Position numbers and translations under genes: made by a program. The notes beneath the pieces were generated by a model, which saw nothing but the letters and a program-made list of their open reading frames with translations, had not been told where the DNA came from and searched no databases. 55,664 bases of DNA from Pseudomonadota bacterium (GTDB taxonomy: Bacteria > Pseudomonadota > Gammaproteobacteria > Competibacterales > Competibacteraceae): positions 1 through 55,664 of the forward strand of contig JAFEGB010000293.1 in NCBI GenBank assembly GCA_018240295.1, written 5' to 3'. Numbering within the stretch: position 1 is the stretch's first letter; every line of letters begins with the position of its first letter. Positions 1 through 55,664 of this stretch are shown one piece after another.

Positions 1-192
1 AAGGCCCGCCAGGTCAGCGATCCGGTCGAGCGCACGCAGCTCTACGGGCAGGCGCAGGTGGTGTTCAAGGAGCAGGCGCCGTGGATCACGATCGCGCACT
101 CGGTCGTCTACCAGCCGGTGCGCAAGGAAGTGCAGGGTTTCAGGATTCACCCCTTCGGGCTGAACCTGTTCTACGGCGTGGACCTGAAGTGA
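1..192 (+). CDS. Peptide ABC transporter substrate-binding protein, C-terminal fragment
   Basis: Frame 1 is open from the left edge to TGA at 190-192, giving the last 63 residues of a protein cut by the window. The tail contains APWITIAHS followed by a GFRIHPFGLN-like stretch. This matches the end of DppA/OppA-type periplasmic peptide-binding proteins (SBP family 5), which finish with a conserved Y/F-G-V segment. The gene stops 34 bp before a permease gene of the same family, so it is almost certainly the binding-protein gene of the operon that follows. Ligand specificity (dipeptide, oligopeptide, nickel or glutathione) cannot be read from this fragment. Confidence 0.85.
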   Translation, partial: KARQVSDPVERTQLYGQAQVVFKEQAPWITIAHSVVYQPVRKEVQGFRIHPFGLNLFYGVDLK

Positions 193-226
193 TGCGGCCT
201 GCGCATCCGCGGCCGGGGCGGCCGGC

Positions 227-1237
227 GTGATCGGCTTCCTGCTGCGCCGCGGGCTGCTGCTGCTGCCGACCTTCCTCGGCGTCACGGCGATCGCGTTCGC
301 GCTGATCCACCTGATCCCCGGCGATCCGCTGGAGATGATGGCCGGCGAGCGCGGCATGGACCCGGCGCGCCACGCACGGATGATGGCCGAACTCGGTTTC
401 GACCGGCCGCTGTGGCAGCAGTACCTCGGCTATCTCGGCGACCTGCTGCACGGCGACCTCGGCCGCTCGATCAACACCCGCCAGCCGGTGCTCGGTGAGT
501 TCCTGACGCTGTTTCCGGCGACCGTCGAGCTGTCGCTCGCGGCGATGCTGATCGCGACGCTGGTCGGGCTGCCGGTCGGCATCCTCGCGGCCGTGCGCCG
601 CGGCACGCTGTTCGATCACGGCGTCATGGGCGTGTCGCTCGCCGGCTATTCGATGCCGATCTTCTGGTGGGCGCTGCTCTTGATCCTGCTGTTCTCGGTG
701 CAGCTCGGCTGGACGCCGGTGTCGGGGCGGATCTCGGTGATGTTCTACGTCGAGCCGGTCACCGGCTTCCTGCTGATCGACACGCTGCTCGCCGGCGATG
801 TCGATGCCTTCCTGTCGGCGCTGCACCATCTCGTGCTGCCGGCGATCGTGCTCGGCACGATTCCGCTCGCGGTGATCGCGCGCATGACGCGCTCGGCGAT
901 GCTCGAAGTGATCCGCGAGGACTACATCCGTGCCGCCCGCGCCCGCGGCCTGTCGCCGCTGCGCGTGATCGGCGTGCATGCGCTGCGCAACGCGCTGATC
1001 CCGGTCGTGACCGTCATCGGCCTGCAGACCGGCACGCTGCTCGCCGGCGCGATCCTGACCGAGACCATCTTCGCGTGGCCGGGCGTCGGCAAGTGGCTGA
1101 TCGACTCGATCGCGCGGCGCGACTACCCGGCGGTGCAGGGCGGCATCCTGCTGGTGGCGGCGGTGGTGATGGCCGTGAACCTCGCCGTCGACCTGCTCTA
1201 CGGCCTCATCAACCCGCGCATCCGCCATGGCCGCTGA
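227..1237 (+). CDS. dppB: Dipeptide/oligopeptide ABC transporter permease, DppB type
   Basis: This 336-residue inner-membrane permease starts at GTG 227 with MIGFLLRRGLLLLPTFLG, a typical DppB/OppB amino end with the first transmembrane helix. Several further hydrophobic helices follow, and the cytoplasmic EAA loop lies near residues 230-260 (RAARARGLSPLRVIGVHALRNA). Length is normal for the family. It would form the heterodimeric channel with the next gene. Its stop overlaps the next start by 11 bp, showing tight operon coupling. The symbol follows the DppBCDF order; specificity is inferred only from the family. Confidence 0.92.
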   Translation: MIGFLLRRGLLLLPTFLGVTAIAFALIHLIPGDPLEMMAGERGMDPARHARMMAELGFDRPLWQQYLGYLGDLLHGDLGRSINTRQPVLGEFLTLFPATVELSLAAMLIATLVGLPVGILAAVRRGTLFDHGVMGVSLAGYSMPIFWWALLLILLFSVQLGWTPVSGRISVMFYVEPVTGFLLIDTLLAGDVDAFLSALHHLVLPAIVLGTIPLAVIARMTRSAMLEVIREDYIRAARARGLSPLRVIGVHALRNALIPVVTVIGLQTGTLLAGAILTETIFAWPGVGKWLIDSIARRDYPAVQGGILLVAAVVMAVNLAVDLLYGLINPRIRHGR

Positions 1238-2201
1238 GCGTCCGGGGGAGCCACAGGTCCCGGCGGCCACCGTGCCGGCCGGAAGCTTCGCGGCCGGCAG
1301 CCACGAGGCGCTGCAGGAAATCGAGGCCGTGCTGCCGGCGCCGCCGGCGCCGTGGCGCGAGAACTGGCGGCACTTCCGTGCCAATCCCGGTGCCTTCGCC
1401 GGGCTGATCGTCATCGTCGTGCTGATCGCGCTGGCGCTCGCCGCGCCGTGGATCGCGCCGCACGCGCCCGATGCGCAGTACCGCGATGCGCTGCTGAAAC
1501 CGCCGGCCTGGAGCGCCGGCGGCGATCCGCGCTTCTGGCTCGGCACCGACGATGTCGGCCGCGACCTGCTGTCGCGCCTGCTGTTCGGGGCGCGGCTGTC
1601 GCTCGCGGTCGGCTGCATCGTCGTGACGCTGTCGCTCGGTGCCGGCATCGTGCTCGGCCTGGTCGCGGGCTTCGCGCGCGGCGTCGTCGATGCGCTGATC
1701 ATGCGGCTGATGGACGTGATGCTGGCGCTGCCGAGCCTGCTGCTCGCGATCGCGATCGTCGCCGTGCTCGGCCCGAGCCTCGTCAACGCCATGGTCGCGA
1801 TCGCGATCGTCGTGCTGCCGCACTACGTGCGCCTGACGCGCGCGGCCGTGCTCGCCGAGCTGTCGAAGGACTACGTGACCGCCAGCGAACTGGCCGGGGC
1901 CGGACGGCTGCGGCAGATGTTCGTCAACGTGCTGCCGAACTGTCTGGCGCCGCTGATCGTGCAGGCGACGCTCGGCTTCTCGTCGGCGATCCTCGATGCC
2001 GCCGCCCTCGGTTTCCTCGGCCTCGGCGCGCAGCCGCCGACACCGGAGTGGGGGACGATGCTCGCCGATGCGCGCCAGTTCATCCAGCGCGCGTGGTGGG
2101 TGGTCAGCTTTCCGGGGCTGGCGATCCTGATCACGGTGCTGGCCTTCAACCTGATGGGCGACGGACTGCGCGATGCGCTCGATCCGCGCCTGAAGCGCTA
2201 G
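1227..2201 (+). CDS. dppC: Dipeptide/oligopeptide ABC transporter permease, DppC type
   Basis: This 324-residue permease is the partner of the preceding DppB-like protein. The N-terminal 45 residues are hydrophilic and rich in Pro and Ala, with WRENWRHFRANPGAFAGL leading into the first helix, the usual start of DppC/OppC proteins. The motif FWLGTDDVGRDLLSRLLFGAR (in short: LGTDDVGRD) is diagnostic of this subfamily. The EAA loop falls near residues 215-245. The ATG at 1227 lies inside the end of dppB, and the next gene starts 15 bp after the stop. No truncation is seen. Confidence 0.92.
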   Translation: MAAERPGEPQVPAATVPAGSFAAGSHEALQEIEAVLPAPPAPWRENWRHFRANPGAFAGLIVIVVLIALALAAPWIAPHAPDAQYRDALLKPPAWSAGGDPRFWLGTDDVGRDLLSRLLFGARLSLAVGCIVVTLSLGAGIVLGLVAGFARGVVDALIMRLMDVMLALPSLLLAIAIVAVLGPSLVNAMVAIAIVVLPHYVRLTRAAVLAELSKDYVTASELAGAGRLRQMFVNVLPNCLAPLIVQATLGFSSAILDAAALGFLGLGAQPPTPEWGTMLADARQFIQRAWWVVSFPGLAILITVLAFNLMGDGLRDALDPRLKR

Positions 2202-2216
2202 GGGAGTCCGTCGCCG

Positions 2217-3208
<992 letters not shown>

Positions 3209-3212
<4 letters not shown>

Positions 3213-4189
3213 GCGCGCACGGTCCGGCCGTGCTCGAAGCCGTCGATCTGTGCCGCCACTACCCGGTCCGGCGCGGCCTGCTGCAGCCGGTGCAGACCGT
3301 GCGTGCGCTCGATGGCGTGTCGTTCACGCTCGCCGCCGGCCGCACGCTCGCCGTGGTCGGCGAGTCCGGCTGCGGCAAGTCGACGCTGGCGCGGCTGCTG
3401 ACGCTGATCGAGCCGCCGACTTCGGGCGCGCTGGCGCTGCTCGGCGACGACTGCAGCGCGAGCACCGCCGCGCAGCGGCGCGAGGCGCAGCGCAGGGTGC
3501 AGATGGTGTTCCAGAACCCCTACGGCTCGCTGAACCCGCGCCAGAAGATCGGCGCGATCCTCGCCGAGCCGCTGAAAATCCACACGAAGCTCGATGCCGC
3601 CGCGCGCGAGGCGGCGGTGCGCGCGCTGATGACGCGCGTTGGCCTGCGCCCCGAGCATCACGACCGCTATCCGCACATGTTCAGCGGCGGCCAGCGCCAG
3701 CGCGTCGCCATCGCCCGGGCGCTGATGCTCAGGCCCGCCGTCGTCGTCGCCGACGAGCCGGTGTCGGCGCTCGACGTGTCGATCCAGGCGCAGGTGCTGA
3801 ACCTGCTGCTGGAGCTGCAGGAGGAGACCGGCGTCGCCTACGTGTTCATCTCGCACGATCTGGCGGTCGTGCGCCACATCGCCGATGAGGTGCTGGTCAT
3901 GTACCTCGGCCGCGCAGTCGAACAGGGCCCGGCCGATGCGGTGTTCAGCGCGCCGCGCCATCCGTACACGCGCGCGCTGCTCGCCGCCGCGCCGCGGCTG
4001 GATGCGGGCGACAGCGAGCGCGTGCCGCTGCGCGGCGAACTGCCGTCGCCGCTGTCACCGCCGGCCGGCTGCGCCTTCCACACCCGCTGCCCGTTCGCCG
4101 ACGGCGAGTGCGCGCAGTCGCGCCCGGCACCGCGCATCGTCGACGGCCGGCTGGTGGCCTGCCACCACGCCGAGCGCATCGGCGGATAA
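3209..4189 (+). CDS. dppF: Peptide ABC transporter ATP-binding protein, DppF type
   Basis: This 326-residue ATPase pairs with DppD to energise the permease. It has Walker A GESGCGKS, the Q-loop region [14 protein letters not shown] (the NPYGSLNPR form is characteristic of DppF/OppF), signature FSGGQRQR, and Walker [13 protein letters not shown]. The C-terminus carries the oligopeptide-transporter Cys motif [11 protein letters not shown]. It is the last gene of the operon. A repeat element follows, and the next gene is on the opposite strand. Confidence 0.93.
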
Positions 4190-4222
4190 CGGTCACACCG
4201 GAACGCTTGCCTCGCTTTTCAG

Positions 4223-4263
4223 CCCCTCGCCCCTCGTGGGAGAGGGGTTGGGGAGAGGGGGAG
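4223..4263. repeat. GC-rich intergenic repeat with hairpin (REP-like)
   Basis: Between the convergent ends of dppF and ppk2 lies a run of CCCTC and GAGGGG words. An exact hairpin has arms CCCCTC (4230-4235) and GAGGGG (4242-4247) around GTGGGA, followed by GGGGAGAGGGGGAG. From general knowledge, elements made of 'cccctcgccc...gagaggggttggggagaggg' are dispersed between genes in many GC-rich proteobacteria. Only one copy is in this window, so the repeat status is inferred. It may act as a bidirectional transcription end or mRNA stabiliser. The remaining bases up to 4346 hold no gene that I can see. Confidence 0.5.
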
Positions 4264-4346
4264 AAAAACCATGCACTTACTCTCCCCCGTGTGGTCGGCA
4301 TGAGTCGCCGGGGCGGGAATCCCGAACCCTGCGAACCCTGGCGGTG

Positions 4347-5264
4347 TCAGTAGCGCTCCGGCACGAACATCGTTGCCGGGACCGGCTGGCGGGTGTAGTC
4401 CTGATTGCGCACGCGCGGCGGCAGTTCGACGCTCGGGCGCGGGATTTCCGCGTAGTCGAACAGTTCGAGCAGATGGCTGATGCAGTTCAGCCGCGCACGC
4501 TTCTTGTCGACCGCCTGCACCACCCACCACGGTGCTTCCGGGATGTGCGTGCGCTCCAGCATCGCCTCCTTGGCCTTGGTGTAGGCCTCCCAGCGCCGGC
4601 GCGATTCGAGGTCCATCGGCGAGAGCTTCCACTGCTTCATCGGGTCGTGGATGCGGCTCATGAAGCGCAGGTGCTGCTCGTCGTCGGTGATCGAGAACCA
4701 GTACTTGATGACGCGGATGCCGGAGCGCACCAGCATGCGTTCGAACTCCGGCACCGAGCGGAAGAACTCCTCGACATCGTCCTCGTTGCAGAAGCCCATG
4801 ACCCGCTCGACGCCGGCGCGGTTGTACCAGCTGCGGTCGAACAGGACCATTTCACCGGCTGCCGGCAGATGCGTGACGTAGCGCTGGAAGTACCACTGCG
4901 TGCGCTCGCGGTCGTTCGGCGCCGGCAGCGCGACGACGCGGCAGACGCGCGGGTTCAGCCGCTGCGTGATGCGCTTGATCACGCCGCCCTTGCCGGCGGC
5001 ATCGCGGCCCTCGAACACGATCACGACCTTCTGGCCGCTGGTGGCGATCCAGTCCTGCAGCTTGACCAGCTCGCCCTGCAGCCGGAACAGGTTCTGGAAG
5101 TAATGCATGCGCTCGGAACGTTCGGTCTCGCGATCGGGGATCACGCCCGGTGCCACCGTGCGGTCCTCGATCTCCAGTTCCAGTTCCTCGTCGTAACCGT
5201 CGATCAGGTCTTCGTGGATGCGCGCGAGCAGCGCCTCGTGATCGGGCAGGGCAGGGATGGGCAT
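4347..5264 (-). CDS. ppk2: Polyphosphate kinase 2 (PPK2)
   Basis: This 305-residue cytoplasmic kinase belongs to the PPK2 family, which transfers phosphate between polyphosphate and nucleotides. Walker A is EGRDAAGKGG (residues 85-94). The second signature DRSWYNRAGVERVMGFC (from residue 143) is the Walker B/lid segment of class I PPK2. Further conserved pieces are QWYFQRYVTHLPA and SPMDLESRRRWEAY. I chose ATG 5264 because GGAG lies 10 bases upstream; an in-frame ATG at 5306 would only add a non-conserved leader. Single-domain length suggests an ADP- or GDP-phosphorylating class I enzyme. A possible -10 (TATAAC, about 5312-5317 on the lower strand) lies upstream. Confidence 0.93.
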   Translation of the reverse strand: MPIPALPDHEALLARIHEDLIDGYDEELELEIEDRTVAPGVIPDRETERSERMHYFQNLFRLQGELVKLQDWIATSGQKVVIVFEGRDAAGKGGVIKRITQRLNPRVCRVVALPAPNDRERTQWYFQRYVTHLPAAGEMVLFDRSWYNRAGVERVMGFCNEDDVEEFFRSVPEFERMLVRSGIRVIKYWFSITDDEQHLRFMSRIHDPMKQWKLSPMDLESRRRWEAYTKAKEAMLERTHIPEAPWWVVQAVDKKRARLNCISHLLELFDYAEIPRPSVELPPRVRNQDYTRQPVPATMFVPERY

Positions 5265-5458
5265 GGCAGGTGGTCTCCGGACGGGCAGCGTCGTGCCCTG
5301 GCGCATCAGTTATAGCCATGGTGTGTGTGCCTGCCTCTGACGACGCAGCACTGCGCCCGGAAATCCATCGGGCGCGCCTGCGCAGCGTCGGCGAGCGGTG
5401 TTGCACGGCCGTGACGGCCGGGCCGGCGTGCGCAGGCGCTGCGGCCGGAGATCCGCGA

Positions 5459-5755
5459 TCAGGAACGGCCGGCGCCGGTCAGCAGCGTGTAGCCGAGGCT
5501 GACGGCGGCCCAGAGCGTGAGTGCCAGCACGGCCTGCACGCCGAGCCGCAGCCGGCGCCGGCCGGGCGGGAGCGCCGTCGCCGACAGCCCGGCGTTCAGG
5601 CGCCGCAGCGCCAGGCCGATCGTCACGCCGAACAGGCCGGCGGCGAGCGGGGCCGGATCGCTGCCGTGCAGGCCGAGCGTGCGCCAGCCGTAATCGACGC
5701 CGAGCACCAGCGTGATGCCGGCAGCGATCGTCAGCCAGTAGGTGCGGTAGGACAT
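5459..5755 (-). CDS. Small membrane protein of unknown function
   Basis: This 98-residue protein starts at ATG 5755 (MSYRTYWLTIAAG). Three hydrophobic stretches are visible at about residues 7-25, 34-52 and 65-88, separated by short Arg-rich loops (ALRRL, PPGRRRLRL), so it is probably an inner-membrane protein. I do not recognise a family. The same frame stays open upstream to 5956, but the added residues are Arg/Pro-rich and look non-coding. No strong ribosome site is visible. It lies between leftward ppk2 (194 bp away) and a rightward gene, and could be monocistronic. Confidence 0.6.
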   Translation of the reverse strand: MSYRTYWLTIAAGITLVLGVDYGWRTLGLHGSDPAPLAAGLFGVTIGLALRRLNAGLSATALPPGRRRLRLGVQAVLALTLWAAVSLGYTLLTGAGRS

Positions 5756-5997
5756 GGGAAGCGGCTGCAGGTCGTGGGAAGCGTCGAAAGGTCGTGCCGG
5801 GGCCATCCGTCCGCAGCCGGTGCCGCAGAAGACCCTGCGCGAAGTGTCGTGCATCCGGCGGCGGGACGGCGCAGTTTCGGTGAGGTCCGGGGGCAGGCGG
5901 ACGGGGCGCCAGGATTTCTGCGGAACCGGAGCGCTGCGCAGGCCGTCGGCATCCATGCCCGTGCAAGCCCCGCAACCACGATCCGGGAGATACCGAG

Positions 5998-6447
5998 ATG
6001 AACACGCAGACCCAGAACACGCAGACCCATTCCGAAGTGCTGGCCGTGCTCGAAACCTGGCTCGGCGCGATCCGCGCCGGCGACCTCGACGCGATCGGCC
6101 GCCACTACGCCGCCGACGTGAGCGCCTACGATGCCGTCGGTCCGCTGCGCTTCCAGGGCCGCCCGGCTTACGCCGAACACTGGCGTCGCTGCCTGGAGTT
6201 CTGCGAGGGCGAGACGATCTACGAGCCGCAGCCGCCGGCCGTGTTCGCCGACAGCCAGCTCGCCGTCGTGCACTTCCTGCTGCGCTGCGGCAAGCGCAAG
6301 GCCGACGGCAGCGAGGAAAGCTCGTGGATGCGCACGACGCTCGGCCTGCGCCGCGAGGCCGGCAGCCACTGGCTGATCTTCCACGAGCACAGTTCGATTC
6401 CGTTCGACATGGAATCCGGCCAGACCCAGTTCGGGCTGACGCCTTGA
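5998..6447 (+). CDS. SnoaL-like / NTF2-fold (DUF4440-type) protein
   Basis: This 149-residue soluble protein has the cone-shaped NTF2-like pattern. An N-terminal helix (VLAVLETWLGAIRAGDLDAIGRHYAADV) is followed by FQGRPAYAEHWRRCLEF, then alternating strands ending in SSWMRTTLGLRREAGSHWLIFHEHSS. These segments are typical of SnoaL/ketosteroid-isomerase-like proteins that act as small-molecule isomerases or binding proteins. The ATG at 5998 is preceded by GGGAG with suitable spacing. The substrate cannot be inferred. The next gene, also a small-molecule-fold enzyme, follows 109 bp downstream and may be co-transcribed. Confidence 0.82.
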   Translation: MNTQTQNTQTHSEVLAVLETWLGAIRAGDLDAIGRHYAADVSAYDAVGPLRFQGRPAYAEHWRRCLEFCEGETIYEPQPPAVFADSQLAVVHFLLRCGKRKADGSEESSWMRTTLGLRREAGSHWLIFHEHSSIPFDMESGQTQFGLTP

Positions 6448-6556
6448 AGCGGCACGGTCACGGGGCCCTGCCATGCTGGCGGGCACCGGGACGGGCCAGC
6501 GGGTTCAACGCGCCGGAGCGGCTCCGTCATGCCCGGACGCCAGCGAGGAGAGAACG

Positions 6557-6967
6557 ATGAAACTGCAGCCCTACGTGTTCTTCAACGGCGATGCCGAGGC
6601 GGCCGCCCACTTCTATCGCGATGCGCTCGGCGCCGGAATCACGATGCTGATGCGCTATCGCGACTGCCCGGAAACGCCCGATCCGGCTCATGTGCCGCCG
6701 GGCAACGCCGACAAGGTCATGCACATGAGCCTGAGCATCGGTGACACCGTGCTGATGGGGGCCGATGACTGCAGCGGCAGCGGCCGGGGCTTCGCCGGCT
6801 TCTCGCTGTCGCTGAGCGTCGCCGAGGTCGCCGAGGCCGAAAAGGCCTTCGCGGCGCTGGCGGACGGCGGCAGCGTGTGCGTGCCGCTCGGCCCGACCTT
6901 CTTCTCGCCGGCCTTCGGCATGCTGAACGACCGCTTCGGCGTGTCGTGGATGATCGTCGTGATGTGA
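6557..6967 (+). CDS. VOC family protein, PhnB/glyoxalase-like
   Basis: This 136-residue protein begins MKLQPYVFFNGDAEAAAHFY, the hallmark of the PhnB/3-demethylubiquinone-like branch of the vicinal-oxygen-chelate superfamily. Internal pieces HMSLSIGDTVLMGADD and FGMLNDRFGVSWMIV match the second beta-alpha-beta-beta-beta repeat. Members are metal-binding or degenerate small-molecule enzymes; no particular reaction can be assigned. I chose ATG 6557 because GAGGAGA lies directly upstream, over an upstream in-frame ATG at 6473 that would add a non-conserved leader. A strong hairpin follows the stop. Confidence 0.88.
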   Translation: MKLQPYVFFNGDAEAAAHFYRDALGAGITMLMRYRDCPETPDPAHVPPGNADKVMHMSLSIGDTVLMGADDCSGSGRGFAGFSLSLSVAEVAEAEKAFAALADGGSVCVPLGPTFFSPAFGMLNDRFGVSWMIVVM

Positions 6968-7023
6968 GGCGCCGGGGCTGCAGCGCAGGCGCCCGCGTCA
7001 GGCTGCGCTCTGCCCGGAACGAA

Positions 7024-7051
7024 GCCGCCCGCCGCTCGTGCGGCGGGCGGT
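7024..7051. terminator. Bidirectional hairpin terminator candidate
   Basis: A 12-bp stem (GCCGCCCGCCGC at 7024-7035 against 7040-7051, last pair G-T) with loop TCGT lies between the convergent stops of the VOC gene and the DedA gene. No T-run follows on either strand, so it may be a GC-clamp type or an mRNA end stabiliser. Confidence 0.55.
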
Positions 7052-7074
7052 GCGGCGATGCCGGCGGGCGCGGT

Positions 7075-7707
7075 TCAGGCGTCCGGGGCCGGAGGGGACT
7101 TGGCTTCGGGGGCCTGCACGACGGCATCGGCTTCGATCTGCCGGTCCTTCGCGCGCCGGCGCAGCCGCATGAACAGCCACGCGAGCACCGCCAGCCCGAT
7201 GATCGTGCCGAGGATGTACAGCTGCGCGTTGTGCATGCGGCCGAGGAAGGTTTCCATCGCCTCGCCGAACAGGTAGCCGGCGCCGGCGAAGCTGATCGCC
7301 CAGACCGCGGCGCCGATCATGTTCAGCACGATGAAGCGCACCGTGGAGATGTCGCTCGCGCCGATCACGAACGGCGTGATGTTGCGCACGCCGTAATAGA
7401 ACCGGAAGGTCAGCACCAGGAAGTCGCGGTGGCGTTCGAGGTGGCGGTTGATCCAGGCCACGCGCCCGGCCCACTTCGGATGCTTGTCGAGCAGCTTGCG
7501 GCCCTGCTTGCGGCCGATGAAGAAGTAGAACTGGTCGCCGCAGAGGCTGCCGACGAAGGCCGATAGCATCACCAGCGGCAGTTCGAGGTGTCCGAGTTTG
7601 GCGATGACGCCGGCGACGATGACGACGGTTTCTCCTTCGATGAACGTCCAGATCAGAATCGTCAGATAGCCGTATTCGGCTATCCAGTGCTGGATGTTTT
7701 CAAACAT
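7075..7707 (-). CDS. DedA family membrane protein
   Basis: This 210-residue integral membrane protein of the DedA/VTT family is linked to membrane homeostasis and undecaprenyl-phosphate or lipid recycling. It has the family pattern EGETVVIVAGVIAKLG near residue 24, SAFVGSLCGDQFYFFIGRKQGRKLL at about 48-72, then FRFYYGVRNITPFVIGAS with the conserved R-x4-P-like element, and further helices to about residue 185. A hydrophilic tail (AKDRQIEADAVVQAPE) ends it. I chose ATG 7707; GTG 7713 is an alternative. It sits 133 bp downstream of the DegQ-like gene on the same strand. Confidence 0.88.
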   Translation of the reverse strand: MFENIQHWIAEYGYLTILIWTFIEGETVVIVAGVIAKLGHLELPLVMLSAFVGSLCGDQFYFFIGRKQGRKLLDKHPKWAGRVAWINRHLERHRDFLVLTFRFYYGVRNITPFVIGASDISTVRFIVLNMIGAAVWAISFAGAGYLFGEAMETFLGRMHNAQLYILGTIIGLAVLAWLFMRLRRRAKDRQIEADAVVQAPEAKSPPAPDA

Positions 7708-7840
7708 GCGCACGCACTCGGGCTGTCGGTAGGAGCAGGGGCGGCGGACCGCGCGGGGGCGCCATTGTGTCGGAGCCTCCGTGACGCGTCCATGACGCGG
7801 CGCCGCAGCGCGGTGCTGCGCTGCGGCGCCGTGCTGCGGC

Positions 7841-9268
7841 TCACTCGGGCGGCGTCAGTGCCAGGAACAGCGGGGATTCGCCGCGCCTGACCAGCACCGG
7901 CACCGGCTTGCCCTTGCCGAGTTTCGCGGCGAGTTCCTCGAACTGCGCGACCCCGGTGACCGGCTGGTTGTCGAGGCGCACGATCACGTCGCCGGTGCGG
8001 ATGCCGGCGCGAGCGGCCGGTCCCGGGGCGACCTCGCGCACGACCACGCCGGTCTCGCCCTTGCGCGCGGCCTCGGGCGGCAGCTCGCCGAGCGTCAGGC
8101 CGAGGCCGCGCCGGGTGCCGCTGCCGGCCTTGCCGGCCTGGCGCGCATCGTCGGGCAGTTCCTCGATCTTCACGGTGATCGTGGTTTCCCGGCCGTCGCG
8201 GAACACCGACAGCGTTGCGTCCTTGCCCGGCAGGTAGCTGCCGACCAGCGGCGGCAGCTCGCTGGAGCGCAGCAGCGGCCGGCCGTTGAACGCGAGCACG
8301 ATGTCGCCGGGCTTCAGGCCGGCCTTCAGCGCCGGGCCTTCGGGCAGCACCTGGCCGATCAGCGCACCGCGCGCCCGGTCGAGGCCGAAGGACTTCGCCA
8401 GATCCGGCGTGACCTCCTGGATCAGCACGCCGAGCCAGCCGCGCGCGACGCGGCCCTTGGTCTTGAGCTGTTCGGCGACATCCATCGCGACGTTGATCGG
8501 GATCGCGAACGACAGGCCCTGATAGCCGCCGGAGCGCGAGTAGATCTGCGAGTTGATGCCGACCACCTCGCCGTTGAAGTTGAACAGCGGGCCGCCGGAG
8601 TTGCCGGGGTTGACCGCGGCGTCGGTCTGGATGAACGGCACGTAGGAGTCACTCGGCAGGCTGCGCCCGAGCGCGCTGACGATGCCGGCGGTCGCGCTCG
8701 ATTCGAAGCCGAACGGCGAGCCGATCGCCAGCACCCACTGGCCGACCTTGAGCTGTTCGGCATCGCCGAGGCGCACGACCGGCAGCGGCGCGGCACCGTC
8801 GATCTTCAGCAGCGCCACGTCGCTGCGCTTGTCGGCACCGATCACCTTCGCGATCAGCTCGGTGCGGTCGCGCAACCCGACCGTCACCGTGTCGGCGCCC
8901 TCGACGACGTGGGCGTTGGTCAGCACGTAGCCGTCGGCCGAGATCACGAAGCCCGAACCGATCGAGGCCGGCAGCTCGCGCGGGCGCGGCGAATTGCCAT
9001 GCGGCATCTGCTCGAAGAAGCGCCGGAACGGCTCCTCGAACGGCGTGCCCTCGAACGGATTCTGGACCGGCGGCTTGCCGGGTTTGTCCTCGTCGGGGTC
9101 GTCGGCGGCGTCCTTCGCGGCGGTGCGGGCGCTGACGCTGACCACGGCCGGCGCGTACTGCTCGACCAGCGTCGTGAAGTCGGGCAGCTCGACGGCCGGC
9201 GCGCGGCCGGCGGCGAGCAGCACGAGGCAGGTCAGCAGCACCCGCAGGAGCGGATTCGATCCGGGCAT
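7841..9268 (-). CDS. Periplasmic trypsin-like serine protease with two PDZ domains (DegQ/DegP/MucD type)
   Basis: This 475-residue HtrA-family protease/chaperone for misfolded envelope proteins has a signal peptide at residues 1 to about 25 (LLRVLLTCLVLLAAGRAPA). The catalytic triad is complete: His120 (LTNAHVVEG), Asp150 (KRSDVALLKI) and Ser224 (NPGNSGGPLFN). An acidic linker (DDPDEDKPG) and the LA-loop region precede the protease core. Two PDZ domains follow at about residues 265-365 and 385-470. I chose ATG 9268 because GGAGG lies 7 bases upstream. It begins 34 bp after the stop of the upstream nucleotidyltransferase gene, so the two may share a transcript. Confidence 0.93.
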   Translation of the reverse strand: MPGSNPLLRVLLTCLVLLAAGRAPAVELPDFTTLVEQYAPAVVSVSARTAAKDAADDPDEDKPGKPPVQNPFEGTPFEEPFRRFFEQMPHGNSPRPRELPASIGSGFVISADGYVLTNAHVVEGADTVTVGLRDRTELIAKVIGADKRSDVALLKIDGAAPLPVVRLGDAEQLKVGQWVLAIGSPFGFESSATAGIVSALGRSLPSDSYVPFIQTDAAVNPGNSGGPLFNFNGEVVGINSQIYSRSGGYQGLSFAIPINVAMDVAEQLKTKGRVARGWLGVLIQEVTPDLAKSFGLDRARGALIGQVLPEGPALKAGLKPGDIVLAFNGRPLLRSSELPPLVGSYLPGKDATLSVFRDGRETTITVKIEELPDDARQAGKAGSGTRRGLGLTLGELPPEAARKGETGVVVREVAPGPAARAGIRTGDVIVRLDNQPVTGVAQFEELAAKLGKGKPVPVLVRRGESPLFLALTPPE

Positions 9269-9302
9269 CTGGGCCTCCGTAGCCGTCAGTAGGCAGAAAT
9301 CA

Positions 9303-22704: not shown

Positions 22705-23430
22705 ATGATGACCGCCGTCGCGGGAACCCTTCTGAATCGCGAGTCGGCCTATACGACGCCGCGCGCTGACGTTTCCGCCCTGGTGCCGCGCGAGGCCATG
22801 CGCATCCTCGATGTCGGCTGCAGCAACGGTGCGCTCGGTGCCAGCCTGCGCGCCGAGGTGGCGGGCCGGCGGGTCGTCGGCATCGAACTCGATGCCGGCT
22901 TCGCCCGTCAGGCCGCGCTGCTGCTCGATCGGGTCGAACAGGCCGATCTCGATGCCTTCGACTGGTCGGACGGTCTCGGCGACGAGCGCTTCGACTGCAT
23001 CGTGTTCGCCGACGTGCTCGAACACCTCGTCGATCCGCAGCGCCACCTGCGCGGCGCGCTGGAGCGTCTCGATGCCGGCGGCTGCATCGTGCTCAGCCTG
23101 CCGAACATCCGGCACGTCTCGGCGCTCGCGAGCATCTACGGTCATGGCCGGTTTCCGCGCCGTGACCGGGGCATCTTCGATGCGACCCACCTGCGCTGGT
23201 TCACGATCGCCGACGGCCGCAGCCTGCTCGCCGATACCGGCCTGCAGATCGACGCCGAGGGCTTCGTGCTGCGCGCCGGGGATCGCGGGGGCGGTTTCCT
23301 GAACCGCATGCTGAACCGCCTGCCCGACGCGCTGCAGCGCTGGGCGCCGGTGCGCGAGTTCCTGACCTACCAGTTCAGCCTGCGTGCGCGCCGTCCGGCG
23401 GCGCTGCCCGAAACGGTCCCGATGTCCTGA
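22705..23430 (+). CDS. Class I SAM-dependent methyltransferase
   Basis: This 241-residue soluble protein has motif I ILDVGCSNGALGASL (about residues 34-48), motif II VVGIELDAGFARQA, and a middle motif FDCIVFADVLEHLVDPQRHL followed by LDAGGCIVLSLPNIRH. This order is that of UbiE/MetW-like small-molecule or cell-surface polysaccharide methyltransferases. It lies 51 bp after truD and 4 bp before a glycosyltransferase gene, which suggests glycan or O-antigen modification. The acceptor is unknown. ATG 22705 is followed directly by a second ATG. Confidence 0.88.
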   Translation: MMTAVAGTLLNRESAYTTPRADVSALVPREAMRILDVGCSNGALGASLRAEVAGRRVVGIELDAGFARQAALLLDRVEQADLDAFDWSDGLGDERFDCIVFADVLEHLVDPQRHLRGALERLDAGGCIVLSLPNIRHVSALASIYGHGRFPRRDRGIFDATHLRWFTIADGRSLLADTGLQIDAEGFVLRAGDRGGGFLNRMLNRLPDALQRWAPVREFLTYQFSLRARRPAALPETVPMS

Positions 23431-23434
23431 CGCG

Positions 23435-24538
23435 ATGAGTGCTTCGGGCAGGCGGATCGGTTTCGTGCTGTGCTCGGATGCGGCGGCACCGCTGCCGAGC
23501 ACGCGCATCTCGGTGTTCAACGTGCTGCCGGCGCTGCGTGCGGCCGGCTACGACCCCCGGATCGCCTTCGCACCGCCGCAGCCGACCGAGCGTCCGGACG
23601 TGAGCGGGCTGGCGGCGCGCCTGATCGCCGACGGCATCGACATCGCCTACTTCCAGAAGGTGCACGGCCCCGGCGTGCGCGCCGAGATCGAAACCCTGCG
23701 CCAGGCCGGGGTGCGCACCGTCTACGGTGTCTGCGACCGCATCGACGATGACATGGTGCGTCTGACCGACGCGACGGTCATCGTCACCGACTACCTGAAG
23801 CAGCAGCACGCCCCGGAACTGCAGGCGCGCATCCACGTCGTTCACGACGGCATCGAGCACCCGGAGGTCCGGTGCCGGGAAGACATCGCCGCCGGCGACG
23901 GCCGGCTGCGCGCGATCCTCGTGACCTCGGGCTCGCCCGAAACCGTGCCGGTGCTCGGACGGCCGCCGCGCTGGCTGGCGCTGACCGTCGTCGGCCAGTA
24001 TCCGGAGCGCGAGACCCCGCTGCAGGCGCTGCGCGCGCGCCTGCGCCGCGTCCGCCACGCGCCGCCCGGCGAACGCCTGGAGCGGCTGCGCGGCTACGCC
24101 TTCACGGCGCGGGCCTGGCAGCCGCAGCGGGTCTACGAGGATCTCGCAGGCGCCGAGGTTGGCATCATTCCGGTCGACATGCGTCCGGACCCGCTGCCGG
24201 GCCGGCAGGTCTCGTACTGGCAGGTCAAGTCCGAGAACCGGCTGACGCTGAAGATGGCGGCCGGACTGGCCGTGGTCGCGAGCCCGGTGCCGAGCTATCT
24301 CGACATCATCGAGCAGGGTGTCAACGGCTACATCGCCCACTCGCGCGCCGACTGGCTGGCAGCCCTCGACGCGCTGCGCGATCCGCAGCACCGGCAAAGC
24401 GTCGGCGCTGCGGCCCGGGCGAGCGTGCTGCAGCGCTATTCGATCGACGAACAGGCGCGCCGGCTCATCGCCGTGTTCGACGGTCTGCGCGGCACCTCGC
24501 AGCCGGCCGGCGACGCAGCGCTGTTACGAATGCCGTAG
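23435..24538 (+). CDS. Glycosyltransferase-like protein (GT-B type)
   Basis: This 367-residue protein starts at ATG 23435, four bases after the methyltransferase. The N-terminal Rossmann half has PSTRISVFNVLPALRAAGYDP and a middle VHDGIEHPEV. The C-terminal half has LAGAEVGIIPVDMRPDP, RLTLKMAAGLAVVASPVPSY and IIEQGVNGYIAHS, then ARRLIAVF. That tail is typical of family 1/4 glycosyltransferases: the EVGIIP and KMAAGLAVVASPV parts form the nucleotide-sugar pocket. Donor and acceptor are unknown. It is convergent with the SmrB-like gene 9 bp downstream. Confidence 0.82.
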   Translation: MSASGRRIGFVLCSDAAAPLPSTRISVFNVLPALRAAGYDPRIAFAPPQPTERPDVSGLAARLIADGIDIAYFQKVHGPGVRAEIETLRQAGVRTVYGVCDRIDDDMVRLTDATVIVTDYLKQQHAPELQARIHVVHDGIEHPEVRCREDIAAGDGRLRAILVTSGSPETVPVLGRPPRWLALTVVGQYPERETPLQALRARLRRVRHAPPGERLERLRGYAFTARAWQPQRVYEDLAGAEVGIIPVDMRPDPLPGRQVSYWQVKSENRLTLKMAAGLAVVASPVPSYLDIIEQGVNGYIAHSRADWLAALDALRDPQHRQSVGAAARASVLQRYSIDEQARRLIAVFDGLRGTSQPAGDAALLRMP

Positions 24539-24547
24539 CTCCGGGTC

Positions 24548-25093
24548 TCAGCGGCTGCGCAGCAGCACGTACAGCGCGCCGGTGCCGCCGTCGTCGGGCC
24601 GGGCCGAGCAGAAGGCCAGCACGTCATCGCGCAGCCGCAGGTAGACGTTCAGCTTCTGTTTCAGCACCGGCCCGAGGTGGCGCGAGCGGTTGCCCTTGCC
24701 ATGCACGATGCGCACGCAATGCACGCGGTCGCGCTGCACGAGGCTCAGGAACGCATGCACGGTCACGCGCGCCTCGGCCCAGGTCAGGCCGTGCAGGTCG
24801 AGCTGGGCGCCGAGGCTGTACTGACCGCGCTTGAGCTTGCGCAGCACGCCATCCTGCACGCCTTCGCGGCTGTAGCTCAGGTGCTCGCCGGTTTCGAGAT
24901 CGGCCGGCTCGAAGTGGTCCGAGACCATGTCGCGCAGCACCTGCTTCTCGTCGGCGAGCTTCTGCAGCGGCAGCGGCGGGCGTGGCGCGCGCCAGGGCTC
25001 GACGAGATCGCAGCGGTGCGGCTCGATCGGGCCGATGGCCTGACGGAAGGCTTCGACCTCGTCGGCGGGTGGTTCAGGGCGGTCGGCAGGCAT
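24548..25093 (-). CDS. smrB: Smr-domain endonuclease, SmrB/YfcN-like
   Basis: This 181-residue protein has an N-terminal helix and hook region (DEVEAFRQAIGPIEPHRCD, then LPLQKLADEKQVLRDMVSD). A short conserved segment follows (LSYSREGVQDGVLRKLKRGQYS), then the Smr domain with AQLDLHGLTWAEARV and RIVHGKGNRS, carrying the DLH and HGKG catalytic motifs. In E. coli this family cleaves mRNA at collided ribosomes. I chose ATG 25093; the frame is open to 25174 with another ATG there, and neither has a clear ribosome site. It faces the glycosyltransferase and is divergent from surE. Confidence 0.85.
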   Translation of the reverse strand: MPADRPEPPADEVEAFRQAIGPIEPHRCDLVEPWRAPRPPLPLQKLADEKQVLRDMVSDHFEPADLETGEHLSYSREGVQDGVLRKLKRGQYSLGAQLDLHGLTWAEARVTVHAFLSLVQRDRVHCVRIVHGKGNRSRHLGPVLKQKLNVYLRLRDDVLAFCSARPDDGGTGALYVLLRSR

Positions 25094-25212
25094 CGGGCGG
25101 GCGTTTTTGACTTTGCCGGGGCGATGTGTCTTTGATACCGGCCGGTTTGCGCCGCCGGCAAGGCTGCGTGACATGGGGCAGGGCTGCGGCGCGCGGACGG
25201 GGTGAGCGGTCG

Positions 25213-25962
25213 ATGAGGATACTCGTCAGCAACGACGACGGATATCTGGCACCCGGCATCCGGGCGCTGGCGCAGGCGCTCGCCGGAATCGCCGAGATCA
25301 CCGTGGCCGCGCCGGACCGCAACCGCTCCGGGGCCAGCAATTCCCTGACGCTCGACCGGCCGCTCAGCGTCATTCGTCATCCCGATGGTGTCTGGAGCCT
25401 CGACGGCACGCCGACCGACTGCGTGCACGTGGCGCTGACCGGCCTGATGGAGCACGAGCCGGACATGGTCGTCTCCGGCATCAACGCCGGGGCCAATCTC
25501 GGCGATGACGTGCTGTATTCGGGTACGGTCGCTGCGGCGATGGAGGGGCGCTTCCTCGGCCGGCCGGCGATGGCCGTGTCGCTGTGCGCCTACGAACCCG
25601 ATCATCTCGACACGGCCGCACGCGTCGCGCTGCATCTGGTCGGGCGGCTGTGCCGCCAGCCGCTGCCGGCCGACACCATCCTGAACGTCAACGTGCCGGC
25701 CGTGCCGTGGAGCGAGCTGCGCGGCTGGCAGGTCACGCGGCTCGGTCACCGGCACAAGGCCGAGCCGGCGGTCTGCACCCGCGATCCGCGCGGCCGGCCG
25801 ATCTGGTGGATCGGTCCGGCCGGCGCCGAGAGCGACGCCGGACCCGGTACCGACTTCCAGGCGATCCGCGAGCACTGCGTGTCGGTGACGCCGATCCAGG
25901 TCGACCTGACGCGCCATGCCGCGCTCGATACGGTCGCACGCTGGCTGGATGCTCCGGCTTGA
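25213..25962 (+). CDS. surE: 5'/3'-nucleotidase SurE
   Basis: This 249-residue metal-dependent phosphatase acts on nucleoside mono- and polyphosphates and short polyphosphate. The N-terminal signature [16 protein letters not shown] supplies the metal-binding Asp pair. [21 protein letters not shown] and [29 protein letters not shown] are conserved. ATG 25213 is preceded by GGTGAGC. Its end overlaps the pcm start. It begins the surE-pcm-nlpD-rpoS stress cluster. Confidence 0.97.
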
Positions 25963-26674
25963 TCCCGGCCATGGCCGCTCGCCCGTGGACGCAGCCGTGA
26001 GCCGCCCGGACGCCTTCCGCGGCATCGGCATGACCTCGGCCCGCACCCGCACCCGGCTGGTCGCGCGGCTGCGCGAGCAGGGCATCGACGATGAGCGCGT
26101 GCTGGCGGTGATGCGGGAGACGCCGCGCCACCTGTTCATCGAGGAGGCGCTGGCCAGCCGCGCCTATGAGGACACCGCGCTGCCGATCGGCCTCGGCCAG
26201 ACCATCTCGCAGCCGTACATCGTCGCGCGCATGACGCAGGCGCTACTCGCCGGGCGCGAGGCGCTGCCGCTGCGGGTGCTGGAGATCGGCACCGGTTCGG
26301 GTTATCAGAGTGCCGTGCTCGCCCCGCTGGTCGGGCAGGTCTACAGCGTCGAACGCATCGAGCGCCTGTCGCTGCGCGCGCGTGAGCGGCTCGCGGCGCT
26401 GGGGCTGCGCAACGTGCATCTGAAACACGCCGACGGCAGCATCGGCTGGCCCGGATGCGGTCCGTATGACGGCATTCTGGTCACCGCGGCGGCCGAACGG
26501 CTGCCGCCGGCGTTGCCGGAGCAGCTCGCGACCGGCGGGCGGCTGGTGGCGCCGCTCGGTCCGGCCGGCGGCGTGCAGGAACTGCTGATCGTCGAGCGCA
26601 AGGCGATCGGCTACGAAACCCATTCACTTGGCGCCGTCGTGTTCGTGCCGCTGCTCGCCGGCGTCCAGCCCTGA
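25949..26674 (+). CDS. pcm: Protein-L-isoaspartate O-methyltransferase
   Basis: This 241-residue SAM-dependent enzyme repairs isoaspartyl residues in damaged proteins. It has [59 protein letters not shown] and motif [18 protein letters not shown], then [15 protein letters not shown] chose ATG 25949, which overlaps the surE stop and gives about 28 residues before the conserved core. Related enzymes from xanthomonads carry a similar short leader. A start nearer 25987 is possible. It sits 18 bp before nlpD. Confidence 0.95.
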
Positions 26675-26692
26675 ACCCCCAGCCTGCCGGAC

Positions 26693-27490
26693 ATGCCCAT
26701 GCCGTTCTTGCTTCACCGCTATCGTGCGCCCGTGACGCGGGCGCTCGCCGCCCTGCTGCTCGCCGGCTGTGCGGCCTACGGTCCCGAGCGACCGTCCGAA
26801 TACGTGGTCGTGCGCGGCGACACGCTGTATGCGATTGCCTGGCGCTTCGGCATCGAACGCAATGATCTGGTGCGCTGGAACGGCATCACCAATCCCGACC
26901 GCATCCTGGTCGGCCAGCGGCTCGCACTCGTCCCGCCCGAGACCGGCGCGCCGGCGATGCGCAACGCCGGTCCGGTGGTCGTCGCTGCCGACGCCCGGGA
27001 CAGTCCGCGCAGCACACCGGTGCGCAGCGCGCGCGTGCCGCGGCGCACGACAGCCGGCGTCGCCGCGGCACGGCCGGTGGCTGCACGCACATCGGCCGAT
27101 GACGGCGATGATTCGCTCGCGCGCGGCCCCTGGCGCTGGCCGGTGCGCGGCGAGCTGCTCCGCCGTTACGATGCCGACGGCCCCGGCCGCAAGGGCATCG
27201 AGATCGGTGCCGGTCTCGGCCAGACCGTGAGCGCCGCGCAGGGCGGGGAGGTCGTCTATAGCGGCAGTGGACTTCCCGGATATGGCCGACTTATCATCAT
27301 CAAGCATTCCGAATCCATGCTCAGCGCCTATGGATTTCTCGGAAAAATCCTTCTGAATGAGGGTGATAAGGTCCGCGCCGGTCAGGCGATCGGCGAGGTC
27401 GGCACCAGCAGCGAGAATCGTCCGGCGCTGCATTTCGAAATCCGCCAGAACGGCCGGCCGGTCGATCCCCTCCGCTATTTGCCGGGTTGA
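26693..27490 (+). CDS. nlpD: NlpD-type lipoprotein with LysM and LytM domains
   Basis: This 265-residue outer-membrane lipoprotein activates amidase AmiC at the septum. The signal ends in lipobox LLLAGC (Cys near residue 26). LysM spans about residues 36-80 (YVVVRGDTLYAIAWRFGI through ILVGQRLALVP). A low-complexity Arg/Ala linker follows to about 140. The LytM domain starts near 145 (WRWPVRGELLRRYD). The zinc-site pattern is degenerate: GRKGIEIGAG replaces the usual H-x-G-x-D, as in non-catalytic NlpD/EnvC. The ending ALHFEIRQNGRPVDPLRYLP is typical. The next gene, rpoS, is its usual partner. Confidence 0.94.
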   Translation: MPMPFLLHRYRAPVTRALAALLLAGCAAYGPERPSEYVVVRGDTLYAIAWRFGIERNDLVRWNGITNPDRILVGQRLALVPPETGAPAMRNAGPVVVAADARDSPRSTPVRSARVPRRTTAGVAAARPVAARTSADDGDDSLARGPWRWPVRGELLRRYDADGPGRKGIEIGAGLGQTVSAAQGGEVVYSGSGLPGYGRLIIIKHSESMLSAYGFLGKILLNEGDKVRAGQAIGEVGTSSENRPALHFEIRQNGRPVDPLRYLPG

Positions 27491-27506
27491 ACTTCCTGAC
27501 CGTCCA

Positions 27507-27526
27507 CCCCGACAATCGGGTCGGGG
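27507..27526 (+). promoter_or_regulatory. Hairpin and leader between nlpD and rpoS
   Basis: A stem CCCCGAC (27507-27513) with GTCGGGG (27520-27526) lies just after the nlpD stop, without a T-run. The rest of the 149-bp gap becomes AT-richer (GATAAAGATTAAGAAAAGGACATATTCC) before the strong ribosome site AGGAGG ahead of the rpoS ATG. In relatives the rpoS promoter often lies inside nlpD; no clear promoter pair was identified here. Confidence 0.4.
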
Positions 27527-27639
27527 GGCGGCGGATTGCGCCTCGATGACGCAAGGCCGGCTGAAGCCTGCGCAGATAAAGATTAAGAAAAGGACATATT
27601 CCCCACCACCAGAGCCGAGCAGGGTGTCAGGAGGTTTCC

Positions 27640-28701
27640 ATGCCGCGTCGTACTCCCGATCTGGGCGGATTTACCGAAGAACCCGAAGCTTTTGCGGTCG
27701 TCGAGGAGGAAGAGGAAACCTTGCTCGATACCGATGAAGCCGGTCCCGATGCTGATGACGTTGCGGCCGAAGCGCTGGTCGAGGCCGGTCTGGATGAGGC
27801 CGAACCGGTCGAGGATGACGAGCGCACGCTCAGCAAGACGCCGCTGTACGGCAAGGATTTCAGCCAGGACGAACTCGATGCCACGCGGCTGTATCTCGGC
27901 GAGATCGGCTTTTCGCCGCTGCTGACCGCGCAGGAGGAAGTCTATTTCGCGCGCCGGGCATTGCGTGGCGATGAAGCCGCACGCAAGCGCATGATCGAAA
28001 GCAATCTGCGTCTGGTCGTGAAGATTTCTCGCCGTTACATGAATCGCGGCCTGACGCTGCTCGACCTGATCGAGGAAGGCAATCTCGGCCTGATTCACGC
28101 CGTCGAGAAATTCGATCCCGAGCGCGGATTCCGGTTTTCGACCTATGCGACCTGGTGGATTCGCCAGACCATCGAGCGCGCGATCATGAACCAGACGCGC
28201 ACGATCCGGCTGCCGATTCACATCATCAAGGAAATCAACGTTTATCTGCGTACGGCCCGACAACTCGCGCAGGCACTCGATCACGAGCCCTCGGCCGAGG
28301 AAATCGCGCAGTCGATGGACAAGCCCGTCGACGAAGTCAAACGCATGCTCGGCCTGAATGAACGCATCGCCTCGGTCGATACGCCGATCGGCAAGGATGA
28401 GGATCGTTTCCTGCTCGATGCGATTCCGGATGACAACAATCCGGATCCCTTCCAGGTCCTGCAGGATGAGGATCTCAATACCAAGCTCGAATACTGGCTC
28501 GGCCAGCTGAACGACAAGCAGCGCATCGTCGTCGAGCGCCGTTTCGGGCTGGGCGGCAAGGAGCGGGCGACGCTGGAGGAAGTCGGCAACGAGATCGGCG
28601 TCACGCGCGAGCGCGTGCGCCAGATCCAGATCGACGCGCTGCGGCGGCTGCGCAAGATTCTCGAAGCCGAAGGCTTTTCCGAGGACGTGCTGTACGGCTG
28701 A
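27640..28701 (+). CDS. rpoS: RNA polymerase sigma factor RpoS (stationary-phase sigma-38)
   Basis: This 353-residue group 2 sigma factor has a long acidic N-terminal arm (residues 1 to about 60, including [16 protein letters not shown]). The conserved core starts at [21 protein letters not shown] (region 1.2). Region 2 is [37 protein letters not shown] and [18 protein letters not shown], the last covering -10 recognition. Region 4.2 is [20 protein letters not shown]. It ends [13 protein letters not shown]. The N-terminal region has more GAT and GAA codons than neighbours. AGGAGG precedes the ATG. The sequence looks complete and functional. Confidence 0.97.
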
Positions 28702-28721
28702 GGGCCGTCGCGGGCTCCGCT

Positions 28722-29096
28722 TCAGATCATCAGCAGTGCCGCCACGGCCCGGCGGCCTTCCGCGACCACGATGTTGAAGGTGCGGCAGGCTGCCGCGGTA
28801 TCCATCGCATCGACGGCAATGCCGGCTTCGGTCAGCGCCCGCGACAGGCGCGGATGCGGGAAGCGCTGGCGCGCGCCGGTGCCGAGCAGCACCAGTTCGG
28901 GCTTCAGCGCCAGCAGCGCCTCGAAGTGCTCCGCTGCCAGAGCCTCGAAACCCTCCGGACCCCAGTCGGGCAGCAGCGCGTCGGGCGCCAGCGCGAAGCT
29001 GCGCGTCAGGCGCTGCTCGGCATCGACGGTGACGTAGCCGGGACCGTAATTGCGGATCAGGTGGACGTTGCTGTCCTGGTCGAGCGCAAGACGCAT
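28722..29096 (-). CDS. Mth938-like domain protein (DUF498 type)
   Basis: This 124-residue soluble protein starts at ATG 29096, 8 bp after GAGGAGG. The core is HLIRNYGPGYVTVDAEQRL, DWGPEGFEALAAEHFEALLALKPELVLLGTGARQRFPHPRL, AGIAVDAMDTAAACRTFNIVVAEGRRAVAALLM. This is the Mth938/NDUFAF3-related fold found in many gammaproteobacteria. Function is uncertain; eukaryotic relatives assist complex I assembly. It converges on rpoS 20 bp away and lies 136 bp after the DCC-type gene on the same strand. That gap holds only GCCGGC-rich palindromes. Confidence 0.85.
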   Translation of the reverse strand: MRLALDQDSNVHLIRNYGPGYVTVDAEQRLTRSFALAPDALLPDWGPEGFEALAAEHFEALLALKPELVLLGTGARQRFPHPRLSRALTEAGIAVDAMDTAAACRTFNIVVAEGRRAVAALLMI

Positions 29097-29232
29097 GGGC
29101 GGCCTCCTCGGATGGCTGGGCGGGGATCGCCGGGGCCTACGATGCCGGCGACCGGGCCGGCGACTCAAGCCGGCCAGCCCGATTTTCGATGCCTGCTGCG
29201 TCCCCGCCGTTCCCCGGTTGTCTGCAACCCTG

Positions 29233-29670
29233 TCAGCGCAGCCGGCAGCTGCCGCTGTCGCAGCGCCGGCCGAACCGCCGGCCGAACAGCCGGCCGAGGC
29301 CGATGCGGTGGTGCGCGAACCCGCCGTACAGACGGTCGAACAGCGGGCGCAGCAGCGGCCAGCCGGTCGGCGCCACCAGCCAGCCGAGGCCGACCGCACG
29401 GTACGCAAGGCGGAACACCGCCATGCCGACATGCACCTGGCCGCCGGCATCGAGCAGATGGATGCGTTCGAGCAGCCGCGCGCGCGCCGGCAGCGGCGCG
29501 GGAGCGTGAAAATCCACCGGCGCCACGTCGACATAACGCAACCGCCGGTGCCGGTCATGGCGCTTGAGCCAGCGCACTTCGGCGCGGCAGATCGGGCAGT
29601 CGCCGTCGTAGAACAGCGTCAGGGTGGACGGGACAGCCGGGCTGTCGGCTTGCGGATCGTTGCCGTGCAT
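29233..29670 (-). CDS. DCC family thiol-disulfide oxidoreductase-like protein (DUF393)
   Basis: This 145-residue protein carries the thioredoxin-like motif TLFYDGDCPICRAEVRWLKRHD near residues 18-39, the YDGxCxxC signature of DUF393/DCC proteins. It continues GMAVFRLAYRAVGLGWLVA and a basic tail with two more cysteines (RRCDSGSCRLR). A disulfide/redox role is inferred from the motif. AAGGAG lies before ATG 29670. It is 12 bp downstream of the DUF2269 gene, which suggests one transcript. Confidence 0.88.
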   Translation of the reverse strand: MHGNDPQADSPAVPSTLTLFYDGDCPICRAEVRWLKRHDRHRRLRYVDVAPVDFHAPAPLPARARLLERIHLLDAGGQVHVGMAVFRLAYRAVGLGWLVAPTGWPLLRPLFDRLYGGFAHHRIGLGRLFGRRFGRRCDSGSCRLR

Positions 29671-29682
29671 GTGTGGGCTCCT

Positions 29683-30156
29683 TCAGGCCCCGAAGCCGGG
29701 GCGGTTGACCATCAGCCAGAAGATCAGCACGACCGCCCCGAAGGCCGGCCAGCCGAGGACGAACCAGAGGCACAGGCAGTGATGCCAGCGTGCCGGCAGC
29801 GGCTGCTGCAGACGCGCGGCGTCACGGGCCAGATCACGCAGCCGGTACTGCAGCCAGACCACCGGCAGCCAGCAGGCACCGGCGAGCAGGTACAGGCCGT
29901 AGCTCGCCTGCAGCCAGCCGGCGTCCAGCGGGTGGCCGGCGGTGCGTGCGAGCAGCCAGCCGCTCAGCGGCTGGAACACGACGGCGGTCGCCGTGAACAG
30001 CCAGTCGGCGAGCACGACCTGCCGGGCGACGAAGGCGAACTGCGCGGCATCGCCGTGGCGTGCGGCGCGCCACAGATAAAACGCGCTGCCGAGTCCGGTG
30101 CCGAACAGCAGCGTCGAGGACAGCACGTGCAGGGTCTTCAGCGTGCCGTAGTCCAT
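29683..30156 (-). CDS. DUF2269 family membrane protein
   Basis: This 157-residue inner-membrane protein starts MDYGTLKTLHVLSSTLLFGTGLGSAFY, the recognisable amino end of DUF2269. Four hydrophobic segments are visible (about residues 7-30, 50-70, 80-105 and 128-152), with a conserved His in the first helix. Family function is unknown; a haem or quinone redox partner is possible because of the retained His residues. Its ATG overlaps the stop of the upstream SDR-DoxX gene by one base. Confidence 0.85.
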   Translation of the reverse strand: MDYGTLKTLHVLSSTLLFGTGLGSAFYLWRAARHGDAAQFAFVARQVVLADWLFTATAVVFQPLSGWLLARTAGHPLDAGWLQASYGLYLLAGACWLPVVWLQYRLRDLARDAARLQQPLPARWHHCLCLWFVLGWPAFGAVVLIFWLMVNRPGFGA

Positions 30157-31448
30157 CAGTCCGGCTCCGCGTGCAGCGCGAGCTGGCCGAGCAGTGCCAG
30201 CAGCGCGAGGTTCTTGACGATGGCGCCGAGCGGATCGGCGAGCAGGCCGGGCAGGCCGACGGCAGCGATCGCGCCGTACAGCGCGACGATCGCCGCCTGC
30301 GCAGCCCACAGCCGGCGACCGGCTGCCGGGTGCAGCGTCAGCAGCGCGAACGCCAGATCGAGACCGGCGCCACCGAGCAGCAGCAGCCAGGCGAGCGGGC
30401 CGTGGACACCGAGTTGAGCCAGCAGCGCGAACCCGGCGGATCGGCCGCCTGGCAGCAGCGAAGCCAGTCCGCCGGCGGCCCAGATCAGCGCCAGCGCTGC
30501 CCGCGCCAGGCCGGCTGCGAGCGCTGCGGCGCTGTCCGCACGCTCGGCACTCTGGTGTTCGCCGGCTGCGAACGCCGGCACCGGTCGCGGCGGCCGGTCG
30601 AGCAGCGCCGTCAGCGCCGCCGGATCCCCGGTGTTGCCGCGCAGCAGCAGCGTCAGCGTTTCCGGGCAGAGCGGCTGCGTGCGCCAGGGCGCCAGCCAGC
30701 GGGCTGCGAGGCGCAGCAGCCCGACCGGCACCGGCAGCACTGGTGCCGCTGGCAGGCCGAGGCCGTGGCGCAGTGCGGCGAGGTAGGCGCGCAGCGTCAG
30801 CGGCGCGGGGCCGACCGCTTCGATGATGCCGCCGGGCGGGACGGGCGCATCGGGCTGCAGCAGCCGGCAGACCGCCGCGCACAGATCGGCGACGTGCAGC
30901 GGCTGCAGGGGCTGGCGGCCGTCGCCCGGCAGCGGCGTCAGCGGCAGCAGGGCGAGCCGGCGCAGCCAGCCGGTGCTGCGGCCATCGACGCCGTAGACCA
31001 GCGAGGGCCGCAGCACGACGCCAACCCCCGGTGCGAGCGCGAGCAGGGCCTTTTCGGCAGCGACCCGGCTGCCCAGAAAGCCGGCATCGACGGCCTCGCC
31101 GGCGCCGAGCGCCGAGATCAGCACGATGCGGCGGATGCCGGCGCTCGCTGCCGCAGCGCCGGCCAGCGCGATCGGAGCGCGACCGTGGATCGCGTCGAAC
31201 TCGCCTCGCCTGCGCTCGCGCAGCAGCCCGGCGGCGTAGACGACGGCATCGACGCCGTCGAGCAGCGCCGGCCAGTCGGCAGCATTGTCCGCGGCCGTCA
31301 GTTCGAGCCTGCGCCAGTGCTGCACGGCATGGCCGGGCGGTGGCGCGCCACGGCGGCCGGTGCCGGTGACGGTGTGGCCGGCGGCGATCAGCGCCGCAGC
31401 CAGATGCCGGCCGAGGAAGCCGCCGGCGCCGATCAGCAGGACATGCAT
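30156..31448 (-). CDS. SDR-family NAD(P)-binding protein fused to a DoxX-like membrane domain
   Basis: This 430-residue protein starts with the Rossmann motif LLIGAGGFLGRHLAAALIAAGH, followed by VDAVVYAAGLLRERR and a P-rich dinucleotide region. The short-chain dehydrogenase part ends near residue 290, where a Y-x3-K-like element is not obvious. Residues 310-430 form three to four hydrophobic helices with PLAWLLLLGGAGLDLAFALLTL, as in DoxX-like domains. It is probably an inner-membrane oxidoreductase or epimerase with a redox partner. GAGGAGG precedes the ATG. It heads the leftward operon with DUF2269 and DUF393 genes and has an operator candidate 52 bp upstream. Confidence 0.82.
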   Translation of the reverse strand: MHVLLIGAGGFLGRHLAAALIAAGHTVTGTGRRGAPPPGHAVQHWRRLELTAADNAADWPALLDGVDAVVYAAGLLRERRRGEFDAIHGRAPIALAGAAAASAGIRRIVLISALGAGEAVDAGFLGSRVAAEKALLALAPGVGVVLRPSLVYGVDGRSTGWLRRLALLPLTPLPGDGRQPLQPLHVADLCAAVCRLLQPDAPVPPGGIIEAVGPAPLTLRAYLAALRHGLGLPAAPVLPVPVGLLRLAARWLAPWRTQPLCPETLTLLLRGNTGDPAALTALLDRPPRPVPAFAAGEHQSAERADSAAALAAGLARAALALIWAAGGLASLLPGGRSAGFALLAQLGVHGPLAWLLLLGGAGLDLAFALLTLHPAAGRRLWAAQAAIVALYGAIAAVGLPGLLADPLGAIVKNLALLALLGQLALHAEPD

Positions 31449-31499
31449 CGTGCCTCCTCAAAGCCTGATTCGAGCAAGTTGTTCATGTGATGTCCGTAA

Positions 31500-31517
31500 T
31501 TTCTGAATTAACAGAAA
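31500..31517. promoter_or_regulatory. Palindromic operator candidate upstream of the SDR-DoxX operon
   Basis: TTTCTGAATTAACAGAAA has perfect outer arms TTTCTG and CAGAAA around AATTAA. It lies 52 bp upstream of the SDR-DoxX ATG (transcribed leftward). A related site overlaps the leader of the adjacent GbsR-like gene, so this is the probable binding site of that regulator. Confidence 0.6.
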
Positions 31518-31527
31518 TAGGCATGCC

Positions 31528-31553
31528 AAAAAAATCCGCCAAAGGACTGGCGG
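31528..31553 (-). terminator. Intrinsic terminator after the GbsR-like gene
   Basis: On the lower strand CCGCCA (31536-31541 region) pairs with TGGCGG (31548-31553) around a 6-base loop. It is followed by seven T residues (31528-31534). It lies 10 bp after the regulator stop and separates it from the SDR operon. Confidence 0.75.
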
Positions 31554-31562
31554 CGGACAGCA

Positions 31563-32084
31563 TCAGGGGCGCCGGTGCAGCAGGCGGTGAATCTCCTGGG
31601 CCATGCGCAGGTAATCGATCGGTCCGGTGCCCCGGGCGCCGGTCATCGTTGCGTACCACTGATCCAGCATGCCGACGAAGGCCAGCACTTCGGCGATGCG
31701 GGTCTGCACGTGGGGTTCACGCCCGGCTTCGGCTGCGCTCGCGAAGCGGCGCAGCGCCTGCAACGTCGGATCGATCTCGCGCTGCTTGCGACCTTCGACG
31801 ATCAGCCGGAACACCTCGGCGATATCGGTGACGGCGACGAAATGCTCGCGCCGGTCCCCCATGACGTGGCGCACCTGCACGAGCTGCCAGGACTGCAGTT
31901 CCTTCAGGCTGTTGCTGACGTTCGAGCGCGCCAGCCCGAGGCTCTCGACGATGGCATCGGCCGGCAGCGGCGCCTCGGCAAGGAACAACAGCGCATGGAT
32001 CTGCGCGACGCTGCGGTTGACGCCCCAGCGCGTGCCCATCTCGCCCCAGTGCAGGATGAAGTCGCGCGTGACATCGGAGAGCAT
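31563..32084 (-). CDS. GbsR/MarR-family transcriptional regulator
   Basis: This 173-residue winged-helix regulator has LHWGEMGTRWGVNRSVAQIHALLFLAEAPLPADAIVESLGLARSNVSNSLKELQ at about residues 9-60, the GbsR pattern in which WGVNR-x-VAQIHALL precedes the helix-turn-helix. The recognition helix is SNVSNSLKELQ. VRHVMGDRREHFVAV is the wing. I chose ATG 32084, because the in-frame ATG at 32105 sits inside the operator candidate and has no ribosome site. It ends in its own terminator and is followed by an operator and the SDR-DoxX operon. The ligand is unknown. Confidence 0.88.
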   Translation of the reverse strand: MLSDVTRDFILHWGEMGTRWGVNRSVAQIHALLFLAEAPLPADAIVESLGLARSNVSNSLKELQSWQLVQVRHVMGDRREHFVAVTDIAEVFRLIVEGRKQREIDPTLQALRRFASAAEAGREPHVQTRIAEVLAFVGMLDQWYATMTGARGTGPIDYLRMAQEIHRLLHRRP

Positions 32085-32099
32085 GGCGGGATTCCGTTG

Positions 32100-32117
32100 T
32101 TTCATTAATGACAGAAA
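32100..32117. promoter_or_regulatory. Operator candidate at the GbsR-like gene leader
   Basis: TTTCATTAATGACAGAAA (read on the upper strand) matches the site at 31500-31517 in outer TTTC/GAAA halves, and shares TAATTTCTG when read on the lower strand. It lies 16 bp before the chosen regulator start, so autoregulation is likely. The neighbouring TTACGG occurs at both sites. Confidence 0.55.
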
Positions 32118-32312
32118 TTACCGTAACGATTGCTTCCCGGCAAGCCCTGCGGATCGGCGCACCCGGCGGCCGCAGGCCGGTTGCCGACGATGGCAGGGGC
32201 AGGGGTTTCGTACTGCGCAGCCGCTGCCTGCGCTGGTTTGACAGGGTGCAGGGCGGTCCGTAACGTTCCCGGTCCTTCGCCCGCCGCAGGGCTAGTCCTC
32301 GAGGCCTGCACG

Positions 32313-33509
32313 ATGTCTGCGCCCAGTCAGGAATTTCCGCGCATCAGCCGCCTGCCGCCGTATGTCTTCAACATCGTCAACGAGTTGAAGGCGAAGGCGC
32401 GCGCGCGCGGCGAGGACATCATCGATTTCGGCATGGGCAATCCGGACCGGCCGACACCGCAGCACATCGTCGACAAGCTGGTCGAGGCCGCGCAGCGCGA
32501 CGACACGCACCGCTATTCGGTCTCGAAGGGCATCCCGCGCCTGCGCCGGGCGATCTGCAACTGGTACAAGCGCCGTTTCGATGTCGAACTCGATGCCGAG
32601 AGCGAGGCCATCGTCACGATCGGCTCCAAGGAGGGCCTGTCGCATCTGGCGCTGGCGACGATGGGGCCGGGCGATACGGTGCTGGTGCCGAATCCGGCCT
32701 ATCCGATCCACCCGTACGGTTTCGTGATCGCCGGTGCCGACATCCGCCACGTGCCGATGGTGCCGGGCGTGGACTTCTTCGAGGAGCTGCAGAAGGCGAT
32801 CCGCGAGTCCTGGCCGAAGCCGAAGATGCTGGTGCTGAACTTCCCCGGCAATCCGACCGCGCACTGCGTCGAACTCGGCTTCTTCGAGCGCGTCATCGCC
32901 ATTGCCCGCGAGCACGGCATCTGGGTCGTGCATGACCTTGCCTATGCCGACATCGTCTTCGACGGCTACGTGGCGCCGTCGATCCTGCAGGTGCCGGGTG
33001 CGAAGGAGGTCGCGGTCGAGTTCTTCACGCTGTCGAAGTCCTACAACATGCCGGGCTGGCGCGTCGGCTTCATGTGCGGCAATCCGGTGCTCGTGCATGC
33101 GCTGGCGCGCATGAAGTCCTACATGGACTACGGCACGTTCACGCCGATCCAGGTCGCCGCGATCAGCGCGCTCGAAGGGCCGCAGGACTGCGTGGCTGAA
33201 ATCTGCAGCACCTACCGTTCGCGCCGCGACGTGCTCTGCGACGGTCTCAACGCCATCGGCTGGCCGGTCGAGAAGCCGAAGGCGACGATGTTCGTCTGGG
33301 CGAAGATTCCCGAGGCCTACCGCGCGGCGGGTTCGCTGGAGTTTGCGAAGAAGCTGATCGCCGAGGCCCGCGTCGCTGTGGCTCCGGGCATCGGCTTCGG
33401 CGACTACGGTGATGATCACGTGCGCTTCGGCCTGATCGAGAACGAACATCGCACGCGGCAGGCCATCCGCGGCATCCGCGACATGTTCCGCAAGGACAGC
33501 CGCGCCTGA
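32313..33509 (+). CDS. alaC: Glutamate-pyruvate (alanine) aminotransferase, AlaC type
   Basis: This 398-residue PLP enzyme transfers amino groups between glutamate and pyruvate. It has [18 protein letters not shown] at the start, [28 protein letters not shown], and [12 protein letters not shown]. The PLP lysine is Lys242 in [17 protein letters not shown], and MFVWAKIPE with [10 protein letters not shown] follows. I chose ATG 32313; the longer open frame from 32130 lacks family similarity. A 48-bp gap separates it from hom, as in other genomes where alaC precedes hom and thrC. Confidence 0.95.
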
Positions 33510-33557
33510 CAGCGGCGCGTGCATCCGTTCAAGTCCGTTTCTTATGAGGTTTACACG

Positions 33558-34871
33558 GTGAATCCCGTCAAAGTCGGTCTGCTGGGTCTGGGTACGGTCG
33601 GGGGCGGCACGGTCAACGTGCTCAAGCGCAATGCGGAGGAAATCAGCCGGCGCGCCGGCCGCGGCATCGTCATCACGCATGCCGCCGCGAAGAACCTCGA
33701 TTCGACCCGCGCCGACACGACCGGCATCCGCCTGGGCAGCGATGCCTACGAGGTCGTCAACGATCCCGAGGTCGCCATCGTCGTCGAGCTGATCGGCGGC
33801 TACGAGCCGGCGCGCACGCTGGTGCTGCAGGCGATCCGCAACGGCAAGCACGTCGTCACCGCCAACAAGGCGCTGATCGCCCGCCACGGCAACGAGATCT
33901 TCGCCGCGGCGCGCGAGCACGGCGTGACGGTGGCCTTCGAGGCGGCCGTCGCCGGCGGCATCCCGGTGATCAAGGCGATCCGCGAAGGGCTCGCTGCCAA
34001 CCGCATCGAATGGCTGGCCGGCATCATCAACGGCACCGGCAACTTCATCCTGACCGAGATGCGCGACAAGGGGCGCGATTTCGCCGACGTGCTCGCCGAG
34101 GCCCAGGCGCTCGGCTACGCCGAGGCCGATCCGACCTTCGATGTCGAGGGCATCGACGCCGCGCACAAGCTGACCATCCTCGCGTCGATCGCCTTCGGCG
34201 TGCCGCTGCAGTTCGAGAAGGTCTATACCGAGGGCATCACGCGCATCACGCGCGAGGATGTCGCCTACGCCGAGCAACTCGGCTACCGCATCAAGCATCT
34301 GGGGCTGGCGCGTGCGACCGAGGAGGGCATCGAGCTGCGCGTGCACCCGACGCTGATCCCGGAGCGGCGGCTGATCGCCAACGTCGATGGCGTCATGAAC
34401 GCGGTGCTGATCAAGGGCGATGCGGTCGGTCCGACGCTGTACTACGGCGCCGGTGCCGGTGCCGAGCCGACCGCCTCGGCGGTGATCGCCGACATCGTCG
34501 ATGTCGTGCGCGCGCTGACCTCCGACCCCGGCAACCGCGTGCCGCACCTGGCTTTCCAGCCCGATGCGCTGTCCGACAAGCCGGTGCTGCCGGTCGAGGA
34601 CATCGAGACCGCGTACTACCTGCGCCTGCAGGCCGCCGACCGCCCGGGCGTGCTCGCCGAGGTCACGCGCAGCTTCGCCGATGCCGGCATCAGCATCGAG
34701 GCGATCCTGCAGAAGGAGCCGCCGGCCGGCAGCCCCGACGCGACCGTGATCATCCTGACCCAGCGCGTGCGCGAGCGGCAGATGAACGAGGCGATCGCGC
34801 GCATCGAGGCACTCGACGCGATCACCGGCACGGTCACGCGCATCCGCCTCGAACACCTCGCCTCGAACTGA
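33558..34871 (+). CDS. hom: Homoserine dehydrogenase
   Basis: This 437-residue enzyme reduces aspartate semialdehyde to homoserine for threonine and methionine synthesis. NAD(P)-binding is VGLLGLGTVGGGTVNVL. NGKHVVTANKALIARHG, EAAVAGGIPVIKAIREGLAAN and GIINGTGNFILTEM form the active site. A C-terminal ACT domain (TAYYLRLQAADRPGVLAEVTRSFADAGIS in form, starting about residue 350) suggests feedback control by threonine. The start is GTG 33558 with GAGG 9 bases upstream. No thrC follows; a 13-bp terminator stem does. Confidence 0.96.
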   Translation: MNPVKVGLLGLGTVGGGTVNVLKRNAEEISRRAGRGIVITHAAAKNLDSTRADTTGIRLGSDAYEVVNDPEVAIVVELIGGYEPARTLVLQAIRNGKHVVTANKALIARHGNEIFAAAREHGVTVAFEAAVAGGIPVIKAIREGLAANRIEWLAGIINGTGNFILTEMRDKGRDFADVLAEAQALGYAEADPTFDVEGIDAAHKLTILASIAFGVPLQFEKVYTEGITRITREDVAYAEQLGYRIKHLGLARATEEGIELRVHPTLIPERRLIANVDGVMNAVLIKGDAVGPTLYYGAGAGAEPTASAVIADIVDVVRALTSDPGNRVPHLAFQPDALSDKPVLPVEDIETAYYLRLQAADRPGVLAEVTRSFADAGISIEAILQKEPPAGSPDATVIILTQRVRERQMNEAIARIEALDAITGTVTRIRLEHLASN

Positions 34872-34890
34872 GGCACTGCACCGTCCGCCT

Positions 34891-34928
34891 GCGCAGGCCC
34901 GGCCGCGTGCCGGGCCTGCGCGTTTGTG
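34891..34928 (+). terminator. Terminator after hom
   Basis: Perfect 13-bp arms GCGCAGGCCCGGC (34891-34903) and GCCGGGCCTGCGC (34909-34921) enclose CGCGT, followed by GTTTGTGG. The stem is very stable and the U-run is short. Confidence 0.72.
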
Positions 34929-34964
34929 GCCGGCGCGCCGCTGCCGGATTCCACGGAGCCCGCG

Positions 34965-35981
34965 ATGGAGCTGCTGCTGATCGTGCCCGGCCTGCTGCCG
35001 GGCTGGGATACGCTCGCCGGCTACGCGCCGCCGCAGCCGCGCGCGCCGATGCTGCGCCGGCTGCTCGCGCGCGCCGCCGTCACGGCCGGCGACGGCTCGC
35101 CGGAGCGGGCGCTCGCGCGCGTCTATGGCTGGCACGGCGACGGCGAGCCGCCGGTCGCGGCGATCACCGCCACCGCCGACGGCCTCGATGCCGGCACCGG
35201 CTGCTGGCTGCGCGCCGATCCGGTCTGCCTGCGCCCGGACCTGCACGGCGTGCGTCTCTATGACGCGCGCGCGCTGGCGCTCGATGCTGCGCAATCCCGG
35301 GCCTTCGCCGAGGCTTTCGATCGCACCTACGCCGATGACGGCCTGCGCCTGCTGACGCCGGCGCCGACGCGCTGGTATCTGCAGCTGCCGCAGCCGCCGC
35401 AGGTGCGGCTGCAGCCGCTGGCGACGGCGATCGGCCGCGACATCCGCCCGCTGCTGCCGTCCGGGGACGAGGCGCGGCGCTGGAGTGCGCGGCTGACCGA
35501 GGTGCAGATGCTGTTCTACGAACTGCCGGCCAACCTCGAACGCGAGGCCCGGCGGCTGCCGATCGTCAGCGGGCTGTGGTTCTGGGGCAGCGGCGGTCGT
35601 CCCGAAGGCTTGCGCGCACCAAGCGCCGCCGTCCACGCCGACGAGGCTTGCGCGCGCGGGCTGGCGCGGCTCGCCGGCGGCGCGATCGAGCCGCTGCCGG
35701 CCGGTTTCGCCGACTGGCGCGAAGGCGCCGCTGCCGGCGAGTCGGCGGTCATGCTGCTCGATGCGCTGCGTCACTGTGAGGGCGAGCAGGACGCCGGCGG
35801 CTGGCAGGCGGGCGTCGAGGCGCTGGAAGCGGCCTGGTTCGCGCCGCTCGCGCAGGCGCTGGCGCGACGGGAGCTTGCCAGCCTCACGCTCGACACCGGT
35901 GCGCAGCGCTGGCGCGTGCGCGCCGGCGATCTGTGGAAGTTCTGGCGCCGGCAGCCAGCGGCGGCGTGCTTCAGCGGCTGA
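34965..35981 (+). CDS. Phosphoglycerate-mutase-like protein (COG4255-like), tentative
   Basis: This 338-residue protein starts MELLLIVPGLLPGWDTL and contains DLHGVRLYDARAL, TPAPTRWYLQLPQPP, LTEVQMLFYELPANLERE and PIVSGLWFWGSGG. These resemble a group of beta- and gammaproteobacterial proteins annotated as regulatory or cofactor-independent phosphoglycerate-mutase-like. I see no complete metal-binding Ser/Asp/His set of the true iPGM, so enzymatic activity is doubtful. GGAG lies 7 bases before the ATG. It follows the hom terminator and precedes ygiQ by 79 bp. Family assignment is from memory and moderate. Confidence 0.6.
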   Translation: MELLLIVPGLLPGWDTLAGYAPPQPRAPMLRRLLARAAVTAGDGSPERALARVYGWHGDGEPPVAAITATADGLDAGTGCWLRADPVCLRPDLHGVRLYDARALALDAAQSRAFAEAFDRTYADDGLRLLTPAPTRWYLQLPQPPQVRLQPLATAIGRDIRPLLPSGDEARRWSARLTEVQMLFYELPANLEREARRLPIVSGLWFWGSGGRPEGLRAPSAAVHADEACARGLARLAGGAIEPLPAGFADWREGAAAGESAVMLLDALRHCEGEQDAGGWQAGVEALEAAWFAPLAQALARRELASLTLDTGAQRWRVRAGDLWKFWRRQPAAACFSG

Positions 35982-36060
35982 CAGAACAGGGATTTGCGGG
36001 ACAGCCCCGGGCGGCTTTCAGTATCATTCCCGATTTCCGCACTCGGTTTAGCCGTTCGCC

Positions 36061-38310
36061 ATGACCGCACCCGCCTCGCCGCGCAAGCTGTTCTCGTACC
36101 GGAAGTTCTGGGCGCACCGCTTCGGACCGGCGCCCTTCCTGCCGATGTCGCGCGCGGAGATGACGGCGCTCGGCTGGGACAGCTGCGACATCATCATCGT
36201 CACCGGCGACGCCTACGTCGATCACCCGAGCTTCGGCATGGCGGTGATCGGGCGCGTGCTGGAAGCCCAGGGCTTCCGGGTCGGCATCATCGCGCAGCCG
36301 GACTGGACCTCGGCCGAGGCCTTCCGCGCGCTCGGGCGGCCGAACCTGTTCTTCGGCGTGGCCGCCGGCAACATGGATTCGATGGTCAACCGCTACACCT
36401 CGGACCGGCGCATCCGCTCGAACGATGCCTATACGCCGAACGACGAGGGTGGCAAGCGGCCGGATCGCGCCGTGATCGTCTACGCACAGCGCTGCCGCGA
36501 GGCCTTCGCCGAAGTGCCGGTCGTGATCGGCGGCATCGAGGCGAGCCTGCGGCGCATCGCGCACTACGATTACTGGTCCGACAAGGTGCGCCGCTCGGTG
36601 CTGCTCGACGCCAAGGCCGATCTGCTGGTCTACGGCAACGCCGAGCGCGCGATCGTCGAGATCGCGCACCGCGCCGCCGCCGGCGAATCGATCCGCACGA
36701 TGCGCGACATCCGCGGCACCGCGTTCATGCACGCCGGGCCGCTGCCGGAGGGCTGGGCCGAGCTCGATTCAAGCCAGCTCGACACGCCGGGCCGCATCGA
36801 GCCGCTGCCGAACCCCTACGAGGAAACCCCGCCGGCCGCGGCCTGCGCCACGCCCGCGGCGGATGCCAGCGGCGCGCAGGTCGTGCGCTTCGAGCGCCGG
36901 CCCAGACATCCGCGCGAGCGCACCGTCGTGCGCCTGCCGTCCTACGAACAGGTGCGCGACGATCCGGTGCTGTACGCGCATGCCTCGCGCACCTTCCACC
37001 TCGAAACCAACCCCGGCAACGCCCGCGCGCTGGTGCAGCGCCACGGCGAGCGCGAGGTCTGGATCAATCCGCCGCCGCTGCCGCTCGCCACGCCGGAGAT
37101 GGATTCGGTGTTCGGCCTGCCGTACGCGCGCGTGCCGCACCCGGCCTATGGCGGTGCGCGCATTCCGGCCTACGAGATGATCCGCTTCTCGGTCAACATC
37201 ATGCGCGGCTGCTTCGGCGGCTGTACGTTCTGCTCGATCACCGAGCACGAGGGCCGCATCATCCAGTCGCGCTCGGAAGCCTCGATCCTCGCCGAGATCG
37301 AGGACATCCGCGACAAGACGCCGGGCTTCACCGGCGTGATCTCCGACCTCGGCGGCCCGACCGCGAACATGTACCGGCTGGCCTGCCGCTCGGCGGACAT
37401 CGAGCGCAGCTGCCGCAAGCTCTCCTGCGTGTGGCCGGACATCTGCCCGAACCTGAACACCGATCATTCGGCGCTGGTCGGGCTGTACCGCCGCGCGCGC
37501 GCGCTGCCCGGCATCAAGAAGATCCTGATCGCCTCGGGCCTGCGCTACGACCTCGCGGTGCGCGATCCCGAATACGTGCAGGAACTCGTCACGCATCACG
37601 TCGGCGGCTATCTGAAGATCGCGCCCGAACACACCGAGGCCGGGCCGCTGTCGAAGATGATGAAGCCCGGCATCGGCAGCTACGACCGCTTCAAGGAGAT
37701 GTTCGAACGCTTCTCGAAGGCGGCCGGCAAGGAGCAGTACCTGATCCCGTACTTCATCGCCGCGCACCCCGGCACCCGCGACGAGGACATGATGGAACTC
37801 GCGCTCTGGCTCAAGCGCAACGGCTTCCGTGCCGATCAGGTACAGGCCTTCCTGCCGACGCCGATGGCGCTTGCGAGTGCGATGTATCACTCCGGTTACA
37901 ACCCGCTGAAGGGCGTGCGCCGCGCCGGCCAGGCCGAGCGTGTCGAATCCCCGAAGGGCCTGAAGCAGCGCCGGCTGCACAAGGCCTTCCTGCGCTATCA
38001 CGATCCGGACAACTGGCCGCTGCTGCGCGAGGCCCTGAAGCGCATGGGCCGCGCCGACCTGATCGGCAACGGCAAGGCGCATCTGGTGCCGGGCTTCCAG
38101 CCGGCCGGCACCGGTCTCGGCGGCGAGGGCGCGCGCACCGGCCGCAAGCACGGTCCGCAGCGCCTGCTGACCCAGCACACCGGCCTGCCGCCGCGCGCCG
38201 ACGGCAGCCGCCCGGCGCGCGGGCCTGCGCCGGAGCCGCAGGCCGCGGGGGGGCGGGCAAAAGAAAAGGCCGCGCAAGGCGCGGCCCGGCGGGGCGATCG
38301 ACGGCGCTGA
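36061..38310 (+). CDS. ygiQ: YgiQ family radical SAM protein
   Basis: This 749-residue protein begins [51 protein letters not shown] in pieces typical of YgiQ. After a long N-terminal domain, the radical SAM site is [10 protein letters not shown] (Cys384, Cys388, Cys391), with [14 protein letters not shown] next. [12 protein letters not shown] and [19 protein letters not shown] follow. A basic C-terminal tail rich in Gly, Arg and Lys ends the protein. The reaction of YgiQ is unknown to me. The last 52 bp of the gene also encode a terminator hairpin for a leftward gene. Confidence 0.93.
38259..38286 (-). terminator. Leftward intrinsic terminator inside the 3' end of ygiQ
   Basis: On the lower strand GGCCGCGC and GCGCGGCC (38268-38275 and 38279-38286) form an 8-bp stem with a 3-base loop. 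It is followed by TTTTCTTTT (38259-38267). It lies 32 bp beyond the stop of a small leftward gene and within the ygiQ coding sequence. Confidence 0.65.
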
Positions 38311-38318
38311 GGTTGCGC

Positions 38319-38471
38319 TCAGCCGCCGTGGGCGAGGTGCTCGCCAGCCGGTGCTTCGCTGCCGGGGCCGGGCTTGCCGTCATCGATCGGCACCATCAGC
38401 GATACGAGCGCCAGGGCTGCAGCCAGGGCGAGTACACAGAGCTGCTTGGTATCGGGGCGGAATCGGATCAT
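38319..38471 (-). CDS. Hidden 50-residue membrane-anchored protein
   Basis: This 50-residue frame runs from ATG 38471 (MIRFRPDTKQLCVLALAAALALVSLMVPIDDG in form, as separate parts) to TGA 38319. Basic residues 1-9 are followed by one hydrophobic helix at about 10-28, then a short Gly/Pro-rich outer tail ending GEHLAHGG. GGAG lies 10 bases before the start, and a good terminator with a T-run lies 32 bp after the stop. No family is recognised. Gene-like signals on both sides make it more credible than its size alone. It could be a small envelope protein or a lipid- or metal-binding tail (two His). Confidence 0.6.
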   Translation of the reverse strand: MIRFRPDTKQLCVLALAAALALVSLMVPIDDGKPGPGSEAPAGEHLAHGG

Positions 38472-38531
38472 GGTTGGAAGTCTCCGCGGACGGGCGCGTC
38501 CGCAATCTGGAAATTTTCGGCGGATACTAAG

Positions 38532-39350
38532 GTGAGTGACGTTGCCCGGCTGTTACAAATCATGTCCCTGCTGCGTGATCCCGAACGCGGCTGCCCGTGG
38601 GACGTGGCGCAGACCTTCGCGAGCATCGCGCCGTACACCCTCGAAGAGGCCTACGAGGTCGCCGATGCGATCGAGCGGGAGGACTTCGCCGGACTGAAGT
38701 CCGAACTGGGAGACCTGCTTTTGCAGGTGGTGTTCCATGCCCAGATGGCGAGCGAGCAGGGGCGCTTCGGCTTCGCCGATGTGGTCGCGACCCTGTCCGA
38801 CAAGCTCGTGCGCCGCCACCCGCACGTGTTCGGCGATACCACGTACGCGAGTCTCGAAGAGCAGGGCGAGGCCTGGGAGCGCATCAAGCGCGAGGAGCGC
38901 GCCGCCGATGGCGAAATCCCGGCCGGGGCGCTCGATGGCGTGCCGCTGGCGCTGCCGGGGCTGACCCGCGCGGTCAAGCTCACGAAAAAGGCCGCGCGCG
39001 TCGGCTTCGACTGGGACGAGCCGGGGGCCGTGCTCGACAAGATCGAGGAGGAAATCCGGGAACTGCGGGCCGAGATCCACACCGGTGCACCGCTGGCGCG
39101 GCTTCGCGATGAACTCGGCGACGTGCTGTTCGCGCTCGCGAACCTTGCGCGTCACCTCGATCTCGACCCGGAGGCGGCGCTGCGCGGCACCAACGCCAAG
39201 TTCGAACGCCGCTTCCGCCACATCGAGGCACGGCTCGCCGAAACCGCGCGCACCCCGGCCGACGCGACGCTCGCCGAGATGGACGGCTACTGGAACGAGG
39301 CCAAGGCACTCGAACGCGGTGAAGCCCCGGAGCCGTCGGCCACGCGCTGA
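38532..39350 (+). CDS. mazG: Nucleoside triphosphate pyrophosphohydrolase MazG
   Basis: This 272-residue enzyme hydrolyses non-canonical or excess NTPs to NMP and pyrophosphate. Two tandem MazG repeats are visible. The first has LLRDPERGCPWDVAQTFASIAPYTLEEAYE and ELGDLLLQVVFHAQ with the metal-binding ExxE/ExxD pattern. The second has KIEEEIRELRAE and DELGDVLFALANLARH. The start GTG 38532 aligns with the E. coli start; ATG 38562 is an alternative that would remove conserved residues. No strong ribosome site precedes it. It ends 5 bp before the convergent DUF192 gene. Confidence 0.94.
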   Translation: MSDVARLLQIMSLLRDPERGCPWDVAQTFASIAPYTLEEAYEVADAIEREDFAGLKSELGDLLLQVVFHAQMASEQGRFGFADVVATLSDKLVRRHPHVFGDTTYASLEEQGEAWERIKREERAADGEIPAGALDGVPLALPGLTRAVKLTKKAARVGFDWDEPGAVLDKIEEEIRELRAEIHTGAPLARLRDELGDVLFALANLARHLDLDPEAALRGTNAKFERRFRHIEARLAETARTPADATLAEMDGYWNEAKALERGEAPEPSATR

Positions 39351-39355
39351 AGGCT

Positions 39356-39835
39356 TCAGTCCTTCGCGGCTTCGACCTTCAGCCGGTCGCCGATCCGGAT
39401 GCGCTGACGCGCCGCCTCGCCGGCCGCGATCTCCAGCACCCAGGCTACCGGCCCGCCACTCGGGTACAGCGGGCACGGGTCGGCCGTGCATGGTGGCACG
39501 CGCGCACTGATCTTCACGAGCCGGCCCTGCGCATCGAACCACAGGATGTCGAGCGCGACGTGCGTGTTCTTCATCCAGAAGCTCACCGGCAGCGCCCGCG
39601 GCTGCACGAACAGCATGCCGCCGCCGGCCGGCAGCGCGGCGCGGTACATCAGCCCGCGCTCGCGCTCGGCCTCGGTTTCGGCGACCTCGACCCGGAAGCG
39701 TCCGGCTCCGACCGTGACCTGCGTCGTCTGCCCGGCCGTTGCCGGCGCAGCGGCGAGCCACGGCACGGCGAGCGCGAGGCAGGCGCGTATGATCGCCGCT
39801 GCGGCGCTGTTGCCGGGTCGGGGAGGGCAGGGCAT
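39356..39835 (-). CDS. DUF192 family periplasmic protein
   Basis: This 159-residue protein has a hydrophobic export segment (AIIRACLALAVPWLAAAPATAG, cleavage near residue 34). DUF192 follows: VAETEAERERGLMYRAALPAGGGMLFV, SFWMKNTHVALDILWFDAQGRLV and VLEIAAGEAARQRIRIGDRL. Family function is unknown. I chose ATG 39835, which shares the sequence CATG with the ATG of the divergent NUDIX gene; an upstream in-frame codon at 39868 is possible. No ribosome site is visible. Two cysteines (PPCTADPC) lie near residue 120. Confidence 0.85.
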   Translation of the reverse strand: MPCPPRPGNSAAAAIIRACLALAVPWLAAAPATAGQTTQVTVGAGRFRVEVAETEAERERGLMYRAALPAGGGMLFVQPRALPVSFWMKNTHVALDILWFDAQGRLVKISARVPPCTADPCPLYPSGGPVAWVLEIAAGEAARQRIRIGDRLKVEAAKD

Positions 39836-40439
39836 GGAATACCGGTACCGGATCATCGATCGGGCCATCGCCTATCAGGGCTTCTTCACGCTGTCCGAAT
39901 ACCGGCTGCAGCACGAGCGCTTCGCCGGCGGCTGGAGCGACGAGATCAGCCGGCTGTGCTTCGAGCGCGGCGATGCGGTCGCCGTGCTGCTGTGGGATCC
40001 GCGCCGCGACGCCGTCGTGCTGGTCGAGCAGTTCCGCGTCGGTGCGCTCGGCCGGCCGTATTCGCCGTGGCTGTACGAGATCGTCGCCGGCATCACCGGC
40101 CCCGGCGAGACGCGCGAGGAGGTCGCCCGGCGCGAGGCGGTCGAGGAGGCCGGCTGCACGGTCGAGGCACTGGCCTTCGTCTGCGAATACCTCTGCAGCC
40201 CCGGCGGCACCTCGGAGAGCACGGCGCTGTACGTCGGCTGCGTCGACAGCCACGGCGTCGGCGGCATCCACGGTCTTGCGCACGAGCACGAGGACATCCG
40301 CGTGTTCGTCGTGCCGCGTGCCGAGGCAATGGCGATGATCGGCGGGCGGCTCAATTCGGCCGCCGTGATCATCGCGCTGCAGTGGCTGGCGCTGAACCGC
40401 GAGCGGCTCGTCGCCGAGTGGCTGCCGGCCGGCGGCTGA
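39834..40439 (+). CDS. nudF: ADP-ribose pyrophosphatase-like NUDIX hydrolase
   Basis: This 201-residue enzyme carries the complete NUDIX box: GITGPGE, then seven residues, then REAVEEAG. Upstream are YQGFFTLSEYRLQHERFAGGWSDEISR and VVLVEQFRVGAL, and after the box CEYLCSPGGTSE, the NudF arrangement. It should hydrolyse ADP-ribose or ADP-sugars. GGGAGG lies 7 bases before ATG 39834. It is divergent from the DUF192 gene with overlapping start codons, and ends 30 bp before the convergent typA. Confidence 0.92.
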   Translation: MEYRYRIIDRAIAYQGFFTLSEYRLQHERFAGGWSDEISRLCFERGDAVAVLLWDPRRDAVVLVEQFRVGALGRPYSPWLYEIVAGITGPGETREEVARREAVEEAGCTVEALAFVCEYLCSPGGTSESTALYVGCVDSHGVGGIHGLAHEHEDIRVFVVPRAEAMAMIGGRLNSAAVIIALQWLALNRERLVAEWLPAGG

Positions 40440-40469
40440 GCGCCGGCGGGCCGTGTCAGGCGCCGGGTC

Positions 40470-42290
<1,821 letters not shown>

Positions 42291-42323
42291 GACGGGAACC
42301 GGGTGGAGGCAGACGAAAGTGCC

Positions 42324-42329
42324 AGTATA
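42324..42329 (-). promoter_or_regulatory. Candidate -10 element of typA
   Basis: TATACT on the lower strand lies 34 bp before the typA GTG. A matching -35 is weak, so this rests on the -10 alone. Confidence 0.35.
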
Positions 42330-42426
42330 ACCGAGCCATGGCCGCTGCTGCGCTGCATCATGCGAGGCGGATGCGCGACAGCCGGCGGAGGCACCGGAAA
42401 AACGGCGAGGGCCTGCGCGTGGAAAC

Positions 42427-42458
42427 AAAAAAGCAAACCCCGCCATCGAGGCGGGGTT
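42427..42458 (-). terminator. Terminator after the cold-shock genes
   Basis: On the lower strand AACCCCGCC and GGCGGGGTT (42436-42444 and 42450-42458) form a 9-bp stem with a 5-base loop. TGCTTTTTT follows (T-run 42427-42432). It lies 30 bp beyond the csp stop. Confidence 0.85.
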
Positions 42459-42487
42459 CGCAGGATTCGTGTTGTGCTGCGGGAAGC

Positions 42488-42694
42488 TCAGGCGAGCGGC
42501 TTGACCACCGTGGCCTGCGGACCCTTGTTGCCCTGACGCGAATCGAATTCGACCTTCTGGCCTTCGGCGAGCGTACGGAAACCCTTGCCGTCGATGACCG
42601 AATAGTGAACGAACACGTCGCCGGTACCGTCCTCGGGCTGGATGAATCCGTAACCCTTGGCCTCGTCAAACCACTTGATCGTTCCCGTGCGCAT
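42488..42694 (-). CDS. Cold-shock domain protein (CspA family), downstream copy
   Basis: This 68-residue single cold-shock domain starts [22 protein letters not shown]1 is KGYGFI and RNP2 is VFVHY, both single-strand nucleic-acid binding. It ends [11 protein letters not shown]. It starts 14 bp after the stop of a near-identical gene. GGGGAG and GGAG lie just before ATG 42694. It is probably an RNA chaperone for low temperature or stationary phase. It differs from the upstream copy at about a dozen positions. Confidence 0.94.
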
Positions 42695-42708
42695 CTCCAG
42701 CTCCCCGC

Positions 42709-42912
42709 TCAGACGGCCTTCACCGAAGTCGCCTGAGGACCCTTCTGTCCTTCCTTCGATTCGAACTCCACCTTCTGGCCTTCGGCCAGGGTGCGGAAAC
42801 CCTTGCCTTCGATCGCAGAGTAGTGGACGAACACATCGCCCGTGCCGTCCGACGGAGCGATGAATCCGAAGCCCTTGGCCTCATCGAACCACTTAACCGT
42901 ACCAGTCTTCAT
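42709..42912 (-). CDS. Cold-shock domain protein (CspA family), upstream copy
   Basis: This 67-residue cold-shock domain starts [19 protein letters not shown] with RNP1 KGFGFI and RNP2 VFVHY. It ends [10 protein letters not shown]. The start at 42912 is the only sensible one, since the frame continues upstream as an antisense shadow of hrpA. It heads a two-gene csp unit read leftward, with the second copy 14 bp downstream. The 5' region to 43176 would be its leader. Confidence 0.92.
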
Positions 42913-43176
42913 AGAATGCGAAACCTCGGAAAAACCATCTGGCGCGCCGCCGGCAGTCGCGGGTGACGATGCATTTTCAATGGGAGATCGAGAATGGATC
43001 GGGACGGGCGGCCTGGGCGGCGCGGTATTCGATCCGGCGACGCTTATCGTTTGCGTCTTGAGGCCGGACCCGAGCTGGACACTACGCCAAAGGCTCAAGG
43101 CCTGCAAGCCAATTTCACGATTCGACGATGACCATCCCGCAAGGTTGCCGTGCGCGTGGCAAGCGCCGGTTTTGCT
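42913..43176. promoter_or_regulatory. Divergent csp/hrpA intergenic region
   Basis: This 264-bp spacer serves both the leftward csp pair and rightward hrpA. For csp, a long leader would fit the cold-shock 5' regions known in CspA genes. TTTTGCTATGCT at about 43170-43181 resembles an extended -10 for hrpA and would place its start codon later (GTG 43216). No classical cold box or strong pair was found by eye. Confidence 0.35.
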
Positions 43177-46100
43177 ATGCTGCACGGCCGTTTGCCGCCT
43201 GCTCCACCCCCCGCCGTGCCCGATCCGCTTCGCGCCCTCGCCGGGCTGCTGCCGCAGTGCCTCGCTGTCGATCGCGAGGATTTCCGCCGTCGCCTCGATC
43301 GCCTCGAACGCCGTCGTGACGATGGCCGGGCGCACGAGCGCGGCCTCGCCGAACTGATCACGGCGATGGAAGCCTCGCATGCGCGGCTGCTCGAACGTCG
43401 CGCGCGCCTGCCGCTGCCGGCCTTTGACGATGCCCTGCCGGTCAACCAGCGTCGCGAAGACATCGCGGCGCTGATCCGTGCGCACCAGGTCGTCGTCGTC
43501 TGCGGCGAGACCGGTTCGGGCAAGACCACGCAGCTGCCGAAGATCTGCCTCGAACTCGGCTTCGGGGCGGCCGGGCTGATCGGTCACACGCAGCCGCGCC
43601 GGATCGCCGCACGCTCGGTCGCCGCGCGCATCGCCGACGAACTCGGGGCCGGCGCGGCAGCGGCGGTGGGCTACAAGGTGCGTTTTTCGGATCGCACCGG
43701 GCCGCAGGCCGCGATCAAGCTGATGACCGACGGCATCCTGCTCGCCGAAACCCAGGGCGATCCGCTGCTGTCGGCCTACGAGGTGCTGATCGTCGACGAG
43801 GCGCACGAGCGCAGCCTCAACATCGATTTCCTGCTCGGCTACCTGAAACGCCTGCTGCCGCGGCGGCCGGATCTGAAGCTCGTCATCACCTCGGCGACCA
43901 TCGACCCGCAGCGCTTCGCGCGGCATTTCGACGATGCGCCGGTCATCGAGGTATCCGGGCGCACGTATCCGGTCGAGCAGCGCTGGCGGCCGCTGATCGG
44001 CGAGGACGAGGACGCGCGCGATCGCGACCTGCAGCAGGCGATCCTCGACGCCGTCGACGAGGTCTGGGCCGAGGGGCCGGGCGACGTGCTGGTGTTCCTG
44101 TCCGGCGAGCGCGAGATCCGCGAGACCGCCGAGGCCTTGCGCAAGCACCATCCGCCCGGCGTCGAGATCGTGCCGCTGTACGCGCGGCTGTCGGCCGCCG
44201 AGCAGAACCGCGTGTTCGAGGCGCACGGCCGGTCGCGCATCGTGCTCGCGACCAACGTCGCCGAGACCTCGCTGACCGTGCCCGGCATCCGCTACGTGAT
44301 CGATCCGGGCACGGCGCGCATCTCGCGCTACAGCTACCGCGCCAAGATCCAGCGCCTGCCGGTCGAGAAGATCTCGCAGGCGAGCGCCCGCCAGCGCGCC
44401 GGGCGCTGCGGGCGCGTCGAGGCCGGCGTCTGCCTGCGCCTGTATTCGGCCGAGGATTTTGCCGCGCGCCCGGCGTTCACCGATCCGGAGATCCTGCGCA
44501 CCAACCTCGCCGCCGTGATCCTGCAGATGGCGGCGCTGAACCTCGGGGACCCGGCTGCGTTTCCGTTCGTCGAGCCGCCGGATTCGCGGCTGATCCACGA
44601 CGGCTACAAGCTGCTGCACGAACTGCAGGCGGTCGACGAGCGCCACCGGCTGACCGCGCTCGGGCGCGAACTGGCGAAGCTGCCGATCGACCCGCGGCTC
44701 GGGCGCATGATCCTCGCGGCGCGCGATGAGGGCTGTCTTGCCGAGGTGCTGGTGATCGCGGCCGGTCTGGCGATCCAGGACCCGCGCGAGCGCCCGCTCG
44801 AAGTGCAGCAGGCCGCCGACCAGCAGCACCGGCGCTTCCGTGACGAGCGGTCCGATTTCCTCGCGCTGCTGCGGCTCTGGGACTGGTGGCAGGCGCAGGG
44901 CCGGCGCCTGAGCAAGAGCAAGCTGCGTGAACTCGCGAAGGCGTCCTTCCTTTCCTATGTGCGCATGCGCGAATGGCGTGAGCTGCACGGCCAGCTGGTC
45001 GAGGTGCTGGCCACGCTCGGCGCGGTGCAGAACGAACGCGAACCGGCCCCGCCGCCGCCCGAGCCGAATCAGAAGCGCGAGGACGGCGACTCCCTCTGGC
45101 CGGCCAACGAAGTCCCTATCCACCGTGCGCTGCTCGCCGGCCTGCTCGGCCACACCGGCCTGCGTCAGCAGGAGGGCAGCGAGTTCCTCGGCGCGCGTGG
45201 CCGGCGCTTCCGCATCTGGCCGGGATCGGGCCTGACGAAGAAGCCGCCGCGCTGGCTGATGGCTGCCGAGCTGGTCGAGACCACGCAGGTCTGGGCGCGC
45301 ACCTGCGCGCGCATCCAGCCGGAATGGCTGGAGACGCTGGCCGCGCACCTGATCAAGCGCGCGTACAGCGAGCCGCACTGGGAGAAGCGCGCCGCGCAGG
45401 TGGCGGCGACCGAGCGCGTGACGCTGTACGGCCTGCCGGTCGTCACCGGCCGCAAGGTCAACTACGGGCCGATCGATCCGCCGCTCGCGCGCGAGCTGTT
45501 CATCCGCCACGCGCTGGTCAACGGCGAGTTCGACTGCCGCGCGCCGTTCGTCGCCCACAACGCCGCGCTGATCGCCGAAATCGCCCGCATCGAGGACAAG
45601 GCGCGCCGGCGCGACGTGCTGGTCGACGAGGAGGCAATCTTCCGCTTCTACGATGCGCGCGTGCCCGAGCGGGTATGGTCGGGGGCGGCCTTCCTGAAGT
45701 GGCTGAAGGCCGCCGGGCGTGAGGATCCGCAACTGCTGTTCCTGAGCCGCGAGACGCTGATGGCACACGCGGCCGAGCAGGTCACCGATGCGCGTTTTCC
45801 GGATCGGCTCGTGCTCGCCGGCATCGAGTTTCCGCTCGCCTACCGCTTCGAGCCGGGTGCGGCCGACGACGGCGTGACGCTGACCGTGCCGCTCGCCGCG
45901 CTCAACCAGGTGCCGGCGGCGCGCTGCGAATGGCTGGTGCCGGGGCTGCTGCCCGAGCGGCTGGCGGCGCTGCTGAAGACATTGCCGAAGGATCTGCGCC
46001 GGCGTGTGGTGCCGGTGCCGGATACCGTCGAAAAGCTGCTGCCCGAACTCGACGCGCACGCCGATGCGGAGGCGCCGCTGCTGCCGGCGCTGGTCGCGGC

Positions 46101-47295
46101 GCTGCGCCGGCTCACCGCCAGCGAGTTCCCGGAGGATGCCTTCGATCCGGCTGCGATACCGGCGCATCTGGGCATGAACTTCCGCGTCGTCGCGCCCGAT
46201 GGCGCCGTGCTCGCCGAGGGCCGTGACCTGCGCCGGCTGCGCGCGCAGTTCGGTGATGCGGCGCGCGAGGCCTTCGGCACGCTGGCGAGCGCCTTCCGGG
46301 CCGCGGCCGACAAGGCGAGGACACCGCTGCGCGCGCGCGGCGAACCGGTCATTCCGGCATTGCCGGCACCGGCGCCGAAGCCGGCGATGCCGGCCGAGGA
46401 CCCGGTCGCGCGCCTGGAGCGCGCCGAGGTCCACGACTGGGACTTCGGGGCGCTGGCACAGACCATCGAGTTCGTGCGCAACGGCATCGTGCTGAAGGGC
46501 TGGCCGGCGCTGGTCGTCGAAGGTGAGAGACTCGCCGTGCGCGTGCTCGATACCGAAGCGCGCGCGGCGGCCGCCCACCGCCACGGCCTGCACCGGCTGA
46601 TCAGCCTGCGCCTGCGCGAGCCGGTCAAGTACCTGCGCCGCAACCTGCCGGGGCTCGCGCAGATGGGTTTGCACTACGTGGCGGTCGGCACCCAAGAACA
46701 GCTGCGCGACGATCTGCTCGCCGCGGCGATCGATCGCGCCTTTCTGGTGCCGGCGCTTGCCGGCGGCGGGCTGCCGCGCGATCGGGCGGGCTTCGAGGCC
46801 ATGCTGGAGCGCGGCCGGGCGCAGTTCGTCGGCTGCGCGAACGAGGTCTGCGCGCAGGTCGGGCAGGCGCTCGCGAGCTTCCACGCCGTACGCCGGCGCA
46901 TCAGCGGCCAGGTGCCGCTCGCGTGGATGGAAGCGGCGAAAGACATGCACGAGCAGCTCGACGCGCTGGTCTACCCCGGCTTCGTCAGCGCGACGCCGCC
47001 CGAATGGCTGCGCCGGCTGCCGGTATACCTGAAGGCGCTGGAGCTGCGCGTCGAGCGTCTCGGCGGCCGGCTGGAGCAGGACCGCCAGCGCAGCGCCGAG
47101 GTGCAGCGGCTGTGGCGCTGGTATCTGCAGCGGCGCGCCCAGCTCGCGCGCCGCGGTGCCGACGACCCGGAGCTCGAACGCTACCGCTGGATGCTGGAGG
47201 AACTGCGCGTGTCGCTGTTCGCGCAGGAGCTGAAGACGCTGTTTCCGGTGTCGGTGAAGCGCATCGAGGAGCAGGGCGCGAAGGTCCGCGTCTGA
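43177..47295 (+). CDS. hrpA: ATP-dependent RNA helicase HrpA
   Basis: This DEAH-box helicase is 1372 residues from ATG 43177. Walker A is GETGSGKTT (110-118) and the DEAH box is at 207-210 (VDEAHERSL). [19 protein letters not shown] and [12 protein letters not shown] (motifs III, IV and VI) follow. Then come the ratchet and OB-like regions and the HrpA-specific C-terminal half containing DUF3418. The size matches HrpA rather than HrpB. HrpA resolves stalled or collided ribosomes and mRNA structures. The start is uncertain: GTG 43150 and GTG 43216 are alternatives. It ends 10 bp before the convergent oxidase gene. Confidence 0.93.
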
Positions 47296-47305
47296 GCCCC
47301 GCCGC

Positions 47306-48409
47306 TCACGGCCGCCACAGCACGCCCGGGCCGATGTCGGCGAGCCGTGCGCAGCCGGTCAGCGCCATCGCCACTTCGAATTCCTCGCGCAGCATCTTCA
47401 GCACGTGCGCGACGCCGAGCGCACCGGCGGCGGCGAGGCCGTGCAGATAGGGGCGGCCGATCAGCACGGCGCTGGCGCCGAGCGCGAGCGCCTTCAGCAC
47501 GTCGGTGCCGCGACGGATGCCGCCGTCGACGAGGATCGGCACGCGCCCGGCGACGCGCTCGGCAATCACCGGCAGCGCCTCGGCGGTGGCCGGCAAGGTA
47601 TCGAGCACGCGCCCGCCGTGGTTCGAGACGATCAGGCCGGCGACGCCGCGTTCGAGCGCGAGTGCGGCATCTTCGGGGCTGACGATGCCTTTCAGGATCA
47701 CCGGCAGGCGGGTCTGGTCGAGCAGCCAGTCGAGTTCGCGCCAGGTCGGTGCCGTGCGCATGATGCCGTCGAACACGAGGCTGGCCTGCGCGCTGCCGGG
47801 CGCGAATGGCGTCTGGCCGTGGCGCAGGTTGGCGGCGCTGACCCCGGGCGGCAGCCGGAAGCCGGCACGGCGTTCGCGGTTGCGGATGCCGGCGAGCGGC
47901 GCATCGACGGTGACCACCAGCGCCGAATAGCCGGCGGCCTCGGCGCGCTGCACGAGCTCAACACTCGCCGCGCGTTCGGGCTGGCAGTAGAGCTGGAACC
48001 ACAGCGGCGGCGCATCGGGCAGCGCCGCGACCGCTTCGAGCTCGACGCTCGCGAGCGTGCTCAGCACAAAGCCGGCCCCGAGTGCTGCCGCGGCGCGCGC
48101 CGCGGCCAGCTCGCCGTCCGGGTGTGCAAGCCGCTGGTAGGCGACCGGTGCCAGCAGCACCGGATGTTCGAGCCGGCTGCCGAACAGCGTCAGCGCCGTG
48201 TCGCCGCCGGCCACGTCGGCGAGCACGCGTCCGTGCAGCCGCAGCCGCTCCCAGGCTTCGCGGTTCCAGCGCGCACTGAGTTCGTCCCCGGCTGCGCCGT
48301 CGAGATAGGCCCAGATCGCCGGATCGAGCCGTTCGCGGGCGTATGTGGCGTAGTCGGGGACGGCGGCGATGGCGTCGGGGATGCGGGTCAGCAGCGGCGG
48401 GCGGGACAT
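47306..48409 (-). CDS. FMN-dependent alpha-hydroxy-acid oxidase/dehydrogenase (LldD-like)
   Basis: This 367-residue TIM-barrel flavoenzyme has [48 protein letters not shown], the catalytic pair around [15 protein letters not shown], and the signature [18 protein letters not shown] with His-Gly-Gly-Arg, followed by [19 protein letters not shown]. Substrates in the family are lactate, glycolate, mandelate or peptide products. The substrate is unresolved here, with no lactate permease or regulator nearby. A 5-bp inverted repeat lies upstream. It is a single gene between hrpA and the c-di-GMP module. Confidence 0.92.
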
Positions 48410-48441
48410 CGGCGGGGCTCGGCGGCAGGCAGATGAAAACG

Positions 48442-48458
48442 CATTCTAATCGGGAATG
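48442..48458. promoter_or_regulatory. Inverted repeat upstream of the hydroxy-acid oxidase gene
   Basis: CATTC (48442-48446) and GAATG (48454-48458) flank TAATCGG, 33 bp upstream of the oxidase start. TAGAAT on the lower strand within it could be a -10, so the repeat may be an operator. The rest of the 290-bp gap to 48699 shows no gene. Confidence 0.3.
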
Positions 48459-48699
48459 AGTCGCATCTGTCGCCTGCCGGGCACGCGATCGGCAGATCCG
48501 CATTGCGCAGGACCCGGCAGTCAGGATGTCCGGATTCCGGACGCCGGAGCGGCCGGAACCCGGGGGCTCGGCCGTCAGCGGGCTGCGCCGGGCACGGATG
48601 GCGGCCGCCGGCATCGTGCCGGCAAGGTTGCCGGAGGGTGGGGCGCGAAGCCGCGGCCGCCGGTGCAGCGGGGCGCTGCGCCCGGACGGCGGCTGCGCA

Positions 48700-49626
48700 T
48701 CAGGCGCCGTCGTCGCTGACCACGCGGTTGCGGCCGCCGGACTTGGCGCGGTACAGACGGCGGTCGATGCGGGTGAGGAAGTCGGCCGGGTCATCGAGGC
48801 GGTCGGGCCGGATGGCACCGCAGCCGATGCTGACCGTCACCGGCAGGCGCAGGCCGTCGTCGGTGGCGCGGTACTGGCCTTGCAGCCGCGCGGCGATGCC
48901 CTCGCGCAGCTTGTCGACGACGCAGTGCACGCCGGCGGCTTCGGTTTCCGGCAGCAGCAGCGCGAATTCCTCGCCGCCGACCCGCGCGATCAGGTCGCCG
49001 GGGCGGCGCATGGCTTCGCGCCCGAGCGCGGCGATGCGGCGCAGGCAGTCATCGCCGGCGCCGTGGCCGCAGCGGTCGTTGAACAGCTTGAAGTGATCGG
49101 CATCGATCAGCGCCAGCCCGAGCGGACAGCCGGTGCGCAGCGCCCGCCGCCATTCGCGGTGGTAGTGCTGGTCGAAGCAGCGGCGGTTGGCGATGCCGGT
49201 CAGGCCGTCCATCAGCGCCAGCTGCTGCAGCAGCTGCGTCTGGCGCCGCAGGGTCACGTGGGTGCGCAGCCGGGCACGCACCACCGGCAGTGCGAACGGC
49301 CGCATGATGTAGTCGACCGCGCCGAGGCTGAAGCCCTTGATCTGCGACTCGACGTCATCGACGCCGGTCATGAAGATCAGTGGCAGCTCGCGGCCGAATT
49401 CGGTGTCCTTCAGGCGCCGGCAGACCTCGAAGCCATCGACCTCGGGCATGTCGACATCGAGGATCACCAGATCCAGCCGCGGGCTGTGGCCCACGATCTC
49501 GACCACCTCCCGCCAGTGCTTGGCGAACAGCAGTTCGAACTCGTCGCCGAGCCCTTCGGCCAGCAGCACGTGGTTGAACGGGTCATCGTCGATGACCAGG
49601 ATGTGCGGCATCTCGGGGCTGCTCAT
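48700..49626 (-). CDS. Response-regulator diguanylate cyclase (REC-GGDEF)
   Basis: This 308-residue protein makes c-di-GMP under control of a receiver domain. The REC domain has HILVIDDDPFNHV with phospho-acceptor Asp57 (VILDVDMPE), and FMTGVDD with KGFSLGAVDYIMRPF. The GGDEF domain has the active site GGEEF (217-221) and the inhibitory I-site RPGD (208-211) exactly five residues before it. It ends DRRLYRAKSGGRNRV. It starts 3 bp after the stop of the PAS-GGDEF-EAL gene, so it is the last gene of that transcript. A cognate histidine kinase is not in this window. Confidence 0.94.
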   Translation of the reverse strand: MSSPEMPHILVIDDDPFNHVLLAEGLGDEFELLFAKHWREVVEIVGHSPRLDLVILDVDMPEVDGFEVCRRLKDTEFGRELPLIFMTGVDDVESQIKGFSLGAVDYIMRPFALPVVRARLRTHVTLRRQTQLLQQLALMDGLTGIANRRCFDQHYHREWRRALRTGCPLGLALIDADHFKLFNDRCGHGAGDDCLRRIAALGREAMRRPGDLIARVGGEEFALLLPETEAAGVHCVVDKLREGIAARLQGQYRATDDGLRLPVTVSIGCGAIRPDRLDDPADFLTRIDRRLYRAKSGGRNRVVSDDGA

Positions 49627-49629
49627 GGT

Positions 49630-51612
49630 TCAGCGTCCGGCGGCCGGCGTCGTGGCGTGGCGGCACAGCCAGTCGCAGGCTGCGGCCTCGGGCAGCGGTG
49701 GCGAGAAGCGGTAACCCTGCACCGCATCGCAGCCGTGCTCGATCAGGAAATCGAGCTGCTCGCTGGTTTCGACGCCTTCGGCGAGCACCGACAGGCCGAG
49801 GTTGTGCGCGAGCGCGATGACTGCGGCGGTGATCTGCATGTCGGCCGGATCGTGCGGGATGTCGAGCACGAAGCTGCGGTCGATCTTCAGCGTGTTGATC
49901 GGGAAGCGCTTCAGGTAGGCGAGCGAGGAATAGCCGGTGCCGAAGTCGTCGATCGCGAGGCTGACGCCGAGCCGGCGCAGGGCTTCGAGCTGCTGGGCGA
50001 CCGTGTCCGGGTTTTCCATCAGCGCGCTCTCGGTCAGTTCGAGTTCGAGATACCGCCCCGGCACGCCGGTCTCGTCGAGGATGGCCGCGAGCTGCGGCGC
50101 CAGCGCGTGCAGGCGCAGCTGCCGGGCCGACAGGTTCACGGCCATCGAGTGGATCGGCACGCCATCGGCCAGCCAGCGGCGCAGGCAGCGGCAGGCCTCG
50201 CGCAGCACCCATTCGCCGAGCGGCACGATCAGCCCGGTTTCCTCGGCGAGCGGGATGAAGTCGGACGGCGGCACCATCTTGCCGTCCGGCCGCCGCCAGC
50301 GCACCAGCGCCTCGACACCAAGTGCGGCCGGTTCGCCGAGCATGATCTGCGGCTGGTAGTACAGCACCAGCTCCCCGCGTTCGAGCGCACGGCGCAGGCG
50401 CGCCTCCAGCACCAGGCGCTCCTCGACGGCGCGCGTCATCGCCTCCAGATAGAAGCGCGCATTGCCGCGACCGTCCTCCTTGGCGCGATACAGCGCAGTG
50501 TCGGCACGCTGGATCAGCGCCCCGGCCTCGGCCCCGTCGGCCGGGTACAGGCTGATGCCGACGCTGGCACCGATCCAGACCTCGTGGCCGCCGCCGAGCA
50601 GGAAGGGCTGCTGCAGGGCTTCGATCAGCGTTTGCGCGACGCCGGCGGCACGCTCGGGTTCGGTGACCTCCTCAAGCACGACCACGAACTCGTCGCCGCC
50701 GAGGCGCGCGAGCAGGTCGGACTGGCGCAGCCGTTCGCGCAGCCGGCCGGCCGCCCGCACCAGCAGCTCGTCTCCGGCGGTGTGACCGAAGCTGTCATTG
50801 ACCAGCTTGAAGCGGTCGAGATCGAGAAACAGCACCGCCAGGCCGCCTCCGCTGCGCGCGGCGCGGCGCAGCGCCTGGTCGAGTTCGGCGATCAGCAGCA
50901 GCCGGTTCGGCAGTCCGGTCAGCGCGTCGTGGTGCGCGAGGTGTTCGAGATCGTGGGCGTTGCGGACCGCCGTGATGTCGGAGAACACGCCGACATAGCG
51001 GATGATCGTCTGGTCGGCATCGCGCACGGCGTTGATCGTCAGCCACTGCAGGTAGGGTTCACCGCTGCGCCGGCGATTGCGGATCTCGCCCTGCCAGTGC
51101 CCGCTCTGCTGCAGCGCGCGCCAGAAATCCAGATAGAACGCCCGGCCCTCGTAGCCGGACTGCAGCATGCGCATGTTGCGGCCGAGGACTTCGCCTTCCG
51201 CATAACCGGTGATGTTCGAGAATGCCGGGTTGACGGCGACCACCGTGCCCTCGGGGTCGCAGACGACGATGCCGTCCTGCGTGCTCGAATAGACCATCGC
51301 CGCCTGGCGCAGGCCGGCCTCGTTGCGCCGGCGCTCGGCAATCTCGGCTTCCAGTGCCTGCTTGGCGAGGCGCAGGTCGTGCGTGACGCGCTCGTTCTCG
51401 GCCAGCGTCGCCTCGAGCTCGAGCGTGCGCTCGCGCACGTGGTCTTCGAGCAGCGCGGCCGTGTGATACAGCGTGAAGCCGGACTCGGCGCTCTCCAGGC
51501 TGGTCGTCGATTTCTCGGCGCGCCGGATCAGCGCCGTCACCACCTTGCGCAGTCGCAGGACTTCCGCCTGCAGGGTCTCGAGGTCGTCCGGCAGGGGCAG
51601 GAGTTCATTCAT
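49630..51612 (-). CDS. PAS-GGDEF-EAL dual-domain c-di-GMP enzyme
   Basis: This 660-residue cytoplasmic protein begins with a coiled-coil region (about residues 10-100). A PAS domain follows (103-217; [26 protein letters not shown], and [19 protein letters not shown]). The GGDEF motif is intact at 305-309, with the I-site RQSD just before. EAL is intact at 434-436 (GVEALVRWR), with [17 protein letters not shown] and LKIDRSF conserved. Both halves look active, so net direction cannot be read from sequence. I chose ATG 51612; GTG 51615 is one codon earlier. The start overlaps the FIST gene end. Confidence 0.94.
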
Positions 51613-52747
51613 CACCGGACCTGCCGATCGCGACGCCGGTCAGCGTGTGATTGACATGCACGCCGGCGTACTGCTCGCCGTAGGTGCTGAACCCGACCAT
51701 GCGATAGCGCCGGAAGCGTTCGCCGAGCGCAGCCTCGCAGTGCTTGCGCCGGGCTTCGAGCCGGCGCAGCACGCAATCGAAGCTGATGACCAGATCCGGT
51801 TCGCCGATCCCGGCGCGGATGCTGTCCATCGACGAGTCGAGGTGAGCGACCATGTCGCGGGCCTGCGCGACGCGCAGCACCAGCCCGAGTTCGATCGCAC
51901 AGAAGAAGGTCAGGCTGCCGTCGGCGTGGGCCTCGCGGATCGAGCGCACGTAATCGGTGCCGTCGATGACCACGACCACCGGTGCGGCCGCGAAGGTCTC
52001 GGGGGCAAGTTCCGCCACCGGCACGCCGATCAGGCGGGCATATTCCTGCGCCGCCGGCAGGCCGTTCAGCTCGAACACCCGCCGGCGCTTCGGATCGGCC
52101 TCGGTGACCACCAGGCGTTCCTTGTCGTGGGTGAAGTGCTGGGTCTTGAACACCCGGCTGCGCCGGCGCGTGCTGACCAGTGCCAGCACGGCGCTGCGGG
52201 TGTGGAAGGCGCCATCGTGATAGACCCAGCTGCGGCCGAAGTGCAGACCGTCACCGGCCGAGCCGCCGACCAGCGGTGTGCGCCCGAGTGCGCGCTGCAG
52301 CGCATAGGCGACCGGTTCCTCGCGCTGCGCGAGGCCATCGACCAGCAGCAGGGCGAAGCGCTCCTGCCCGTCCGTCACCGCCGGCATCTGCGCGAGCAGG
52401 GCATCGACACAGTGCTGGCCGGCATCGAGGCTGACGTCGTCCAGACCGTCGAGCCGGGCGGTCGCCACCGTGAATTCTGCCGCCGGCAGGCTGAAGCCGG
52501 TGATGCCGCCGGTCTGGTAGCCGCTGGCGCCGAGTTCCCCGGCGGTCGTGCAGCCGATCATCGGCACGTCACCGAAATGATGCTGCAGGGCTTCGGCCAG
52601 CACCGGACGCGGATAGGCGGTCGAACAGAACACCACGACCAGCGCCGCATCGGGCTGACTGATCTGGGCATGCAGTTCGCGCACGGCCAGGCCGACCTCG
52701 CACGCCTGCGTGTGGCCGGTCAGGATGCGGGCGGAAGCGGATTCCAT
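51605..52747 (-). CDS. FIST-domain sensor protein
   Basis: This 380-residue soluble sensor has FIST N (about residues 40-230: [45 protein letters not shown], and [19 protein letters not shown]). FIST C follows (about 240-375: [26 protein letters not shown] through [22 protein letters not shown] in form). FIST domains bind small ligands and often act beside c-di-GMP or chemotaxis proteins. ATG 52747 has GAGGAG six bases upstream; upstream in-frame codons are poor. It heads a three-gene leftward unit and overlaps the next gene by 8 bp. Confidence 0.9.
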
Positions 52748-53522
52748 CGATGACTCCTCGGCGGTATTCACATGGCGGGGTCCTTCCTGCGCTTTCTGGT
52801 TTGCACCGGATTCCGGGCTGCTCCGGCGGGCGGCATTACAGGCCATTGGGGTTTTCCGGAAGGAATGTCGGAATTGCCGTAGCGACATTGATTGCTATTG
52901 CATTTGCATCATTTCGGTTTCTGAAGCGTTCCGGGTGCAGCAGCCCATCCGCCTGTCCATGTCAGAAACGGGCCTGCAGGGCCTTGTCGCGAGGTCTGTA
53001 CCGATACAGATGCCTGCAGGACGTACTGAGGCAACTGCTTGAACAGTATGCACTGAGCACGGCAATAATGGACAGAAGCTTGTGGTCATGGCCTTTGCAG
53101 CGGCGTTCATGGTCTGGATTGTGCGGTGCAAAATCGACAAGTCTTCGTGACGGCACGGTTGTCGGCGTAGGTGTCGGCGGTGGTGGTCGCGGCCGTTGAA
53201 GCGCGGAATTCCTCCGTAAGCAAGCCATATGCCATTGCCGTCAAGCACAGTTGAGCCGGTCTGCCTGCGCAATCATTGCAAGCCTTGCATATCGGCCCAG
53301 GTTCAATGGAATTAAGCGTTTGCTCTCGTTTCAGCAGGCAGTTTCACCAGCGCCCACATTTTTGCGGTGCGTCAATTAGCGCAGGCGAAGCGGTGCGTGC
53401 CGGGGGCAATTCGCGGTTTGCAACGCTCCTGCGCCCATGCCGGAACACATCGTGCGTCAGTCGTTGCAGTTCTGTACCGCTACGCTGTGACGGATCGAAT
53501 CCTCCCCGGACCTGCGCCCCGA
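52748..53522. other. Long intergenic region between the FIST operon and the ion-channel gene
   Basis: This 775-bp stretch is clearly less GC-rich than its flanks. No open frame in it resembles a protein (longest on either strand about 110-125 residues, no known motif). It contains the perfect palindrome TCTGTA-CCGA-TACAGA (52995-53010), the palindrome TGCAAG-C-CTTGCA (53277-53289), and two CCTGCAGG words. It should hold the promoters of the leftward FIST operon and of the rightward channel gene. It may also contain gene remnants. Confidence 0.5.
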
Positions 53523-55370
53523 ATGTCTCCGCTCCCTGGCTGTCGTCGTCTCATCGTCTTGTGCTGGCTGTGTGTATGTGCAGGGCTCGCCTCGTGGCCC
53601 CCCGGGGCCGTGGCTGAACTTCCTGCGGTGCAGGTCCTGAGCGGCCGGCTCGAAGCCGGGCAGAGCGTGCTGTTTGCACTGCCGGGACTGAAGGCCGGCA
53701 CGCAGCTGAGGTTTCGGGCCGAGGGCCTCGACGGCAGTCTCGATCCGCTGCTCGCGGTGCTGAAGCCGGGGCTCGATCTCGAGCGGGCGCGCATCGACTA
53801 CCGCGAGCGCTACCAGCGCTTGCGTGCCGGGCGCACCGAGGACCCGGCAGCCTACGCGGCGCTGCTCGACGAGTACGTGCTCGCGCAGGCCGACGACAGC
53901 GCCGGCGGTTATGCGGCCGATCTGGAGTTCACGGTGCCGGCCGACGGCGACTACCGGCTGCTGCTGAGCGCAAGTCCGCTGCGTCCGGGCTTCGGCGGCT
54001 ACCGGCTGACGATCGCCGGCGAGGAGGGAATCGCGGCGGTCAGCGTCCTGGCCGGTGTCTGGGGCGGCGATGCGCGCGTGCAGGCGACCGGACTCGCCTT
54101 CACCGGCGACGAACCCTGGCGCTATGTCGAGCTGCGGCCGGTGCAGGCCGGCGAGACGCTGCAGGTGCGGCTCGAAGCCGTCGACGGGGCGCCGCTGCCA
54201 CCGCAACTGCTGCTGCTCGACTACGGCGACAAACCGCTCGCCACCGCCAGCACCAGCACCGCTGCGCCGGCGCGACTGACGCTGACGCATGGGTTTCGCA
54301 GCGCCGACCCGGCACCGCGCCTGCGCGTCGCGCGTCCCGATGGCGCGAGCGGCGCGCAGTACCGGCTGCTGCTCGGCATCGACACCGCCGCGTTCGGCGA
54401 CGGTCCGGTCGAGCCGCTCGGCCGGCCGCTGCTGCAGGTGCCGATCGAGGTGCAGGTCGGCGTGCGCATGGACCAGATCACCGGCGTCGACCAGCGTGGC
54501 GAGAACTTCGGTGCCGTCGCCTCGCTGCGCATGGACTGGACCGACCCGGCACTGGCCTTCAATCCCGAGTCCTGCGGCTGCCGTCTGAAGACCTTCGGCG
54601 GCGACGCCTTCGCGCAGTACGTGCAGCAGCACGGCGCGCTGTGGCCGGAGTTCGTCGTGTTCAACCAGCAGGGCAACCGCTGGGCGCAGAAGCGCCTCGT
54701 CGTGCTGCGCCCGGACGGTTCCGCACAGTATTACGAGCGCTTCTCGACCACGCTGCAGGCACCGGATTTCGATTTCCGGCGTTTTCCGTTCGATACGCAG
54801 CGGTTTTTCATCCGTGTCGAACTGATCGCGCCGGAGTGGAAATTCCGCTTTGTCGAACTGCCCGACTACAGCGGTCTCGGCCGCCAGCTTGGCGAGGAGG
54901 AATGGGTCACGACCGGTTTCGACACCCGCATCAGCAGCGAGACCGAAACCACCGGCCTGCCGGTATCGCGGTTTTCCTACGGCTTCACGGCCGAGCGGCA
55001 CCTGAATTACTACGCGTACCGGATCTTCCTGCCGGTGCTGGTGATCATCGTCATCGCCTGGGTGACGCTGTTCCTGCGCGACTACGGCAAGCGCGTCGAG
55101 GTCGCCGGCGGCAACCTGCTGTTGTTCATCGCCTTCAACTTCACGATCTCCAGCGACCTGCCACGGCTCGGCTACCTGAGCTTCCTCGATACGCTGCTGC
55201 TCAGCGCCTTCGTCGTCACCGGCTGCATGTTCGTGCTCGCCGTGTACATGCGCAGACTGGAGGCCGGCGGGGCCAGCGCTGTGCTGCAGCGTATCGACGG
55301 CTGGGTGATCTGGCTGTATCCGCTGGCATACGTGCTCGGCATCGGCGCGATCGTGGCGTTCTACCGCTGA
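53523..55370 (+). CDS. Pentameric ligand-gated ion channel homologue (Cys-loop family) with extra N-terminal domains
   Basis: This 615-residue protein has a signal peptide (about 1-30). Two beta-rich domains follow, at about 35-175 (VLSGRLEAGQSVLFALPG; DLEFTVPADGDYRLLL, as in jelly-roll PPC domains) and about 176-310. The ligand-binding domain covers about 320-498, with the conserved FPFD loop (about 421-424). Four helices end the protein: M1 about 501-521 (IFLPVLVIIVIAWVTLFL), M2 about 531-551 (GGNLLLFIAFNFTISSDLP), M3 about 560-582 and M4 about 594-614. The order fits prokaryotic channels such as GLIC and DeCLIC. The Cys pair of eukaryotic receptors is absent, as usual. ATG 53523 is chosen; an in-frame GTG 53490 is an alternative. 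Confidence 0.85.
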   Translation: MSPLPGCRRLIVLCWLCVCAGLASWPPGAVAELPAVQVLSGRLEAGQSVLFALPGLKAGTQLRFRAEGLDGSLDPLLAVLKPGLDLERARIDYRERYQRLRAGRTEDPAAYAALLDEYVLAQADDSAGGYAADLEFTVPADGDYRLLLSASPLRPGFGGYRLTIAGEEGIAAVSVLAGVWGGDARVQATGLAFTGDEPWRYVELRPVQAGETLQVRLEAVDGAPLPPQLLLLDYGDKPLATASTSTAAPARLTLTHGFRSADPAPRLRVARPDGASGAQYRLLLGIDTAAFGDGPVEPLGRPLLQVPIEVQVGVRMDQITGVDQRGENFGAVASLRMDWTDPALAFNPESCGCRLKTFGGDAFAQYVQQHGALWPEFVVFNQQGNRWAQKRLVVLRPDGSAQYYERFSTTLQAPDFDFRRFPFDTQRFFIRVELIAPEWKFRFVELPDYSGLGRQLGEEEWVTTGFDTRISSETETTGLPVSRFSYGFTAERHLNYYAYRIFLPVLVIIVIAWVTLFLRDYGKRVEVAGGNLLLFIAFNFTISSDLPRLGYLSFLDTLLLSAFVVTGCMFVLAVYMRRLEAGGASAVLQRIDGWVIWLYPLAYVLGIGAIVAFYR

Positions 55371-55403
55371 GCCGGATGCGGAGGCGGCGGTGCCGCCGGT
55401 CGG

Positions 55404-55664
55404 CTAGTCGTCGTAGCCGTGCTTCGCGAACCAGGCCGCAAGCCGCGGGCTGTGTGCGGCGCTGTCGCGGACCAGCGTCCTGCGCGTGGCGGCCGGAAGC
55501 GCGCCGAGGCGGGCGGTGACTTCGGCGGCGGCGGCGTTCAGGGCTTCGACGACATGGCGGCGATCCGCGTCCTTCAGGGCCTTCACGGCTTCCGGACGTG
55601 CGGCGTGCAGGGCGGCATCGAGTTGCGCGAGCGCGGCGCGGGCGGCGGCGAGCAGTTGCGGATC
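55404..55664 (-). CDS. Unrecognised gene, C-terminal fragment cut by the window edge
   Basis: On the lower strand the frame is open from the right edge to TAG at 55404-55406, giving 86 residues. It is Ala/Arg-rich and probably all alpha-helical (for example DADRRHVVEALNAAAAEVTARLG), ending HSPRLAAWFAKHGYDD. No family is recognised. A 6-bp stem at about 55384-55398 (GGCGGC-GGT-GCCGCC) separates its end from the channel gene. Coding is likely because of the open frame to the edge, but unproven. Confidence 0.5.
   Translation of the reverse strand, partial: DPQLLAAARAALAQLDAALHAARPEAVKALKDADRRHVVEALNAAAAEVTARLGALPAATRRTLVRDSAAHSPRLAAWFAKHGYDD

Follow-up and report, generated by a model that had tools for sequence, protein, structure and literature searches.

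The window, i.e. the whole stretch of 55,664 nt that was analysed, belongs to a gammaproteobacterium of the Competibacteraceae (contig JAFEGB010000293.1) and contains a gene for a DeCLIC-type pentameric ligand-gated ion channel (pLGIC), which is transcribed divergently from three genes on the opposite strand. The features are as follows, with the evidence in parentheses:

48700–49626, − strand: response regulator-GGDEF protein, divergent neighbour (domain matches)
49630–51615, − strand: PAS-GGDEF-EAL protein, divergent neighbour (domain matches)
51605–52888, − strand: sensor protein with FIST N and FIST C, divergent neighbour (domain matches)
52889–53522, no strand: divergent intergenic region, no recognisable element (GC 0.574)
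53523–55370, + strand: DeCLIC-type pLGIC channel gene, 615 amino acids (ORF, Pfam, PDB sequence match, model)
53523–53615, + strand: predicted signal peptide, residues 1–31 (arginine pair, hydrophobic stretch and AxA, by eye)
53619–54026, + strand: NTD1, residues 33–168, jelly-roll with two inserted helices (model of the lobe alone)
53742–53744, + strand: D74, predicted Ca2+ site 1 ligand, DeCLIC D76 (alignment)
53892–53897, + strand: D124 and D125, predicted Ca2+ site 1 ligands, DeCLIC D123 and D124 (alignment)
54027–54422, + strand: NTD2, residues 169–300, duplicate of NTD1 without the site 1 acids (profile comparison)
54423–55001, + strand: canonical periplasmic ligand-binding domain, residues 301–493 (Pfam Neur_chan_LBD at 305–427, model strands)
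54501–54503, + strand: E327, predicted Ca2+ site 3 ligand, DeCLIC E347 (alignment)
54573–54581, + strand: C351-G-C353 pair (common to NTD-bearing relatives)
54762–54794, + strand: Pro-loop PDFDFRRFPFD, residues 414–424 (translation, alignment)
54894–54902, + strand: loop F E458-E459-E460, DeCLIC E479–E481, predicted Ca2+ site 4 (alignment)
55002–55067, + strand: M1 helix, residues 494–515 (model)
55080–55151, + strand: D520 and the M2 helix (521–543) with E526 (model, alignment)
55182–55265, + strand: M3 helix, residues 554–581 (model)
55275–55364, + strand: M4 helix, residues 585–614 (model)

The channel gene extends from an ATG at 53523 to a stop codon at 55368–55370 and encodes 615 residues, and the initial annotation had its extent right. 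Upstream of this ATG, the frame stays open as far as a GTG at 53367; with the ATG as start, however, the signal peptide sits where the relatives have theirs. Judged by eye, this peptide has a basic start, a hydrophobic stretch and an AVA end, with likely cleavage after GAVA-31; the structural model shows a helix at residues 7–23, followed by low confidence. The protein matches the Pfam family Neur_chan_LBD (PF02931) with an E-value of 3.9e-11 and 43.2 bits, which exceeds the cut-off of 26. The FPFD loop from which a ligand-gated channel had been proposed is present at residues 421–424 within the Pro-loop, and F418, P422 and D424 are invariant across the alignment.

For the structure prediction, AlphaFold2 received the window protein aligned to 20 relatives, and single chains were modelled. 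In the model (mean pLDDT 79.7, pTM 0.59), two beta blocks precede the ligand-binding domain, which is followed by four helices, i.e. the M1–M4 that the annotation had claimed. The ligand-binding domain starts at about residue 301, in agreement with the approximately 290 residues in two beta-rich blocks that had been described ahead of it. Among PDB sequences, DeCLIC (6v4a) was the best full-length match (phmmer E-value 1.1e-115, residues 18–607), while sTeLIC matched residues 305–607 only (3e-96) and GLIC residues 301–580 (about 1e-25). The structure search gave the same order: all of the first 20 Foldseek ranks were occupied by DeCLIC chains (E-values 1.4e-60 to 2.5e-42), and sTeLIC came next. 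In the VIA comparison, which covered the top 1000 Foldseek chains, the model aligned with 6v4a over 561 residues with a Z-score of 31.5 and an rmsd of 13.9, the latter explained by a different hinging of the lobes. The part that follows NTD1 (NTD2-ECD-TMD) matched 9ev7_C with a Z-score of 31.3 and an rmsd of 3.9. Structure prediction and comparison with DeCLIC, proposed at the outset as a check, thus returned the pLGIC fold with DeCLIC as the top match, and sequence, predicted structure and structure search agree on a pentameric ligand-gated channel of the DeCLIC plan with two added N-terminal domains.

The window protein has the same order as DeCLIC of a Desulfofustis deltaproteobacterium (6v4a, 6v4s, 7q3g, 9ev8, 9fth), i.e. 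signal-NTD1-NTD2-ECD-TMD, and shares with it the Ca2+ side-chain ligands, the EEE of loop F, the CxC pair and the acids at the inner pore mouth. It differs from DeCLIC in the overall sequence (about 36% identity), in having A127 in place of G126, and in its position on a separate branch of long forms. With sTeLIC (6fl9, 9ex6, 9ewa) it shares 48% identity over ECD and TMD, a very similar M2, the loop-F sequence QLGEEEW and a glutamate at the position of DeCLIC E347, whereas the solved chain of sTeLIC has neither N-terminal domains nor the CxC pair. GLIC (e.g. 3eam) has the pLGIC fold in common (Z-score about 26), but the identity is 24% over ECD and TMD only, and its solved chain is devoid of N-terminal domains. 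The DeCLIC type is already structurally solved and rare, and the window channel adds one distant long form to it.

According to the available excerpts of PMC12664993, DeCLIC is the sole pLGIC with a partly characterised N-terminal domain, and its lobes are largely homologous by structure. For the window family, a comparison of the NTD1 and NTD2 profiles gave a probability of 98.7% and an E-value of 1.9e-16, while the controls, in which each of the two lobe profiles was compared with that of the ligand-binding domain and the NTD1 profile also with that of the membrane domain, yielded 0.1–0.7%. By this profile comparison, the two lobes are diverged duplicates. The NTD2 residues that align with the site 1 acids are non-acidic in the window protein, and therefore Ca2+ site 1 is assigned to NTD1 alone.

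When NTD1 was modelled alone (pLDDT 89.8), its closest match among the top 1000 Foldseek chains was NTD1 of DeCLIC, with a Z-score of 16.2, 131 aligned residues and an rmsd of 2.1. The next matches, with Z-scores of 10–11, were the collagen-binding domain of a collagenase, Tk-SP, GOLD and PliG domains; the DeCLIC authors likewise name Tk-SP, a collagen-binding domain and PliG as look-alikes of the lobe (PMC12664993, excerpts). NTD1 shares the jelly-roll of PPC and collagen-binding domains (PF04151; Z-scores of 11.0 for 1nqj and 9.8 for 5sv5), but it differs from them by two inserted helices, and its score against the Pfam PPC family, 19.2 bits, is below the curated cut-off of 25.9. At E-values up to 1, PPC matches were obtained for 12 of the 21 NTD1 rows (best value 0.002) and for none of the 21 NTD2 rows. 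Membership of the lobes in the PPC family was therefore rejected, as the fold agrees but the sequence score remains under the cut-off. Apart from DeCLIC entries, neither lobe profile found a PDB sequence below an E-value of 0.6.

These resemblances would be compatible with lobes that bind a periplasmic or cell-wall polymer or protein, so that the channel would be gated by, or tethered to, a partner and Ca2+ would act as a cofactor. The similarity of NTD1 to the collagen-binding domain 1nqj (91 aligned residues, rmsd 2.3), to Tk-SP (3afg, Z-score 10.8) and to the lysozyme inhibitor PliG (4dzg, Z-score 10.3) points in this direction, as do the PPC matches, of which that of the window protein is below the cut-off. 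However, the jelly-roll fold serves many functions, including those of GOLD and calpain domains, NTD2 is devoid of PPC matches, and the fetched flanks contain no conserved partner gene. We thus regard a partner-binding role of the lobes as quite improbable.

In the excerpts of PMC12664993, four sites are described for DeCLIC, i.e. site 1 with D76, D123 and D124, site 2 with the backbone of D124, G126 and G128, site 3 with E347 and the backbone of P434, F436 and L477, and site 4 with E480 and the backbone of Q476 and G478. In the alignment, the equivalents in the window protein are D74, D124 and D125 (site 1), D125, A127 and G129 (site 2), E327, P414, F416 and L456 (site 3), and E459, Q455 and G457 (site 4). 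Every side-chain ligand named for DeCLIC in these excerpts is identical in the window protein, and the sole difference among the aligned residues is the replacement of DeCLIC G126 by A127 in site 2, which is coordinated by the backbone.

To quantify the conservation, 23 full-length rows were compared (the window protein, DeCLIC, the channel of the congener, L028, and 20 loci). The site 1 positions are acidic in 23 (D74), 23 (D124) and 21 (D125) of them, and the runners-up among the 20 acidic residues of the window NTD1 are E106 with 19 and D143 with 18. The site 1 ligands are thus the three most conserved of the 20 acids, for which a calculation by hand gives a chance of 1 in 1140 if the relatedness of the rows is ignored. 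The Ca2+ site of NTD1 is the most conserved acidic feature of the lobe, and this speaks for a functional role and against a peculiarity of a single structure. In the ligand-binding domain, E327 is acidic in 21 of the 23 rows and E458–E460 in all of them. Within the DeCLIC clade, the position of DeCLIC E347 is occupied by glutamate in 28 of 30 rows, and that of E480 is acidic in all 29 rows that have a letter there, while the only two GLIC-like rows with letters at these positions (L029 and L030) lack both acids.

All 23 rows have an acid at the positions of D520 and E526, which lie at the inner end of M2; a further locus outside this set (L024) has a glycine at the position of E526. For DeCLIC, cation selectivity has been tied to two rings of acids at the cytoplasmic mouth (PMC9897478, excerpts), and we read D520 and E526 as probably equivalent to these rings.

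The fold, the domain order and the conservation of the Ca2+ side chains and of the two acids D520 and E526 are established here, while the pentameric state, the inhibition by Ca2+ and the cation selectivity are inferred from DeCLIC. The conserved Ca2+ side chains make a Ca2+-stabilised and Ca2+-inhibited cation channel the most likely function, and we consider it probable that the window protein is a DeCLIC-type homopentameric cation channel that Ca2+ stabilises in the closed state. The subunit would be exported; its two jelly-roll lobes and canonical ligand-binding domain would lie in the periplasm, and its four helices would span the membrane. The closed pore would be stabilised by Ca2+ coordinated in NTD1 by D74, D124 and D125 and, at the interface between subunits, by E327 and E458–E460 (loop F) of the ligand-binding domain. 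A drop in periplasmic Ca2+ would loosen the lobes, and the interface site would admit monovalent cations; the pore would then open and the cell would be depolarised. For DeCLIC, the excerpts of PMC9897478 propose a side entrance for sodium that is blocked by Ca2+. The initial statement that the ligands of such long forms are mostly unknown is outdated in part, as Ca2+ inhibits DeCLIC and the window protein keeps the residues that coordinate it there. With intact Ca2+ side chains, this second and distant long-form channel is a natural case in which to test how general Ca2+ control through the lobes is.

Several observations count against the Ca2+-inhibited reading, i.e. the identity to DeCLIC of about 36%, the change to A127 in site 2, the glycine of L024 at the E526 position, and the presence of the same ECD acids in the short sTeLIC, which is alkaline-gated according to PDB titles. 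Ca2+ at the conserved sites may have a structural role only, and the DeCLIC authors state in the excerpts of PMC9897478 that their data do not decide between a functional and a structural interface site. The opener could be something other than Ca2+ removal, for instance a small amine or acid, protons or alkaline pH; the role of the Ca2+ sites would then just be to keep the lobes and the interface together. This is in line with the closeness of ECD and TMD to sTeLIC (48% identity, Z-score 29.1), whose PDB titles refer to gating at alkaline pH and to a complex with 4-bromophenethylamine, with PDB titles that report both open and closed DeCLIC structures at pH 5, and with the description of the gating conditions of DeCLIC as open questions (PMC12664993, excerpts). 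In contrast, DeCLIC, the nearest full-length relative, conducts upon Ca2+ depletion in oocytes according to the same excerpts, and the window protein retains its full set of Ca2+ side chains. We consider a different opener unlikely and favour the Ca2+-stabilised closed channel.

C351-G-C353 comes immediately after a conserved WxDPxLAF segment of the ligand-binding domain. The CxC pair is present in 27 of the 28 rows that show N-terminal-domain sequence (the exception is L007) and in none of the three short members of the DeCLIC clade, i.e. the solved chain of sTeLIC, L034 and L048; these counts come from related rows and from few short channels, one of which, sTeLIC, is represented by its solved chain. 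L025 has no CxC and was not counted, as its contig begins inside the ligand-binding domain. The nine GLIC-like rows of the tree have no CxC at this position, and the CxC-bearing channels span several bacterial phyla and archaea. The main texts of two DeCLIC papers (PMC12664993, PMC9897478) mention neither cysteines nor disulfides, and the papers listed by a literature search on pLGICs and a CXC motif did not contain the term 'cxc motif'. The pair might form a redox- or metal-responsive switch of the ligand-binding domain that acts together with the lobes, a reading that we regard as doubtful. If it were true, the channels would read, besides Ca2+, a transition metal or the redox state of the periplasm.

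Jaiteh et al. 2016 (PMC4795631) surveyed the distribution of pLGICs; the term 'n-terminal' does not occur in the available part of that text. Our genome scan identified 26 related loci, which record titles assign to Chloroflexota, Nitrospiraceae, a gammaproteobacterium, euryarchaeal lineages and Desulfobacterota-type taxa (Syntrophales, Desulfobacca, Desulfuromonadales, Desulfobulbaceae). Within the phylum of the window genome, the long form was present in 2 of 59 relatives, i.e. the genome itself and the congener G001 (54%), and in 1 of 398 genomes of the phylum and 1 of 369 of the class, both times the own genome; these three samples share genomes, and the own genome is part of each. The long form had been called rare, and this holds within the genome samples searched. 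Short sTeLIC-like relatives were found in the phylum sample (G317) and in the class sample (G618), and wider looks around them revealed no others in 249 and 3 genomes, respectively. The relative in G618 (L039/L048, G618:C195:6641-7556) is a short DeCLIC-clade channel gene that is split over two overlapping frames, due either to a sequencing or assembly error or to decay of the gene.

In a tree of 39 rows, a DeCLIC/sTeLIC clade of 30 rows that includes the window protein is separated from nine GLIC-like rows (100/100). The window protein pairs with L028 (100/99), and the Desulfobacterota-type L001 and L002 come next with weak support (94/76). sTeLIC and L034 branch outside the long forms, again weakly (80/75), and a descent of sTeLIC from within the long forms by loss of the lobes is thus unsupported. 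The channel gene is rare in its own phylum and its nearest kin are in other phyla, which suggests lateral transfer. A mobile or viral origin was rejected, as tblastn searches yielded no match in 72,556 plasmid records or in 50,697 phage records, and a pattern scan of viral_contigs gave no confirmed relative. One Chloroflexi MAG (isolate Ww555) encodes two different long-form channels, L019 and L020, on separate branches of the tree.

The intergenic region upstream of the channel gene has a GC content of 0.574, compared to 0.701 for the whole window, and is the deepest of six dips. The low GC content noted initially is thus real, but the special control it was taken to hint at is unsupported. 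Rfam gave no match at the gathering score in the whole window and none at E-values up to 1 in 52700–53700. The region contains one weak promoter-like site (0.2 expected), one terminator-like site (1.0 expected) and one two-copy repeat of 16 nt, and inverted repeats are absent. The best match to the corresponding DNA of the congener comprises 17 bases and is insignificant (E-value 0.14). Special control by this region was rejected on the basis of these results.

The initial annotation also proposed a search of the neighbours for ligand-producing enzymes. An all-against-all comparison of 996 flank ORFs detected no widely shared neighbour family, and, apart from those formed by the channel and its overlapping shadow frames, the largest clusters comprise 5–6 loci; the flank lengths vary, some being near zero. 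A conserved partner gene was rejected on this basis, and no ligand-producing enzyme is kept across the family in the fetched flanks. The divergent FIST, PAS-GGDEF-EAL and REC-GGDEF genes could form a c-di-GMP signalling unit of which the channel would be one half. The channel of G001 is also divergent from a CHASE-PAS-GAF-GGDEF gene (L033:10955-13921), and the two neighbourhoods are otherwise without synteny in the stretches compared. However, there are 52 GGDEF matches per genome, an estimate by hand indicates that about 3% of places have a GGDEF within 2.6 kb on a given side, the test was post hoc, and a GGDEF profile found none in the fetched flanks, many of them short, of the 26 other loci. 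A c-di-GMP unit is thus very unlikely, and the link between the genes is a lead only. Elsewhere in the window, an open frame of 1413 codons on the − strand (42712–46950) has a cold-shock domain that is confined to its final 64 residues; it is likely that most of this frame, which lies in high-GC DNA ahead of a small cold-shock gene, is a shadow frame.
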